Shown here piece by piece: positions 1 to 64,000 of a stretch of 64,000 nt of DNA. Every line of letters starts with the position of its first letter. Positions within the stretch are counted from its first letter, which is position 1. The stretch is from NCBI GenBank assembly GCA_014763895.1, contig JACXUM010000005.1:1-64000 (forward strand), in the 5' to 3' direction. The notes beneath the pieces are model-generated. The model was not told where the DNA came from and did no database searches. It saw only the letters and a list, made by a program, of their open reading frames with translations. The stretch is from Campylobacterales bacterium (GTDB lineage Bacteria; Campylobacterota; Campylobacteria; Campylobacterales; Sulfurovaceae). The position numbers were made by a program, and so were the translations under genes.

Positions 1-9
1 TTTGCTCAT
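1..9 (-). CDS. 5' end of an unidentified gene leaving the window
   Basis: Only three codons (Met-Ser-Lys) are visible on the minus strand. A start is suggested by a purine-rich Shine-Dalgarno-like stretch (AGGAAAGGA) just upstream, by a TACAAT box further upstream, and by the co-directional mnmG and 56-residue ORF that precede it. The product cannot be named from three codons. Confidence 0.35.
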
Positions 10-19
10 CTTTTTTCCT

Positions 20-54
20 TTCCTAAATTCCTCATTTATTGTATCATTTAGGAA
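20..54. promoter_or_regulatory. Inverted repeat around a candidate -10 box
   Basis: Two perfect 9-bp arms (TTCCTAAAT at 20-28, ATTTAGGAA at 46-54) are separated by 17 bp. On the minus strand the spacer contains TACAAT (38-43), a plausible -10 element for the gene that starts at position 9. The layout resembles an operator bracketing a promoter, but a transcribed hairpin is equally possible. Confidence 0.35.
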
Positions 55-93
55 TAAGAAATGCTTAAGTCGCTGTCGAAATTTTCCGGGACA

Positions 94-264
94 TTATATT
101 GTAAAGTGTTCATTTTTTGTAATATTTTTCACAGCTACCCGAAAGTAACTGTTTCCAATATCTTCATTCAAATCCGGTTTTATGCTGAGCGGCATCATAA
201 ACATAAAAGAATCATCAGGATTGTCTTTCATAAAATCCGGAACAATTCTTTTTGGTTGTGACAT
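94..264 (-). CDS. Small conserved-looking protein, 56 aa, unknown
   Basis: A 56-codon open frame begins with ATG 38 bp after the mnmG stop on the same strand and ends in TAA at 94-96. The product starts MSQPKRIVPDF, is mixed in composition, has several Met/Phe/Pro residues in the middle (FMFMMP) and has no signal peptide, membrane helix or Cys motif. Codon use is like its neighbours and the opposite-strand reading (61-261) looks like noise. The Shine-Dalgarno is weak. It may be cotranscribed with mnmG. I do not recognise a family; the function is unknown. Confidence 0.5.
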   Translation of the reverse strand: MSQPKRIVPDFMKDNPDDSFMFMMPLSIKPDLNEDIGNSYFRVAVKNITKNEHFTI

Positions 265-302
265 TTAGATCAATCCGTTATCAAACTTTAGTGATCTCAT
301 TA

Positions 303-2198
303 TCACACTTTGTTGTCCGTTATCAATCTTTTTCGATTTTTAGATGCCATTTTGATATAGATATGAATGATCTCGATCGCTGCCGGGGTTACGCCGGATA
401 TCTGTGAAGCTTCAAATAACGTAGGAGGATTGGCACATTCCAGTTTTTCCACGATCTCATTGCTTAGGCCAGAAACTTTTCGATAGACGAAATCTTCAGG
501 GATCTTGATTTTGAGCATATCCTGCATTTTATCGATCTGATCTTGTTGTTTTTCGATATAGCGGCTGTATTTTGCTTCGATGAGTATCTGCTCCATCACC
601 TCATCGCCATATTTGTCAAATTCAGGCAAAAGAGTGATCAGCTTTTTCCGGTCAAAATCCCCGCGTCCGATCACATCGATCCAACAGGTACGGTCATTGA
701 TCTTCACGGCTCCGATCGCTTCAAGTTTTGCCAAGAACTCTTTTGTCGGTGTGACATCATTGGTTCTTAAAAATTCAAGCGCTTCTTCTATCTCGTGGCG
801 TTTTTGTTCCATTTTTGCAATGGTTGCTTCATCCAACAGTCCAAATATTTTACCGTAATGCGAAAGTCTCATATCCGCATTATCTTCACGCAGCAACAAG
901 CGATACTCTGCCCTGCTGGTAAACATACGGTAAGGCTCTTTAGTCCCTTTGGTTACCAGGTCATCGATCAGTACACCGATATAGGCTTCATCCCGTCTAA
1001 GAATGAAAGGCTCTTCTCCTCTTAAGGCAAGAACGGCATTGATACCAGCCATCAGTCCCTGTGCCGCAGCCTCTTCATAGCCTGTCGTCCCGTTGATCTG
1101 CCCTGCACAGTAAAGTCCTTTGATCTTTTTGGTTTCCAATGTATGCTTCAGATCTGTAGGCTGGATATAATCATACTCGATCGCATACCCGTAACGGACT
1201 ATCTTGGCATTTTCCATCCCTTTGACCGAACGGATCATATCAAGCTGTACATCCGTCGGCAGCGACGTACTCATACCGTTGATATAATACTCTGTCTCAT
1301 CGAGCGTTTGAGGTTCCACAAAGATCTGGTGTCTTGGCCTGTCTCTGAAACGGTTGATCTTGTCCTCGATGCTCGGACAATATCTCGGTCCAATCCCTTC
1401 TATCTGCCCTGAAAAGAGCGGTGCCCTGTAAAAATTGCTCTCGATGATCTCGTGAGTCGTTTCATTCGTATAGGTTACATAACAAGGAAGCTGTTTAGGG
1501 TTGAACGTAGCTCTGTCAGTCCGGAAAGAAAAAGGCGGCGGGGGCATATCGCCAGGCTGTACCTCCATAACCGAAATATCGACACTTTTCGCATCAATAC
1601 GAGCACAGGTACCCGTTTTAAGACGGCCGATATTCAAGCCTTGACTTCTTAGATACTCTGCAAGTTTTACCGATGCGAACTCACCCTGACGTCCGGCAGT
1701 CTGTGTCTTGTCTCCGATATGGATCAAACCATTCAGGAACGTTCCGGCCGCAATGATCACTTTTGGTGCCGTATAGGTATTGCCAAGCTGGGTGCTAACC
1801 CCTCTCACCTCATTTTCTTCAATAATCAACCCTTCAGCGATCTCTTGTTTGACATCCAGGTTTGGGGTATTGAGTACCTTATTGCGCATGTAGAGACGAT
1901 ACTGATCCATATCGATCTGGGCCCTGCTTCCTCGAACCGCCGGGCCTTTGGAAGCATTGAGGATACGAAACTGGATACCCGTCGCATCGGTACAAAGTGC
2001 CATCTCGCCGCCTATAGCATCAATCTCCTTGACCAGATGCCCTTTTGCCAGACCTCCGATGGCAGGGTTACAGGAGGAAGCACCGATCTGTTCAGCCAGT
2101 ATCGTGATCATCAATGTTTTAGCACCCATACGCGCAGTTGCCAATGCTGCTTCGATACCTGCATGGCCTCCGCCGATTACTATAATGTCATAATCCAT
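303..2198 (-). CDS. mnmG: tRNA uridine-5-carboxymethylaminomethyl modification enzyme MnmG (GidA)
   Basis: FAD-dependent enzyme that, with the GTPase MnmE, installs the (carboxymethyl)aminomethyl group on wobble U34 of several tRNAs in the cytoplasm. The 631-residue length is normal for the family. The N-terminus carries the dinucleotide-binding motif [11 protein letters not shown], followed by the family signatures [19 protein letters not shown] and later [20 protein letters not shown], and [15 protein letters not shown]; the C-terminal helical domain ends with [17 protein letters not shown]. The start at 2198 is preceded by AAGG. It is divergent from ribE, with about 110 bp of shared promoter region. 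Confidence 0.97.
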
Positions 2199-2269
2199 TT
2201 AAAAACCTTTAATATACCTCTTATTTGCATATCTGCTCATGCGGGAAGAGGAAAAAATCTATATTTTGC

Positions 2270-2275
2270 TATAAT
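2270..2275 (+). promoter_or_regulatory. Candidate -10 box for ribE
   Basis: TATAAT preceded by TTTTGC lies 33 bp before the ribE ATG. Campylobacterota sigma-70 promoters typically show a strong -10 and a poor -35, which fits: no clear -35 is visible. This is an inference from sequence only. Confidence 0.4.
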
Positions 2276-2307
2276 TATCGCAATTATATCCAAAAAATTG
2301 GGGTGAC

Positions 2308-2928
2308 ATGTTTACAGGACTTATACGAGAGATCGGGAGCGTAACCAACTATCAAAACAATATTTTAACGATCCGTTCCAAACATCAAGCCAAACTCGGA
2401 GACTCCATTGCAGTGAACGGCGTTTGTTTGACAGTCATCAAAGTACGGCCTGACGGTTTTGATCTTGAACTTTCCGATGAAACACGCTCCATCATCGATG
2501 AAAGCAAAATATCCGGAAGCATTCATATCGAACCTGCGATGCAGATGAACGACCGTTTTGAAGGACACGTCGTGCAGGGCCATGTCGATGCCACAGGTAC
2601 CGTGCTTAAGATCATTTCAAGAGAAAATGCCACTGATTATCTCATAGGCATAGATCCTAAATTTATCACCTATATCGTTCCCAAAGGATCCATTACCATT
2701 GACGGTGTGAGCCTGACGGTCAACGACGTTTACGAGGATAGCTTCAGGCTGACCATCATCCCCCATACTTTAAAAGAGACATTGATCGGGACCTATAAAG
2801 TCGGTACAAAAGTCAATATCGAAACCGATATGTTTGCTCGCTATATCGACCATATACTCAGTCACAAAAAAACACGCAAAAATAGCCTTAGCTGGGATGA
2901 GATCGATAATATCCAGATGAGTTATTGA
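2308..2928 (+). CDS. ribE: Riboflavin synthase alpha subunit
   Basis: Catalyses dismutation of two 6,7-dimethyl-8-ribityllumazine molecules to riboflavin. At 206 residues it has the typical two tandem lumazine-binding beta-barrel domains: the first opens with MFTGLIREIG and holds LGDSIAVNGVCLTV, the second opens near residue 97 with DATG and holds KGSITIDGVSLTVNDV; each half has a characteristic H-x-V-x-G-HVD-like loop (GHVVQGHVDATG). The Shine-Dalgarno GGGGTG precedes the ATG by a few bases. Its stop overlaps the ATG of the downstream cupin gene (TGATG), so the two are probably translationally coupled. Confidence 0.96.
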   Translation: MFTGLIREIGSVTNYQNNILTIRSKHQAKLGDSIAVNGVCLTVIKVRPDGFDLELSDETRSIIDESKISGSIHIEPAMQMNDRFEGHVVQGHVDATGTVLKIISRENATDYLIGIDPKFITYIVPKGSITIDGVSLTVNDVYEDSFRLTIIPHTLKETLIGTYKVGTKVNIETDMFARYIDHILSHKKTRKNSLSWDEIDNIQMSY

Positions 2929-3224
2929 TGAACTTCTTTGACTTTACCATTCCTCAACAAGGTGAAACTTTTTCGACACTATTAAATCATCCCAAGGTTA
3001 AGATAGTACGTATCGTGAGTTCGGATGAACTTGGAGAGAAAGAGTATGTCCAAGAAGAGGATGAATGGGTACTTTTGCTTGAAGGGGAAGCAAAACTCCT
3101 TTTAAACAGAAAGGAAGTAACACTTAAAAAGGGAGACTCTCTTTTTATCCCGGCACTGATCCCGCACCAAGTACTTAGTGCACAAATGGGTACACTTTGG
3201 ATTGCCCTGCATATTTACATATAA
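2928..3224 (+). CDS. Small cupin-domain protein
   Basis: The 98-residue product is a single cupin beta-barrel: a segment EDEWVLLLEGEAKLLL followed by KKGDSLFIPALIPHQV matches the two conserved cupin blocks, with a glycine between strands and a His in the second block. The first block has few metal-ligand histidines, so metal binding is uncertain. The ATG at 2928 overlaps the ribE stop; the frame also allows a TTG one codon earlier. It is convergent with the mnmD-like gene and the two tails overlap by about 10 bp. Substrate unknown. Confidence 0.8.
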   Translation: MNFFDFTIPQQGETFSTLLNHPKVKIVRIVSSDELGEKEYVQEEDEWVLLLEGEAKLLLNRKEVTLKKGDSLFIPALIPHQVLSAQMGTLWIALHIYI

Positions 3225-4018
3225 TCGCTATCTTTTAAACTTTGTGCTTCAGGATTTCTTTGGATTTTCAGTGCCATATCGATACGTTCAAGATCAAGCA
3301 TTTTTTTCGAAGCAATGAGGGATTTTCTTGCCTCTTGGCCTTGATAGCTGAAGAGATTGAATCCATTTTCATAAAGTCCCATTCGTGTCGCGGAAGCCGT
3401 CGAGTATGTTGTCAGTATCATATCGCTGCTTGCAATCTTGGCAATATGATGAAAATACTCTTTTGTCCAAAGCAGCGGATTCTGTCTTGGGCTGAACGCA
3501 TCCTGATATACGATATCTATCTTATCTTCAAGTAGCGGAATACTTTTTCTTGCATCGCCAAGCAGTACCTCTATCTTAAACTGCTCATCTTCATAAGTAA
3601 GATTTTGGCTAACGGCCTCGATGATAGGCTTTAGTATATCAAACTCCTGAGGATATTCAAAATCCTTTAATGAACGCACCAATGCTTCATCGAACTCAGG
3701 AGAAAGAATATGTACTTTGATAGGCAAATAATGGGTCTTGATATAATAGAGTGTTGCAAAAGTATTGTAGCCCAACCCAAAACAGATATCCAGTATGGTC
3801 AGTTTTGCTTTCGCCTGTTGAAAGGTGAATGCAGGAATCACGTGTTTTTGTAACGACTCCTGGAGTGCACCGTCTTTCGTGGAGTGATAACATTCGTCAA
3901 ACTCTTTGGAGTAAAGCGTTGCAGACCCGTCCTCTGTTACAACAAGCTCTTTCTGCCCACGCAGAGACTCATCATAGGCATATTCTCGCACTGCTCGCTG
4001 TTCCTTATTATTTGTCAT
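3215..4018 (-). CDS. mnmD: MnmD-like tRNA 5-methylaminomethyl-2-thiouridine methyltransferase
   Basis: SAM-dependent methyltransferase of the MnmC N-domain/MnmD family (former DUF752), expected to methylate nm5(s2)U34 of tRNA to mnm5(s2)U. In 267 residues one sees the SAM-binding segment LDICFGLGYNTFATLYY and the family hallmark VYQDAFSPRQNPLLWT followed by ILTTYSTASATRMGL, which corresponds to the catalytic D-AFSP-x-NP-x-LW and TY(S/A)-A-VR motifs. There is no oxidase (MnmC C-terminal) domain. Its ATG overlaps the TGA of the upstream 101-residue gene, making it the third gene of a luxS operon. It functionally complements mnmG, 1 kb away. Confidence 0.85.
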   Translation of the reverse strand: MTNNKEQRAVREYAYDESLRGQKELVVTEDGSATLYSKEFDECYHSTKDGALQESLQKHVIPAFTFQQAKAKLTILDICFGLGYNTFATLYYIKTHYLPIKVHILSPEFDEALVRSLKDFEYPQEFDILKPIIEAVSQNLTYEDEQFKIEVLLGDARKSIPLLEDKIDIVYQDAFSPRQNPLLWTKEYFHHIAKIASSDMILTTYSTASATRMGLYENGFNLFSYQGQEARKSLIASKKMLDLERIDMALKIQRNPEAQSLKDSDYM

Positions 4019-4320
4019 AACCCTATTTCATCCAATTCTTTGAACTTAAAGGCCTCCATGATCTCCTCGATAGTCTCTTCCTGACGTTTGACAAGCACCA
4101 TCATACCTTCATTCATAAAATCGATATAGTTTTCAAATTTATTCTCCAGAATGATGAAGTCTATCCATTCATCCCCGATAAGGCCTCTATCTTCATAAAA
4201 GCTCACCGAACGGATCTCACCGTCTTCAAATCGTATCAATGCCCAAGCTTGTTTATTGCTCAACGATGCGATCTTGGAACTTATATCCGATGGACTTTCC
4301 ACAGGGATTAAAATCAACAT
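4015..4320 (-). CDS. Conserved hypothetical protein, 101 aa, NifX/NifB-C-terminal-like fold possible
   Basis: The 101-residue product starts [20 protein letters not shown] and continues with [22 protein letters not shown]. The opening beta strand ending in a P-V and a following short loop plus the strand WALIRFEDG resemble the dinitrogenase iron-molybdenum cofactor (NifX/NifB C-terminal) fold, but the similarity is by eye and weak. The gene overlaps luxS at its start (ATGTTGA) and mnmD at its end (ATGA), so all three are likely translated together. Function unknown. Confidence 0.7.
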
Positions 4321-4832
4321 ACCGTACCCTTTGTAAGCATTTCATCATCCAATTTCAATTTTTTATTGCTCATCGTCGTGATACCTTTATCCAAAACGTT
4401 ATGTGCAATCTCCTGCGCTTGTCTGAGTGAATGCATTTTGCATGTACCACACTGATAGATATTCAACTCCGGTATATCCGTCTCACTTTTGACCTCCAAG
4501 ATATCTTCCATCGCTTTTTTCCATGCTTTGGCAACCTCTTTTTTCTTTGGTGTACCCAATAACGACATATAAAAGCCGGTACGGCACCCCATCGGTGAAA
4601 TATCGATAATCTCTACATCCTTACTATTGAGATGGTCCCTCATGAACCCGGCAAAAAGATGCTCTAATGTATGTGTACCCTTTTCGCTCATAATCTCTTC
4701 GTTCGGTTTGCAAAAACGCAAGTCAAATACCGTGATATCATCTCCGCTTGGTGTTTTCATTCTTTTTGCTACACGCACAGCAGGCGCTTCCATCTTGGTA
4801 TGATCAACGGTAAAACTATCCAGTAATGGCAT
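4314..4832 (-). CDS. luxS: S-ribosylhomocysteine lyase
   Basis: Cleaves S-ribosylhomocysteine to homocysteine and the autoinducer-2 precursor DPD as part of the activated methyl cycle. The 172-residue protein has the LuxS opening [14 protein letters not shown], the metal-binding HTLEH followed by [10 protein letters not shown], the catalytic-region [11 protein letters not shown] and the third metal ligand in [10 protein letters not shown]. Length is slightly over the common 155-170. The start has a clear GAGGAA ribosome site and a TATAAT box about 25 bp further upstream. It leads a three-gene overlapping operon with the 101-residue gene and mnmD. Confidence 0.96.
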
Positions 4833-4856
4833 ACTAAATTCCTCAATTTTTTTCTG

Positions 4857-4862
4857 ATTATA
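4857..4862 (-). promoter_or_regulatory. Candidate -10 box for the luxS operon
   Basis: On the minus strand TATAAT is found 24 bp before the luxS start and preceded by an AT-rich tract. No convincing -35 is seen. The box fits the start of a luxS-orf-mnmD transcript. Confidence 0.4.
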
Positions 4863-4918
4863 TCATTTGAGTATGAAAATTGGAAATCAAAAGAAAATTT
4901 TCACTTTTAGAATGATAT

Positions 4919-5050
4919 TTATTTCTTTTCTAAACTCTGTATGATCGCTTCGATCTGTCGTCTATGTACAAAGATGTGAATCGCCATAAAAATGCTCCAG
5001 TCGATATTATTGAGTTCGACAAACCAAGGATCAATTAATCGTATATTAAA
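4919..5050 (-). pseudogene. C-terminal remnant of a DinB/DUF1569-like protein
   Basis: A minus-strand frame ending in TAA at 4919-4921 reads about 43 residues including IDPWFVELNNIDWSIF and MAIHIFVHRRQIEAII, which matches by eye the last helix of DinB/DUF1569-type four-helix proteins (D-P-W/F-F then an H...H-x-R-Q segment). No start codon or upstream helices exist: the frame meets stops just upstream and the next gene end begins at 5053. The rest of the gene has been lost, apparently by a deletion that brought the hydrolase remnant next to it. Confidence 0.55.
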
Positions 5051-5052
5051 TT

Positions 5053-6898
5053 TCAATTAAATAACAAATACAAAATTTTATATGAAGAACAATAAGCTCT
5101 ATTTTGATCTGGTGGTGTAACACATGCTTTTTCACTATATGATAAATCATATTCAATAGTAAAAGTACCTTTACCATATAAACTTTCTACTTCTTGTATC
5201 TTATATGAGAAATATTCATCCGTCATATCAAAGGTCATTGCATCATGATATTGTGAAGCATAACTCAACATAGTATCAATACTTGGTGTTTCACCATTAA
5301 AATAATTATTCCAATTGATTAAATAGATCCCCGGATCATTAGCATTGGTCCCCCAACACGACAGATTTTTATAGTGATCGTTCCATCCATCTCCATAATA
5401 TTTTGCTTCCCCGTATCTTCGACAAATATATACATATGTTGTACTTTTAATCTTTTCTTGTTGGACATTATCAATCATATAGTATTCGTCTGGTCCTTGT
5501 CCATCCCAACTATCTGTTATTGTTTCTCCTCCACAACTTGCTAATACCCACTCACCGCTTTCTAACTGATAGAGTGAACCATTTAGATTAAAAGGATAAA
5601 CACCTACTTGGGTCTCATTAGTCTCTTTATTTTTAACAGTGACTCGCCAACTACTGGTATTTTGACCAGTTTGAGATATAACTTCAAATAGAGATGGATC
5701 CTTACATGACTCTTCACCAATTTTTTCCTTTTGAGGATTATCAATCATCCAGCACTCATTCTCTTTCTTGCCATCCCATTCAGACAAGATATTCTCACCA
5801 CCACAGGAAGCCTTCACATATTGGAAGACTCCATTCTCATCTTTTGCCTGATAGAGTTTTTCATTAGGGGCAAAAGGATAGACCATAATATCTGGATTTA
5901 TCATTTTGATATTATAAGGATCATATCTATGTTTAACTGTAATTTTATAGTTACATGTGTCTTTTTCGTATTCTTGATTTTTCTCCCACTGAGATGGAGC
6001 ATCTCTATGATTTTGTATCGCTTCTTAAAGAAAATTCATGATAATCACTTTACCAATATCTGTTGAAACCTTTCTTTCTCCTATGCCATCTTGAAACAAA
6101 ATATCCTCACCCATATAATAATCAAAAGAGTGAAACTGTACATCAAAACTGTTTTCAACCAATTCACCCAAAGCATTACGATATTTATAAGATCTATTTG
6201 GATTTTGTGTTGTCCCTAATGTTCCTAAATATGCTACAGGATCATTATCAAAACCTATATGAGGATTTTTATTATTATCTTCGAGCAATTTTGTAGCTGG
6301 TGAAGCTACGGCTACCGCTGTAAAAGTCTTTTCTCCATGATCCATCATCTTGAATAATATTTTTATAAGCATCATTCGTAAAGAGATTCCCTTGAGAATG
6401 CGCAACGACAATGACACCATGTCCCAAAGCTATACTGTTTTTATAGTCTGTTATCTGCACGCTCAGATCAGCCTCATATGCCTGCCTGATCATCTCCTCA
6501 TTCATCCCCGTGATCAATGAAAGAGCTTGATTGTACCAATCTTTTTCATCACCGGTATGGCCAACTACATAACTGATAAAAAGATACAGGTCTCTCCACC
6601 CCTCACTCTCACTAGCAAGCTGAAGATAGGCTTCATAAATATCACCTGAAAAACCATAGGTATTATTGTAGGCTGTTTTAAAGTTTAGCTCTTTCTCCAT
6701 TTTTGATAAATTACTGCCATACTGTTCTGCAAGTACTTTTTTCCAAATAAGTTTTTGGTTGCTATCAGCATCTTCAGCTGTTGTCCTAATACCGTTTGCA
6801 AAATAAACATCGCTTTTACACTCATTGATAGCCACATCATTGGCATACAGATAAATTGTACTTAAGGTCAACAGTAAATATATGAAATATTTGTTCAT
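5053..6898 (-). pseudogene. Exported alpha/beta-hydrolase-like protein with Cys/Trp repeats, broken by a frameshift and a stop
   Basis: Three open pieces (6275-6898, 6025-6420, 5053-5904) form one gene. Piece 1 has a signal peptide (MNKYFIYLLLTLSTIYLYA) and the nucleophile elbow AHSQGN (Ser168) of an alpha/beta-hydrolase. Piece 2 continues it as FTAVAVASPATKLL after a shift near 6330-6337; one extra base explains the change. In the same frame a TAA at 6025-6027 is followed without a break by sequence leading into piece 3, so a Gln codon probably mutated. Piece 3 carries two imperfect repeats of about 50 residues (roughly 5725-5883 and 5449-5604) sharing YPF, LYQ, ASCGGE, WDG and MIDN. Restored length is about 614 residues. 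The ATG overlaps the stop of the upstream Ig-like gene (TAATG). Substrate unknown. Confidence 0.75.
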
Positions 6899-7788
6899 TA
6901 TTCACCTCCCAAAAGACCATCAACATCAAAAGCACACTTTTGTTTCATTTTATCTGCTTTTGTCATTTCATATACGCCGCCACTTAATTGCTTGTCATAC
7001 TCTAAATATGCTTTCACTCTCGATTTAATATTTAATTGTATAGGACGAAGCTCAATAGCCTGATCGATTAATATTGGATCTCCAAAACAACTTGCAACAG
7101 TCTCAAAATAAAAATTACAGTCCATCGCATCGTGCAAAGCTTTGTGGTTCTCCTCTGTATTCAAAGGGTTTTCAAGTATCTTTTGATATGCTTTAGCTTT
7201 CTGAAACCCAATCTCAGTCACAATTTTGTGATGATCTTTATATTTGATGACAATAAACCTTTCTACATCATCTCTTATCCCGTTATCATTGCTGTCTATA
7301 CCTAACAATGTGGCATTATTTAAATCTGGATCTGGTTCAGGTGGAAGTTTATAACCATTTACAACTTCTTGTGCCGTTACAAAAAATCTGTATTTGATCC
7401 CACCGATATGTGTATCCCTTTCTTCGCCTAGTGTTCTAAGGCTTTTAATGCTTATCTCATAATATCCTTCTCGCAATGATTGTCTTGGAATAAACGCTAA
7501 TGACTTTTCTTCTGCGTTATAGGTGATACTTCCATCAATGGCATTCTTTTTTGTCTGAGTAATGCGTTTTAATGTAATTTCATTCTTTTGAATGGACTTT
7601 GGATCTAAAGCCACAGTAAATTTTGCTTTGATTACTACATCTTTCGATACATCGGTTTGTGCAGGTATTGGTGTTAAAGAGGCAATCTCAGTTTGATCTG
7701 TCCCTCTAGATTGGTTAATATCTATATCTTGTGAAAAACTTAATGTCCCATAAGTAAGCAATAGAATACATATTAGTAATTTTTTCAT
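6898..7788 (-). CDS. Exported Ig-like (SbsA/Big_5-type) domain protein
   Basis: I place the start at 7788 (MKKLLICILLLTYG), since it gives a good signal peptide and follows a GGGGAG ribosome site; the frame is open ten codons further. After the signal comes a bacterial Ig-like domain: ASLTPIPAQTDVSKDVVIKAKF, a strand pattern with LDPKSI, then FIPRQSLREGYYEISI, typical of SbsA Ig-like folds. A Ca-binding-like loop GIDSNDNGIRDDVERF follows near the middle, and the C-terminal third is helical with two Cys (DCNFYF, SCFGD). It is coupled by overlapping stop/start to the hydrolase gene downstream, so the two probably act together at the cell surface or in the periplasm. Precise role unknown. Confidence 0.8.
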   Translation of the reverse strand: MKKLLICILLLTYGTLSFSQDIDINQSRGTDQTEIASLTPIPAQTDVSKDVVIKAKFTVALDPKSIQKNEITLKRITQTKKNAIDGSITYNAEEKSLAFIPRQSLREGYYEISIKSLRTLGEERDTHIGGIKYRFFVTAQEVVNGYKLPPEPDPDLNNATLLGIDSNDNGIRDDVERFIVIKYKDHHKIVTEIGFQKAKAYQKILENPLNTEENHKALHDAMDCNFYFETVASCFGDPILIDQAIELRPIQLNIKSRVKAYLEYDKQLSGGVYEMTKADKMKQKCAFDVDGLLGGE

Positions 7789-7896
7789 CTTCTCCCCTTT
7801 TATTAAACTTTGGGTCAAGTAACGTTAATGTTATGTTCATATACAAAAACCACACAAAAATTCAAAAGTTGGGTAAATACCTAAAGGTTATGTAAG

Positions 7897-8013
7897 CTTC
7901 CCCTAATCTTGACGATCTGACTTTCACTGAATCTTGATTTTTTCATTAGCTTCTCCTGTAGTGTTTATTTTACAGAAAAAGTCACCTTTACAGCTGTACT
8001 AGTTTAGGGGAAG
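7897..8013 (-). mobile_element. Internally deleted IS3-family remnant
   Basis: Perfect 10-bp inverted repeats (CTTCCCCTAA at 7897-7906 and TTAGGGGAAG at 8004-8013) delimit 117 bp. Inside, on the minus strand, an ATG with upstream AGGAGAAG starts MKKSRFSESQIVKI, a textbook IS3-family OrfA N-terminus, but after 14 codons the reading runs into the terminal repeat and stops. This is what an internal deletion joining codon 14 to the far end of the element would leave. No clear target-site duplication is visible. Confidence 0.6.
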
Positions 8014-8104
8014 TGGAATGCCCCCACTACAGTAGACACAAAGTTATTCGGTTAATTGGATACAATGACAGAGATGTCATTTGGGCAATTAGCAAAGGAT
8101 AACC

Positions 8105-8230
8105 ATGCCACCACGATATAGCGATGAATTTAAAAAAGAAGCAGTAAGACAAGTAGTTGAAAATAGCTACAGTGTTGTAGAGACAGCAAAACGTTTGGAG
8201 TGAATCCGGAGTCACTGCGAACACTGTTTT
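8105..8230 (+). pseudogene. IS3-family OrfA fragment, frameshifted and truncated
   Basis: The frame from ATG 8105 reads MPPRYSDEFKKEAVRQVV and continues as a helix-turn-helix (HTH_Tnp_1) to AKRLE, then TGA at 8201-8203. One missing G restores RLGVNPESLR, the usual continuation, and the frame then dies. No OrfB remains. It is a different element from the relic at 7897-8013, in the opposite orientation, and a possible left end lies near 8016-8040. Confidence 0.7.
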
Positions 8231-8362
8231 GCATAATATCGTTTTTGGCTTTTTGTGAAAGATTTATCAAGGAGCTGAGGTAGAAAAATTGATTTTAACA
8301 ACATATTAAAAACGCACATCAACCTCTGCCAAGGAGATTGATGCATGAAAAAAATAAAAAAA
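8204..8362. other. Gene-free AT-rich stretch
   Basis: Apart from the last codons of the shifted OrfA fragment, I see no coding region, hairpin with T-run or repeat here up to the por terminator. It is probably leftover insertion-sequence DNA. Confidence 0.4.
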
Positions 8363-8403
8363 GAAAGAAAGAAGGCTAAATTCTAGCCTCTTCTCTTCTT
8401 TGA
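8363..8403 (-). terminator. Rho-independent terminator of the por operon
   Basis: On the minus strand the end of porB forms a stem GGCTA...TAGCC with a five-base loop (the TAG stop lies in the hairpin), followed by a T-rich run (TTCTTTCTTTC then seven T). The stem can be lengthened by flanking GAAG/CTTC pairing. Confidence 0.55.
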
Positions 8404-9329
8404 AGCATTTCCCATTTCTCATCGATATCTTTTTGGATCTGATCGATCACATGTCTGTTCTCAGGTTTAAAGAGATGTTTATATCTTCCCTGTGCCGCAA
8501 GGTACTCTTCTACAGGAATAACATTTTTTGGTCTGTAGAGGATATTGAGCTCGTGACCGTCAATGATCTCATAGACAGGGAACATCAATGAATCCGTTGC
8601 CAAATCGGTAATGTTAATGGTATCTTTTGGATCAAACTTCCACTCTGTACAACAGGCAGAAACCGTGTTGATAAAACATGGTCCTTCTGTTTCAAGTGCT
8701 CTTTGGAAACCTTTTGCCATGGTTTTCCATTTGTTCGGTGCAAGCTGTGCTACATACGGAGCACCGTGTGCAGCCATGATAGCCACCATATCTTTCTTTC
8801 TCTCTTTTTTACCATAACTGTGCGATCCAGCCTGTGCTGTTGTAGTAGTCGCACCGATAGGCGTTGCAGAAGATCTCTGACCACCGGTGTTCGCATAGTT
8901 TTCGTTATCAAGACAGATATAGGTAAAGTCATGCCCTCTCTCTACGGCACCACTTAACCACTGGAACCCGATATCGTACGTAGAACCATCTCCACCAAAT
9001 GCAACAAATTTTACAGGTGCATCAGGGTCTTTAAGCGTTCCTTTTCTTTTTCTTGCCTTGTACATCGCTTCTGCGCCTGAAACTGCCGTTGCAGCGTTTT
9101 CAAACCCGATATGGATCCAAGATGTATCCCATGAAGTATACGGATATACTGCAGTAGAAACTTCAAGACACCCCGTATTTGTACCGATTACCAAGTTATC
9201 ATCCGTACAGTTCATAAGCTCTCTAACGATCATAGAGTGCGCACAACCCGGGCAAAGAAGGTGAGCACCTTCAAACCTATCGTTACTTGTCGAAAATTCT
9301 TTTAAATTCTTAATTGATGTAATCGCCAT
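8376..9329 (-). CDS. porB: Pyruvate:ferredoxin (flavodoxin) oxidoreductase, beta subunit
   Basis: Thiamine-diphosphate-binding subunit of the four-subunit POR that interconverts pyruvate + CoA and acetyl-CoA + CO2 using ferredoxin or flavodoxin. In 317 residues: LCPGCAHSM near the N-terminus (cluster-ligand-type Cys), GTNTGCLEVS, the TPP motif GGDGSTYDIGFQWLSGA followed by CLDNENYANTGGQRS, and a C-terminal Cys pair ACCTEW. It is the last gene of porCDAB, 2 bp after porA. In autotrophic relatives this enzyme fixes CO2 within the reductive TCA cycle. Confidence 0.95.
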   Translation of the reverse strand: MAITSIKNLKEFSTSNDRFEGAHLLCPGCAHSMIVRELMNCTDDNLVIGTNTGCLEVSTAVYPYTSWDTSWIHIGFENAATAVSGAEAMYKARKRKGTLKDPDAPVKFVAFGGDGSTYDIGFQWLSGAVERGHDFTYICLDNENYANTGGQRSSATPIGATTTTAQAGSHSYGKKERKKDMVAIMAAHGAPYVAQLAPNKWKTMAKGFQRALETEGPCFINTVSACCTEWKFDPKDTINITDLATDSLMFPVYEIIDGHELNILYRPKNVIPVEEYLAAQGRYKHLFKPENRHVIDQIQKDIDEKWEMLQRREEARI

Positions 9330-9331
9330 TT

Positions 9332-10564
9332 TTAGCTCCTTTTTGTCTCAAAAAATCCAAGCTTAGGACCTCTTAGGCCGCTGAATTGTTGAATCGGCGT
9401 AGTAATGTGTCCAGCATCCACGTGCGCTTTTTGTTCCATAAAGATACGTTTTGCTTCTTTAATCGAGAAATCACGCCCGCCAAGTCCGTAGATGAAGTTA
9501 GTCACCAACGGTCTTGCTTCTGTGGTATAAAGTGCTGCTGAAACCTCATTGAACAAGGCTCCCATAGCACCACCCGGTGATGATCTGTCCAGACAAGCAA
9601 CTGCTTTCACATTTTTCAATGCTTCTCTGATATTATCAAACGGGAATGGTCTGAAACATCTTGGTGCCACAACACCTGCTTTGATCCCTTCCGCTCTCAG
9701 TTCTTCTGCAGCAACTCTACAAGTCTCTACAGTTGTTCCCAATGCAACGATCGCAACCTCTGCATCTTCCATCATGTAGCTTTCAACTCTTTTATAGTTT
9801 CTACCCGTGAGTTTACCGTATTCTTCAAAGATCTCATCGATAACAGCACGTGAATCCATCAATGCTTTATGCTGCTTTGCTTTGTGTTCATAATGCCAAT
9901 CCTCTTCAGTCTGTGCACCGTATGTAACCGGTCTAGAGAAGTCAAGCATATCATCCACACCTTTATAGTCTCCCACGAACTGATACGCATCATCATCACT
10001 CAATGGATGCACGTTCTGTGCAGTGTGTGATGTGATAAACCCATCCTGGTGGACCATGACCGGAAGCCTTACATTCAAATGCTCACCGATTCTAAATGCA
10101 CACAACGTCATATCATATGCCTCTTCTGCATTGAATGCATCGATCTGAATCCAACCAGAATCTCTTCCAAGATACATATCTGAGTGGTCACCACGTACGT
10201 TCAACGGAGAAGCCAACGCTCTGTTAACAACAGTCAGTACGATAGGAAGTCTCATTCCTGATGCCTGGTAAAGTACTTCTGCCATTAATGCAAAACCTTG
10301 TGAAGAAGTTGCTGTTGCAACACGTCCGCCCGATGCTGCTGCACCTACACATCCTGACATCGCAGCATGCTCAGACTCAACCATAACGAACTCACCGTCC
10401 ACATAGCCGTTTGCCACATAGTTCCCGTAATTCTCAACGATCGGAGTAGACGGTGTGATAGGATAAGCCGCTACAACATCCACCCTCGCCTGTCTTAGTG
10501 CTTGGGAAGCAGCGTAGTTACCATCCCAAACTTCTGTTTCTTTAATATCATATTTTTGTGCCAT
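9332..10564 (-). CDS. porA: Pyruvate:ferredoxin (flavodoxin) oxidoreductase, alpha subunit
   Basis: Binds the pyrimidine part of ThDP and forms the active site with PorB. The 410-residue product starts with the AYPITPSTPIVE motif of 2-oxoacid oxidoreductase alpha chains, followed by EHAAMSGCVGAAASGGR and ATSSQGFALM; the C-terminal domain II has VAIVALGTTVETC and CLDRSSPGG. It is in the fixed order C-D-A-B with 11 bp to porD. A strong family match and normal length. Confidence 0.95.
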   Translation of the reverse strand: MAQKYDIKETEVWDGNYAASQALRQARVDVVAAYPITPSTPIVENYGNYVANGYVDGEFVMVESEHAAMSGCVGAAASGGRVATATSSQGFALMAEVLYQASGMRLPIVLTVVNRALASPLNVRGDHSDMYLGRDSGWIQIDAFNAEEAYDMTLCAFRIGEHLNVRLPVMVHQDGFITSHTAQNVHPLSDDDAYQFVGDYKGVDDMLDFSRPVTYGAQTEEDWHYEHKAKQHKALMDSRAVIDEIFEEYGKLTGRNYKRVESYMMEDAEVAIVALGTTVETCRVAAEELRAEGIKAGVVAPRCFRPFPFDNIREALKNVKAVACLDRSSPGGAMGALFNEVSAALYTTEARPLVTNFIYGLGGRDFSIKEAKRIFMEQKAHVDAGHITTPIQQFSGLRGPKLGFFETKRS

Positions 10565-10575
10565 CTACGGTTCCT

Positions 10576-11031
10576 TTACTTCTCTTCTTTTTTTGTTTTT
10601 TCAGGCCATTGTGAAAGTGCAGCATCCAACTCGGTATGTTCAGCGAACATTAAAAGCGATTTCGGGTTTGTCGGACATACTTGAACGCATACTTCACACC
10701 CTTTACAGTGATCATAATCGATCCCGAGCATCTGTTTGTCTCTTGAGATAATTGAACTATCCGGACACCATACCCAGCAGTTTTGACAATCGATACATAC
10801 ATCGATGTTAAATACCGGCTTTTGTACACGCCATGAAGCAACTGTAGCCGTATAAGAGTTAAAATCCGAATAGAGTCTCTCTTCTGCTTTTTTAAGCACG
10901 ATACCTGTTGCGTCGCCTTCAAAAGAGTTAAGGACAACCCCTTGCTGTACCTCATCCCATCCTACAAGCTTTTCGGCACCAAGCTCTCTGGCACCTCTGT
11001 TTTCTGCTGCACATAAATCTCTCTCTTGCAT
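10576..11031 (-). CDS. porD: Pyruvate:ferredoxin oxidoreductase, delta (ferredoxin-type) subunit
   Basis: Carries two [4Fe-4S] clusters moving electrons from the PorAB site. Cluster motifs are CIDCQNCWVWCP and CKGCEVCVQVCP, separated by the usual short linker. The frame is open up to 11091, which would overlap porC; I choose ATG 11031 (MQERDLCAAENRG) because it follows GGAGA and sits 14 bp after the porC stop. That gives 151 residues, somewhat longer than archaeal delta chains because of an N-terminal stretch of about 65 residues, as in Helicobacter-type POR. Confidence 0.92.
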   Translation of the reverse strand: MQERDLCAAENRGARELGAEKLVGWDEVQQGVVLNSFEGDATGIVLKKAEERLYSDFNSYTATVASWRVQKPVFNIDVCIDCQNCWVWCPDSSIISRDKQMLGIDYDHCKGCEVCVQVCPTNPKSLLMFAEHTELDAALSQWPEKTKKEEK

Positions 11032-11044
11032 CTTGTCTCCTATT

Positions 11045-11608
11045 TTACTTAACTTCGTTGTACGCTCTGGTAATAGCGTCCATATTCGCATCTATGATTT
11101 TCTGCGGGAATTTAGAAAGTACCCTTTTCATACTCTCCAAGAAGTAATCGAGTTCAAACATTCCTGAAATTTTTACAAAAGCACCGAGCATAGGAGCATT
11201 TGGAACGGCTCTACCGATCGTATCAAGTGAGATCTGCATACAATCCACAACAAAAACACGGTCCGCCCTCTCTTGCAACGCAGGAATCTCTTTGATCAAT
11301 GATTCTTTATCCAGATGTGTTGTGATGATATATTTTGTGGCTTCTTTATCGTTTTCTGTAATGTTATCTGTAAATGCCAATGCAGGGTCGATAACCAACA
11401 CATAATCAGGCAACATGAATTTTTCATGGTTGATGATCTGCTTATCATCAATTCGGTTATACGCTCTCATCGCTGCCCCTCTTTTTGCAGACCCGTATAG
11501 TGCAAATGCTTGGACCTCTTTGCCTGTTGTAGAAACAACATCTCCTAGCCCTTTAGCGCCGGTTACGGCACCTTGACCTGCACGAGAGTGCCATCTTATC
11601 TCTATCAT
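11045..11608 (-). CDS. porC: Pyruvate:ferredoxin oxidoreductase, gamma subunit
   Basis: First gene of the por operon; the 187-residue gamma chain has the family start MIEIRWHSRAGQGAVTGAKGL and later SAKRGAAMRAYNRI and PNAPMLGAFVKI. It binds CoA-facing parts of the enzyme and completes the four-subunit complex. The ribosome site TAGGAG precedes the ATG. Upstream in the 96-bp gap is a TTGACA hexamer about 30 bp from an AT-rich region, a possible -35, but its -10 is unclear. Confidence 0.94.
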   Translation of the reverse strand: MIEIRWHSRAGQGAVTGAKGLGDVVSTTGKEVQAFALYGSAKRGAAMRAYNRIDDKQIINHEKFMLPDYVLVIDPALAFTDNITENDKEATKYIITTHLDKESLIKEIPALQERADRVFVVDCMQISLDTIGRAVPNAPMLGAFVKISGMFELDYFLESMKRVLSKFPQKIIDANMDAITRAYNEVK

Positions 11609-11704
11609 AAATCTCTCCTAATTTATAAAATACACGATATTTGCATTTATTGTATTATGTCAATCTTAAATTGTGCTTGATTTTACAATTTTTTTAACTT
11701 TCAC

Positions 11705-12358
11705 TTATAATTCAGTGATAAATTGCACCGCTTTTAGTGCATTTTCACAAACCTTTTCGCTGACAGATGACAGAATATCTTCATCAGCATAACCGCAATG
11801 AACGGCTACAGCTTTAATTCCTGCCTCTTTAGCTGCCAATATATCCATAGGTGTATCACCTATCATCCAACACTTGCTTTTATCACACTCTAACTTGGAT
11901 AAAGCTTTAAGCACAGGTTCTGGATGCGGCTTGGGATGGATGACATCTTCTCTGCCTATCAAAACTTCAAAATAGTGCATGATATCCATATGTTCCAACA
12001 GCTCTTTTGAATATTGAGCCGTCTTCGTTGTGACAACCCCCAGCCTGGCATGCCGGCTCGCCAATTCAACCGCTTCTTTGGCATGTGGAAGCAGTACGGT
12101 TTTTTGACGGCTGATCTTTCGGTAATGGGCCTTATAAGCATCCACATGTTTCTCCACAGCCTCTTGGGATATCCCCAATGATGCGAACATCCTATCCAAA
12201 GGATGTCCTATTTGGGCTTTGATGGCATCATCATGCGGAATCGAACTATCAAAGGTCTTAAAAGCGACATGAAAGCTCTCCAATATCGCTTCAGTCGAAT
12301 CGATCAAGGTTCCGTCAAGATCAAAAAGTATTGTTTTTTTTCTCACTTTTTTATCCAT
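11705..12358 (-). CDS. HAD-family phosphatase (phosphoglycolate phosphatase-like)
   Basis: A 217-residue haloacid-dehalogenase-superfamily hydrolase. Motif I is FDLDGTLIDS (Asp nucleophile and +2 Asp), the cap domain is the small helical type (IGHPLDRMF), motif II is GVVTTKT, motif III the Lys before PHPEP and motif IV GDTPMDILAAKEAG. This pattern fits phosphoglycolate phosphatase or pyrophosphatase PpaX relatives; the natural substrate is not decided by sequence. The start overlaps the end of the upstream transporter gene by 16 bp, suggesting coupling. Confidence 0.85.
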   Translation of the reverse strand: MDKKVRKKTILFDLDGTLIDSTEAILESFHVAFKTFDSSIPHDDAIKAQIGHPLDRMFASLGISQEAVEKHVDAYKAHYRKISRQKTVLLPHAKEAVELASRHARLGVVTTKTAQYSKELLEHMDIMHYFEVLIGREDVIHPKPHPEPVLKALSKLECDKSKCWMIGDTPMDILAAKEAGIKAVAVHCGYADEDILSSVSEKVCENALKAVQFITEL

Positions 12359-13830
12359 TGTTTTTTATTTTTTTCCGTTTTTGGGTCAGGGTTGAACTTA
12401 TGTATCGTTACGATTGGGACAATGAAGCCTATTAAGATCACGACCCAAAGCAGCCAGCCAAGCTCACTATAATTTGCGGGTGTGATAACCTCCCCATCAA
12501 CTTTTATCTCTCGGGAGAGTACAAATATCTGATTGAGATATTTGCTTAAAAGCCCGCCGACACTTAAAGCGATATTCATCAAACTGGCCATGAGGGCAAA
12601 CCAGGTACCTTTCTTCCCTGCAGGGGCATAGACCGCAACCAATGTCAGCATCAATACTGCCGCAATATAATCAAACGGTGACGCCACTGCCGTATCTACC
12701 AACGCTACAGTATGCGCATCGATACCCACCATCGTATGTAAACTATAATACAGCCCCAGCATTGGCAAAGAGAGAATGGTGCTGACAATGACCAAAAATA
12801 TCAGTATCTTGCCGATCGATTGGTTGACAATGAATTTCGAACTGATCCACATCCCTACCAATGCCAAAGCCGCACCTATCTGTCCCAGTGTGCCAAAAAA
12901 GGCCTTGTCAAATCCCAGCACATCGATCTGCCACCATGTCAATCCAGGTCCCACTGCCGGCATTGCTCGATAGACAAAGATCACGATCATCGCCATTTGG
13001 ATATGGCGGACAGTCTTGGGATCCAGATCAGAAACCAATGTATGCAGCATATAAAGTACAACGGCCAATGAAACAAAAACAACGATTTCCTGGGAATACG
13101 GAACCTCATGGTACCCGATAAACACCACAAAAACCGCGAACAAAAATCCTCCGAAAAAGATCGTTTTGTTTAATGGTGAGCTCTCCACCGGATTGAGCCG
13201 GACAAATGTTACACCGATAATCGAAAGCACAGGAATAAACAAAGCGAGCTTGAACATTGTTTCATAAGAATAAATATGTGCCAACCAGCCTTTCAATCCT
13301 GCAACGGCAAAAACGGCAATTCCCAAAGATAGCCTGGAAAGAACCTGAATCATCGCCAGTTCTGCTTTAATCTCGGCATCCGTTTTGCTTCTGTCAACCA
13401 CTTCGGTACTCATCGTATCGGCAACAACATCTTGTATCACATACCCGATAACACTGATCACCGATGCAAAAATATAGACTTTCCCTTTTTGATACTCGGA
13501 AAGCCATAAGGCATCCGATACCAATCCGATCATAATGATCATACCGGCGGCGATCAAAAGGGCACCCAGATAGACATAAACCTTTCTATTCGAACCAAAG
13601 ATCTTAAAAGAATCGATCATTTGACCGAATATCATTTTGATCGTCCACGGGACAGTCAACCAGACACCCAAAGAAACAAGCGCTTCTGCACTTAATTTCA
13701 ACTGTTCTTTAACCCAAAAAGTCTCTGCAACAGAAGTAAATCCGCTTGCACCATAGGCAAAATAGATCAATAGCAAAGGAAGATAACGTAGTCTCATGGC
13801 ACGTATAGGCGCCATTAACATATCAACCAA
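12343..13830 (-). CDS. MFS-type membrane transporter, BT1-like
   Basis: The 495-residue protein has about twelve hydrophobic segments. The first helix and loop (RYLPLLLIYFAYGASGFTSVAETFW) and the WLTVPWTIKMIFGQMIDSF segment resemble BT1/folate-biopterin family MFS members, in which helix 2 is followed by P-W-x-K-x-x-G-x-x-x-D. A start at TTG 13830 is favoured because AAGGAGG lies six bases upstream; the next ATG is nine bases further and too far for this site. The gene overlaps the HAD phosphatase. Substrate not determinable. Confidence 0.75.
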   Translation of the reverse strand: MVDMLMAPIRAMRLRYLPLLLIYFAYGASGFTSVAETFWVKEQLKLSAEALVSLGVWLTVPWTIKMIFGQMIDSFKIFGSNRKVYVYLGALLIAAGMIIMIGLVSDALWLSEYQKGKVYIFASVISVIGYVIQDVVADTMSTEVVDRSKTDAEIKAELAMIQVLSRLSLGIAVFAVAGLKGWLAHIYSYETMFKLALFIPVLSIIGVTFVRLNPVESSPLNKTIFFGGFLFAVFVVFIGYHEVPYSQEIVVFVSLAVVLYMLHTLVSDLDPKTVRHIQMAMIVIFVYRAMPAVGPGLTWWQIDVLGFDKAFFGTLGQIGAALALVGMWISSKFIVNQSIGKILIFLVIVSTILSLPMLGLYYSLHTMVGIDAHTVALVDTAVASPFDYIAAVLMLTLVAVYAPAGKKGTWFALMASLMNIALSVGGLLSKYLNQIFVLSREIKVDGEVITPANYSELGWLLWVVILIGFIVPIVTIHKFNPDPKTEKNKKQWIKK

Positions 13831-14078
13831 GTATATCCTCCTTCTTTTTATCTAGTCGGATTTTACCATATATATATGCAATAAGAGCTAATTCAGAGAA
13901 TATACCTCCTTATTTCATCAATTACTCTGATAGGTTTTCTTCAATTTTTACACCTACATAGCTTCTATAAAATAAGTATATTTAATCGAAACGATTCAAA
14001 TTTTACGAAATTAATACATATTTAAATATTCTTATCTTAGAATTTATTGAATTATAATTTAACTTAAGAAGGAAGACA
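13831..14078. promoter_or_regulatory. Divergent intergenic region with sqr promoter
   Basis: About 250 bp of AT-rich DNA separates the transporter from sqr. For sqr a TATAAT box is seen at 14053-14058 and the ribosome site GAAGGAAG at 14069-14076, which implies a very short leader. AAGGAGG at about 13836-13842 serves the transporter. I see no further coding region in it. Confidence 0.4.
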
Positions 14079-15548
14079 ATGGCACGATTGGTAGTTATGG
14101 GTGGTGGTGTTTCAGGACACACTGCCGCAACATTTGCAAAAAAGTGGCTTGGAAATGATCATGAAGTAGTGGTTGTTACACCAAATTCACTATGGAACTG
14201 GATCCCGTCCAATATCTGGGTAGGGGTTGGAGAGATGACAAAAGAGGATGTTACATTTCCTCTTGCTCCGGTATATGCAAAAGCAGGTATCGACTATAGA
14301 CAGGCAAAAGCGGTTTCGATCCATCCAAACGGGGGTACAAACAGTGACAAACCTTATATCACAATCCAATATACAGGGCAAGGCAAAGAAGGTCAGACTG
14401 AAGAAGTAGCCTATGATTATCTTGTCAATGCGACAGGTCCAAAGCTCAACTTTGATGCAACGCCTGGATTAGGTGACGGGAATGGGCAACTTGGTTCTAA
14501 CACGGTATCTGTTTGTACGGCAGACCATGCGGTACATGCAAATGAAGAACTTCAAAAGATCTTCGATAAAGCAAAAACCCAAAAACAAAAGATTCTTGTC
14601 GGAACGGGACATGGTATGTGTACATGCCAAGGTGCTGCTTTTGAGTATATCTTCAACATTGAACACGAAGCAAGAAAAGCAGGGGTAAGAGACAATCTTG
14701 ATATTCAATGGATCTCAAATGAATCATTCCTTGGAGATTTCGGTATTGGCGGGCTTCATATGAAACGCGGTGGTTATGCGGCAAGTTCCAGACTCTTTGC
14801 AGAATCACTTTACTCAGAAAGAGGGATCCCTTGGATTATCGGAGCACATGTTAACAAGGTAGAAGCAGGCAAAGCGCACTATGAACTTCTTGACGGGTCA
14901 ATGAATGAAATAGAATTTGATTTTGCAATGTTGATCCCGCCATTTGCCGGTGTAGGTCTTAAAGCGTATGACAAAGACGGTTCAGATATGACAGATCAGA
15001 TTTTTGCACCAAACGGATTTATGAAAGTTGATGCAAACTATGCTGCAGGTGCGTATGAAAACTGGAAAGCAAGCGATTGGCCAAGAACATATCAAAACCC
15101 GATCTATAAAAACATGTTCGCATGCGGTATCGCTTTTGCACCTCCACACTTGATCTCTAAGCCGATGAGTTCACCAAACGGTACACCGATCAACCCGACA
15201 CCTCCAAGAACAGGTATGCCATCAGGTATTATCGGTAAAACCGTAGCACACTCTATCTGTGATTTGATCAAAGAAGGGCCAAATGCGCATCTTCATGAAG
15301 CTTCAATGGCAGAAATGGGTGCAGCATGCGTGGCATCAGCGGGTAAAGGACTTTTGGACGGTACAGCCGCGGCATTGACCGTATATCCTGTTGTTCCAGA
15401 CTTTGAAAAATATCCTGGGCTTGGTAGGGATTTGGATTATACATTCGGTGAGATCGGACTTGCAGGACACTGGATCAAACATATCCTACACCATATGTTC
15501 ATCTATAAAGCAAAACTGAATCCAGGCTGGACGCTTATTCCTGAATAA
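14079..15548 (+). CDS. sqr: Sulfide:quinone oxidoreductase
   Basis: Membrane-associated flavoprotein oxidising sulfide to sulfane sulfur and reducing the quinone pool. The 489-residue product begins with VVMGGGVSGHTAATFAKK (FAD-binding Rossmann) and NWIPSNIWVGVG, typical of SQR. Candidate redox cysteines are Cys146 (SVCTADHA), CTCQGAAFEY near 190 and ACGIAFAPPH near 350; the last is followed by an SKPMSSPNG region rich in Pro. A C-terminal amphipathic part ends KHILHHMFIYKAKLNPGW, suited to membrane association. It belongs to one of the longer SQR types of Campylobacterota; I cannot assign the type number with certainty. Followed by a 54-codon gene. Confidence 0.92.
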   Translation: MARLVVMGGGVSGHTAATFAKKWLGNDHEVVVVTPNSLWNWIPSNIWVGVGEMTKEDVTFPLAPVYAKAGIDYRQAKAVSIHPNGGTNSDKPYITIQYTGQGKEGQTEEVAYDYLVNATGPKLNFDATPGLGDGNGQLGSNTVSVCTADHAVHANEELQKIFDKAKTQKQKILVGTGHGMCTCQGAAFEYIFNIEHEARKAGVRDNLDIQWISNESFLGDFGIGGLHMKRGGYAASSRLFAESLYSERGIPWIIGAHVNKVEAGKAHYELLDGSMNEIEFDFAMLIPPFAGVGLKAYDKDGSDMTDQIFAPNGFMKVDANYAAGAYENWKASDWPRTYQNPIYKNMFACGIAFAPPHLISKPMSSPNGTPINPTPPRTGMPSGIIGKTVAHSICDLIKEGPNAHLHEASMAEMGAACVASAGKGLLDGTAAALTVYPVVPDFEKYPGLGRDLDYTFGEIGLAGHWIKHILHHMFIYKAKLNPGWTLIPE

Positions 15549-15593
15549 GTATAAAGCTATTATAAATACAGAAGACAGATAAAAGGAACTGGA

Positions 15594-15758
15594 ATGAAAG
15601 AAATAGAAAAATATGTAAAACCGTATGATGCGAACTTTACAACAATGATCCCAACAGGGTTTGTAAAATATATGAGAACCTGCGTTATTTGGCAGATCAT
15701 CCGATTTATCATGATCAATATCAAGATGCTTATCGTTGTAAGAAAAAGCCACGGTTAA
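15594..15758 (+). CDS. Small amphipathic/membrane protein downstream of sqr, 54 aa
   Basis: An ATG with AAAGGAACTGG upstream opens a 54-codon frame ending in TAA at 15756-15758, 45 bp after sqr. The product starts MKEIEKYVKPYDANFTTMIP, has GFVKYMRTCVIWQIIRFIMI, a hydrophobic but Arg-interrupted helix, and ends basic (VVRKSHG). The single Cys lies in the helix. It is too short for most automatic gene lists. The location suggests a partner of SQR, for instance helping membrane docking; that is inference, and no family is recognised. Confidence 0.65.
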   Translation: MKEIEKYVKPYDANFTTMIPTGFVKYMRTCVIWQIIRFIMINIKMLIVVRKSHG

Positions 15759-15863
15759 TCTGATAAAAGATGGGGTCTTCGGGCTCTATCTGCTACTTCT
15801 TCAAAATATTTTTAAAAACCTATCTTAAATTTTCGGCTTTTACAAATATTTTAAAGGTTGTAT

Positions 15864-16673
15864 ATGGTCAAAGAACTGGTTATCTACCCTGATGAACGTG
15901 TCAATATTGCATGTACGGATGTACGGAAATTTGATGAAAAGCTGCATGAGGTACTTCAAAACATGAAAGATACCATGCAGGCTCATAACCTTGAAGCGCT
16001 TAGTGCCATACAAATCGCAATACCTTATAATATCATTGTGATCAAACATGAAGATGAATATCTTGAATTCATCAATCCCCGTATTATCAAAACCGAAGGT
16101 AAGTTCGATTCGGTCGAAAAGACACTCTACTACCCAGATATAACACAAACAATTTCACGTTATGAAAAGATCAAGGTCGTTTATGAAAACCGCTTTGGGA
16201 ATCCAAAATATCAGGATATTTCAGATCCCAAACTTTCAGCTACGTTACAACGAAAGATCGATTATCTCTTTGGAGGAACCTTTTTAGACAAACTGAACAA
16301 GGCACAAAGACAAAATGTTCTAGATGCTTTAGCCAAAAACGGTCTGGCAGTTTCCCAAGAGGTATGCCCGGTCTTTTCCAAGAAGGATTATTTTGTAAGC
16401 TTTACGGACAAATTGCTTATTGTGATGGGGCTTACACTTATAGCACCGCTTTTTACTTCCAAGGAAACGGTTGCAACGCTTTATGCGATAGATAAAATCT
16501 TACTGCCGACCATCCTTGTTTTAATAATAGGATTCTTTTTCTATGCCCAGTATGAAGCAAAAAAATACAGGCAATGCAGCAGCTGCCAGATCGGAAACAA
16601 CATCGGTGTGATCATCAAACGTAGTGTTGCAGCTATCATTTTAAGTATTGCTGCTTATTTTGTCTTGGGATAA
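15864..16673 (+). CDS. Degenerate peptide-deformylase-fold protein with C-terminal membrane domain
   Basis: Residues 1-150 align by eye with peptide deformylase: an N-terminal YPDERV-like start, then EALSAIQIAIP in place of GLAAPQVG (Gln50 kept, Gly lost), VEKTLYYP (84-91) in place of EGCLSVP, with the Cys metal ligand gone, and LQRKIDYLFGGTFLDKL in place of LQHEIDHLxGxLFxDKL, where both metal His are Arg130 and Tyr134 and the catalytic Glu is Lys131. The metal site is therefore missing. The last third has about three hydrophobic helices and a CSSC pair in a cytoplasmic loop. Start chosen at ATG 15864 after AAAGG; a TTG two codons upstream is possible. Function unknown; enzyme activity is unlikely. 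Confidence 0.8.
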   Translation: MVKELVIYPDERVNIACTDVRKFDEKLHEVLQNMKDTMQAHNLEALSAIQIAIPYNIIVIKHEDEYLEFINPRIIKTEGKFDSVEKTLYYPDITQTISRYEKIKVVYENRFGNPKYQDISDPKLSATLQRKIDYLFGGTFLDKLNKAQRQNVLDALAKNGLAVSQEVCPVFSKKDYFVSFTDKLLIVMGLTLIAPLFTSKETVATLYAIDKILLPTILVLIIGFFFYAQYEAKKYRQCSSCQIGNNIGVIIKRSVAAIILSIAAYFVLG

Positions 16674-16746
16674 AATTTCGTAGAACGAAGTAAAAATGGA
16701 TTACAAAATAGAATCAATGGATAACATAGAAGTAAAATAGGAAGAT

Positions 16747-16767
16747 ACAAGAGGCAAAACCTCTTGT
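16747..16767 (-). terminator. Second hairpin downstream of rpsI
   Basis: A perfect 8-bp stem (ACAAGAGG / CCTCTTGT) with a five-base loop lies just after the primary rpsI hairpin. Downstream on the minus strand there is no T-run, so it may stabilise the 3' end rather than terminate by itself. Confidence 0.4.
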
Positions 16768-16789
16768 AAAAATCGGTAAAGTACCGATT
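16768..16789 (-). terminator. Rho-independent terminator of rplM-rpsI
   Basis: Immediately at the rpsI stop the minus strand forms an 8-bp stem (AATCGGTA / TACCGATT) with a three-base loop followed by TTTTT-like residues. Confidence 0.6.
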
Positions 16790-17177
16790 ATCTTTTTGAG
16801 AACTGTGGAGATCTTCTCGCTTTTTTCTTACCTGGTTTCTTTCTTTCAACCGTTCTTGAATCTCTAGTAAGAAGACCCATCGGTTTCAAGATAGCTCTGA
16901 GTGAAGGTTCATACTCAGCAAGTGCTTTAGTGATACCATGCTTCAAAGCATCAGCCTGAGCAGCATAACCGCCACCGATTGTCGTTGCTTTTACATTCAT
17001 AGACTCTAGTTGTTTTGTAGCTTCAAGCGGAAGTCTTACTTTCATTTTCAACGTTTCGTGTCCACCTAACCATTGGTCAAGTGTTTTACCGTTGATAAGC
17101 ATAGAACCGTTACCCGGAGTCAACCAAACTTTTGCAATCGCTGTTTTTCTTTTTCCTGTTGCGTAGATTGTTGCCAT
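16788..17177 (-). CDS. rpsI: 30S ribosomal protein S9
   Basis: A 129-residue S9. Characteristic sequences are [14 protein letters not shown] at the N-terminus, [24 protein letters not shown] and the basic C-terminus [18 protein letters not shown] whose last Arg reaches the P-site tRNA. It is 2 bp downstream of rplM in the usual L13-S9 operon. Confidence 0.98.
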
Positions 17178-17179
17178 AC

Positions 17180-17605
17180 TTACGCTCCTTTATTGATTTG
17201 TGCAGTGTGTGGATGCTCAGAACCGGCATACACTTTAAGTTTTTTTAACATAGCTCTACCAAGAGTAGTCTTTGGAAGCATACCTCTTACAGCAAGCTTA
17301 TAAAGCTTCTCAGTGTGATTTTCCAACATATCAGAAAGTTTTTTACTTTTTGTAGAACCAAAATATCCACTGTGAGTAAAATACTCTTTATCTTGCAATT
17401 TCACACCTGTGAATTGTGCTTTTTCGGCATTGATGATCACTACATAATCTCCGCAATCTACGTTTGGTGTAAATGAAGGCTTATGTTTTCCTCTAAGCAA
17501 TGTTGCAACTTCTGTTAGGATACGACCGAAAGTTTTACCTTCTGCATCGATCAAAACCCAGTCACGCTGTACTTCATGAGGTTTTACGACTTTTGTCATT
17601 TTCAT
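17180..17605 (-). CDS. rplM: 50S ribosomal protein L13
   Basis: A 141-residue L13 with [45 protein letters not shown] and [28 protein letters not shown], all family hallmarks. It leads the rplM-rpsI operon. The ribosome site AAGGAAATCC precedes the ATG and a TACAAT box lies further upstream in the 80-bp leader region. Confidence 0.98.
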
Positions 17606-17652
17606 GATGGATTTCCTTTAAAATTCTATAGAGTTCCCTCTTTTGTGAATGG

Positions 17653-17658
17653 GATTGT
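17653..17658 (-). promoter_or_regulatory. Candidate -10 box of rplM-rpsI
   Basis: On the minus strand TACAAT preceded by TATGTGGG lies about 45 bp before the rplM start. The position is approximate to within a few bases; no clear -35. Confidence 0.3.
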
Positions 17659-17686
17659 ACCCACATAGTCTTAATATTTATTTAAA

Positions 17687-20440
17687 TTAAAATTTATTTA
17701 AGCTTAAAGTCTCGATTTCATTTTCCAACAGATAGATAATCATCCCTTTTGTCGGTTTATGGGTGATCCCTTGGATCGATTTTTGATAATAGGCAACCTG
17801 ATTTTGGTGTTTTTGTGACTGTTTTTTCGAACTTTTATAATCAATAACCAGATACTCATTTTCATATTCCAAAAGAAGATCGACCTGTTTAAGCTCTCCG
17901 TCAAATCCAAGAGATAATTCCTTCATTACTTTTGCATTTGCCAACAGATCTTTGAATGGATGATGTTTGATCAAACGTTCAATACGACCTTGTATCTGTT
18001 CCATATTTTCAAGTGACAAATGTCTACCGAAACGATTCCGCACTGCGGTCATGGAAGCGGGGATGCTCTCTTTTTCAAAGCTCTCCAGCATCTCCAGCCC
18101 ATAATGCAATGCCTTGCCAAAAAGCAGTGCTTCATAATCCTTTTCTTCTTCATCTTCCCTTTTTATCATCTCTTGAATGCCATAGTTCGAAATAGTGATA
18201 CAAGCTGCCAACTGCTCTTTAACACTGCTCTTTATACTGTGATTTTCTCTTGGCTTACTTCCCAAGCTGCCTATTTGCATAGGTACCAAACCGATCTCAT
18301 CGAAATTCGACCCTTTAGGCTTTTTCACAACGATCATCCCTTCAGCAGCCCTGGTCAATGCAACATAAAGGACATTTTTTCGGTCTTTGCTTTGGGAAAA
18401 ACGTCTTTTTTCTACCATTGCAGCATAATCGGCATCAAAATTCTCCCTTCCTTGCATACGATACAATATCCGGTCGATATAGAGATCGTCATTATATTCA
18501 TACATGAGTACGCTCTTGTCATTGTTTGGCTGTGTTACTTTGTCCATGACGATTACATATTCAAACTCCAACCCTTTGGATCCGTGTACCGTCATGATCT
18601 TGGCCCCGTGTATAGAGTGGGAGGCTACCGGGATGGAGGAGGCAGTAAATTCTTCCAAGAATTCAGGAATACTGGAAAAATGTGATGCAAACTCGAGCAG
18701 TTTCAAAATGTTTTTATCTTCATCAAAATAACCAAATTCCCTGATAAGCCTGTCTAAAACAACGATCGGTTCCATCGTTGGTTCAAACCATAACGTTTCT
18801 ATCTGATCCAACGATTTGCCAACCCTTAGAAGCAATGGCTGAGCATCAATAGCCTCTCCATAAAAAAGATAGCCAAGCATTGCACTTAAGGCTGCGATCT
18901 TTGGTAGGTTTTTCAATGAACTGGAGGTTTGCAGCAAGGTGTGTATCCCTTCATCCATACAGGCTTCCTGAAGAGCAACCCCGTCTTTATTGGTGCTGAC
19001 CAAGAAAGCGATATCATCAACATCGATACCCAAACTGATCAATCGTTTTGCCTGAGCAACCGCCTCATCGACCAATGTTTCCGACTCGATAACCTCCACA
19101 TAACCCTTTGAGGCACCAGGTCTGCTTTTTTGCGGAGTATACCCTTCCATTTGCCCGGTAAACCATTGATTGACCTGTTCTACAATCAGTGCACTGCTGC
19201 GGTAATTGGTATCCATCGGTTCAATGGTCATGCCGTAATATGTTGCAACCTTATCAAAAAGTTCTTCAACCCCTCCACGGAAACGGTATAGCGACTGTTT
19301 CGTATCTCCTACATAAAAAAAACTTCTGCGTTCGTTTTGCCCCTTTCCTGCAAATATTTCATCGATCAAAGGTTTTAAGAGTAAAAACTGCAATGTCGAG
19401 GTATCCTGGAATTCATCCAAAAGCATATGATTGAATTTGCTGTCGATCTTGAAGTAAAAAAACTCTTTTGAAATGCTCTCATGAAGCAGTCGATAGGTAA
19501 AATAGCCAAGATCATCAAAGCTGAGTATATTGGAGCGTTTTGCATCCATAATGGTGGCATTTTTATAATAGTCATAGACTTGAAAAAGTGCTTCAAGAAT
19601 TCCAGCTTCTTTCGCTCGTATCCATTTTTTCAGCATATACTTGAGTTCTAGATAGACCTCCTCAATCACAGGATTTTTTTCCACGTATTTTTTGTAGTTT
19701 CTATGATCCAAAAGGCTCTCTTTTTCAAAAACCGTTTTGGTTACAAGTACTTTTGCAGATTGTGGTAAAAAATTATTGATCGCTGTGGCTGATGCTCCTG
19801 ATTCACTCACCAATGTATATAAACGTGCCCTGCAGCTGTCAATCTCCTCCTCAATCTTCCAAAGCGGATCATTTTTATAAACTGTATCCTTCAACAAAGG
19901 ATCAACACGGTAAAAATGATCCATCAGATCAAAGATCTTTTCAAAACGTTTGTCTTCGATATCGATCGATAGCCTGACCAAAGAAGATAGCAAGCCTTCT
20001 GTACGCAGCTCTTCTAAAAAATAATTTTCACGTTTGTCATTTTGCTTCTCTTTGGTTTTAAATCCCGGATCCAAACCCAGTTCAAGCGATGCGGAGCGCA
20101 ACACCGAAGCAAAAAAACTATCCAAAGTAACGATATAGCTGCTGCTTGAAAGAAACCGTTCCAAAACTTCGGGTTGTTTGGCTATCAATGCCTCTTTGCT
20201 TAGTCCGGTTTGAGCAGAAACCTCTTCCATAAAAGGATCATCCTTTTTTGTGCCAAGCAACCGAAGTGAGTTTAATACCCTTTGGCGCATTTCCGAAGCG
20301 GCTTTATTTGTAAACGTTGCGGCTAAGATAGACGAGGAGGATTCTCCCATAAAAAGCAGAGAAACATAACGTACAGAGAGTGCAAAGGTCTTTCCGCTTC
20401 CTGCACTGGCGGAGTATGCCAAAAAAGGTTTAAAGGTCAT
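17687..20440 (-). CDS. addA: AddA-like helicase-nuclease (RecB family)
   Basis: A 917-residue UvrD-type superfamily 1 helicase with a C-terminal nuclease; with its partner it processes double-strand DNA ends for recombination. Motifs in order: Walker A SASAGSGKTFAL near residue 10, Q-loop ATFTNKAASEMR, Walker B LLDEFQDTS, motif III GDTKQSLYRFRGG, motif V TVHGSKGLEFEYVIV, motif VI VALTRAAEGM and the RecB nuclease core VIDYKSSKKQ near the C-terminus, with Q-x-x-x-Y (QVAYYQ). It overlaps the upstream addB by 4 bp (ATGA). Length is shorter than Bacillus AddA, normal for Campylobacterota. Confidence 0.9.
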   Translation of the reverse strand: MTFKPFLAYSASAGSGKTFALSVRYVSLLFMGESSSSILAATFTNKAASEMRQRVLNSLRLLGTKKDDPFMEEVSAQTGLSKEALIAKQPEVLERFLSSSSYIVTLDSFFASVLRSASLELGLDPGFKTKEKQNDKRENYFLEELRTEGLLSSLVRLSIDIEDKRFEKIFDLMDHFYRVDPLLKDTVYKNDPLWKIEEEIDSCRARLYTLVSESGASATAINNFLPQSAKVLVTKTVFEKESLLDHRNYKKYVEKNPVIEEVYLELKYMLKKWIRAKEAGILEALFQVYDYYKNATIMDAKRSNILSFDDLGYFTYRLLHESISKEFFYFKIDSKFNHMLLDEFQDTSTLQFLLLKPLIDEIFAGKGQNERRSFFYVGDTKQSLYRFRGGVEELFDKVATYYGMTIEPMDTNYRSSALIVEQVNQWFTGQMEGYTPQKSRPGASKGYVEVIESETLVDEAVAQAKRLISLGIDVDDIAFLVSTNKDGVALQEACMDEGIHTLLQTSSSLKNLPKIAALSAMLGYLFYGEAIDAQPLLLRVGKSLDQIETLWFEPTMEPIVVLDRLIREFGYFDEDKNILKLLEFASHFSSIPEFLEEFTASSIPVASHSIHGAKIMTVHGSKGLEFEYVIVMDKVTQPNNDKSVLMYEYNDDLYIDRILYRMQGRENFDADYAAMVEKRRFSQSKDRKNVLYVALTRAAEGMIVVKKPKGSNFDEIGLVPMQIGSLGSKPRENHSIKSSVKEQLAACITISNYGIQEMIKREDEEEKDYEALLFGKALHYGLEMLESFEKESIPASMTAVRNRFGRHLSLENMEQIQGRIERLIKHHPFKDLLANAKVMKELSLGFDGELKQVDLLLEYENEYLVIDYKSSKKQSQKHQNQVAYYQKSIQGITHKPTKGMIIYLLENEIETLSLNKF

Positions 20441-22803
20441 AGATACTCTCCTCGTTCACACATCAGGGCAAATTCGCAGTACTTGCAGAGTTGATAATCT
20501 TCACATTTTTCTGCAATAAAACTTTTGGTCTGTTTGAGTTCGACAAGACGTTCACCCAGAAGTTCATTTTTTTCTTCCAAAGCCGTGATTACCTCAAGCC
20601 TGCCCTCTTCAAATAACTTTACAAATGCCAAACTCAAATTTGGATATTGGGAAGAGAGCAGATGATCATAAATACTCATCTGAAAATCGGTCAGTTTTTC
20701 AAGATTTTTGGTACGGTTTGCCTCTTGTGTCGATCCGCTTTTATAATCAAGTATGAGCGTATGGGTATCATTTTGATCGATTCGGTCGATTCGCCCGGTA
20801 AAACGCAGACCGCCTATCTCACCGTTTACGTCCAATTCTCTTGCCACCACTTTCCATCCGGCGTTAAAATGCTCTATCTGTGAAGCGATAAAACCTTTGA
20901 GCTTCTCTTGGTACAAGAGTTTTCGATAACTGTTTTTGGCTGTCTTGTCGGACAACATTTCATCCAATAATCTATCGATATGTTTACGCATATCAAGATC
21001 AGAATCATAATACTCCACATCCGCGTATAAACGTTCAAACAAACTGTGCAAAAATGCCCCTTCATTAAACTCCTCTTCTTCTTTGGCCCTTATTTTCTTG
21101 ATATAGCGATAATAAAATTTTCGTTTGCATTCAAGATAGGTTTTGAGTCTTGAAGCTGACCAGGTAAATACGGTGGCGTCAAAGTATTCTAAGACAGGAT
21201 CTTCCAATGTAATGATCTGAGATTTCTCATCATAAAGAAGATCAAATTGTCCCTGTTTTACTTCACCATCATCCAATCCCAACTCATAAAGGAACTTTGA
21301 TGGGAGCCTGTTCTCTGCCACACTATAAAGTATCACTGAATGTTTGGCTTGCTCGAGCAGCCGTTTATAATACTGTTTCTGCAATGCTTCACGATCATAC
21401 TTGGTCGGAAGACCTGCATAGGCCCTGACTGAAGAATTCAAGAACTGATCCTTGCTGGAAGTTGCCGGTACAATCCCCTCATTAAAATCCAAGATCACTA
21501 CCCCGTCAAAAGCAACACCTCTGGTCTCCAAAACACCCATGACCGTAACCTTGCCGCCACCGACATCATCGATCTTCAACGCATCAAGTGTTTGTAACCA
21601 TAGGTATAACCACTCTTTGATATTCAAATAGTAGTGGACAAAAATTTTTTTCATCAAAAGATAACATTCATAAACTTTTTCTGTCTCATTCTCTATTTGC
21701 TGTTTGTTTTCTATACTTTCTAAAGAAAAATCCAACATACCGATCTCATCCATTCGGATAAAAAAGTCATCGATAGTGATTTTCTCTTTGAGTTCAATGC
21801 CATGAATATTTTCGAGATTAATACCGTATCGTTCAAGAAGATACCGCGACTCCGGTTCAAAATTCTGCCAATAAGACAAAAGTGCAAAAAGCTTTTTATA
21901 GGTTTTGCCTTTATTGTAATCATACCCCATGGCAAAGTTCAGATTGTGATACCTATCATAAAGAGCGATACTCTCCTTAAATTCCTCATCCGGCAAGATT
22001 AATGCGATTTTTTCGGGAGCAATGCCCGAACGGACCATCTCTTCTATTTTAAAAAAGGCATGTGCTATCTGTTCATGCTTCTCTTCTGTTGAAATTACCT
22101 CTGTTTCGATCTTTGACAATGAAGGAAGAGTACAAAGCACTGTTTTGGTGGTAAAATCGATACTGACATGTGAATGAGTTGGCAAAGAGACGCCGTATGC
22201 TTTAAAACGTTCCTGCATTTTGAGATTAAATAGACCGGTCGTATAGTGAATGACCGTTTGTGTGTACTGTGATATCTTATCGATCAATTCGAATTCAAAA
22301 CGGCTCAGATACCCTTCAAGAAAAATTTCAATACGATCATATTCCTGAACAAAACCGGTATTGATTTGATAGATGGCCGGGATGAACATTTTATCGGTCA
22401 AACCTTTTGCTTCCAGCAACATATGATAATTTTGCAAAAGTCTCTTAAGGATCTCAAGATGCCTATCAAACTCTGCATAGGCATCAGCTGCAGCCAACGT
22501 ATCAAAATCTACATGTTCAGCAGCGAGTTCTTCAAAAAACTTAAAAATCGCATCACTTTTAGTAAAAAATCGAACAAGGTCCAAGTCCAGCTTTAATGCC
22601 TGAAATCCTTCAAATGATGCGGCTTCTTTTAATAGTAAAATTCTCTCTATCGGGTCGACAAGAGCCTTATTTTCCATCAAAATGGCACGATTTTCAAATT
22701 CATCCATACGCATCAAGGTAGGCAAGAAACCGATAACCCCCCTAAACTGTGCAGTGATGTTCCTTAGTGCTCTAGAAGTTGGATAAATGTGAAGTTGTTT
22801 CAT
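20437..22803 (-). CDS. addB: AddB-like nuclease subunit
   Basis: A 788-residue partner of AddA. The central region has VTVMGVLETRGVAFDGVVILDFNEG, an inactive helicase-like motif typical of AddB. The C-terminal nuclease shows YLECKRKFYYRY, GAFLHSLFERL and LILDYKSGST with QMSIYDH; a Cys-rich end (CEDYQLCKYCEFALMC) together with the Cys in YLECKR forms the Fe-S staple of AddB nucleases. No clean Walker A is seen near the N-terminus. It is divergent in sequence from other clades, as usual. The ATG has no clear Shine-Dalgarno. Confidence 0.85.
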   Translation of the reverse strand: MKQLHIYPTSRALRNITAQFRGVIGFLPTLMRMDEFENRAILMENKALVDPIERILLLKEAASFEGFQALKLDLDLVRFFTKSDAIFKFFEELAAEHVDFDTLAAADAYAEFDRHLEILKRLLQNYHMLLEAKGLTDKMFIPAIYQINTGFVQEYDRIEIFLEGYLSRFEFELIDKISQYTQTVIHYTTGLFNLKMQERFKAYGVSLPTHSHVSIDFTTKTVLCTLPSLSKIETEVISTEEKHEQIAHAFFKIEEMVRSGIAPEKIALILPDEEFKESIALYDRYHNLNFAMGYDYNKGKTYKKLFALLSYWQNFEPESRYLLERYGINLENIHGIELKEKITIDDFFIRMDEIGMLDFSLESIENKQQIENETEKVYECYLLMKKIFVHYYLNIKEWLYLWLQTLDALKIDDVGGGKVTVMGVLETRGVAFDGVVILDFNEGIVPATSSKDQFLNSSVRAYAGLPTKYDREALQKQYYKRLLEQAKHSVILYSVAENRLPSKFLYELGLDDGEVKQGQFDLLYDEKSQIITLEDPVLEYFDATVFTWSASRLKTYLECKRKFYYRYIKKIRAKEEEEFNEGAFLHSLFERLYADVEYYDSDLDMRKHIDRLLDEMLSDKTAKNSYRKLLYQEKLKGFIASQIEHFNAGWKVVARELDVNGEIGGLRFTGRIDRIDQNDTHTLILDYKSGSTQEANRTKNLEKLTDFQMSIYDHLLSSQYPNLSLAFVKLFEEGRLEVITALEEKNELLGERLVELKQTKSFIAEKCEDYQLCKYCEFALMCERGEYL

Positions 22804-22931
22804 ACGAAGAAGTATAGCATAGTGTAAAAAACGAGGGGCTAAAAATTGTCAGATTGACATTTAGTTATGTGTACAGAGGAAGAATTTTCTTCGTCAAAGT
22901 GAAAAAAGTTCTTCTCGTCCGTACCATTATA
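22804..22931. other. Gap between the cco operon end and addB
   Basis: A TATAAT on the minus strand (about 22924-22930) directly follows the fixH-like stop codon and could start addBA transcription. A palindrome GAAGAATTTTCTTC is present around 22884-22897. No gene is seen. Confidence 0.35.
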
Positions 22932-23480
22932 TCAAGGCTGAAGATATGCAGGGGTCTGTCTATATCCTATTTCAGCTCCGACTTTTGCTCTTAGTTCAAG
23001 CAGATATCTTCCCGGATTTGAAATATTGACATCCTTTACAAGATAGTAAGTTCCATTAAAGGAAATATGATCAAAAATATGATCATCTTCACGTGTATGC
23101 GGACGTGTCAGCAAAAAAGTCACGTTGGCATTCTGCACCATATTGCCGTTTTGATCAACGACCATATAATGAAACTCGTTTATTCCTTTCGAAAGCTTTA
23201 CAGAATCTGGTTGTTTAATGCTACTGTTGACATTGTCTTCTATTTTCATCGTTTCAACATCTACCAATTCGATCTTATAATGCTTGTCAAAGGCGATCTT
23301 TTTTTCCATAATCTCATTGATATTCATATCAGCGATTTGATATTTCAGCATAAAATCGTTCGATTCCTGCACCGGTACAGAGATGGAAGACTTCACCGTC
23401 CAATACCCTAAGATTACTGCAATCAGCAGGAAACCCAAGATCATATGAGGCCAATAGGTTTTTTTACCGTTGTCTGCCAT
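22932..23480 (-). CDS. ccoH: FixH/CcoH-like cbb3 oxidase assembly protein
   Basis: A 182-residue protein with one N-terminal membrane helix (WPHMILGFLLIAVILGYWTV) and a periplasmic beta-rich domain, the FixH arrangement. The P-HMILGFLL start and the C-terminal YLLELRA segment agree with FixH relatives. It is the last gene of the cco cluster; the ATG overlaps the TPM gene by 17 bp and follows AAGGA. Expected role is maturation or stability of cbb3 oxidase, possibly with the copper pump CcoI, which is not in this window. Confidence 0.75.
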   Translation of the reverse strand: MADNGKKTYWPHMILGFLLIAVILGYWTVKSSISVPVQESNDFMLKYQIADMNINEIMEKKIAFDKHYKIELVDVETMKIEDNVNSSIKQPDSVKLSKGINEFHYMVVDQNGNMVQNANVTFLLTRPHTREDDHIFDHISFNGTYYLVKDVNISNPGRYLLELRAKVGAEIGYRQTPAYLQP

Positions 23481-24069
23481 TTCTTATCCTTTTTACAATA
23501 GGTCTGATAAAGAACATCCATAACACCAAAAGTGCACCCGTAAACACTATGACTCTAAGTATATTGATCGCCACATGCGTATCATTTGGTATCGTTTTGG
23601 TCAATGTAATGTTTTTGGATTTTGCTATCTGGTCCGCAAGTTCAGAAAATCCTTGCACTATCCCAATGTTGAATTTGTCTTCGTCACTGTTGGCATCTTT
23701 GCTTGCTACGACATCGATCGCAGCACTTTTGACATCATCTTCATCATAAAGCGATCTGATATCATCTGATGATGGAATGATCCCGACGCGTTTATCATGC
23801 GGGGCAAATACAAAAACAACATACGGCTTGCTTAGATTGCTTTCAAAATTCTTCACATATTCAAAGATACTACTGCCTCTTGGAAGCGCATCATTGGTCG
23901 CTATAACATACTCATTGATGCCCGTTGTAACTTTCAGTTCGTCACCCATCTCTTCTACAAGCTGTGAAGCTTTAGGGTTCAATAAGTCATTTTTGAGAAT
24001 GTATGTCGCATTAAGAAGAAGTGGAAGCAACAAAGCAAGCAAGGTAACCCTTACTTGTGCTTTGTTCAT
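23464..24069 (-). CDS. TPM-domain membrane protein of the cco cluster
   Basis: A 201-residue protein: signal/anchor LLALLLPLLLNATYIL, a globular domain of about 130 residues containing VTTGINEYVIATNDALP and KPYVVFVFAPHDKRVGIIPS, which looks like a TPM (TLP18.3/Psb32/MOLO-1) domain, then a C-terminal helix VIVFTGALLVLWMFFI and a basic tail. TPM proteins often take part in complex assembly or repair. Location between small cco proteins and ccoH points to oxidase biogenesis, an inference. Confidence 0.7.
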   Translation of the reverse strand: MNKAQVRVTLLALLLPLLLNATYILKNDLLNPKASQLVEEMGDELKVTTGINEYVIATNDALPRGSSIFEYVKNFESNLSKPYVVFVFAPHDKRVGIIPSSDDIRSLYDEDDVKSAAIDVVASKDANSDEDKFNIGIVQGFSELADQIAKSKNITLTKTIPNDTHVAINILRVIVFTGALLVLWMFFIRPIVKRIRNGRQR

Positions 24070-24072
24070 CGA

Positions 24073-24174
24073 TTATCCTACAAACAGGTGGTTTGGTGTA
24101 AGAACAGCATATGCCGTATAGACCGCTGTTACAACCATTCCCCACGCAAGTACTTTATCCATAATTTTAATCAT
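24073..24174 (-). CDS. 33-residue membrane protein in the cco operon
   Basis: A 34-codon frame from ATG 24174 to TAA 24073-24075 encodes MIKIMDKVLAWGMVVTAVYT and a further YAVLTPNHLFVG, i.e. a single short transmembrane helix. AAAAGGAT upstream gives a good ribosome site. It sits between the DUF4006 gene and the TPM gene in a tight operon. Its size and helix resemble accessory peptides of cytochrome oxidases (CcoQ/CcoM-type), but I recognise no named family. Confidence 0.7.
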   Translation of the reverse strand: MIKIMDKVLAWGMVVTAVYTAYAVLTPNHLFVG

Positions 24175-24194
24175 TGTTTATCCTTTTACAGTGA

Positions 24195-24425
24195 TTATTG
24201 AGCATCTTTAAATGCATGCTGTGCATTGTCTTTGCTGATCTGCTTCACATTGTCCAAGCTTCCAGTAATAGGAGTCGGATCATAATAGTGAGCCGATGAA
24301 CCCTGCTGAACTTTGATACCCCAGACTGTCAAGAAGACAAGAATGCTAAGCAAAAGTACAGTTGCGATCAGCATCCCTGCAACACCGTTAATACCAAATA
24401 CGTTTCTACTTGTATTATCCGCCAT
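24195..24425 (-). CDS. DUF4006 family membrane protein
   Basis: A 76-residue protein with one helix (GVAGMLIATVLLLSILVFLTVWGI) and the sequence NVFGINGVAGML characteristic of DUF4006, a family I associate with cbb3 oxidase operons of Campylobacterota. The periplasmic tail contains SSAHYYDPTPI. It lies 10 bp after ccoP and likely acts in cbb3 oxidase assembly or stability; no experiment supports a definite role that I can cite. Confidence 0.8.
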   Translation of the reverse strand: MADNTSRNVFGINGVAGMLIATVLLLSILVFLTVWGIKVQQGSSAHYYDPTPITGSLDNVKQISKDNAQHAFKDAQ

Positions 24426-24435
24426 TATTCACTCC

Positions 24436-25326
24436 TTAGTTAGCTGATAGTGACTGAATATATACAGCCAACGCTTTTTGCTGAACCGGTGTCAACATTG
24501 TTTTAAATGAAGGCATTTTACCGATCTGGCCTTTTTTACCATGTTCAAGAGTATGAGAAACAACCGCTTCATCATAGACTGCAAGATTTGGTGCCATACC
24601 GCTATTACCTTGTCCATCAGCTCCGTGACAGCTTGAACATACTGCAAATGCCGCAGGCTGCTCGCCTTTCATACCACCTGCAACATACTCTGCGATCGCT
24701 TCAGCATCCGCGCCTTGTGCCATCATTGGAGGCATTGCACCCATTGGATAACCCAATTGGTTTGAACCGTTTTGGATCGCATAAAGTACTTGCTCTTTGC
24801 TCATTCTGCTACCGAAATCCTGAGCTTTACCGGAAAGTCCGTCGCCTGTTTCACCGTGACATGGAGCACACTGTACCAAGAATACAGACTCACCCATTTG
24901 CTGAAGTGTTGCTTCATCTGCATTTTTATGTGTCTCTTCGAACTTGGTATTGTAAGCCTTTACCTCTTCGTTCCACATACCGATCTGGCTGAATGCATTG
25001 ACTGGATATCCTGCGATAAAATACCACATTGCCCAAATCAATACTCCCAAAAATGAGTATGCCCAACCGCCAGGCAGTTCATTTTTATACTCACCGATAC
25101 CGTCCCAGTTCTCTTCAGTAAGCTCACCTTCCGCTCTGTCTGTTTTCATCTGGTTAACATATTTCGCAGACACACCAAAAGTCAAAGCTGCGATCGCAAC
25201 AGCGCCCAACATTGTAATCATGTTAATCGGATCGCTAAGATCGATATTCATTTGCTTAACAACGACCAATGTTGCAATGATCAGTACTGCTGCAAATGCC
25301 AATGCTTTTATCATTAAACTATTCAT
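24436..25326 (-). CDS. ccoP: cbb3 cytochrome c oxidase diheme subunit III
   Basis: A 296-residue diheme c subunit feeding electrons to CcoO/CcoN. Two heme sites, CAPCHGETGDG and CSSCHGADGQG, are seen in the C-terminal two-thirds, with M-P-x-M ligand regions (GAMPPMM, GKMPSF). N-terminal hydrophobic segments (ALAFAAVLIIATLVVV, ITMLGAVAIAALTFGV, WAYSFLGVLIWAMWYF) are more than the single anchor of many CcoP, i.e. the elongated form of this clade. The ATG overlaps the ccoQ stop and the ribosome site GGAGGGG is strong. Confidence 0.95.
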   Translation of the reverse strand: MNSLMIKALAFAAVLIIATLVVVKQMNIDLSDPINMITMLGAVAIAALTFGVSAKYVNQMKTDRAEGELTEENWDGIGEYKNELPGGWAYSFLGVLIWAMWYFIAGYPVNAFSQIGMWNEEVKAYNTKFEETHKNADEATLQQMGESVFLVQCAPCHGETGDGLSGKAQDFGSRMSKEQVLYAIQNGSNQLGYPMGAMPPMMAQGADAEAIAEYVAGGMKGEQPAAFAVCSSCHGADGQGNSGMAPNLAVYDEAVVSHTLEHGKKGQIGKMPSFKTMLTPVQQKALAVYIQSLSAN

Positions 25327-25541
25327 TTATTCCCCTCCGTTTTTTCTCTTTGGGTTTTCGGATTCTGTTCTATCGGCGCGCTGTCGATCTCATCATCGAG
25401 CGCCATATTGCCATATTTTTCATAATCCCTTTCACCCTTCTTTTCACTTCTATACAAGTGTATAATATACCCATATAGTATCACCACAAGGAAAATGGTC
25501 ATAAAGAAACTGGCATAGCCTTGAAGTTCTCTAATGTCCAT
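25323..25541 (-). CDS. ccoQ: cbb3 oxidase subunit CcoQ
   Basis: A 72-residue protein with one membrane helix (GYASFFMTIFLVVILYGYIIHLY) and a charged tail with YEKYGNMALDDE, the standard CcoQ/FixQ pattern. It lies between ccoO and ccoP, with 9 bp to ccoO and a 4-bp overlap with ccoP. Confidence 0.9.
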   Translation of the reverse strand: MDIRELQGYASFFMTIFLVVILYGYIIHLYRSEKKGERDYEKYGNMALDDEIDSAPIEQNPKTQREKTEGNK

Positions 25542-25550
25542 TTTCTCTCA

Positions 25551-26216
25551 CTACTTCAATCTGTTAAGATATGCGATTATAGCAACGATTTCAGGAATCT
25601 GACCGTTTGCTACAGCATCTTTGACATCTTGGTTTTTCATATCAGCAGCGATCGCTTTAGCCTCTTCAAGCGCAGCAGCTTTTGCTTCATCAAGTGTTCC
25701 CAATTTTACACCGTTTGGCGTATCATATGGCGTATCGAACACTGTTTTAACCGTTAGCGCTTCCGCATACGCTGTATCAATATCAGCGATATTTGTAAAC
25801 ATATGCTGATATGCCGGCATAATTGACTGTGGTACTACAGATTTCGGATCCCACATATGGTTTTCATGCCAGTCTGTTGTTCTGTAGTTACCTACACGGT
25901 GAAGGTCTGGACCTGTTCTTTTTGAACCCCAAAGGAATGGTCTGTCATAAGCATACTCACCTGATAGAGAATACTGGCCATATCTGTCAGTTTCTGCTTT
26001 AAACGGACGAATAAGCTGTGAATGACAGGCAATACAATGGTCTTTTTTATATACCTCTTTACCTGCAAGTTCAAGAACCGTATAAGGCTTTAGCCCTACT
26101 ACCGGTCTTGAAGCTTCTGCAAAGTTTGGCAGGATCTCAACGAGACCTGCAAATGCGATTACCAAGAAAACACCTACTGAGAATAGGAATGGATTTTTTT
26201 CTAACCAATGAAACAT
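25551..26216 (-). CDS. ccoO: cbb3 cytochrome c oxidase monoheme subunit II
   Basis: A 221-residue monoheme cytochrome c subunit. An N-terminal helix (FLFSVGVFLVIAFAGLVEI) is followed by heme motif CIACHSQLIRPF and WGSKRTGPDLHRVG, strongly diagnostic of CcoO/FixO. The axial Met lies in SIMPAYQHMF. Located 11 bp after ccoN with the usual order N-O-Q-P. Confidence 0.97.
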   Translation of the reverse strand: MFHWLEKNPFLFSVGVFLVIAFAGLVEILPNFAEASRPVVGLKPYTVLELAGKEVYKKDHCIACHSQLIRPFKAETDRYGQYSLSGEYAYDRPFLWGSKRTGPDLHRVGNYRTTDWHENHMWDPKSVVPQSIMPAYQHMFTNIADIDTAYAEALTVKTVFDTPYDTPNGVKLGTLDEAKAAALEEAKAIAADMKNQDVKDAVANGQIPEIVAIIAYLNRLK

Positions 26217-26227
26217 AACCTACCTCC

Positions 26228-27697
26228 TTATGCTGCCATAGGGCTTCTGAATTGTGGTTCTTCTTCTAGTTTTCTAGAAGCAGTCATCGTTTTAACCATG
26301 TTGAATGCAAACATCAAGAATCCAACTAAATATAGTACACCGGCAAGAGTTCTGATTGTATAGTATGGGTGCAATACAGCAACCGTATCGATAAAGCTGT
26401 ACATCAAGTTACCGTACTCATCAACCGCTCTCCACATCATACCCTGAGTGATACCTGCGATCCACATGGATGTAAAGTAAAGAACAACCGCAGTTGTTTG
26501 TAGCCAGAACTGTGCTTCCATAAGTTTTTTAGAGTAGATCTCTCTTTTGAACATTCTCGGTGCCATATGGAAAAGTGCCGCCATGATCATAAATACAACC
26601 CATCCAAGTACACCATCATGCACGTGACCAGGAATCCAATCTGTAAAGTGCGCAATCGCGTTAACTGATTTAACAGCCTGGATCGGTCCTTCAAGTGTTG
26701 AAAGCATATAGAATGTAGATGCCAATACCATAAATTTGATCAATGGATTCTCAGTCAACTGATTCCACTCACCTTTCATTGTAAGAAGCATGTTGATCGC
26801 TGAACCCCAAGATGGAAGAATCAATACAACTGAGAAGATAGACCCCATTGTCTGCATCCAATCCGGAACAGTTGACCAAAGAACATGGTGTGAACCAGCC
26901 CAAAGATAAACGAACATCAATCCCCAGAATGAAAGCAATGACAATTTATATGAATAAACTGCCTGTCCTGATTCTTTAGGAAGATAGTAATAGATCATCG
27001 CAACGATTGGAACAGTAAACCCGAATGCAACCGCATTGTGACCGTACCACCATTGCACCAACGCATCGTTTGTTCCTGAATACATAGAAACAGAGTGGAA
27101 AATACTACCGATTCCACCAGATACGAAATACGTAGGTACTTCCATATTGTTGAAAAGATAAAGCATAGCAATACCCAAGAAACATGCGATATAGTACCAT
27201 AGTGAGATATACAGTGATTTCTCTCTTCTGATACCGATAAGGCCGAAAATAGAAATACCCCATAGAACCCAGACCAATACAATAACTACATCCACCGGCC
27301 ATTCAAATTCTGCATACTCTTTAGACGCAGAGATTCCCATCAGCAATGTAACAACTGCTACCAATGCTCCAAAGAAATAAAGCCAGAAGTGAAGTTTACC
27401 GATAAACATCAAGAATTTTGACTCAGCCATAGAAACTTTAAGCGTTCTTTGTCCTACATAATAGAATGTAGCCCAAATCCCACTCAATGTAAATCCAAAA
27501 ATTACTATATTTGTGTGCATAGGTCTCAATCTTGAGAATGTACCGTACTCACCAAGTAAGTAGTTTAATTCCGGGAATGCCAATTGTGACGCGATGAGCG
27601 TACCAATCAACATACCTAAAAATCCAAACAAAATCGTTGTATAAGTAAACAATTTCGCTACGGAATAATCGTATTCCAATGCTGCGTTTGATTGCAT
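26228..27697 (-). CDS. ccoN: cbb3 cytochrome c oxidase subunit I
   Basis: Catalytic heme-copper oxidase of the C family: low-spin heme b, high-spin b3 and CuB; pumps protons with high O2 affinity. 489 residues with about twelve helices. Ligand histidines are in RPMHTNIVIFG, WWYGHNAVAFGFT, GSHHVLWSTVPDW and HVHDGVLGW. I choose ATG 27697 (MQSNAALEYDYS) because GGGGGT lies six bases upstream; the frame is open 14 codons further but with no ribosome site. First gene of an eight-gene operon through ccoH. Confidence 0.97.
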   Translation of the reverse strand: MQSNAALEYDYSVAKLFTYTTILFGFLGMLIGTLIASQLAFPELNYLLGEYGTFSRLRPMHTNIVIFGFTLSGIWATFYYVGQRTLKVSMAESKFLMFIGKLHFWLYFFGALVAVVTLLMGISASKEYAEFEWPVDVVIVLVWVLWGISIFGLIGIRREKSLYISLWYYIACFLGIAMLYLFNNMEVPTYFVSGGIGSIFHSVSMYSGTNDALVQWWYGHNAVAFGFTVPIVAMIYYYLPKESGQAVYSYKLSLLSFWGLMFVYLWAGSHHVLWSTVPDWMQTMGSIFSVVLILPSWGSAINMLLTMKGEWNQLTENPLIKFMVLASTFYMLSTLEGPIQAVKSVNAIAHFTDWIPGHVHDGVLGWVVFMIMAALFHMAPRMFKREIYSKKLMEAQFWLQTTAVVLYFTSMWIAGITQGMMWRAVDEYGNLMYSFIDTVAVLHPYYTIRTLAGVLYLVGFLMFAFNMVKTMTASRKLEEEPQFRSPMAA

Positions 27698-27748
27698 GCA
27701 TACCCCCTTATAAAATTTTATGTTGCAAAAGAACAACATTCAACACTA

Positions 27749-27754
27749 ATTATA
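27749..27754 (-). promoter_or_regulatory. Candidate -10 box of the cco operon
   Basis: TATAAT lies about 52 bp before the ccoN start on the minus strand in an otherwise very AT-rich gap (27698-27997). No clear -35 and no FNR-type palindrome is recognised. The 260-bp gap has no convincing gene; a plus-strand frame there is AT-driven. Confidence 0.4.
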
Positions 27755-27979
27755 ATGTTAAATTTGTGTTAAATTACTTAAAACTTATAAAGCACTATTT
27801 AAATGCTACGGAAATTCACATAGTACCTATTATGCCTATTTACTTAAGCATGAATAGAATAAAAATTACCATATTTACATCAAAAAAACTGATATTTTTA
27901 GGATTATATTTATCTTATTTTATAATGATTAATATTAGAATGTTTTATTTTGTAAGAATATTTATGAAAGAGGTAACAA

Positions 27980-28014
27980 AATGTAATAAGGAAAAGCTTA
28001 TGAAGCTTTCCCTT
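27980..28014 (-). terminator. Probable terminator after ddl
   Basis: The minus strand at the ddl stop can form a stem GGAAAGCTT / AAGCTTTTCC around a CAT loop, one bulged T, followed by TTATTACATTTTG. T-run is weak, so the call is moderate. Confidence 0.4.
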
Positions 28015-29041
28015 TTGCACTTTGTATAGAATGGATATATTGGTAATTGACAGTGATAGTTTTCTCTTCAGGAAGATTGCTTGAAAGCCTATGGATCATC
28101 GATTCAAAATCTTCAAAAAGATAGTTTGCCATTGATCCTGGGATCGGATTGATCTCATTGAGATAAACTTCATTTTCGATCACAAAAAAATCACACCGAA
28201 TCACGGAACCTAAAAAGAGCGGATGGTAGATCTTCTTAAAATTTTCCTGAATAGTGATCCGCAAACTATCGCTGATATCAGCCGAATGCACTTTGGAATC
28301 TCTTGAAAAATCCATATATTTTTTTTCAAAATCCAAAAACTCTTCTTTATGCGGCTCTTCTACGATAGATAATTCCCAATCCTTGGTATGGCATCCTGCT
28401 TGATTGTACTCTTTGACTCCAGTTATGAACGGCTCAATGATCACATCCGTATCAAATTCAAATGCCACATCCAGTGCATAATCAAGTTCTGTATCGTTTT
28501 TTACAATACTAACCCCGATACTGCTCCCCAAGCGCACAGGTTTGACAATAACAGGATACGACATCGTGATCTTTCTCTCATCATCTTTCGAAAGATGTTC
28601 ATAAGCTACCGTCTTCACGCCAAGGCTTTGGGCTAAAAATTTTGTATAGAGTTTGTTGTAGCTAAGGACTGACGCTTCCAAGCGCGGTGAAATAAATGGG
28701 ATATGATAAAAAGACATCAAGGAAGCTATTTTACCGTCTTCTCCATCTCTTCCGTGAATCAGGTTCAATGCAACGTCAAAAGCTACTTGTTTGCTTCCAA
28801 GTATCCCATCGATAAAAAATCCTCCCTGCTTAAGCGTTAATTTTTTATCTTTTTTATAGGCTCCCGAAGAGAAATGTTTCGATGTCATCTTTGATGGATC
28901 GATCAAAAAAAACTCACGTTCGCTACTGACAAAAATGAAGCTCAACCCAGTTTTTTTAAAGACCTTCTTCATTGTCACAGCACTGACGATACTGATCTCA
29001 TGCTCATAACTTGACCCACCGAACAAAATAGAGATATTCAT
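27998..29041 (-). CDS. ddl: D-alanine--D-alanine ligase
   Basis: ATP-grasp enzyme making D-Ala-D-Ala for peptidoglycan. 347 residues: ILFGGSSYEHEISIVSA at the N-terminus (substrate loop), NLIHGRDGEDG, FISPRLEASVLSYNKL, VIVKPVRLGSSIGVSIV, EPFITGVKEYNQAG and the Mg-binding end FFVIENEVYLNEINPIPGSM. Last gene of the aminotransferase-hisZ-purA-DUF507-carA-ddl run, 10 bp after carA. Confidence 0.95.
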   Translation of the reverse strand: MNISILFGGSSYEHEISIVSAVTMKKVFKKTGLSFIFVSSEREFFLIDPSKMTSKHFSSGAYKKDKKLTLKQGGFFIDGILGSKQVAFDVALNLIHGRDGEDGKIASLMSFYHIPFISPRLEASVLSYNKLYTKFLAQSLGVKTVAYEHLSKDDERKITMSYPVIVKPVRLGSSIGVSIVKNDTELDYALDVAFEFDTDVIIEPFITGVKEYNQAGCHTKDWELSIVEEPHKEEFLDFEKKYMDFSRDSKVHSADISDSLRITIQENFKKIYHPLFLGSVIRCDFFVIENEVYLNEINPIPGSMANYLFEDFESMIHRLSSNLPEEKTITVNYQYIHSIQSAKGKAS

Positions 29042-29050
29042 CCGCCTTCC

Positions 29051-30169
29051 TTATAGCATTTTTGCAAATTCGCTGAAGATATAGGCGCTTTCATGCGGTC
29101 CAGGGCTTGCTTCAGGGTGGTGTTGTACCGACATTGTCGGAGAATCGTTATAGCGTAGACCCTCGATCGTATTGTCAAAAAGATTGATATGGGTCACAGT
29201 TGCGATCTCAACAATATTCTCAGGTACATTATAATTATGGTTCTGTGCCGTTATCTCCACCCTTCCGGTTGTAACGTTTTTTACAGGATGGTTGCCGCCA
29301 TGATGACCAAAAGGAAGTTTGAATGTGTCGTATCCATGAGCGATCGAAAGGAGCTGATGTCCCAAACAGATTCCAAAAAGCGGAACCTTTGCAGCGATCA
29401 GTTTTCTGATCTTCTCATGCTCTTCCTTTAAGATCAATGGATCACCGGGTCCATTCGAAAGAAATACCCCATCAATTTCTTTTGCTTTAAACTGTTCAAT
29501 GATCTCTTCAGCTCCCATCGCATTTGGAACAACCGTCACCTCCATACCTGCATGCGTCAATTCATTGAGAATATTTCTTTTGATCCCAAAATCCAATGCG
29601 ATGATCTTTTTAGTTGTTTGAGGAGCATCATAATCAAATTTTGAAATATTATAACGTCCTGCCGGATGGATATAGGCTTCTTTGGTGCTAACCTGTTCGA
29701 TATAGTTGATCTCTTCGATACGCGGAGAACTTTCAAGCACTTTTTTAAGCTCATCCTTATCATGAATTTCTGTCGACGCAACCATCATCATCGCACCCTC
29801 TTCACGCAATACCTTGGTGATATATCGTGTATCGATCTGAGTAATGCCAAGTACTCCGTATCTTTCAAGCAAAGCGTGTAAAGACTCTTCGGATCTAAAG
29901 TTAGAAGGCCGATCCTGATAAGAACGGACGATCATCCCTTTACAGTGCACCTGCTTACTTTCCATATCCTGAGCATTACACCCCACGTTACCGATTTCCG
30001 GCATTGTAAACGTCACAAACTGTCCAGCATATGATGGATCGGTTGCGATCTCCTGGTAACCTGTCATTGAAGTATTGAAAACACATTCACCAACCGCCGT
30101 ACCCTCTGCACCGAAACTTTTTCCTTCCAAAAACAGCCCATTTTCGAAATAAAGCGATACTTTTTTCAT
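29051..30169 (-). CDS. carA: Carbamoyl-phosphate synthase small subunit
   Basis: Glutamine amidotransferase subunit supplying ammonia to CarB for pyrimidine and arginine synthesis. With start ATG 30169 (MKKVSLYFENG, ribosome site AAGGAAG) it has 372 residues, the family norm; the frame is open to 30286 but that would overlap the DUF507 gene. The N-terminal domain shows GECVFNTSMTGYQEI, and the class I amidotransferase triad is in FGICLGHQLLSIA (Cys) and SVQHHPEASPGPHES (His, Glu). CarB is not in the window. Confidence 0.95.
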   Translation of the reverse strand: MKKVSLYFENGLFLEGKSFGAEGTAVGECVFNTSMTGYQEIATDPSYAGQFVTFTMPEIGNVGCNAQDMESKQVHCKGMIVRSYQDRPSNFRSEESLHALLERYGVLGITQIDTRYITKVLREEGAMMMVASTEIHDKDELKKVLESSPRIEEINYIEQVSTKEAYIHPAGRYNISKFDYDAPQTTKKIIALDFGIKRNILNELTHAGMEVTVVPNAMGAEEIIEQFKAKEIDGVFLSNGPGDPLILKEEHEKIRKLIAAKVPLFGICLGHQLLSIAHGYDTFKLPFGHHGGNHPVKNVTTGRVEITAQNHNYNVPENIVEIATVTHINLFDNTIEGLRYNDSPTMSVQHHPEASPGPHESAYIFSEFAKML

Positions 30170-30206
30170 GACACTTCCTTTTTTTATTTTTCCATCTACT
30201 TTGTGC

Positions 30207-30758
30207 TTACAGCATGCCTCTTTTTGCCAACTCTTCCTGATAGAGTCTTTCGTAGAGCAACTCATAATCCTGAGATCCAGGTACAACTTCTTTTTTCATA
30301 TTCTTGATTTTTTGATATACGATCTCATCGATTTCATCATAAGCATTTGCAAAACTTCTGAATGCTTTAAATATAATATTTTTAACCTGATTGTCACTCA
30401 CTTCATACTCAGCAAGATAGTTTTCATAGAGTTCATCCAGAATCTTATGGGCCAGATCATTGTATCTGTCATCATAATTCATAATCACACCGTATTCCGG
30501 TGCCATTTTCTTTTTGATCATGAAAAAGAGCTGTCTTTCATCCGCATGCTGAAACTCAATCTCTTCATTATTGGCATATAGGATCTCTTTAACCTTTGCA
30601 TCCAATGCCTGCTCTTTTCTAAGATTTTCATCAATGATCTCTTTACAGATCTGCGCAACCGCTTCCCTGCCTTTAGGTAAACGTACAAAAGGAGCATTCG
30701 CCAGATCGATCGCGATCTTGGTTGCTACGTATCCTGTTTGTTGTGGTTTGAGTCTCAT
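30207..30758 (-). CDS. DUF507 family protein
   Basis: A 183-residue, largely helical and charged protein. It starts MRLKPQQTGYVATKIAIDLAN, later has VKEILYANNEEIEFQHADERQLFFMIKKKMAPE and a second half with IIFKAFRSFANAYDEIDEIV, two similar DUF507 halves of about 90 residues. Lies between purA and carA, a conserved position in this group to my knowledge. Function unknown; possible nucleic-acid or regulatory role is only guesswork. Confidence 0.85.
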   Translation of the reverse strand: MRLKPQQTGYVATKIAIDLANAPFVRLPKGREAVAQICKEIIDENLRKEQALDAKVKEILYANNEEIEFQHADERQLFFMIKKKMAPEYGVIMNYDDRYNDLAHKILDELYENYLAEYEVSDNQVKNIIFKAFRSFANAYDEIDEIVYQKIKNMKKEVVPGSQDYELLYERLYQEELAKRGML

Positions 30759-30792
30759 TCTCTCTCGCTCCTTTTCTTCAATATTTCATTTT

Positions 30793-30809
30793 AAAGAGAC
30801 TGTCTCTTT
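30793..30809 (-). terminator. Hairpin after purA
   Basis: A perfect 7-bp stem (AAAGAGA / TCTCTTT) with a three-base loop follows the purA stop by 3-4 bases. There is no T-run beyond the stem, so it may attenuate rather than terminate before DUF507, which is in the same direction. Confidence 0.35.
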
Positions 30810-30810
30810 A

Positions 30811-32070
<1,260 letters not shown>

Positions 32071-32925
32071 CTACCCTCTACTCGTTTTTTCCATTTTATA
32101 TGCAATACACTCATCCGTATAAAGCGCAAACCCTGCAGCTTCGGTACACTCTATCGTATAGATACCGCCCATTGCCAAAAGTGCATTCCCATCGAACATT
32201 CTGAAAGTCAATGAATCATAATAGCGCAGTTTGGCATAGAAAAGCGGTGAGATCACCATCGGCGCGTAATTGACACGCTGTGCAGCGATCCTGATCTTCT
32301 CAAGTTCTTCCTTGATATCTTTTGGGAATACACTCAGATCATTGAGATCTTCTATATGGTTGATCCTTACCAATGCATCCATCCATGACAGATCCGAACA
32401 CATCATCTGCTCGATGTGCATCGATTTGAGTACTTCAAGCGATACCCCGTACTTTTCATTGAGCAGATGGGGAATACGGATATTTGATACCTGCATGATG
32501 GGTGCGATATCGAGCTTTTCGAAAAGCTTGACCGTTGTCTGAGCCGCTTCTTCGAAGCTACCGCCCATGATCTCCGCCCCGATCTGGTACTGCTCTTTGG
32601 TCGGATAGGTTACTGTCGGCTGGATATAGAACCATTTCTTTGACTCCATGCTTCGCCCCAGTCTCTTGGTGACGATACGAACCACATCGGCAGTCGAATC
32701 TGCCCTCAGTGTCACTTCGTAATTACTTTCGTCATTGAGACGTACCAGTGTATTGCTGCTTTCAAAAGACTCATGCTGATGATACGAAAAGAGCGGCGTT
32801 ACGATCTCTTCAAATCCAAGGGAACTGAGCGTCTCACTGGCGCTGTTCTCCATCTCTCTTTTGAGCTTTGCGCTTTTGCCGAAATAGAGCCTGCTCCCGC
32901 TTGGTATTTCATGTTCGAATATCAT
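32071..32925 (-). CDS. hisZ: HisZ-like ATP phosphoribosyltransferase regulatory subunit
   Basis: A 284-residue class II tRNA-synthetase-like protein without an anticodon-binding domain. Motif 2-like FYIQPTVTYPTKEQYQIGAEIMGG, the N-terminal LGFEEIVTPLF and TLRADSTADVVRI are as in HisZ, which activates short-form HisG in histidine biosynthesis. No HisG is present here, so the assignment rests on homology and size; a HisRS paralogue with another role is possible. Confidence 0.8.
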   Translation of the reverse strand: MIFEHEIPSGSRLYFGKSAKLKREMENSASETLSSLGFEEIVTPLFSYHQHESFESSNTLVRLNDESNYEVTLRADSTADVVRIVTKRLGRSMESKKWFYIQPTVTYPTKEQYQIGAEIMGGSFEEAAQTTVKLFEKLDIAPIMQVSNIRIPHLLNEKYGVSLEVLKSMHIEQMMCSDLSWMDALVRINHIEDLNDLSVFPKDIKEELEKIRIAAQRVNYAPMVISPLFYAKLRYYDSLTFRMFDGNALLAMGGIYTIECTEAAGFALYTDECIAYKMEKTSRG

Positions 32926-32931
32926 GATGCT

Positions 32932-34035
32932 TTATGCCTTAAAATAGGTTTCATTGAAGACACGTCCTGCCGTACCGTCAAACGTTCTTCTTCCAAGTTC
33001 ATCCAATGCCAGTTCGATCGCATTGACCACCCATGCCGATTCATAAACAGGGATCAAACCCATCTGGTTGATACGGAAAATCTTCCCTTTAAGATGATCC
33101 TGCCCACCGGCCATGTTCACACCGTATTTGTTTTTGAGCAGTTTACGGATCGGTTCAGCATCTGCATCGTAAACCGTACTCATGGAAAGAGCCGGTGTTT
33201 GCGGGTACATCTCAAAACCGATCGCTTCAAGTGCTGCCTGCGTTGCTTTCGCTCTTTTTTCCGTAGCTTCATAAAGACCGTCAAGGCCTTCTTTTTCGAT
33301 CTCATCAAAAATCGCATTCAACCCAATGATCAATGTCGTTGCTGCCGTATAAGCCGTGGTGTTCTCACGCTGTTTTTTGATCTCTGAAGCAAGATTGAAA
33401 TAATAATCTTTTCCTTTACCGATCTTTTCAACTGCTTTGCTTGATAGTCCGATCATGGCAAGTCCTGGAGGCAACATCAATGCCTTCTGGCTTCCGGTTA
33501 CCAAAGCATCGATATGCGTTATATCGATCTTCTCAACACCTACTGCCGTGATACCATCTGCTACGATCATGATGTCAGGGTTCATCTCTTTGGCACGCTT
33601 GGCGATCGCTTCAACAGGATGCCTGAGTCCCCCTGCACTTTCGCAAACCTGGATAAAGATCGCATCAATATCACCGTTTTCCTGCAATGCAGTTTCAACA
33701 TCTTCAACTGCTGCAGGTGTATTCCACTCATAGCAAAGCTCGACTTTCTCTCTTCCCATCGCATCGGCGATCTTCCCGAAACGCTCACCGAATTTCCCGG
33801 CATTTACTGTCAATGCCTTTTGTTGACAAAGATTGACCATACATGCCTGCATCGCACCCGTTCCGGAACTTGCGATCATGACACACTCATCCATGCCAAA
33901 AAGCTTCATCAAACGCTCTCTAGCTTCTTTGAAAATAACTTCAAATTCCGGTGTTCTGTGATGTAATGTCGGTGTCGCCATTGCTTGACGTACTGATTCG
34001 GGTACCGGAGTCGGTCCAGGAGTAAAAAGTAGCAT
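32932..34035 (-). CDS. Class V aminotransferase (alanine-glyoxylate/serine-pyruvate type)
   Basis: PLP enzyme of 367 residues. TPGPTPVPESVRQAMATPTLHHR is the N-terminal hallmark of the AGXT/serine-pyruvate branch; PLP contacts are in SSGTGAMQA, VADGITAVG and the Schiff-base Lys in VTGSQKALMLPPG. Likely interconverts alanine, serine, glyoxylate and pyruvate; specificity is not decided. First gene of the following operon with 6 bp to hisZ. The N-terminal ribosome site AAGAGGAAC is good. Confidence 0.9.
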   Translation of the reverse strand: MLLFTPGPTPVPESVRQAMATPTLHHRTPEFEVIFKEARERLMKLFGMDECVMIASSGTGAMQACMVNLCQQKALTVNAGKFGERFGKIADAMGREKVELCYEWNTPAAVEDVETALQENGDIDAIFIQVCESAGGLRHPVEAIAKRAKEMNPDIMIVADGITAVGVEKIDITHIDALVTGSQKALMLPPGLAMIGLSSKAVEKIGKGKDYYFNLASEIKKQRENTTAYTAATTLIIGLNAIFDEIEKEGLDGLYEATEKRAKATQAALEAIGFEMYPQTPALSMSTVYDADAEPIRKLLKNKYGVNMAGGQDHLKGKIFRINQMGLIPVYESAWVVNAIELALDELGRRTFDGTAGRVFNETYFKA

Positions 34036-34145
34036 AGTGTTCCTCTTATTTCAGTTTTGTAATTACATAATTAGAGGCGATTATATCTAAAATGAGGTTA
34101 GAGGAGGGTAAGAGATTTCAAGAGAGATCCCCTCTCTTGAAAGAA

Positions 34146-34679
34146 TTATTCAAAATTAAGTGAAAATGTAATCGCCACATCCTGCCATGTTTTACCTTCA
34201 TGGAGGTCATAACATGCTTTGTTGATACTTTGAAGGGATGGTAGCATTTTGAAATCTGCTAGATCGATATATCCCGTAGCTGATATGTTTTTATCCTTCA
34301 TTTGATAAGCCATCGGCACACGAACAGTCTCATTATTCATGACGATTTCAACAAGTACCGTATCCTCTTTAACCTCAACGATCTTGGCCTGTATCTCATG
34401 GTTGAACTGCGTATTAAAAAAAGCATTGACAAGTTTTTGATCCCTTTCAGGGTTTCCGCTGTTCACACTCTTTGTTTTGATCGATACGCTTAATCCATTC
34501 AACATTTCAGGGATCGTTGCCGCACCTTTTTTGCCTGAGAATTCAACACTGTCAAATCCGCCATCTACCCCTTTTTTTGCGAAAGTTTTAAATGCTGTGA
34601 ACTTCACATTCACACCTGTCACATCATAGGCAAAAACAGCCAAACTCATCATTAAAAATAAAGCAAAAATTTTTTTCAT
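34146..34679 (-). CDS. YceI-family periplasmic protein
   Basis: 177 residues with a signal peptide (MKKIFALFLMMSLAVFAYD) and a YceI-like lipocalin barrel: VNVKFTAFKTFAKKGVDGGFDSVEF, LNGLSVSIKTKSVNSGN and ISATGYIDLADF. YceI proteins bind polyisoprenoid-like lipids in the periplasm. It stands alone between the aminotransferase operon and ciaB. Confidence 0.85.
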   Translation of the reverse strand: MKKIFALFLMMSLAVFAYDVTGVNVKFTAFKTFAKKGVDGGFDSVEFSGKKGAATIPEMLNGLSVSIKTKSVNSGNPERDQKLVNAFFNTQFNHEIQAKIVEVKEDTVLVEIVMNNETVRVPMAYQMKDKNISATGYIDLADFKMLPSLQSINKACYDLHEGKTWQDVAITFSLNFE

Positions 34680-34755
34680 TATCTATCCTTCGTATTTGAT
34701 TTAGCATCCTATTGTAATCATTTAATCTAAAAATGATTTGAATTTTTGAAAACGA

Positions 34756-36591
34756 TCAACCCAAGTTTATCGTCTGCTGTCCGATCTCTTTGTAACGGGT
34801 ATAGTATTTTTCTACAAAATCCCTAACCTGCTCTTTGATCGGCAGATAAACACCGTTATATTTGGTTACATAATCGCTTAGATAGATATTGGCATCCTGT
34901 TTGTTCAAATAGTGCTGTGCCAATTTTCTATACGCTTCAATGTAAGCCGTTCTCATAGCATCATAACATTCATAATGGATCTTGATCTGCTTGTCATAGG
35001 TAATGACCCCCGATCCGAACAATAATGACAAATGAATCAGACCTTCGCAATAATACGGCAACACTTCTCCCACTTCCCGCCATGCCATTAAACCGACTGC
35101 ACGGGAAACCAGATCATCGACAACATATCCTTTCAATTCTTCCTTTTCATGATGAAAAAAGGCCATCAGACCACCGGTCGTTGCTTTGAACTCTTCGATG
35201 TTTTTAAACTGGCCGGTTGTATTCATTCTCATCTCGGTATCGCTATCAATCCATAAAATGTGTCCAAACTCATGTCCTATCGTGGAGATATCATAGATTT
35301 CATGCCATAGCTTTGGATCATTTTCGATCAATACTCTTTGTTTTTTGACAAACTCCCCGCCCATTGTTTCAACACTCAGCTTCATGATCGGTTTGGCTTT
35401 TTTACTTTCCAATACAAAATCCGCATACGCGAAGATCTTTTTACCAAGCTCGGCAGAAACCTCCTCATCATTAGGCACTACCTGTGCCGAAAAAAGCCCG
35501 TTGAATTCAGCCCCGTAATAGAGCATAGGCTGGCCGATATACAGCTGGGTCTCCCTTACCTGCATCAGGTTTTTTTGCATGATACGGACAGCATCCTCTC
35601 CAAAATCTTTTGCCATCATCAAAGCAAAATCCTGGATATATCCCCTGGTTTGGGAACTTTCCTGAAGTTTCGGATTTACCACACGCAGATCCCATTCCAA
35701 AGCTACAGCCTTTCTATAATGATCTTCATAATATTCCAAAGGATGCCCGATCTGAAGCGGTGTGGTGATCTTCATCCATGTCCTGTCCACATTGGCCCAG
35801 TATTCGACCAGTTCATCAGGATTGGTATGCGAAAAAGCGATATCCAATGCTACCAAATAGGCTATCCAAGCCTCTTTTTGGTTAAAGACCTCATCTTCCA
35901 TCACGCTCAATACTTCGATGAAAGAGCCCAATGTCTCTTTGACGTGTTCTACTTCATTTTTGAAAGCATCCGCATAGGCTACCCGTTTAAACGATCCGTC
36001 TTTATCCTGCCGCAATACCGAATAACACCGATCTGCGATCTCTCCCTTGGCATTTCTATCCAGCAACAACTCATTTTGGAGTTTTTCAAAGATCTTCTCT
36101 TCATCCCCGTTAAAAATTGATAAGAGTTCTTTATTGATGCCGTAAATGATATGTGAAGTCCATGCACTCTGCCATCCACTCATCGCAGTTCCCACCGCAT
36201 GCACTCCTGAGATCAGTGCACGGTAAAAAGGTGTCAAAAGTTTTTTTTCATCTACCCACCTGATAAAAGATTCGTGGCGTTTGAGATGCATATTGCTGAC
36301 AAAATGGTAGGCCTGCTCTTTTTTTGCCGCAATCTTTTCGTGAACTAGTCCCTCTTTTTGCAAAACCTGTTCAAGCGCATCTTCCCGGAGATTGACCAAA
36401 CGTGTCAGAGCAGCCATTGCTGTTTCTTCATTATATTCAAGACCAAGCAACGACAAAAATTCGTTTACGACACGTGAAGCTTCCTCATGTTCTCCTTTGA
36501 GCAGTGCATAATATCCGTTCAATGTTTCCTGTCTTTGCTGCAGCTCATCATAAATTATCTGCAGGTCCTGCATAAACTCGTTTTTTGTCAT
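34756..36591 (-). CDS. ciaB: CiaB homologue, probable zinc-metallopeptidase fold
   Basis: 611 residues, the size of Campylobacter CiaB, which it resembles overall. A zinc-binding motif is plain: IGHEFGHILWID with HEFGH at residues 440-444, and a second Glu region NIEEFKATTGGLMAF about 22 residues later, the arrangement of gluzincins such as M49 dipeptidyl-peptidase III (HExxGH...EExxA). The rest is helical and there is no signal peptide. In Campylobacter CiaB is called an invasion antigen, but free-living relatives carry it, so a housekeeping peptidase role is more likely; inference. Good ribosome site AAGGGAG. Downstream of rdgB. Confidence 0.8.
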   Translation of the reverse strand: MTKNEFMQDLQIIYDELQQRQETLNGYYALLKGEHEEASRVVNEFLSLLGLEYNEETAMAALTRLVNLREDALEQVLQKEGLVHEKIAAKKEQAYHFVSNMHLKRHESFIRWVDEKKLLTPFYRALISGVHAVGTAMSGWQSAWTSHIIYGINKELLSIFNGDEEKIFEKLQNELLLDRNAKGEIADRCYSVLRQDKDGSFKRVAYADAFKNEVEHVKETLGSFIEVLSVMEDEVFNQKEAWIAYLVALDIAFSHTNPDELVEYWANVDRTWMKITTPLQIGHPLEYYEDHYRKAVALEWDLRVVNPKLQESSQTRGYIQDFALMMAKDFGEDAVRIMQKNLMQVRETQLYIGQPMLYYGAEFNGLFSAQVVPNDEEVSAELGKKIFAYADFVLESKKAKPIMKLSVETMGGEFVKKQRVLIENDPKLWHEIYDISTIGHEFGHILWIDSDTEMRMNTTGQFKNIEEFKATTGGLMAFFHHEKEELKGYVVDDLVSRAVGLMAWREVGEVLPYYCEGLIHLSLLFGSGVITYDKQIKIHYECYDAMRTAYIEAYRKLAQHYLNKQDANIYLSDYVTKYNGVYLPIKEQVRDFVEKYYTRYKEIGQQTINLG

Positions 36592-36655
36592 CGCTTCTCC
36601 CTTTTATTGGTCATTAAAGAGCATTTTTACTATTATTATTGTATAGCAGATTGCG

Positions 36656-37246
36656 TTACTTTCGCTTTAACATCTTGATAATCGGTTTGGCCTGGTTTAA
36701 AGCCTTTGCTCTATGTGAAATCACCTTCTTGATCTCATCATCCAATTCTCCCAGAGTTGCTCCAAAGCCTGAGGGAATAAACATCGGATCATATCCAAAC
36801 CCCTTGTCGCCGCGTGCTTCATCGATCACATCCCCATACATCCAGCCATGCACGACATATTCGCCATATTTGCTGACGATGGCGATCGCTGCGGTGTAAT
36901 AGGCCGGCGTACGTTTGATCCCTTTTTCTTTTAGAGCATGGATCAGCTTGTAAAGATTGTCTTTATCCGTTGCATTCTCCCCTGCATACCGTGCAGAATA
37001 GATCCCCGGGATTCCTCCCATGGCAGGCACGGAGATTCCGCTGTCATCGGCGATGACAATATACGCTTCACCCAGTTTTTCATAGATACTTCTGGCCTTG
37101 ATAAGCGCATTGGCCGCAAATGTATCTCCATCCTCGATGATCTCCAGATCACCCAGCAATTCCGAAAATGCCACGACCTCATCCTGACACATCTCTTTGA
37201 TTTCCCGCAATTTACCTTTATTGCTCGTTGCCAATACCAACTTCAT
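36656..37246 (-). CDS. rdgB: XTP/dITP pyrophosphatase (RdgB/HAM1)
   Basis: Hydrolyses non-canonical purine NTPs. 196 residues from ATG 37246: [55 protein letters not shown] and GKDNL-like segment, then [14 protein letters not shown] and SHRAKALNQ, all family motifs. A TTG directly upstream is possible. Divergent to the MFS gene. Confidence 0.95.
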
Positions 37247-37267
37247 CAACTCTTAACCTTTTTGGAA

Positions 37268-37273
37268 TATAAT
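37268..37273 (+). promoter_or_regulatory. Candidate -10 box for the MFS gene
   Basis: TATAAT lies 32 bp before the ATG of the exporter and is preceded by TTTGGAA. The ribosome site is GAGGT. No -35 visible. Confidence 0.4.
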
Positions 37274-37305
37274 AAGACAAATTTTATCTAAATAGAGGTA
37301 TCACT

Positions 37306-38637
37306 ATGTTTAAACAAATACTGCCTCTTAGTTCTATTATAGGACTGAGATTTTTCGGGCTTTTTATTGTGCTTCCCGTACTTTCTGTCTATGCACTGGA
37401 GATGAAAGGAGCCACATCATTTCTTGCCGGCGTGGTAGTGGGGGGCTATGCCCTTACCCAGGCACTTTTTCAAGTGCCGTTTGGACTCATGAGTGACAAA
37501 ATCGGGCGTAAAAAGACGCTGCTCATCGGTCTTTTGATTTTTATCGCAGGTTCGGTTATCTGTGCACTGAGTGATAATATCTATATGCTTCTTGCAGGGC
37601 GCTTTCTTCAGGGTGCAGGTGCCATCGGTTCGGTGGTTTCAGCCATGATCTCCGATCTGGTCAAAGAGGAACAACGCGCCCACGCGATGGCGATCATGGG
37701 CGGTACAATCGCGATAAGCTTTGCTGCGGCGATGATCATCGCTCCTGTCGTAGGCGGCCACTGGGGTATCGATAAACTCTTCTGGCTTACTGCGATCCTC
37801 TCTGTGTTTGCGATCGGCATCCTCTTTACCGCCGTTCCACAGCCTCCAAAGATCATCCACTCTTATGAAGAGGAGGAGTCAAAAATGCTTGAGGTCTTTA
37901 AAGACAAGTCCCTTACCCGTATGTACATTACTTTTCTTTTCCACTCTTCCATCATGACCATGGCCTTTTTCATTATCCCTCTTGTCATGACACATGCGGT
38001 GGAGGCAGGAGGGTTTGGCTGGGGAAAAGCAGAGCTTTGGAAGGTCTATCTCCCTGCTATGGTCTTTGGTCTTCTGGCTATGGGCCCTGCAGCGGTTTTT
38101 GGGGAGAAATACGGCAAAGGACGCCAGATATTCATGATCTCTATCGCCTTCATTTTTCTGGCTTTTATCGCTATGGGATTTGCCACTGCACCGTGGATCT
38201 TCATTTTAGGAGTGGTACTTTTCTTTATCGGATTTAATATGTTCGAGCCGCTTCTTCAGAGCTTTGTAAGCAAATTTGCCAAAGTACATCAAAAAGGTGC
38301 AGCACTGGGCGTTGCCAACACGTTTGCTTATGTAGGTATCTTTTTGGGCGGTCTCTTTGCAGGATACATCATGCAGCACTTTGACCGTGCAACACTTGCA
38401 ATGAGCGTTGCCGTACTTTCAATACTCTGGTTTATCTGGGTGGCCACGATGCCTAACCCGAACAAAAGAGGCAATGTCTACCTTTCATTGGATATCTTTG
38501 ACCGTGAAAAGATCGCGTCTCTAAAATGGCATGAAGCAATCGTAGAGAGTTATATCAATGAAACAGAAAACATCGCGGTTATCAAATATGAAAAAGATCT
38601 CATTGATGAGGATGAGATCCGCGGGATGCTGAGTTAA
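37306..38637 (+). CDS. MFS exporter with a short C-terminal cytoplasmic domain
   Basis: 443 residues; twelve hydrophobic segments fill residues 1-385. The signature between helices 2 and 3 is GLMSDKIGRKKTLLIG, the MFS D-x-x-G-R-R/K motif, and helix 4 shows RFLQGAGAIGSVVSAMISDL, the YajR/drug:H+ antiporter-1 pattern. After helix 12 come about 55 residues, LSLDIFDREKIASLKW then VESYINETENIAVIKYEKDL, which look like a ferredoxin-like beta-alpha-beta domain without CxxC. YajR of E. coli has a comparable C-terminal domain, so it may be an orthologue; substrate unknown. Confidence 0.85.
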   Translation: MFKQILPLSSIIGLRFFGLFIVLPVLSVYALEMKGATSFLAGVVVGGYALTQALFQVPFGLMSDKIGRKKTLLIGLLIFIAGSVICALSDNIYMLLAGRFLQGAGAIGSVVSAMISDLVKEEQRAHAMAIMGGTIAISFAAAMIIAPVVGGHWGIDKLFWLTAILSVFAIGILFTAVPQPPKIIHSYEEEESKMLEVFKDKSLTRMYITFLFHSSIMTMAFFIIPLVMTHAVEAGGFGWGKAELWKVYLPAMVFGLLAMGPAAVFGEKYGKGRQIFMISIAFIFLAFIAMGFATAPWIFILGVVLFFIGFNMFEPLLQSFVSKFAKVHQKGAALGVANTFAYVGIFLGGLFAGYIMQHFDRATLAMSVAVLSILWFIWVATMPNPNKRGNVYLSLDIFDREKIASLKWHEAIVESYINETENIAVIKYEKDLIDEDEIRGMLS

Positions 38638-38723
38638 ATCTCGCGGATCCCCAGATAGCTAGTATTGCAAAACATAAAGCATCACTGTGCACCATGCAAC
38701 CAGTTGTTTTGTTTTATTAAAAA

Positions 38724-39270
38724 CTACTCTTTGGGAGTCTTGCCGAACGCAACCCCTGTGAAAAAGAGTGCTATCCCGTCAAAAAAGAGGCTGGTCCCTA
38801 TAAAAAAACCTACCAGATAAAGAGAACTAAATGGCCATCCCCACACGAAAACAGCACCGAGTATGAAAGAAAGAAGACCATTGAAGACCCAAAGCCACCG
38901 TGAAATACCTGTACCGTGCAGTGAAGACATAGCAAATGAAGAAAAAGCATCCATAAAAAGATAGATAGCAAGAAGCAGACTGATCGTCGCTGCACCGCCA
39001 AGCGGGAAAAAGATCATAAAGAGGGACCAGCACCAAAAGAAAACTTTTAAACCATCCGACCCAATTGTTTCTGTCACTGATCCAGGTAAAATAACCAGCA
39101 AAGATTCCCGCAAAAAGCATCAGTCAGGCGGCAAATGCGACTGTCACCATCGTCATAAAAAGAGGGGCAAAGATACCAACCGCTCCCAGTATCAAAAAAA
39201 CTGCACCAGTTATCTTGGCATATCTCTCAAAGCGTTCCAATAACCCGGATTGGAAAGGATTTTTCTACAT
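38724..39270 (-). pseudogene. HdeD/DUF308-type membrane protein, inactivated
   Basis: The restored gene has about 181 residues and three pairs of hydrophobic helices. Its start ATG at 39270, after a good AAAGGAAAT ribosome site, is immediately followed by TAG (39265-39267); a TGA (39124-39126) interrupts VAFAA-LMLFAG; and near 39015-39035 the frame shifts between LLVLVPL and FMIFFPLGGAATISLLL. The rest, ending AFGKTPKE, is open. Three independent lesions in one short gene point to real decay more than to a sequencing error. Confidence 0.75.
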
Positions 39271-39342
39271 CTCTATTTCCTTTAGATGAAGGTTGTAATC
39301 TATTATACATTATCTTTTCATCCAAAGGTCAATGGTTTTGTT

Positions 39343-41331
39343 TTAAAGTTCACACTCTCCGGCGTCAACTTCTCTGTACTCGACACCCATCAGCTTACAG
39401 GCACGCTTCATGATCCCCTCTTTGGTAAATCCGAATCTTTCAAAAAGCAGTTCTGCTGGTGCTGATGCTCCGAAACTCTCCATACCGAGTACGTCATCGG
39501 CGTAGCGGTAGTACTCAGTCGCGGTTGCGGCTTCTACTGCCAGTACCTTTGTATTTGCATCCACGACCTGTGCTTTATATGCTGCATCCTGCTCATTGAA
39601 AAGATCAAGACACGGTACGGAAACAACGTTTGCCCTGATACCAAGAGGAACGAGGAAACATGCCGCCTGCAAACAAGGCATCAGCTCTGAACCAGAAGCC
39701 ATCAATGTCAAGTTCGCATCTTTTCTTTGCTTCACGATATAAGCACCTTTGCTTACCTCACCGAAATCTCTCTCGGGTTTGAGTGTTTTGAGCTTCTGGC
39801 GACTGAGCACAAACCCATGTGGCGCTTTCATGCCAAGCGCGCTCTTCCATGCTTCTACATTCTCCGTTGCATCTGCCGGACGCCATACGTAGAAGTTCGG
39901 CAATGCCCTGAACTGGCTGAGATGCTCGATAGGCTCATGCGTAGGACCGTCCTCGCCCACACCGATACTGTCATGTGTCCACACAAAGAAGTTCTGGATA
40001 TGGGTCAATGCTGCGATACGTGCACTCGGTTTGAGATAGTCACTGAAAACAAAGAAAGTCGCATTGAACGGGATCACTGTGCCGTACAGCGCCATCGCAT
40101 TGGTAATGGCTGCCATAGAATGTTCACGAATACCAAAATGGATATTCTTGCCTTTGGGAAAATCTCCCATATTTTTGAGTTCTGTCTTATTTGACGGGGC
40201 AAGGTCCGCAGAACCTCCGAGGAAACCTGGGATCGCTTTGGCAATGGCATTGAGGATCTTCCCGTTGGAATCTCTGGTTGCCATCTCTTTCTCATTGGAA
40301 AAATCAGGAAATTCGATACTTTCAAAATCAGGGTTCAACAATCGTTCAAGCGCTTCGTTCTGCTCGATAAGCGGTGCCTCTTTTTGTCTGTGGATCCACT
40401 CTTTTTCGTAAAGTTCCCCCTGCTCAATGGCACATCTGAAACGTACCAGCACATCTTCAGGGATGTAGAATTTCTCATTGGGCGAGAATCCCTCTTTTTC
40501 CTTTGATTCCTCGATACACACTTCACCAAGCGGCGCACCGTGCGTCTCGTGGCTTCCCTCTAATCCTTCAGCCCCTCTTCCGATGATCGTATTGGCAATG
40601 ATGATCGTCGGTTTTGTCGCATTTTTCACTGCATTGAGCGCATTCTCGATATCATCATAGCAGTGACCGTTGATCTTTATAACATTCCAATTCTGCGCTT
40701 CAAAGCGTTTGGCAACATCTTCGCTCCATGCAAGGCTTGTATCCCCTTCGATCGTAATCTCGTTGCTGTCATAGATCACTACCAGGTTTTTAAGGCCCAA
40801 ATGTCCTGCCAATGCACATGCTTCGTAGCTGATCCCCTCTTGAAGGTCTCCATCCCCGCATAGGCAGTAGACTTTATGGTCGATCAGTTCACAGGTCTCA
40901 GAATTCACCTGATTTGCCGTATACGCGCTTGCCATTGCAAAACCTACCGCATTGGCGATCCCCTGGCCCAAAGGACCCGTCGTCATCTCTACACCGGGAG
41001 TATGCCCGTACTCGGGGTGTCCTGGCGTTTTAGAATCAAGCTGACGGAAACTTTTGAGATCCTCCAGACTTACGTCATATCCCCAAAGGTGAAGCAGTGA
41101 ATAGATCAGTGCCGAAGCATGACCGCCCGAGAAGACAAGCCTGTCGCGATTCAGCCATTTTGGATTTTTGGGATTGTGCTTGAGATGCTCGCTCAAAACC
41201 ACTGCGATATCAGCCAACCCCATCGGTGCACCCGGGTGTCCCGAATTTGCTTTTTGTACCATATCCGCTGCCAAAAAACGGATCGTATTCGCCATTTTCT
41301 TACGCATCGCATTTTGCTCAGTCATTGCCAT
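39343..41331 (-). CDS. tkt: Transketolase
   Basis: ThDP enzyme of the pentose-phosphate route, 662 residues. MVQKANSGHPGAPMGLADIA, TGPLGQGIANAVGFAMA, the ThDP motif CGDGDLQEGISYEACALAGH, HGAPLGE, and in the middle domain FGIREHSMAAITNAMALYG, DSIGVGEDGPTHEPIEHL. The C-terminal domain has LMASGSE. Complete and normal. Downstream of ispA. Confidence 0.97.
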   Translation of the reverse strand: MAMTEQNAMRKKMANTIRFLAADMVQKANSGHPGAPMGLADIAVVLSEHLKHNPKNPKWLNRDRLVFSGGHASALIYSLLHLWGYDVSLEDLKSFRQLDSKTPGHPEYGHTPGVEMTTGPLGQGIANAVGFAMASAYTANQVNSETCELIDHKVYCLCGDGDLQEGISYEACALAGHLGLKNLVVIYDSNEITIEGDTSLAWSEDVAKRFEAQNWNVIKINGHCYDDIENALNAVKNATKPTIIIANTIIGRGAEGLEGSHETHGAPLGEVCIEESKEKEGFSPNEKFYIPEDVLVRFRCAIEQGELYEKEWIHRQKEAPLIEQNEALERLLNPDFESIEFPDFSNEKEMATRDSNGKILNAIAKAIPGFLGGSADLAPSNKTELKNMGDFPKGKNIHFGIREHSMAAITNAMALYGTVIPFNATFFVFSDYLKPSARIAALTHIQNFFVWTHDSIGVGEDGPTHEPIEHLSQFRALPNFYVWRPADATENVEAWKSALGMKAPHGFVLSRQKLKTLKPERDFGEVSKGAYIVKQRKDANLTLMASGSELMPCLQAACFLVPLGIRANVVSVPCLDLFNEQDAAYKAQVVDANTKVLAVEAATATEYYRYADDVLGMESFGASAPAELLFERFGFTKEGIMKRACKLMGVEYREVDAGECEL

Positions 41332-41462
41332 ATTATTTCCTTTTTGAATTCATTGACGCTTTTCAATAAAAGCTTTTAAACTATGCCCAAAGTTCTTTTC
41401 TTAGAACATTTCGTGCTCTGCCATACTCCAGAGGGCTTGGATTCGCTTTTGCCCAAAAGCAA

Positions 41463-41480
41463 AACCAAGACCTCTTGGTT
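41463..41480 (-). terminator. Rho-independent terminator of ispA
   Basis: Directly at the ispA stop the minus strand folds into a 7-bp stem (AACCAAG / CTTGGTT) with a four-base loop, followed by TTGCTTTT. Confidence 0.55.
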
Positions 41481-42327
41481 ATCTATGCCTGTAAAGGTAT
41501 TGATCCATCAGAGGTTTTAATGCCTGCTGCATTTTTACATCAAATGCTTCAAACCGTCTTTGCAGATCCTGGGCCAACGCATCGGCCTGTGCAATACTCT
41601 CATCCAGGCCAAGCAAATTTACAAAACTGTTTTTATCCGTATCATTACCTGTCGTTTTACCCGCTTCTCTTTCATCCTGTGTCTCATCGATGATATCATC
41701 TTGGATCTGAAACAAAAGCCCAAGATCGATCCCAAAAGCATAGATCTCTTCTTGCAGGCTTTTCTCCAGTCCGACGATCACCGCACCCATCTGTAAACTT
41801 GCCGCGACCAGCTTTCCGGTCTTGTTGATATGCAGTTCTTTGATCTGCTCAAGCGTAAGAGGGGTCTTTTCAAAGTAACAGTCCAAAGCCTGTCCGAGCA
41901 CCATACCTCTGCTGCCTCCATTCAAAGCAAGCAATTCGATCAGTTTGATCTTTACATCTTCTCTAAGAGGTGCTTTGGCAATCAGGTAAAATGCATCGGT
42001 ATTGAGCGCATCTCCTGCAAGGATGGCTGTCACCTCATCATACCTTTTATGTAGTGTAGGATGGCCGCGTCTTAGGTCGGCGTTGTCCATTGCAGGAAGG
42101 TCATCATGGATAAGTGAATAGGTATGAAACATCTCCAAAGAAAGTGCTACCGGAAGTGCCGACTCATAGAGCAGCGGTTCATAGGCTTCCACGATGCTAA
42201 GCAACAGCATTGGGCGGAAACGTTTGCCACCCGCATCCAGCATCGCTCCCAGCGCATCTTCATAAATGGGATGAAAGCTTTTAACATGCGGCAGGTTCTC
42301 TTTAAGATAGATTTCAAATCTTTGCAT
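41479..42327 (-). CDS. ispA: Farnesyl/geranylgeranyl diphosphate synthase
   Basis: Polyprenyl synthase of 282 residues. GGKRFRPML, first Asp-rich motif SLIHDDLPAMDNADLRRGHPTLH (DDxxxxD) and second motif FQIQDDIIDETQDEREAGK (DDxxD); KTGKLVAASLQMGA between them. The DD-LPAMDN form with two extra residues and the residues before the first motif (FHTYSL) are typical of bacterial FPP synthases, so FPP is the likely product. A TATAAT box lies about 30 bp before the start. Confidence 0.92.
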   Translation of the reverse strand: MQRFEIYLKENLPHVKSFHPIYEDALGAMLDAGGKRFRPMLLLSIVEAYEPLLYESALPVALSLEMFHTYSLIHDDLPAMDNADLRRGHPTLHKRYDEVTAILAGDALNTDAFYLIAKAPLREDVKIKLIELLALNGGSRGMVLGQALDCYFEKTPLTLEQIKELHINKTGKLVAASLQMGAVIVGLEKSLQEEIYAFGIDLGLLFQIQDDIIDETQDEREAGKTTGNDTDKNSFVNLLGLDESIAQADALAQDLQRRFEAFDVKMQQALKPLMDQYLYRHR

Positions 42328-42366
42328 TGATACTCTTTATTTATATTCGCGAAATTATAACAAATT

Positions 42367-42381
42367 AGGATAAAATATCCT
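42367..42381. repeat. Perfect inverted repeat between divergent genes
   Basis: AGGATA-AAA-TATCCT, 15 bp, lies two bases before the ATG of the 72-codon gene and about 40 bp upstream of ispA. It overlaps a possible -10 (TAAAAT) for the plus-strand gene. It could be an operator or chance in AT-rich DNA. Confidence 0.3.
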
Positions 42382-42383
42382 CT

Positions 42384-42602
42384 ATGGATATAAAGACGAC
42401 TGACAGACTCATCGTATGGCTAAAACGAGGCTTGGGCATTGCTGCATTTACCGTATGGATCTATGTGATCGCATCCCTTTCTTCCTCAAATGTTCCCTTT
42501 ATGGAGCAGGCACCTTATTGCATGGTCAGTACAATGCTGATCTTCGGGCTTTTGACGGCTGCTTATAAAAGTCTTGACCATTGGCAGAAGAACAGAAAAT
42601 AA
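42384..42602 (+). CDS. Small two-helix membrane protein, 72 aa
   Basis: A 72-residue product with helices GIAAFTVWIYVIASL and CMVSTMLIFGLLTAAY and a basic end (HWQKNRK). No ribosome site better than AGGATA is seen. Divergent from ispA and convergent with aroK, whose stop is 11 bp away. Family not recognised, function unknown. Confidence 0.65.
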   Translation: MDIKTTDRLIVWLKRGLGIAAFTVWIYVIASLSSSNVPFMEQAPYCMVSTMLIFGLLTAAYKSLDHWQKNRK

Positions 42603-42613
42603 TTGGCGGTTTT

Positions 42614-43150
42614 TTAGTTAGTCTCCGCCGTGGTGGTGGTTACATTACACTTCTGCGCTATCTCATCAATGATCTGAATTAAACTTTTTCCTTTGACTTT
42701 GATAATCACATCGGCTACTTCTTTGTAGGCTTTTTCACGTTCTTTATAAAGTTTTTTAGCCTCTTTCTCTTTAGAGAACAAAGGACGTTTAGCCAGTTTT
42801 GACTTAGAGTTCTTGGCTGTCTTGAGACGATCAAGGATCCAGTCAAATGAGGCATCCAACAGCACAACCGTTCCCAGTGATTTGAGGTTGTTCACCTTAT
42901 AAAAACCGCCTCCGCAGCTGATCAACGTACCATCTACACACTTTTCGATCCAGTCTGCAGTTGCCTGTTCCTGTGCTCTAAAATAAGCCTCTCCATGTTT
43001 TTCAAAGATTTTTTTGACCTCTTTGTTCTCTTTAGACTCGATCAGATCGTCCGTATCGATGTTATAAATTCCGTATTTTTTGGCAAAAGCACGAGCGGTA
43101 GTACCTTTCCCTACCCCCATGAAACCGATCAATATAATATTATTCTTCAC
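42614..43150 (-). CDS. aroK: Shikimate kinase
   Basis: 178 residues. IILIGFMGVGKGTTARAFAKKYG is the P-loop; here GKGT replaces the usual GKST. NIDTDDLIE carries the shikimate/Mg Asp pair, FRAQEQ and SCGGGFYKV the shikimate-binding Arg and Gly-Gly-Gly, and RPLF with an adjacent lid Arg (KLAKRPLF). A tail after the domain is Thr-rich. Phosphorylates shikimate in aromatic amino acid synthesis. Confidence 0.92.
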   Translation of the reverse strand: MKNNIILIGFMGVGKGTTARAFAKKYGIYNIDTDDLIESKENKEVKKIFEKHGEAYFRAQEQATADWIEKCVDGTLISCGGGFYKVNNLKSLGTVVLLDASFDWILDRLKTAKNSKSKLAKRPLFSKEKEAKKLYKEREKAYKEVADVIIKVKGKSLIQIIDEIAQKCNVTTTTAETN

Positions 43151-43178
43151 TGTTTTATACTTTCTGTTTTTTTAGATT

Positions 43179-43424
43179 TTAGACCATATTGTAACGGTCG
43201 ATGATCTTTTTAAGACGCTTACGCAAGTTTCTCAGGGCTTCAGTTGCATTTTCTCCTTCTGCAATCAAAGATTCAAATTCATCAAACTGGATCTTGGCAA
43301 CCCAACCTATCTTGTTGTGCAGTTTTACGCCGACAAAACGGACTTCACCGAAATGCTCTTTCGCCATCTGATAAATACGTTCGATCCGCTCTTCTATCGT
43401 TTTTACTTCTTTTTCTTTGCCCAT
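43179..43424 (-). CDS. Conserved hypothetical protein, 81 aa
   Basis: 81 residues, charged: EVKTIEERIERIYQMAKEHFGEV, a central beta segment VRFVGVKLHNKIGWVAKIQFDEF, and a C-terminal helix NATEALRNLRKRLKKI. It resembles small beta-alpha proteins of unknown role. 28 bp upstream of aroK, same strand. A GGACGCAGAG stretch lies before the ATG. Confidence 0.7.
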   Translation of the reverse strand: MGKEKEVKTIEERIERIYQMAKEHFGEVRFVGVKLHNKIGWVAKIQFDEFESLIAEGENATEALRNLRKRLKKIIDRYNMV

Positions 43425-43455
43425 CTCTGCGTCCTTTTTTGTAATCCTTTTTTTG

Positions 43456-43461
43456 TATAAT
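43456..43461 (+). promoter_or_regulatory. Candidate extended -10 box for the SDR gene
   Basis: TTTTTTTGTATAAT, 40 bp before the ATG 43501. The TG-x-TATAAT form is the extended -10 type. Confidence 0.4.
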
Positions 43462-43500
43462 TATAGCATACATGGCAAAACATAAAAAAAGGGAGTGGAG

Positions 43501-44196
43501 ATGAAAAATATACTGATTACAGGGGTTGGTTCAGGCCTGGGAGAAGCTTTGGCGGAAGCCTACCTGGAAAGAGGAGATACTGTTTATGCCATCGGACGGA
43601 CATTTCCGCAAGCATTTAACCGCTCACCGAAATTTTTCTTTTTCCCTTATGATCTTCAAGAAACTTTCCTCCTGAAAGAGACCATTAAACCGTTTGTACA
43701 GGGTCATCACTTTGACCTGGTGATCCTTAATGCCGGGGCGGTAGGTGAGATCCAGACATTGCAAGAGACCAATAATGAAGATATGCGAAGAATATTTGAT
43801 ATCAACTGCTGGGCAAACAAAGAGCTTATCGATACACTACTAGCATACGCCACAGTCAAACAAGTAGTGGGTATCAGTTCGGGTGCTGCTATCAACGGAT
43901 ATAAAGGAATGGGGGCCTACGCCGTCTCAAAAGCATCCTTCAATGCACTGCTCAATGTCTATGCCAAAGAGACTCCCGGGGTTCACTTTACGGCACTTGC
44001 CCCCGGCATCATCGATACACCGATGCTGCACGAGATCATAGACTATCACGATGAAAATGAATATCCTATCGTCCACAAACTCAAAGAAGGACCGATCCAG
44101 GAAGCTCCTATCGCAGCAAGCACGCTGATCCGCACTTTTGATGAACTCCTCCATTATGAGAGCGGACAGTTCCTGGATGTAAGGACTATGAAGTAA
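43501..44196 (+). CDS. Short-chain dehydrogenase/reductase
   Basis: 231 residues from ATG 43501 (GGGAGTGGAG ribosome site; the frame also allows GTG two codons earlier). Classical SDR: NILITGVGSGLGEALAEAYLERG (TGxxxGxG cofactor site), LNAGAV (NNAG equivalent), Ser in GISSGAAI and the catalytic YAVSK, with PG in ALAPGIIDTPM. Substrate not predictable; Arg in GRTF after beta-2 suggests NADP(H). Confidence 0.85.
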   Translation: MKNILITGVGSGLGEALAEAYLERGDTVYAIGRTFPQAFNRSPKFFFFPYDLQETFLLKETIKPFVQGHHFDLVILNAGAVGEIQTLQETNNEDMRRIFDINCWANKELIDTLLAYATVKQVVGISSGAAINGYKGMGAYAVSKASFNALLNVYAKETPGVHFTALAPGIIDTPMLHEIIDYHDENEYPIVHKLKEGPIQEAPIAASTLIRTFDELLHYESGQFLDVRTMK

Positions 44197-44199
44197 TTT

Positions 44200-44520
44200 T
44201 TACGGGATGATATGCAGAAGATGCCAATAAAGCCCCACAATGATCACTGATGCAGTGGCCATCATCCAGGCAACAGCCGATAGTCTCTTTTGAGATTGGA
44301 ACATTTTCCTTGTTCTATAGAGGATCACAGGATAGGCAACCAATGAAAGAATACTCGGCATATAGGCCATAAAGGTTAATCCATACTCTTGGATAGCGAG
44401 TTTTACAGCAATAAAACTCGTATAGATAAACCCGTACACAATCAATATCATGATCATCCCAGGTAGATAAAAGACCGCTTCCAATACTTTTTGCGTTTGC
44501 CTGTCATCATAATGATACAT
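44200..44520 (-). CDS. Three-helix membrane protein, 106 aa
   Basis: I start at ATG 44520 (MYHYDDRQTQKVLEA) since AAGGGTG lies about ten bases upstream and the preceding DUF4389 gene stops at 44534; the frame is open further upstream but would overlap. Helices: VFYLPGMIMILIVYGFIYTSFIAV, LTFMAYMPSILSLVAYPVILY and AVAWMMATASVIIVGLYW. Unknown family. Convergent with the SDR gene, ends 3 bp apart. Confidence 0.6.
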   Translation of the reverse strand: MYHYDDRQTQKVLEAVFYLPGMIMILIVYGFIYTSFIAVKLAIQEYGLTFMAYMPSILSLVAYPVILYRTRKMFQSQKRLSAVAWMMATASVIIVGLYWHLLHIIP

Positions 44521-44533
44521 CTTGTCAGCACCC

Positions 44534-44797
44534 TTATGCATCACTTGGCCACTCCCCTGCCGGCCATGGTTTTTCATCACTGTTGAAACTGACATACAAA
44601 ACAAGCTGCTGTGCATAAGTGGAGAGATGTTTGGTAAACAAAAGAAGTTTGTCATTGGGTTCACCACCGATCCAGCTGTAGATCAACTGCGTAATGGCGA
44701 TGACAAATAGCACCATGGAGATAAACCTCCCTATGATCAGATACAAAATCGTATAAAGTACTCTTTCCCAGCTCGGCTTTGGCGTTATGTCATTCAT
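44534..44797 (-). CDS. DUF4389 family membrane protein
   Basis: 87 residues: WERVLYTILYLIIGRFISMVLFVIAITQLIYSWI then NDKLLLFTKHLSTYAQQLVLYVSFNSDEKPWPAGEWP, a clear DUF4389 pattern (F-x-x-x-L-x-x-Y-x-x-Q and the W-P end). One long or two membrane helices. Role unknown. Sits between DUF2130 and the 106-residue membrane gene. Confidence 0.85.
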   Translation of the reverse strand: MNDITPKPSWERVLYTILYLIIGRFISMVLFVIAITQLIYSWIGGEPNDKLLLFTKHLSTYAQQLVLYVSFNSDEKPWPAGEWPSDA

Positions 44798-44831
44798 CTT
44801 TCATTCCTCATCGTTTTTTAAGGTCATTATA

Positions 44832-46112
44832 TCAGATTTCATCCTCATCGCTATAAGGAAGTTCCAGGATCTCGATGTGCCCCAGCACTGCACTCCCTGC
44901 GATACCCTGAAGCGAACCGTACATCTCGGTTGTATTTTGCAAGACGCCGTCGATAAGCTTCTGACGGCGCTTCCAGCTTGCCATGAGGGAGCGTCTTTCC
45001 TTATCCAGTTCAGCCTGCATCTGCATAAATCCATCGACGATGGCTCTTAACTGCATATTGAACTCATTGCCGGTGAGGTAGTTGTAGAGCAACGTCATCT
45101 TATCGGCTTTATTTTCCTCTTTTTGAACGCTTGTATGTATGCGGATAAGACTCTCGCGAAGCAGTGAAACCGAACCTTTAAACTCATCAAGGCTGCATAC
45201 CCAGATGCCGTCTACAAATCCCATACGCTCCATACCCGCAGGATAGACCGAGGTGACCAACACTCCGATATCTGCTCCCACTTGCAGCATATCCTGCTTG
45301 AGCTTGCCTATCCACCCCTCACTCCACGCCTTGGTATTCTTGCTCTCGTAACAGATGATGCCGCAGTTTTGCGCTTGGCGTGTATGCACTCTCTGGATAC
45401 AGTCTGCGCCGAACGCTCCTTTTTTCACCTCTTCGATACTGTCAAAAGGAAACTGAGAAGCCAGCCAGCCCTCTATGACAAGTTCAAGCGCTTCACCCTG
45501 CACCTGCATACTCGACTGCTCGGCCTTTCGCTTGGCATTTTCGATATCACGGCGCATCTGCTCGATCTGCTCGTCTTTGGCTCTGAGTTTCAGTTCGTTC
45601 TCTTCGCGCATCTGTCTGAGCATTTTCTCTTTTTCAAGTTTAAGTTCTTCACTGAGTGCAAGCTGTGCTTCCACTTTGGCCATGGATGCCGCCTCTTCCT
45701 TTTCGCGTTTGAGCTGTTCGATCTGTACTTTGGCCGCATTGAGCTCCTGAACCTGGCGGGACTTCTCCTCGATCTCTTTCTGCAGCAGCGCCACCGATTC
45801 GCTTTGCTCAAGGGTCAGCTCTTTTTTGATCTCGTCATAGAGTTTGTTACGCTCCTGTTTGAGCAAAGCGTTGGTCGCTTTGCGAAGCTGCTCATCAAAC
45901 CTCTCTTTCTCCTCAAGCAGTGCTTCTTCCTTGGCTTTGAGCGCATCAAGGTGCATCTTGTACTCTTTTCGTTTTTCCTCTATCTCATCACGCAGTTTCT
46001 TCTGCTCTGCAAGGTTCTTTTGTTTGTACTCATCTTCAAGCTGATGGTAAAGGATCTCGTTGACATCTATCTGCGTACCACAGTTTGGACATTTGATGGT
46101 TGTATTGCTCAT
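44832..46112 (-). CDS. DUF2130 protein with zinc ribbon and long coiled coil
   Basis: Start chosen at ATG 46112 (MSNTTIKCPNCGTQID) because it begins directly with a Cys-x-x-Cys zinc-ribbon half; the frame extends 26 codons upstream without a better site. 426 residues: CPNCG near residue 8, a charged coiled coil from about 30 to 225 (repeated K-E-E and L-x-x-E heptads), then DUF2130 with FPFDSIEEVKKGAFGADCIQRVH and IICYESKNTKAWSEGWI, whose E-x-K resembles a restriction-endonuclease-like core (RmuC type). Probably a cytoplasmic nuclease-like protein; role unproven. Confidence 0.85.
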   Translation of the reverse strand: MSNTTIKCPNCGTQIDVNEILYHQLEDEYKQKNLAEQKKLRDEIEEKRKEYKMHLDALKAKEEALLEEKERFDEQLRKATNALLKQERNKLYDEIKKELTLEQSESVALLQKEIEEKSRQVQELNAAKVQIEQLKREKEEAASMAKVEAQLALSEELKLEKEKMLRQMREENELKLRAKDEQIEQMRRDIENAKRKAEQSSMQVQGEALELVIEGWLASQFPFDSIEEVKKGAFGADCIQRVHTRQAQNCGIICYESKNTKAWSEGWIGKLKQDMLQVGADIGVLVTSVYPAGMERMGFVDGIWVCSLDEFKGSVSLLRESLIRIHTSVQKEENKADKMTLLYNYLTGNEFNMQLRAIVDGFMQMQAELDKERRSLMASWKRRQKLIDGVLQNTTEMYGSLQGIAGSAVLGHIEILELPYSDEDEI

Positions 46113-46197
46113 ACGTTTACATACCTTAATCATTTTGTTTCGGATTGTTATTGTGCCATAGTTACAAATAAAATGAAAAAGAAATGACAAAATGCAA

Positions 46198-46203
46198 TAT
46201 AAT
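46198..46203 (+). promoter_or_regulatory. Candidate -10 box for thpR
   Basis: TATAAT sits 21 bp before the thpR ATG with AAAGG as ribosome site, implying a very short leader. Confidence 0.35.
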
Positions 46204-46224
46204 TATGTAAAAAGGTTTTGATTT

Positions 46225-46719
46225 ATGAGACTCTTCATCGCTTCGCCCATCATCCTTGATGACTATGCCGCCATCCAAAAAGATTTTGAAGGTATCATTG
46301 AGGGCAAATGGGTCGAAGAGGAGAACCTGCATCTAACCTGGGTATTTTTGGGAAATATAATGGATGAAACACCCGTTATCGAAAAGATGCAGAACATTAC
46401 CCATCTAAGCGAAGAGGTGGCGATAGCCGAACTTGGCTACTTCGGCAGGCCGCCGAAGGTATTTTTTGCCAAGGCACAAGCTAAGATGCTTTATGATAAA
46501 GCCAGAGAGTTTAAAGCCGCAGGATTTAATCTGTACCGATTCAAACCGCACATTACGCTTTGCCGCATCAAAGCCATCCATGATTACAAAGCCTACAAAG
46601 AGACACTCAAAACCTACCGTGACAAAACGCTTGGAAAGATACGTCCGCAGATCTCGCTTTATGAAAGCAGTCTGAGTGAAAAAGGCCCGTTGTATAAACG
46701 AAGATTTGAGATAGAATAG
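46225..46719 (+). CDS. thpR: RNA 2',3'-cyclic phosphodiesterase (2'-5' RNA ligase family)
   Basis: 164 residues of the 2H phosphoesterase family. The two H-x-T motifs are HLTWVFLG and HITLCRI about 125 residues apart, the ThpR/LigT layout. N-terminal MRLFIASPI is typical. Opens 2',3'-cyclic phosphates on RNA ends. Divergent from DUF2130. Confidence 0.9.
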   Translation: MRLFIASPIILDDYAAIQKDFEGIIEGKWVEEENLHLTWVFLGNIMDETPVIEKMQNITHLSEEVAIAELGYFGRPPKVFFAKAQAKMLYDKAREFKAAGFNLYRFKPHITLCRIKAIHDYKAYKETLKTYRDKTLGKIRPQISLYESSLSEKGPLYKRRFEIE

Positions 46720-46763
46720 AAGCAAATGTATTTCCTCTTTATGAAAAAGAGAAAATACGAAAG

Positions 46764-47540
46764 TTAGAAGATCATCCCACCAACCGGTGAAGAGGCCGTA
46801 GCGAAAGGGCGTTTCGGGATTCTTCCTGCAAGGTAGCTCATACGGCCTGCTTTGACCGCATATTTCATCGCTTCAGCCATCATGATCGGATCTTTTGCAC
46901 CTGCGATAGCCGTATTGGTCAGTACACCATCCGCACCCAGTTCCATCGCGATCGCAGCATCAGAAGCACATCCGATCCCTGCATCGACGATCACAGGTAC
47001 GCTGATCGCTTCACGGATGAAATGGATATTGAACTTGTTTTGTACCCCAAGCCCAGAACCGATAGGTGCAGCCAACGGCATAACTGCGTGTGCACCGGCA
47101 TCTTCAAGCCTCTTTGCCATGATCGGATCATCACTGGTGTAAGCCATGATGGTGAAACCGTCCTTGGCCAATACTTCACATGCTTTGATCGTCTCGATCA
47201 CATCCGGGTAGAGCGTTTTTTGTGTATCGCCAATCACTTCAAGCTTGATCAGATCGATACCCGTAGCCTCTCTGGTCAGCCTAAAAAGCGTGATCGCCTC
47301 TTCAGCGGTTGTACATCCAGCCGAGTTTGGAAGAAACTTGACATTGGTATCTTTAAAATAGCTCATGAGGTTCTCTTCTTCAGGGTTAGTAATGTTCACC
47401 CTTCTAACCGCAACGGTAATCAGCTCGCTTCCGCTTGCCAATGTCGCATCCAGTGTCGTCTGAAAGCTGTCGTATTTGCCCGATCCTACGATCAGCCTGC
47501 TGTTAAATTCATATTTTCCGATTTTTAAAATATCACTCAT
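46764..47540 (-). CDS. thiG: Thiazole synthase
   Basis: Forms the thiazole phosphate of thiamine from DXP, dehydroglycine and ThiS thiocarboxylate. From ATG 47540 (AAGGAAAA ribosome site; frame open five codons further) 258 residues: [33 protein letters not shown] with the Schiff-base Lys, [16 protein letters not shown] and [31 protein letters not shown]. No other thi gene is next to it. Confidence 0.95.
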
Positions 47541-47627
47541 TTTTTTCCTTTTCATGCCCCTTTTGACTTATTTATAAGGCTCAAACGGGTTCAATATTGA
47601 TATTAGATATGTCGGGTTATAACACAC

Positions 47628-48176
47628 CTAACTTAAAACTTTTCTTATCGCTTCGATAAGCGCTTCTTTTTCTATCTGGCGTATCTTTTTGTCATATGTT
47701 TCAAACTCCAGCCCCTCTTTAGAGAGTTCCTTTTGCAGGATGATCTCGCCGCTATCCAGCTCGCTGCTGACCCAATGCACGCTCACACCGCCTACAGGAA
47801 ACGCATCATGATAGCTCTTTTCGATCGCATGCATCCCCTTATGCCTTGGTAAAAGAGAGGGATGCAGATTGATCGAACGCACTGCATCGGTGAACACCGG
47901 AGTCAAAATGCGCATGAATCCTGCCAGAACCGCAAGATCTGGCTGATATTTCCCAAGCGTCTGTACAACGACCGCATCGAACGCTTCCCTGCTTTCAAAG
48001 CTTTTGGAGTCCACGATCTCAAGTGGGATATCGGCTTGCAAGGCTATCTGTTTGCCTTCGGCATTGGGATTGTTCGTCAGGGCAACGACAACCTCAACTC
48101 CTTTGTGATGCAGGGTCTCGACGATATGGGCAAAGTTGCTTCCTTTGCCGCTAAAAAGTATGGCTATTTTTTTCAT
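47628..48176 (-). CDS. purN: Phosphoribosylglycinamide formyltransferase
   Basis: Formyl-THF-dependent GAR transformylase, third step of purine synthesis. 182 residues: IAILFSGKGSNFAHIVE, ALTNNPNAEG, the catalytic region VLAGFMRILTP, INLHPSLLPRHKG (Asn, His) and VHWVSSELDSGEII (Asp). The window also holds purT, the formate-dependent alternative, at 52039. Confidence 0.93.
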   Translation of the reverse strand: MKKIAILFSGKGSNFAHIVETLHHKGVEVVVALTNNPNAEGKQIALQADIPLEIVDSKSFESREAFDAVVVQTLGKYQPDLAVLAGFMRILTPVFTDAVRSINLHPSLLPRHKGMHAIEKSYHDAFPVGGVSVHWVSSELDSGEIILQKELSKEGLEFETYDKKIRQIEKEALIEAIRKVLS

Positions 48177-48210
48177 GGTCGCATTTTGGCATAAAAGTCG
48201 TAACAGCCGG

Positions 48211-49620
48211 CTAAGAGAGTTCCAATTTTGCCACTTCGTCTATCAGATCGGTTGAGAGCATCGCATAGCTTGAACCGATGAAGCGGCGTGCCGCCACTGA
48301 AAGAGCCAAAGAGGCCTGAATCGCCGCATCGATCCCCGTATATCCCTGCGCCAGCAAGGAGACGATCAAGCCGCTGAGCACGTCTCCGCTACCCCCTTTG
48401 CTGAGCTTTGAGCAGCCAAGCGGGTTGATATAGAGCTTCTCTTCCTGCATGATGAGAGTATGTGCCCCCTTAAGCAAAAGAGTCACATGCGGATAGCGGG
48501 CATTGAAACGGCGCATGATCTCAAAACGCTTCGCCTGCACCTCCAAGATGCTAAGCTCTTCTCCTGTCAGTATCGCCCACAATGCAACAAACTCTTTGGG
48601 ATGCGGTGTGAGTACGATATGGCGGTCTTTTTGTTCGACAACCGAAAGCAACTCGGGAGAATAGCATGCATCCGCATCCATAATGATGGGCAGGTGGCTG
48701 TTGATCACATGACGCTTCAAAAAACTGTCGTCAAAATAGCTGCCAAGCCCCATCCCTATGGCGATAGCCGAAGCAGTCGAAGGCATCAGTGTTGCACTCA
48801 TCAGATAGGGAGGTGGTGATACCTTTTCATGTACCACCAGGGTCGTAAGCCCTGCCCCATAACGTGTCGCTGCCATCCCGGCGATGATGCCGGCCCCCTC
48901 TTTTTCACCGGTAAAGATCGCAGCATGTCCGAAATGCCCTTTATGGGTACTCTGTTTTGCTCTGCTGGGGAGTTTGAGATCTGTTGCTTCAAGCAGATAG
49001 GTCTGGGTCTCACCTTCATACAAGCTATGGCTTACCCCTAGATCGATCCGCCTGATCTCTCCGATGGTATCTTTGCTCTCATCCAAAAATAAAGACTCCT
49101 TATAAGCTCCCATCGTCAATGTAACATCCGCATGGAATGCCAAAGGCATCAAATGTCCGCTATCCCCTAACCCGGTAGGGATATCACAGGCGATCTTATA
49201 GCCTTTAAAACTGTTAAGCAGATGGATCGCATGCTGTGTCAGCTCATCCAGTTCACGGCCCAGCCCCGCACCAAATATCGCATCAACGATCACATCGGCA
49301 TCTTCCATCTCCTCTACCTTGTGAATATCAAGCTTCTGGGCTCTCTCAAGCTGTAAAAGTGCCATGTTAGACTTTGGAGGATACAAAAGATGCAGCCTGA
49401 CATCATAGTCCCCATGCAGCAAACGCGCCAATGCGATACCGTCTGCACCGTTATTTCCCATGCCTGCAACGATCAACACCGAACTTCCCGGTGCAAAACG
49501 CTCACGGATATGCTTCTCCATTCCTGATGCGGCATGTTCCATCAAAATATCTTCGCTCAATCCATACACTTCATAACACCGTTTATCCAATTCATAACAG
49601 CTTTGATAGACTTTTTGCAT
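48211..49620 (-). CDS. nnrD: Bifunctional NAD(P)HX epimerase/dehydratase
   Basis: Repairs hydrated NAD(P)H. 469 residues. N-terminal epimerase (NnrE/YjeF_N): LMEHAASGMEKHI, VLIVAGMGNNGADGIALARLL, VDAIFGAGLGR. C-terminal ADP-dependent dehydratase (NnrD/carbohydrate kinase-like): KGHFGHAAIFTGEKEGAGIIAGMAATRYGAGLTT, VLTPHPKEF, LLKGAHTLI and KGGSGDVLSGLIVSLLAQG. Ribosome site AAGGAG. A fused nnrE-nnrD gene as in most bacteria. Confidence 0.95.
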   Translation of the reverse strand: MQKVYQSCYELDKRCYEVYGLSEDILMEHAASGMEKHIRERFAPGSSVLIVAGMGNNGADGIALARLLHGDYDVRLHLLYPPKSNMALLQLERAQKLDIHKVEEMEDADVIVDAIFGAGLGRELDELTQHAIHLLNSFKGYKIACDIPTGLGDSGHLMPLAFHADVTLTMGAYKESLFLDESKDTIGEIRRIDLGVSHSLYEGETQTYLLEATDLKLPSRAKQSTHKGHFGHAAIFTGEKEGAGIIAGMAATRYGAGLTTLVVHEKVSPPPYLMSATLMPSTASAIAIGMGLGSYFDDSFLKRHVINSHLPIIMDADACYSPELLSVVEQKDRHIVLTPHPKEFVALWAILTGEELSILEVQAKRFEIMRRFNARYPHVTLLLKGAHTLIMQEEKLYINPLGCSKLSKGGSGDVLSGLIVSLLAQGYTGIDAAIQASLALSVAARRFIGSSYAMLSTDLIDEVAKLELS

Positions 49621-49635
49621 CTGACATTCTCCTTT

Positions 49636-51559
49636 TTATAAGTCAAAAAAAATTTTTGACGAAAAATTAAAATACGTTTTTTCTTTATTATACTTTTTAG
49701 CAATATTTAAAAACACAACTTTTACTCTCATTGTACCGTTGCTTTCTTCAATCGATAAGATATCGCTTGACAATACCGTAGACTCGGATCCATAGGTATC
49801 CGTCAGTCCTTGCATATATGCTTTCATATCGATATAAACCACATCACTGCCTTTTTGTATCGTTAAAATGTTGTTGGTATACTCTATCATAACTTCTGTA
49901 TCATCCAAATAGAGTGTTCGTATAGATTTAGTTTTATTGCTTTCATCTACAGCTTCTTCATTACCGTAATATGAGATCAGATAATCATATCTTTTGATAT
50001 CTATGACCTCAAAATTATTTCTTGAACTAAATGAGATATAATGATAAGAACCTTTTTGTGTTTCATTTCCCTCTTTGTCTTGCTCATACTCCCATTGCGA
50101 TACATACTTAAACCCAAGTTCCCCTACTAAATACATTGCAAAATTGTCTGTTTTTCTGTAAAGTTCTTGTGTTTCACTGTCCATTTTCTGAGCATCAACC
50201 CTGTCTTGTTTTGTTTTTTGTTAATCTGCCTTTCTCTTTCTTCTCTTTTTTCCATTAAAATTAAAAATTCTTTGACTTGTTTGGGAAACATATCTTTCAA
50301 TACAGCTACACCTTGAGACCTATAAAGATAATCGATGATATTTGAAATCTCAAAACGTATTTTTATAGGCGCTTCTTCTTTTTTATCAAAAGTTTTCAGT
50401 CTCTCAAGAAAAACCTCCAAACGTTTTACCTGTGCATTTTTGCTTACTTGATATGCACTGAAAGGACCGGTCTGTGAAAAAAGAATAATCAAAGAAAGTG
50501 AAACAAATATCCATTTGATCTTTGCATCTTTTTGAAGCAAAAAATAAACAGATATCCCAAACAGCCACACCCCTAATATAAAGATCATATAACGATCTTC
50601 TGTCCAGGAATACTCTGAAATTCTCATTCCAATGGCTGCAAAAAGCATAAATGTCTGAAAAAATACAGCCAACCATATCAATCTGCGCCATTTACCTCTC
50701 TCTTCTTTGGAAAAATGCGTCCAAAAAAGATAGGTCAATATTGCAAACAAAGAAAAGTAGACGATCAACCATGCCAGTATACCTTTTGGCCATTCTAAAG
50801 TAACCAATACTTTGAATGTATACACATAGAGAATAATAAAATAAATCAGGCTTAAAGGTGTCAAAACCCACTTGGTGAAAAACTTTTCGACATTTGAAAT
50901 TTGAAAATTTTGCTTTAATGCCAAAGGTTTTGAGGTAATCTGTGAAAGAAAATACCCTACAGAAAATAAACCGACAATTAGAAGATTAATCTGAGCATAT
51001 CTCTTGCCTTGGATATCAAGTTCAAAAAGTTTTTCCACAGCATACATTGCTCCGTCTATACCTATGATCATCACTATTGTAAACATCACCGTTGCAAAAG
51101 TGAAAAAAATAATCTTTTAGCATATTCCCAATACGCACCGTTTTCAATATCGGTCTTTATATAAGGAGTCCAAAAAATCGCTAGAAAAAATAAAAGACTG
51201 AGAAAAAAATGTTGATAAGCTATGTTTGCAAACCTATATTCAAATAAAGTCTGGGGCAAATTAAAATAATATAACACCAAACCAAAAACAGCTAAAATCA
51301 TTATTCCATGATAGACTGATTTTCTGATTGTATCTTTTAGGAGAGTCACCGCCGTAAAAACAAATATTCCCAATGATGCACTCCATATAATCTTTGCAAA
51401 CATCAAAACATATTCATCAAGACCATACGGTTCTTCTTCAATAAGATATATCCCTATAAATGTCGCAATAAAAGAAGATAACAATGTCAATGGAAACCGC
51501 TGCAATGTTTCAATACTTTTTCGACTTACTTCTTGAACGGAAGGAAAGGAAAACCCCAC
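49636..51559 (-). pseudogene. DUF4153 membrane protein gene with two frameshifts
   Basis: Three open pieces in one direction (51086-51559, 50127-51089, 49636-50184) form a DUF4153-type protein of about 641 residues: many hydrophobic helices in the first 400 and a soluble C-terminal part. Shift 1 lies in a run of seven T (51103-51109 on the minus strand): EYAKRLFFS changes to FATVMFTIVMIIGIDGAMYAVEKLFELDI. Shift 2 is in an A-rich stretch at 50202-50220: INKKQ continues QDRVDAQKMDSETQELY. One deleted base at each place restores the frame. A GTG start at 51559 is favoured by GAGGAG six bases upstream. Whether the pieces are translated separately is unknown. Confidence 0.7.
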
Positions 51560-51616
51560 ACAAAACTCCTCTTGTTTCGTTTGAACTCATTTTATCACAA
51601 ATTAAAGAACTTTCGA

Positions 51617-51622
51617 TATAAT
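51617..51622 (+). promoter_or_regulatory. Candidate -10 box of rpsU
   Basis: TATAAT preceded by TTTCGA lies about 68 bp before the rpsU start, giving a 60-base leader. Confidence 0.4.
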
Positions 51623-51640
51623 CCGCTTCACATTTATCTC

Positions 51641-51661
51641 TTCCGGTAATGTAACCGGGAA
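51641..51661 (+). promoter_or_regulatory. Leader hairpin upstream of rpsU
   Basis: CCGGT-AATGTA-ACCGG with extra U-G and U-A pairs flanking forms a stem of about seven pairs in the rpsU leader, ten bases before the ribosome site AAGGAAGGGGG. Ribosomal protein leaders often fold to bind their product; whether this one does is unknown. Confidence 0.35.
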
Positions 51662-51689
51662 ATTTTGATAAGGAAGGGGGTGCCGTTTT

Positions 51690-51902
51690 ATGCCAGGAAT
51701 TCAACTTAATTCACGTGATTCTTTTGATGATGCTTACAGAAAGTTCAAAAGACAGTGCGATAGAAACCTTATCGTAACTGAAGCAAGAGCAAGACAGTAC
51801 TACGAAACAGCGACTGAGAAAAAGAAAAAAGAGAAAATTGCTACCCGCAAGAAAATCCTTAAAAAACTTTTCATGCTCAGAAGATTCGAGTCAAGACTCT
51901 AA
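51690..51902 (+). CDS. rpsU: 30S ribosomal protein S21
   Basis: 70 residues, with [39 protein letters not shown] and a basic C-terminal helix [17 protein letters not shown]. The family core F-D-x-A-x-R-x-F-K-R-x-x is plain. Strong ribosome site (AAGGAAGGGGG), own promoter and own terminator, i.e. monocistronic. Confidence 0.96.
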
Positions 51903-51910
51903 GAAGCTCT

Positions 51911-51932
51911 TTGCAGGGATTTCCCCCTGCAA
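51911..51932 (+). terminator. Terminator of rpsU
   Basis: A perfect 8-bp GC-containing stem (TTGCAGGG / CCCTGCAA) with a six-base loop, flanked by GAAG/CTTC that can add pairs, ten bases after the rpsU stop; T-rich sequence follows after a short gap. Confidence 0.6.
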
Positions 51933-52038
51933 CTTCCATACACTTTTACTTTTAAATCACTTTCTTTTTTTCCTCAACTCATTTTAGATTATTCAACTTT
52001 TCGCTAAAATCATACGAATCAACTATGAAGGTTTTTCT

Positions 52039-53202
52039 ATGACATTTACAGCTCCATTACAACAAAACTCCATTAAGATCATGCTGCTTGGTTCGGGTGA
52101 ACTTGGTAAAGAAGTGGCCATAGAGGCACAGCGTCTTGGCGTAGAGGTGATCGCCGTTGACAAATATGAAAATGCCCCTGCCCATCTGGTAGCCAACAGG
52201 GCTTATGCGATCAATATGCAGGACAAAGAAGCCGTTTTGGCTTTGATCGAAAAAGAACAGCCAAGCTTCATCCTTCCCGAAGTCGAAGCGATCAGTATCG
52301 ATGCATTGTTTGAAGCAGAGAAAAGAGGTTTTCACGTTATCCCCAACGCCGAAGCCGTCAACAAAACGATGAACCGTAAAAATATCCGTGTCTTTGCTGC
52401 AGAGACTTTGAATCTTAAAACCAGCAATTATACTTTTGTCACCACGCTTGAAGGTCTTAAAGAGGCCGGTGAAAAGATGGGATTCCCGTGTGTCATCAAA
52501 CCGGTGATGAGTTCATCAGGGCATGGGCAGAGTATTGCCAAAACCCCTGAAGATATCGAAAGATCATGGGAGATTGCCAAAGAAGCACGCGGCGATGCCA
52601 GCGAACTGATCGTTGAAGAGTTTATCAAGTTCGACTATGAGATCACCCTTTTAACCGTGCGTAACGAAACAGGTACGAGTTTCTGCAAACCGATCGGGCA
52701 CGTTCAGCAGGATGGGGATTTCATCCTCTCCTGGCAGCCGATGAGCATGAGCGATGTAGCACTGCAAAAAGCAAAAGAGATCGCTAAAGCGGTCACTGAC
52801 GGTCTTGGCGGACGCGGTATCTTTGGTGTGGAGTTCTTCGTCAAAGGGGATGAAGTATACTTCTCAGAACTCTCTCCAAGACCACATGATACGGGAATGG
52901 TCACACTCATTACCCAAAGCCAGAGCGAATTTGCCCTGCATGTAAGAGCCGTGCTCGGACTGCCGCTTGACTTCATGATGTACGGCAGCGGAGCATGCGG
53001 GGCCTATAAAGCCAAAAATGAAAGCCATACGCCGGTACTTGAGATCCCGGATGATGCCTTCAGCAAAAACAGTTATGTAAGGGTATTTGGAAAACCCGAG
53101 TCACATGTAGGCCGCCGTATGGCCATAAGTCTCGTTCTAGACGAAGTCGAAGAAGCAAAACAACGAGCAACCCAGATCGTCAGCCAGATCAATGATCACT
53201 AA
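52039..53202 (+). CDS. purT: Formate-dependent phosphoribosylglycinamide formyltransferase
   Basis: ATP-grasp enzyme making formyl-GAR from formate, ATP and GAR. 387 residues: [37 protein letters not shown]-like IALPE region ([13 protein letters not shown]), [26 protein letters not shown], and the Mg-binding end [29 protein letters not shown] second GAR transformylase, purN, is also in this window. Overlaps yjbQ by 11 bp. Confidence 0.95.
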
Positions 53203-53608
53203 ACAAACCATCCTCAAGCTTCCACCCTATCCGCGTGGAATGCATCTCATCACAGATAAAATCGAAACACTTTTGGACGGTAAGGGGCATACCGGCCTTG
53301 CAAACCTTTTTTTGCAACATACCAGTGCCAGTATCTGTATCAATGAAAATGCCGATTCCGGTGTACGCAGTGATACCGAAACATTTCTAAACGACCTGGT
53401 CCCAGAATCCTATCCCAAATTCAAACATACCTATGAAGGAAGCGATGATATGCCTGCACACCTCAAAAATATGATGCTGGGCACTTCATTGACGGTTCCT
53501 ATCATGAGGGGAAAGCTGGGGCTTGGTACCTGGCAGGGGATCTATCTCTATGAACACAGAGACTATGCAAGCGGTCGAACGATCGTGATTACATTACAAG
53601 GAGAATAA
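53192..53608 (+). CDS. YjbQ/UPF0047 family protein
   Basis: 138 residues: [33 protein letters not shown], then [37 protein letters not shown], the two UPF0047 signatures. Some family members show weak thiamine-phosphate synthase activity in vitro; a metal-binding site with His/Asn is likely. Translationally coupled to purT. Confidence 0.93.
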
Positions 53609-53613
53609 AAGCG

Positions 53614-54552
53614 ATGCAAAAGATCGTCGTACTTGACGCAAAAACCCTTGGAGAAGATCTAAGTTTAGATGTCCTCAATCAATTTGGAGAGGTTACCATT
53701 CACCAAACTACCAGCCCTGAGCAAACCTTGGAACGCATCCAAACAGCCCAGATCATCATTACCAACAAAGTTGTCATCAATGCACAGATGATGGAAGAAT
53801 CACCTAACCTCAAACTCATCTGCATTGCGGCTACCGGGATGAACAATGTCGATCTGGCTGCGGCCAAAACGATGGGCATAGAGGTCAAGAATGTCGCAGG
53901 CTACTCTACTGCCAGTGTGGTACAGCATACTTTTGCGATGGCACTCTATCTTTTGGAAAAAATGGCTTACTACGATCATGCCGTTAAAAGCGGAGCATGG
54001 AGCGCTTCAGGGCTTTTTACCGATATCAGCAGGCCCTTTTACGAAATCAAAGGGAAACAGTGGGGGATCATCGGGCTGGGAGCTATCGGACAGGAAGTTG
54101 CCAAAGTCGCAACGGTCTTTGGAGCAAACGTGACCTATCACTCCACTTCAGGGCAAAACCTGCAAAGCCACTATCCTCACCTGAGCCTGGAAGAGCTGCT
54201 AAGCAGTTCTGACATCATCTCCGTTCATGCTCCTTTAAATGAGCGGACCCAAAATCTCATCAATGTAGACAACCTCAAACTGCTTAAAGAGGGAAGCATA
54301 CTACTTAACCTAGGACGCGGAGGCATCATCAATGAATCAGACCTTGCCAAGGAACTAAATGAACGTTCTATCTATGCTGGACTGGATGTCGTTGCCAAAG
54401 AACCGATCGAAACCGCTAATCCCCTGATGCATGTCGAAGCATCCGAGCGACTGCTTGTCACCCCGCATATCGCATGGACCAGTAAAGAAGCGAGGATTAA
54501 GCTTTTGGAAGGCATAGTGGAAAATATTCAAGTATTCCTACATAAGAACTAA
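53614..54552 (+). CDS. D-2-hydroxyacid dehydrogenase
   Basis: 312 residues of the formate/glycerate dehydrogenase family. NAD site WGIIGLGAIGQEVAKVATVFGANV, catalytic Arg in VHAPLNERTQNLI with NLGRGGIINESDL, Glu in VVAKEPIE and His in TPHIAWTS. The ST-rich loop GYSTASVVQHT follows the VKNVAGYS signature. Glycerate (hydroxypyruvate) dehydrogenase is the likeliest substrate choice, not proven. Directly follows yjbQ. Confidence 0.9.
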   Translation: MQKIVVLDAKTLGEDLSLDVLNQFGEVTIHQTTSPEQTLERIQTAQIIITNKVVINAQMMEESPNLKLICIAATGMNNVDLAAAKTMGIEVKNVAGYSTASVVQHTFAMALYLLEKMAYYDHAVKSGAWSASGLFTDISRPFYEIKGKQWGIIGLGAIGQEVAKVATVFGANVTYHSTSGQNLQSHYPHLSLEELLSSSDIISVHAPLNERTQNLINVDNLKLLKEGSILLNLGRGGIINESDLAKELNERSIYAGLDVVAKEPIETANPLMHVEASERLLVTPHIAWTSKEARIKLLEGIVENIQVFLHKN

Positions 54553-54679
54553 ATGTTTAAGTGCAAATAACCGTGCAAAACGCAACATACAATTTTCAAG
54601 TATGCAATTTGTACTGTTTTTAATGGCATTTTTGGATGACAGATTTTATCATTTGAATAAAATGAAAAAGGATTTTTTC

Positions 54680-56284
54680 ATGGTAGATATTTTAGTGATC
54701 GGCAGTGGCGGTGCGGGACTGAGTGCCGCATTGGCAGCCAAACAGATGGGAGCTTCGGTGGTAGTCGCAGGAAAATCCTATCCGACCAACTCACAAACCT
54801 CGATGGCACAGGGCGGGATTAATGCTGCTTTGGGCAATGTCAACGAAGATCATATCGCTTCACATATTGCAGATACTGTCAAATCAGGGCGTGGGCTTAG
54901 TGATGAACAGATGGTTCGGCGCATGTGCGGCGATGCACCCCATACGATCGCATGGCTTGACTCTATCGGCGTACCGTTCTCACGTCTTGACAATGACGGT
55001 GTGGGAACCCAAAGCATCGCGCAGCGTCAAATGGGCGGGGCTAGTGCCAAACGCGCCTGTTATGCGCAGGACTATACGGGATTGAAGATCCTGCATACCC
55101 TTTATGATACCTGCCTTAAAAAGGATATCGACTTTTTGGATGAACACTATCTGCTCAATCTCATCACGAAAGACGGTACGATCAAAGGTGCAACATTCTT
55201 AGAGATGCGTACAGGAGAGATCAAACAGATTGATGCCAAATCGGTCATCATCGCTACAGGCGGGTATGGTTCGATCTACCATGGGTTTACGACCAATGCC
55301 TACGGTGCTACGGGTGACGGCATAGCAGCAGCACTTCGTGCCGGAGGCTCCATCTCGGACATGGAGTTTATCCAGTTCCATCCCACCGCGCTCAAACACT
55401 CAAGCATTCTGATCTCAGAGAGTGCCCGAGGAGAAGGCGGCTATCTGCTCAACAGTGACGGTGAACGCTTCATCGATGAACTCAAACCCAGAGATGAAGT
55501 AGCCCGTGCGATTTTTACCCAGATGCAGAATGGCAAAGAGGTCTTTTTGGATGTGAGGCATCTTGGTGTTGCAAAACTGATGGAACTCCTTCCACAAGAG
55601 GTAGAGCTATGCAAATTGCATGAGCATGTGGACCCGGCTTGCGAACTTATCCCCATCAAACCGGTTGCCCACTATACGATGGGCGGTATCGATGTAGATG
55701 ATGCACTGGAAGTAAACGGCATCAAAGGATGCTTTGCAGTCGGAGAGTGTTCCAATGCCAAAGTGCATGGAGCGAACCGTTTGGGTGGTAATTCATTGCT
55801 TGAGATCACTGCTTTTGGAAAGTTCGCAGGAGAAAATGCAGCCAAACATGCCATCTATGCCAGCTCCAAACCAGCCGACAATACTCAGCTAGAAAAAGAC
55901 AAGCGTTACATCCAGGAGATCTATACAAAAAAAAGTACTCTGAATTTCTACACCCATAGAGAAGAAATGGGAAGACGATTTTATGAGGATGTAGGCATTA
56001 TCCGCAACAATGTTTCACTGCATCGTATGCTTGACGAGGTCATCGCAATGCAAACGGCACTTTCAAAAATGGGGATCGAGGACAAAAGCCCTACTAACAA
56101 TACCAATCTCACGGATTTCTTAGAGTTTACCAGTGCTTTGCTGCTTGCTCCTGCCATCATCTCTTCAGCCATTGCCAGAGATGAAAGCAGAGGAGCACAC
56201 TACAAAGAGGGATTTGAAACGCAGGATGACGAAACATTCAAAAAGCATATTGTGATCGAGTGGAACAAGGAGGCAACGGTATGA
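54680..56284 (+). CDS. sdhA: Fumarate reductase/succinate dehydrogenase flavoprotein subunit
   Basis: 534 residues from ATG 54680 (MVDILVIGSGGAGLSAALAA, ribosome site AAAAAGGA); the frame runs 26 codons further. FAD domain GSGGAGLSA, SQTSMAQGGINAAL (8-alpha-His flavin region differs; GGINAAL), HPTALKHS, ARGEGGYLLNSDGERF, and catalytic RPRDEVARAI-like KPRDEVARAI with HYTMGGIDVD. Overlaps sdhB by 4 bp. A soluble AB pair; no membrane anchor gene follows. Confidence 0.9.
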   Translation: MVDILVIGSGGAGLSAALAAKQMGASVVVAGKSYPTNSQTSMAQGGINAALGNVNEDHIASHIADTVKSGRGLSDEQMVRRMCGDAPHTIAWLDSIGVPFSRLDNDGVGTQSIAQRQMGGASAKRACYAQDYTGLKILHTLYDTCLKKDIDFLDEHYLLNLITKDGTIKGATFLEMRTGEIKQIDAKSVIIATGGYGSIYHGFTTNAYGATGDGIAAALRAGGSISDMEFIQFHPTALKHSSILISESARGEGGYLLNSDGERFIDELKPRDEVARAIFTQMQNGKEVFLDVRHLGVAKLMELLPQEVELCKLHEHVDPACELIPIKPVAHYTMGGIDVDDALEVNGIKGCFAVGECSNAKVHGANRLGGNSLLEITAFGKFAGENAAKHAIYASSKPADNTQLEKDKRYIQEIYTKKSTLNFYTHREEMGRRFYEDVGIIRNNVSLHRMLDEVIAMQTALSKMGIEDKSPTNNTNLTDFLEFTSALLLAPAIISSAIARDESRGAHYKEGFETQDDETFKKHIVIEWNKEATV

Positions 56285-57012
56285 AGATAAAGATTTTACG
56301 CAGCCAAACCAATGCACATCAAGAGTACTCGCTTCCAGATCAGGAGAGCACCCTTCTTGGAGCGCTTGAACATATCAAGAGTTCCATCGATGCAACGCTC
56401 ACTTTTTCAGCAGGATGCCGGTCCTCGGTTTGCGGAACGTGTGCCGTTCGGGTCAACGGAAGATCAGAGCTTTCATGCAGCTATAAGATCAAAGACGGGG
56501 ATATCATTGAACCGTTGCAGTATCACTCTGTGCTGCGGGATCTCAAAGTGGACAAACATCATGCCAAAGAGACCCTCAGACGATCCCAGGCTTGGCTTCA
56601 TGAAAGCCGGGAAGCTTCTCTTTCCCCCCAGGATGAAAAACGCACCGAAACCCAAACAGACTGTATCCTCTGCGACAGCTGCTACTCCGCATGTCCTGTT
56701 TTGGCGGTCAATCCTGACTTTTTAGGGCCTTTTGCCCTGACACGCGCCTATCGCTACAGCACAGATAAACGTGAGAATGATGTCAAAGAGATCATTGATC
56801 ATATCCAAACCAACGGTGTCTGGGACTGTACGTTATGCGGGGAATGTACCGCTGCCTGTCCTAAAGGGATCGATCCGAAAATGGACATCACGATGCTAAG
56901 AGGCACATCGGTACAGCACGGGTACGAGGACCCGAGTTTTTCACAGATAAGTTTTGGAACGCCAGACTTTGGCGGAGGAGGATTTGGATTTGATCCGAAT
57001 GCCGGGTTTTAG
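56281..57012 (+). CDS. sdhB: Fumarate reductase/succinate dehydrogenase iron-sulfur subunit
   Basis: 243 residues, start ATG 56281 with AAGGAGG. [2Fe-2S] CRSSVCGTCAVRVNGRSELSC; [4Fe-4S] CILCDSCYSACP; [3Fe-4S] or [4Fe-4S] CTLCGECTAACPKGIDP. The tail is unusual: after SFSQISFGTPDF comes GGGGFGFDPNAGF, Gly/Phe-rich, not part of the fold. Shortly afterwards the convergent SPOR gene ends. The three-cluster composition means quinone- or donor-linked activity; the partner is not in the locus. Confidence 0.9.
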   Translation: MKIKILRSQTNAHQEYSLPDQESTLLGALEHIKSSIDATLTFSAGCRSSVCGTCAVRVNGRSELSCSYKIKDGDIIEPLQYHSVLRDLKVDKHHAKETLRRSQAWLHESREASLSPQDEKRTETQTDCILCDSCYSACPVLAVNPDFLGPFALTRAYRYSTDKRENDVKEIIDHIQTNGVWDCTLCGECTAACPKGIDPKMDITMLRGTSVQHGYEDPSFSQISFGTPDFGGGGFGFDPNAGF

Positions 57013-57760
57013 CGAATATTCGCAAAGACGATGGCATCACGTTTGTTAAAATAAAGCCTTACATCCTGAACCCGTTTGCCATCTGCCCAATTGGCAGTGC
57101 GTAGATATTTATCTGTTACACCTACCAGTCTGCTTCGTGTTTTAGTCACATTGAACATTCCTACACTGATATAGAGATCATTGTTGATGAACCGATAATA
57201 GGTAACGATTGGCGGAATGTTGATCGTCTCTGAAGAGTAAGTGATAAAGTTTTGATTGAATACAGCTTTTACTACAGGTTTGACCATTCCCTTTTTTTGC
57301 CTTCATAGCAGAGATAAAATACTTTTCGCTTTAATTGGTCAGCAAATGAAAAGTTTTGTTTTCTGTTTGGTAACTTTGTTGAAACATTTTGGATAGGTGA
57401 GGATCTGGCATATGTGTTTTGCCAAGATTGTTTTTGTGATATAGTTTGATGATAGCTGCTTCTATGGGAAATATTCCCTACTGTTTCTTTGATAAAAGCA
57501 TCTTTAAATATTTTTTTGTAAAAATGCAGTGCATTTTGAGCTTCTGCATTGTTATCATACCCTCTTGAATAAACATAAAAAAGATCGCCTTTTTGTTCTA
57601 TACTGATTTTATGTTTATAGGTATCGTTTTTAATTTTTGAAAGAGAGGCTGTAAGCCCATTATAGTTTCTAAAACTGCCCAGTTGCACATCGTAGAATGA
57701 TGCGCCCAGGCTGCTCAAAAAAAGTAGAAAGAACAGAACAATCCGATAAATATTGTTCAT
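57009..57760 (-). pseudogene. SPOR-domain exported protein, frameshifted
   Basis: Two pieces (57272-57760 and 57009-57287). The first has a signal peptide (IVLFFLLFLSSLGA) followed directly by FYDVQLGSFRNYNGLTASLSKI, a SPOR (peptidoglycan-binding) repeat, and a Ser/Gln-rich linker. Its frame stops after KVFYLCYEGKKREW. In the next frame, GKKKGMVKPVVKAVFNQNFITY gives a continuous beta-rich domain to the end. A run of seven T at 57292-57298 (A on the minus strand) is the likely slip point, one base short; restored length about 250 residues. Immediately downstream of leuC. Confidence 0.7.
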
Positions 57761-57771
57761 GTCAACCTGGT

Positions 57772-59052
57772 CTAGATATCTCTAGGATCGACGATCTTCC
57801 CGGCGATCGCTGAAGCTGCAGCAACCGCTGAGTTGGCAAGGTAGATCTCGGAAGTTCTTGCTCCCATTCTACCTACGAAGTTACGGTTGGTCGTTGCCAC
57901 ACATCTTTCACCATCCCCCAAGATACCCATGTACCCACCAAGACATGCTCCACATGTCGGGTTGGAAACAACCGCTCCTGCCTCGATAAGGATATCCAGT
58001 AACCCTTCATGCTGTGCCTGAAGCAATATCTTCTGCGTTCCAGGAGTAACGATCATACGCGTATGTCTCGCCACTCTTTTGCCTTTCATGATCTGGGCAG
58101 CCACCCTAAGGTCTTCGATACGTCCGTTCGTACAAGAACCGATCATCACCTGATCGATCTTCAGATCATCCGCAACCGCCTGCTCTACCGGTTTACCGTT
58201 AGATGGAAGGAACGGATATGCGATGACCGGTGAAAGAGCCGCCGTATCGATCGTCAATGTCTGGCAATAAACCGCATCCGGATCAGCGTAATGAATCTTC
58301 GGTTCTGCTCTTAGAGCGCCGTTTGCCTCTTTTCTCTCTTCAAGGTACTTGAGTGTCACCTCATCGACTGCAAAGATACCGTTCTTTGCACCCGCTTCGA
58401 TCACCATGTTGGCGATAGAAAATCTGTCTGCCATACCAAGGTACTGAACGGCTTCACCGGTAAACTCGATCGCTTTATAGAGTGCCCCGTCCACTCCGAT
58501 CATACGGATAAGCTCCAGGATAATATCTTTTCCGTAGATGTGTTTACCCGGTTTACCAGTCAATACCACCTTGATCGTCTCAGGTACCTTGAACCAGTTA
58601 CCGCCCGTAATCATCCCAAATGCAAGGTCGGTACTTCCCATACCGGTAGAAAATGCACCAAGCGCACCGTGGGTACAGGTGTGAGAGTCCGCACCGATGA
58701 TCACATCTCCTGGGATCACAAGTCCTTTCTCAGGAAGCAACGCATGCTCTATACCCATATCCTTTTCATCGAAAAAGTACTTCAAGTCATGTTTGTAAGC
58801 AAAATCCCTGCTGATCTTCGCCTGGTTTGCTGAAGCGATATCTTTTGCAGGGATATAGTGGTCCATAACGATACAAAAATTATCCGGTCTGGCCAATTTC
58901 TCAGCCCCGCTCTCTTCAAAAGCACGAATAGAGATAGGGGTCGTGATATCGTTACCGATGATCATATCGATATCTACTCTCACGATCTCTCCTGCCTTGA
59001 CTGTATGTCCGGCGTGCTCAGAAAAAATCTTCTCAGTAATGGTTTGTCCCAT
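57772..59052 (-). CDS. leuC: 3-isopropylmalate dehydratase large subunit
   Basis: Aconitase-family enzyme of leucine synthesis, 426 residues. GQTITEKIFSEHAG, GADSHTCTHGALGAFSTGMGSTD (first cluster Cys) and the pair in MIGSCTNGRIEDLRVAA and NPTCGACLGGYMGILGDGE. The size and the methanogen-like compact form match LeuC/HacA group members; homoaconitase activity cannot be ruled out. LeuD is not adjacent. Confidence 0.93.
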   Translation of the reverse strand: MGQTITEKIFSEHAGHTVKAGEIVRVDIDMIIGNDITTPISIRAFEESGAEKLARPDNFCIVMDHYIPAKDIASANQAKISRDFAYKHDLKYFFDEKDMGIEHALLPEKGLVIPGDVIIGADSHTCTHGALGAFSTGMGSTDLAFGMITGGNWFKVPETIKVVLTGKPGKHIYGKDIILELIRMIGVDGALYKAIEFTGEAVQYLGMADRFSIANMVIEAGAKNGIFAVDEVTLKYLEERKEANGALRAEPKIHYADPDAVYCQTLTIDTAALSPVIAYPFLPSNGKPVEQAVADDLKIDQVMIGSCTNGRIEDLRVAAQIMKGKRVARHTRMIVTPGTQKILLQAQHEGLLDILIEAGAVVSNPTCGACLGGYMGILGDGERCVATTNRNFVGRMGARTSEIYLANSAVAAASAIAGKIVDPRDI

Positions 59053-59096
59053 TTTTTATCCTTGATTAAATGCTGTTAGTATATTACGTTACGCGA

Positions 59097-59102
59097 ATTA
59101 TA
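59097..59102 (-). promoter_or_regulatory. Candidate -10 box of leuC
   Basis: TTGGTATAAT on the minus strand, 45 bp before the leuC start. Divergent transcription of the NFACT gene could use TAAAAT around 59121. Confidence 0.35.
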
Positions 59103-59190
59103 CCAAAATATTTTTATGGTAAAATGCCGCTAGATATATCCTAATCATTGCATGGCTCAAATATCGTCATTGAAATGAGGCACGCGATGA

Positions 59191-60558
59191 ATGAAACCAC
59201 CTAAAAAGACTCTCATGAAACTGTACGAACTTCAAGCTATTGCCAAACATCTGGGTGAATTTTCGTCTATCAGCCGTGCAAGACGAACCGAGGATAATAC
59301 CCTTGAGATCACGTTTGGAAAAAATGACAGTTATTTTTTCAATCTCACCAGAGGTCATTCCGTCATTTACAAAGCCCCTTCCCAAAGGCCGCTTCAAGGC
59401 TACAATGCCCCCTTTGATGCTCTGCTTCACAGCCTGCTTTCCGGGAGCAGACTCCTTGAAGTTTCCATCCCTCAAAATGATCGCATCCTGCGTTTAAAAA
59501 TCGCTCCAAAAAGCAGCTACAAAGATCAAATCGTCTATCTGCAGATGGAATTTACGGGTAAATATACCAATGCCATACTTCTCGATGATAACGAGATCAT
59601 CATCGAAGCGCTCAGGCACATCGATGCTGAGAGTTCATTCCGTGTCATCCGGCCCGGTATCGAACTGCTTGCCGTTCCACCGTTTGAGAGAAAGGAAACA
59701 CCTCAAACCATAGATGATATCGATGCCTATCTCGAATCGATCTACCACAAAATCCAAGAGAAAAAAGTTGACGAGCTCAAAAAACAAAAATGTTCCCAGA
59801 TAGAAAAAAAAATCCAGAAACTTGAACAGCTTTTAGCACAGTTGCCAAGCCCGGAAAAGCTCAAAGACGAAGAGACAACGTACAAAAATTATGCCAATAT
59901 TATTTTGGCAAATCTCTATCAGATCAAACCCTATAATACCCAGCTTGAAACCTATGACTTTGAAGGCAAAGCGATCACCATAGAACTGCCTAAAAGCGTC
60001 ATGGTCAACCGCATGGGTGATTACTATTTCAATCTTGCCAAACGCGCCAAGAACAAAGCGACCCATATCCATATCGAAAAAGAAAATCTAGAGAGCAAAA
60101 AAAGCTTTTATGAGAATATCTACTATGCTCTATCGCAGGCTAAAGACCCTTACACGCTGGAACTTCTGGTCCCAAAACGTGCCAAGTCACAGCGAAAAAA
60201 AGAAAAACTCAAAGAGGGTGAGCTCTTTTGGATCGATGATTACAAGGTTTTTGTAGGAAGAAACAGCACCGAGAACCAAAAACTGCTAGGGCTGGCAAAA
60301 GCCAATGATGTCTGGATGCATATACGCGATATCCCCTCTTCGCATGTTATAATCAGGACCGACAAACAGAACCTTCCGCAAAACGTGATCGAAGCGGCTG
60401 CAAAACTCTGTGTTGATTTTTCGGTCAAAAATCCCGGAGACTATGACGTAGACTATACCAAACGTAAATTTGTCAAACTTCAGGAAGGCTCCAATGTCTT
60501 TTATACACACTACCAAACCATCCGGATTACAAAAGAAGGGGTTGAGATCAGAATTTAA
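59191..60558 (+). CDS. NFACT-family protein (RqcH/FbpA-like)
   Basis: 455 residues. N-terminal NFACT-N (MKLYELQAIAKHLGEF, LEITFGKNDSYFF), central coiled coil KVDELKKQKCSQIEKKIQKLEQLL, then NFACT-R DUF814: DDYKVFVGRNSTENQKLLGLAKANDVWMHIRDIPSSHVIIR. The family includes RqcH/Rqc2, which adds C-terminal alanine tails on stalled ribosomes. Shorter than Bacillus RqcH (about 570), as seen in this phylum. The alternative start at ATG 59215 would give 447 residues; GAGG at 59177 favours 59191 somewhat. Confidence 0.85.
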   Translation: MKPPKKTLMKLYELQAIAKHLGEFSSISRARRTEDNTLEITFGKNDSYFFNLTRGHSVIYKAPSQRPLQGYNAPFDALLHSLLSGSRLLEVSIPQNDRILRLKIAPKSSYKDQIVYLQMEFTGKYTNAILLDDNEIIIEALRHIDAESSFRVIRPGIELLAVPPFERKETPQTIDDIDAYLESIYHKIQEKKVDELKKQKCSQIEKKIQKLEQLLAQLPSPEKLKDEETTYKNYANIILANLYQIKPYNTQLETYDFEGKAITIELPKSVMVNRMGDYYFNLAKRAKNKATHIHIEKENLESKKSFYENIYYALSQAKDPYTLELLVPKRAKSQRKKEKLKEGELFWIDDYKVFVGRNSTENQKLLGLAKANDVWMHIRDIPSSHVIIRTDKQNLPQNVIEAAAKLCVDFSVKNPGDYDVDYTKRKFVKLQEGSNVFYTHYQTIRITKEGVEIRI

Positions 60559-60592
60559 CTTCTTTGGAAGTGCCTTGTAACCCAAAGCATGA

Positions 60593-60598
60593 TATAAT
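60593..60598 (+). promoter_or_regulatory. Candidate -10 box of cdsA-dxr-tsaD
   Basis: TATAAT, 34 bp before cdsA, with GGGGAG ribosome site downstream. Confidence 0.35.
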
Positions 60599-60631
60599 GA
60601 CATAATTTCTCAATGAGCGGGGAGTGAGAGT

Positions 60632-61390
60632 ATGACCAAATTTTTTACAGATTATCAAGAACGGTGGATGACCGGATTGGTCCTATTGGCATTGGTAGCC
60701 TTTATAGGATGGATCGACAGTTTTTTTATCATGTGGACCTTTTTAGGAGCGATCTATATCTTTGCTTTTTATGAAGCGATGAAACTATTCGATCTTACCG
60801 CCCCTTCAATGTATGTCTGGGCCATAGTACTGTGGATCGTAGCCTATTTCTATCCGAACCCCGATGATCTTTTTTTCTTTATGGCGATCATTTTTGCAGG
60901 TTCACTGGCCTATTTTCACAACTTTGACAAACGGTTGCTCTTGCCCTTCCTTTATCCGGTAAGCGGTATCCTCTTTTTCCTGATACTCTATGAGGATTTT
61001 GGGATCGAGTCGATGTTCTGGCTCTTAGTCGTCGTGGCATTGACCGATGTGGGTGCATTTTTTACCGGAAAAGCGATAGGCAGAACCAAATTTTCAGACA
61101 CATCCCCCAACAAAACCCTCGAAGGTGTCTTTGGCGGGGTCATTATCGCTACCCTAGTCGGAAGTTTTGCCGGGCTATATGTTGCAGACTGGGGTATCAC
61201 CTTTATCGTCTCTTTGGCTACTTCTGTGGCTTCGGTATTTGGAGACCTTTTTGAAAGTTATCTCAAACGTGAAGCAGGGGTAAAAGACAGTGGAGACCTT
61301 CTTCCGGGACACGGAGGGATACTTGATCGAATAGACGGATATCTTTTTGGAGCGGTCATCATGGTTATCGCTTTGAGATCATTGCTCTAA
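60632..61390 (+). CDS. cdsA: Phosphatidate cytidylyltransferase
   Basis: Membrane enzyme making CDP-diacylglycerol from phosphatidate and CTP. 252 residues, about seven hydrophobic helices. The C-terminal signature SYLKREAGVKDSGDLLPGHGGILDRIDGYLFGA is definitive (S-x-x-KR-x-x-x-KD-x-x-x-x-x-PGHGG-x-x-DR-x-D). Next gene dxr starts 8 bp after the stop, as in many bacteria. Confidence 0.96.
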   Translation: MTKFFTDYQERWMTGLVLLALVAFIGWIDSFFIMWTFLGAIYIFAFYEAMKLFDLTAPSMYVWAIVLWIVAYFYPNPDDLFFFMAIIFAGSLAYFHNFDKRLLLPFLYPVSGILFFLILYEDFGIESMFWLLVVVALTDVGAFFTGKAIGRTKFSDTSPNKTLEGVFGGVIIATLVGSFAGLYVADWGITFIVSLATSVASVFGDLFESYLKREAGVKDSGDLLPGHGGILDRIDGYLFGAVIMVIALRSLL

Positions 61391-61397
61391 TTTGGTT

Positions 61398-62477
61398 ATG
61401 TCCAGTATCGTTCTTCTTGGCTCGACAGGATCGATCGGGGTGAATACCCTTGTGATCGCCGAACATTATCACATACAGATCGAAGCATTGGTCGCAGGGA
61501 ACAATATCGACCTGCTGAATGAACAGATCAGGATCCATCAGCCAAAATTTGTTGCTATCGCCAACGAGAAAGACCGTGACAGAGTAAATCATTCCCATGT
61601 ATTTTGCGGAACTGAAGGCATTTTGGAGATCATAGAGATGTCTCAGAGCCGCACCGTTGTTAATGCATTGGTAGGCTATGTGGGGTTGGCACCGACTATC
61701 AAAGCGACAAGCCTCGGTAAAAAAGTCGCCCTTGCAAATAAAGAATCCCTGGTCGTAGCAGGAGAATTCATAGATACTTCTCTCATTACTCCTATTGATA
61801 GTGAACATTTTGGATTATGGTATCTTTTAAATGAGCGACCTGTTTCCAAACTTTATATCACTGCAAGCGGCGGAGCCTTCAGGGAATGGGAGATTTCAAA
61901 AATGGCATCTGCGACTTTTGCAGATGCCCTTAAGCATCCGAACTGGTCCATGGGGAACAAGATCACGATCGACTCGGCTACCATGATGAATAAACTCTTT
62001 GAGCTGCTTGAAGCCAAATGGCTATTTGATACCCCTCAAATCGATGCCCTGATCGAAAAAAAATCAATCGTTCATGCCCTTATAGAGTTCAAGGACGGAT
62101 CAACCACAGCCCATTTTGCAGGGGTGGATATGAAACTGCCGATCGCTTTTGCTTTACAAGGAAAAGTGGAAGAACCCATTCTGCCTGCGGTAGATCTTCT
62201 GGGGATGGGCAGTATCGAATTTCTGCCTATCTGTGAAAAACACTATCCCATCTGGCAGATCAAAAACCATCTTTTAGCCCATCCGCATCTGGGTGTCACT
62301 GTCAATGCGGCGAATGAAGAGGCGATTAAAGCATTTGAAAAAGGTAGATGTTCTTTTTTTGGCATGAGTGACATCGTCTTGGATGCCTATCAGAAATTTG
62401 AAACGATCACGCCTAACAATCTGAAAGAGATCATCATGATCGATAAAGAGGTAAGAGCATATGTCCATCAAAGATAA
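61398..62477 (+). CDS. dxr: 1-deoxy-D-xylulose 5-phosphate reductoisomerase
   Basis: Second step of the MEP isoprenoid pathway. 359 residues from ATG 61398: IVLLGSTGSIGVNTLVIAEHY (NADPH), ALANKESLVVAGEF, PIDSEHFGLW (metal Asp/Glu), ITASGGAFREWE, HPNWSMGNKITIDSATMMNKLFELLEAKWLF. The frame also has TTG two codons before. Overlaps the hydrolase gene by 17 bp. Confidence 0.97.
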   Translation: MSSIVLLGSTGSIGVNTLVIAEHYHIQIEALVAGNNIDLLNEQIRIHQPKFVAIANEKDRDRVNHSHVFCGTEGILEIIEMSQSRTVVNALVGYVGLAPTIKATSLGKKVALANKESLVVAGEFIDTSLITPIDSEHFGLWYLLNERPVSKLYITASGGAFREWEISKMASATFADALKHPNWSMGNKITIDSATMMNKLFELLEAKWLFDTPQIDALIEKKSIVHALIEFKDGSTTAHFAGVDMKLPIAFALQGKVEEPILPAVDLLGMGSIEFLPICEKHYPIWQIKNHLLAHPHLGVTVNAANEEAIKAFEKGRCSFFGMSDIVLDAYQKFETITPNNLKEIIMIDKEVRAYVHQR

Positions 62478-63012
62478 GATACTCATCCTGCACGGATGGG
62501 GCGGAAGCGATACCCCCCATTGGCAGGCCGAGCTGGCAGCAGCCGTGGCGCAGAACTATGGAACGGTCTCTTTCCCTCTTCTTGACAATTGTCATTTCCC
62601 TTCTAAAAACCGCTGGATGAAGCAGGTTAAAGCGATCCTTGAAGAGTTCAAACCTGACACCGTTATCTGCCATTCTTTGGCCAATACCCTGTGGTTTTGG
62701 CTCTCATTTGAAGAGATACCCACTGTCAGAAGACTCTTTCTTGTATCGCCGCCTTCTCTCACCACAGAGGTAGAGACGATCAAAACCTTCTTTCCCTGCA
62801 ACCTGCCTGATGCCCTGCATGCCAAAGAAGTAACAATGATCGTCTCTGATAACGATCCCTATATCAACCTTGAGGAAGCCCGAAAGATCGCCGATCATTT
62901 TGGTATTACACCGATTGTCCTCCATCATGCAGGCCATATCAATACTGATAGCGGACATGGAAAATGGGAACTGATAGAAAATTTAGTAATGGGGAAGAAG
63001 AATGATTCTTAG
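62461..63012 (+). CDS. RBBP9/YdeN-like serine hydrolase
   Basis: 183 residues, small alpha/beta-hydrolase: [19 protein letters not shown], nucleophile region [16 protein letters not shown] (Ser in H-S-L, as in RBBP9), [20 protein letters not shown] (Asp) and [15 protein letters not shown] (His), all three triad regions. Substrate unknown. Overlaps dxr at its start and tsaD at its end by 11 bp. Confidence 0.9.
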
Positions 63013-64000
63013 TATCGAAAGCAGTTGCGATGACAGCTCTATCGCTATTACACGGATAGAGACCAAGGAAGTCATCTACCACAAAAAGATCTCCCAAGAG
63101 AGTGAACATGCGAACTATGGCGGTGTGGTTCCGGAGCTTGCTTCAAGGCTTCATGCCGTTGCACTTCCACAGATCCTTGAAGAGACCAAACCCTATTTTG
63201 ATGAGCTCAAAGCGATCGCAGTCACCAATCAGCCCGGGCTGGGCGTTACCCTGCTTGAGGGGATCGCGATGGCAAAAACCCTAGCAACACTCTTAGAGAT
63301 ACCGCTGATTTCTGTTCATCATCTCAAAGCCCATATCTATTCGCTTTTTATCGGGAAAGAGACATTAATGCCTCTTCTTGTCCTGCTCATCTCCGGAGGC
63401 CACACGCAAATCATCGAAGTTAAAGATTTTACTGAAATGAAGATCCTTGCTACGAGTATGGATGACAGCGTGGGCGAGAGCTTCGATAAGGTTGCCAAAA
63501 TGATGGGGCTTGGCTATCCCGGGGGACCTTATATCGAAAAACTTGCACTCAAAGGGGATGAGAACCGCTTTGATCTGCCGGTCCCTATGCGCAACTCCCC
63601 TTTGATCGCTTTTTCACTTTCCGGGCTTAAAAATGCTGTACGCCTTGAAGTGGAAGCCTTGGGAGGCAGTGACGGGATGAGCGAACAGGAGAAGTGTGAT
63701 CTGGCCGCTTCTTTCCAAAAAGCCGTTAAACTCCACCTCATCCAAAAAAGCAAAAAGATCTTTGCCAAAAACAGCATAAAAGACTTCGCCATTGTAGGAG
63801 GGGCTTCAGCCAATCAATACCTCCGAAATGCCTATGATACACTTTGCAAAGAGTATAAAAAAACCATGCATTTGGCCTCATTCGAATACTGCTCCGACAA
63901 TGCCGCAATGGTCGGCCGTTATGCCATTGATGCCTATGCAAGAGAAAATTTCATCGATCCCGATGAAATCGACATTGTCAGTACGAAAAAACAGCAAAAC
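63002..64000 (+). CDS. tsaD: tRNA N6-adenosine threonylcarbamoyltransferase TsaD (3' end outside window)
   Basis: Transfers the threonylcarbamoyl group to A37 of tRNA reading ANN codons, with TsaB/TsaE. 333 codons are visible and open to the edge: [48 protein letters not shown], metal site [44 protein letters not shown] and the C-terminal [12 protein letters not shown]. The gene is nearly complete (families run about 335-345). ATG 63002 overlaps the hydrolase stop. Confidence 0.95.

Follow-up and report, generated by a model that had tools for sequence, protein, structure and literature searches.

The 64,000-nt window analysed here (positions 1 to 64,000 of contig JACXUM010000005.1, assembly GCA_014763895.1, from a Campylobacterales bacterium of the Sulfurovaceae) carries on its forward strand a cassette of three genes in the order SQR, SM microprotein and pseudo-deformylase. 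The first gene (14079..15548) encodes an SQR-like flavoprotein of 489 aa; the second (15594..15758), found by reading and tblastn, encodes a 54-aa microprotein (SM) with one membrane segment predicted by eye; the third (15864..16673) is an intact ORF for a membrane-anchored protein of 269 aa, whose ATG at 15864 coincides with the start position in its homologues.

The N-terminal domain of the third protein (residues 1–150; 15864..16313) has the fold of peptide deformylases (PDFs), as the original prediction had proposed. The Pfam family PF01327 (Pep_deformylase) covers residues 3–149 (2e-28; 99.4 bits, cut-off 22.8), and in a Foldseek search of the PDB with an AlphaFold2 model built from the family alignment (pLDDT 89.9), the top rows were all PDFs, with target-normalised TM-scores of 0.76–0.94 and the H. 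pylori PDF in first place; these matches to PDF crystal structures rule out a non-PDF fold. The NCBIfam model of the PDF enzyme, TIGR00079, gave 78 bits, below its cut-off of 104. Two other PF01327 genes in the same genome have far higher scores and intact motifs, so the protein is a third, divergent paralogue. Alignment with these two PDFs, together with conservation in the family, located the remnants of all three motifs. The motif 1 remnant (LEALSAIQ, residues 43–50; 15990..16013) keeps its Gln as Q50, as had been noticed earlier from the sequence. In motif 2 (EKTLYYP, residues 85–91; 16116..16136), EGCLS has become E85-K-T-L-Y, with the Cys ligand replaced by Thr87 and E85 retained. In motif 3 (QRKIDY, residues 129–134; 16248..16265), QHExDH has become Q129-R-K-I-D-Y134, in which Arg130 and Tyr134 stand in place of the two His ligands and Lys131 in place of the catalytic Glu, while D133 is retained. 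Every residue by which an active PDF is recognised (the Cys of EGCLS, the two His of HExxH and the catalytic Glu) is therefore missing. The loss of the metal ligands and of the catalytic Glu had been predicted correctly, but the proposed correspondence of EGCLS to VEKTL was one residue out of register, and the Glu of motif 2 is in fact kept as the invariant E85. Judged from its sequence, the protein is a metal-less, membrane-tethered and non-catalytic pseudoenzyme with a PDF fold.

Motif conservation was counted over 104 distinct homologues that reach the motif region, none of which contains HE..H or EGC. The substituted residues recur at Arg130 in 91/104, Lys131 in 84/104 and Tyr134 in 77/104 homologues, so that this pattern and the helices, whose conservation in orthologues had been named as a check, are indeed conserved; the variants are Arg, Gln or His at position 130, Lys, Met, Gln, Thr or Tyr at 131, and Tyr, Phe, Met, Ile, Leu or Trp at 134. 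E85, R99 and D133 are invariant and Q50 nearly so, and the pocket Gly at position 45 is Ala in 68 of 103 homologues. The high conservation of the Arg130/Lys131/Asp133/Tyr134 cluster could be taken to mean an active enzyme with relocated, metal-free chemistry; this is highly improbable, since several lineages have Met or Gln in place of Lys131 and Gln or His in place of Arg130, and the cluster does not form a fixed catalytic set. Mean entropy is 1.23 bits in the three former active-site motifs and 1.96 bits elsewhere in the domain, and random contiguous blocks were equally conserved in 0.16% of draws (p = 0.0016). Such conservation would not be expected of a drifting pocket, and the altered site therefore probably binds or docks a partner or ligand.

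The pseudo-deformylases resemble canonical type 1 PDFs (PF01327) in sequence, in fold and in the residues Q50, E85, R99, D133 and N71, and differ from them in the absence of the three metal ligands and the catalytic Glu, in the addition of three helices, and in forming a single clade of their own (support 100/100), separate from 31 canonical PDFs that all retain HExDH and EGCLS (31/31). This one-clade tree and the family-wide loss of HE..H/EGC rule out a recent mutant; the original prediction had hinged on a PDF fold and on the absence of orthologues with HExxH/EGC ligands, and both were found. Type 3 PDFs, for example those of S. aureus and S. pneumoniae, are accessory proteins, weakly active or inactive, with substituted motifs I and II (PMC12690207). 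Compared by description, the pseudo-deformylase is likewise an accessory PDF-like paralogue with substituted motifs, but its motif III is also replaced and it carries a membrane domain in addition; the words Campylobacter and transmembrane did not turn up in a text search of PMC12690207.

The dN/dS ratios in nine close pairs were 0.03–0.12 for the whole gene and 0.02–0.19 for the separate domains. The family is under strong purifying selection, as had been supposed from the intact gene, and a degrading pseudogene is ruled out for the family by these ratios. A homologue in Sulfurovum mangrovi (NZ_CP087125.1; 6001-6816 of the fetched locus) nevertheless reads with internal stops, and its annotation splits it into two 'peptide deformylase' genes. 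The annotation is likely a database error, and such genes may lead to too many accessory PDFs being counted. The 395-kb S. mangrovi 'plasmid' also bears rpsI and rplM, and so may be a part of the chromosome or a chromid. Of 150 Sulfurovaceae genomes, about half contain full-length homologues; a profile of the membrane domain detected family members in 125 of the 399 Campylobacterales genomes searched, in several family-level groups, and in a phylum-wide draw matches were found in 81 of 397 genomes, every one Campylobacterales. A viral-contig scan with the membrane domain returned no relative, and a BFVD search with the PDF domain returned phage PDFs only; on these two results, a viral origin was rejected.

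The PDF domain is followed by the three membrane helices and the C-S-S-C pair that had been read from the sequence. By AlphaFold2 secondary structure and hydropathy, the helices span residues 174–196 (16383..16451), 200–234 (16461..16565) and 240–268 (16581..16667), and C238-S-S-C241 (16575..16586) lies in the loop between helices 2 and 3 and at the start of helix 3. The mean net charge is +2.6 for the helix 2–3 loop and -0.2 for the helix 1–2 loop. By the positive-inside rule, the CxxC loop and the PDF domain should therefore both be on the cytoplasmic side. The membrane domain has no Pfam family above cut-off and no PDB relative. Both C238 and C241 are present in 107/107 sequences, and C168 in 95 of 104 homologues. 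Together with a Cys of SM (C30, in 91/92 sequences), these residues might hold a metal or an Fe-S cluster that passes electrons or senses sulfide, and the CxxC helix shows a weak, sub-threshold likeness to FeoB-associated Cys-rich membrane proteins (PF12669) in 18 of 30 members (best E, 0.0045). We consider such a metal-binding membrane subunit improbable, as C168 is not universal, the PF12669 match of the first family member is far below the Pfam cut-off (17 versus 27 bits), and there is no solved homologue. In two genomes, SQR and SM are followed at 0–1 nt by a 98-aa membrane-only protein (4051-4347 in locus L217 and 4264-4560 in L218), which takes the place of the third gene and has the Cys pair without the PDF domain. 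Retention of the Cys pair in this version would place the core function in the membrane part, and the PDF domain would be an added element for docking or regulation.

The first gene of the cassette has A. aeolicus SQR as its best PDB match (3hyv; 8e-42), and the structures nearest to its model (pLDDT 73.7) in Foldseek were type I SQRs. Also among the structure matches was YjlC–YjlD of B. subtilis (PDB 9a63), in which a small protein partners YjlD, a related monotopic flavin quinone reductase of the NDH-2 type; its likeness to the cassette is in the way of working only. The SQR cysteines C146, C181/C183 and C417 are conserved in 109–110 of 110 homologues, and A416-C417 is invariant across 17 aligned SQRs. 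An Ala directly before the C-terminal active Cys is the exception described for type IV SQR (PMC9666304), and type I SQR is absent from Epsilonproteobacteria (PMC4584964); taken together, the A416-C417 match and this published distribution suggest that the partner SQR is of type IV. It shares the three SQR cysteines with SQRs of types I and IV, such as A. aeolicus SQR (3hyv), and differs from them in the conserved microprotein linked to it and in its facultative link to the pseudo-deformylase. At window positions 14619-14627, C181-T-C183 forms a conserved CxC at a site occupied by a single Cys in A. aeolicus SQR. Apart from this gene, the genome has only one distant SQR-like match, at 31% identity. 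Expression of a type IV and a type VI SQR gene of S. indicum was reported to rise about 2-fold during sulfur reduction (PMC10045233).

SM is unannotated and has no Pfam or NCBIfam match, and across 92 sequences it contains the near-invariant residues R28-T-C30, Q34, R37-F38, N42, K44-M45 and K51-S-H53. In the fetched loci, it adjoins this SQR wherever the SQR copy is intact, whether the pseudo-deformylase is present or not, and it may itself be a small subunit of SQR. In several Sulfurovaceae genomes that lack the pseudo-deformylase, SM is followed directly by rpsI–rplM, and in some lineages that have it, the gap between SM and the pseudo-deformylase is 0–15 nt. In the window, a terminator-like hairpin (15768..15791, forward strand) found by the consensus scan lies between the two genes and may weaken their co-transcription; the same scan gave four terminator-like sites in the region, with 2.4 expected.

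The genomic tie between the pseudo-deformylase and SQR is well supported. SQR is next door in 23 of 26 loci of the first set, and order-wide, 99 of 134 copies of the pseudo-deformylase lie directly downstream of SQR on the same strand. Among the 399 Campylobacterales genomes, 119 of the 125 carriers also have SQR (Fisher p = 2.7e-42, a value that ignores phylogeny and is descriptive only, since shared ancestry inflates the synteny and co-occurrence statistics). As to the six carriers without SQR, three copies are at contig ends, two genomes are 79% and 57% complete, and one match is weak (E, 5e-4). Conversely, 72 of the 191 genomes with SQR have no pseudo-deformylase, which is therefore not needed for SQR function as such. 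The remaining 35 of the 134 copies are not beside SQR, being in other neighbourhoods, such as that of recR, or at contig ends. Solitary copies adjoin recR in four loci (L204, L205, L237 and L238) and are near a carboxymuconolactone-decarboxylase-like gene, assigned by reading, in three (L208, L210 and L233); in some genomes, a cassette copy coexists with a second one at another site. These 35 copies, the upstream hairpin and shared ancestry would all be compatible with an independent membrane protein, whose adjacency to SQR reflects inherited synteny or regulatory convenience and no functional tie. Several observations make this unlikely. The three-gene order is unchanged amid varying surroundings, 79 cassettes (115–424 bp from SQR to the pseudo-deformylase) being found in 28 flank combinations in which the rpsI–rplM neighbours also vary. 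The protein almost never occurs without SQR, the six exceptions in 125 genomes being mostly contig ends or incomplete genomes, and its presence or absence changes at least seven times on the SQR tree, implying several gains or losses. Counting against the tie, the pseudo-deformylase evolves much faster than SQR, with identities to the window copy of 33–76%, as against roughly 70–90% for SQR.

The third place in the SQR cassette points to sulfide oxidation, and it is reasonably likely that the pseudo-deformylase is an accessory subunit or modulator of SQR, acting as its facultative, non-catalytic membrane partner, a molecular role that we infer. Many sulfur-oxidising bacteria keep the protein, which probably serves as an unrecognised aid to sulfide respiration and not as the 'peptide deformylase' of the databases. 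The original prediction had instead put forward the sensing or binding of formyl-Met peptides, a lipid or heme, which can no longer be the leading idea in view of the SQR cassette, the frequent Ala at position 45 and the membrane-only version. A related reading is a formyl-peptide or nascent-chain sensor or chaperone, in which the PDF fold holds N-terminal peptides at the membrane uncleaved, perhaps aiding membrane-protein insertion. The strongly conserved pocket with its nearly invariant Q50, the membrane anchor with a PDF domain predicted to be cytoplasmic, and the existence of solitary copies agree with such a function. It is nevertheless quite unlikely, and less likely than partnership with SQR, given that the metal ligands are gone and the Gly at position 45 is often lost, that the genomic partner is SQR and no translation or secretion gene (rpsI–rplM being inconstant neighbours), and that the membrane-only version dispenses with the PDF domain altogether.

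A likely course of events for the SQR partner is that a Campylobacterales-type peptide deformylase was duplicated, lost its metal site and had a three-helix membrane domain fused on. SQR, SM or some other ligand would then dock at the reshaped pocket (Thr/Ser87, Arg130, Lys131, Asp133 and Tyr134), and the CxxC that opens helix 3 might take up or reduce sulfane sulfur from SQR, or else sense the redox or polysulfide state and gate SQR. Such a specific sulfur-handling role of the Cys pair is proposed from its chemistry and is speculative. The fuller arrangement, in which the PDF fold, exapted and non-catalytic, forms the cytoplasmic portion of the third subunit of an SQR, SM and pseudo-deformylase complex, with the CxxC handling sulfane sulfur or gating the enzyme, is put forward tentatively, as plausible but somewhat short of probable.

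In the open-licence literature, we found no report of the pseudo-deformylase family, of a link between deformylase and SQR, or of a small subunit of SQR, and, according to PMC4584964, it is still unresolved what the different SQR types do in Campylobacterota of vents and sediments. The usual view of SQR is that of a single monotopic protein; the two- and three-gene cassettes offer candidates for its anchoring, for sulfur hand-off and for regulation. Pseudo-deformylases with a fixed, reshaped pocket are a widespread family in the Campylobacterales, and if the three-subunit complex proves true, it would make this SQR a multi-subunit enzyme and give the PDF fold a new use.
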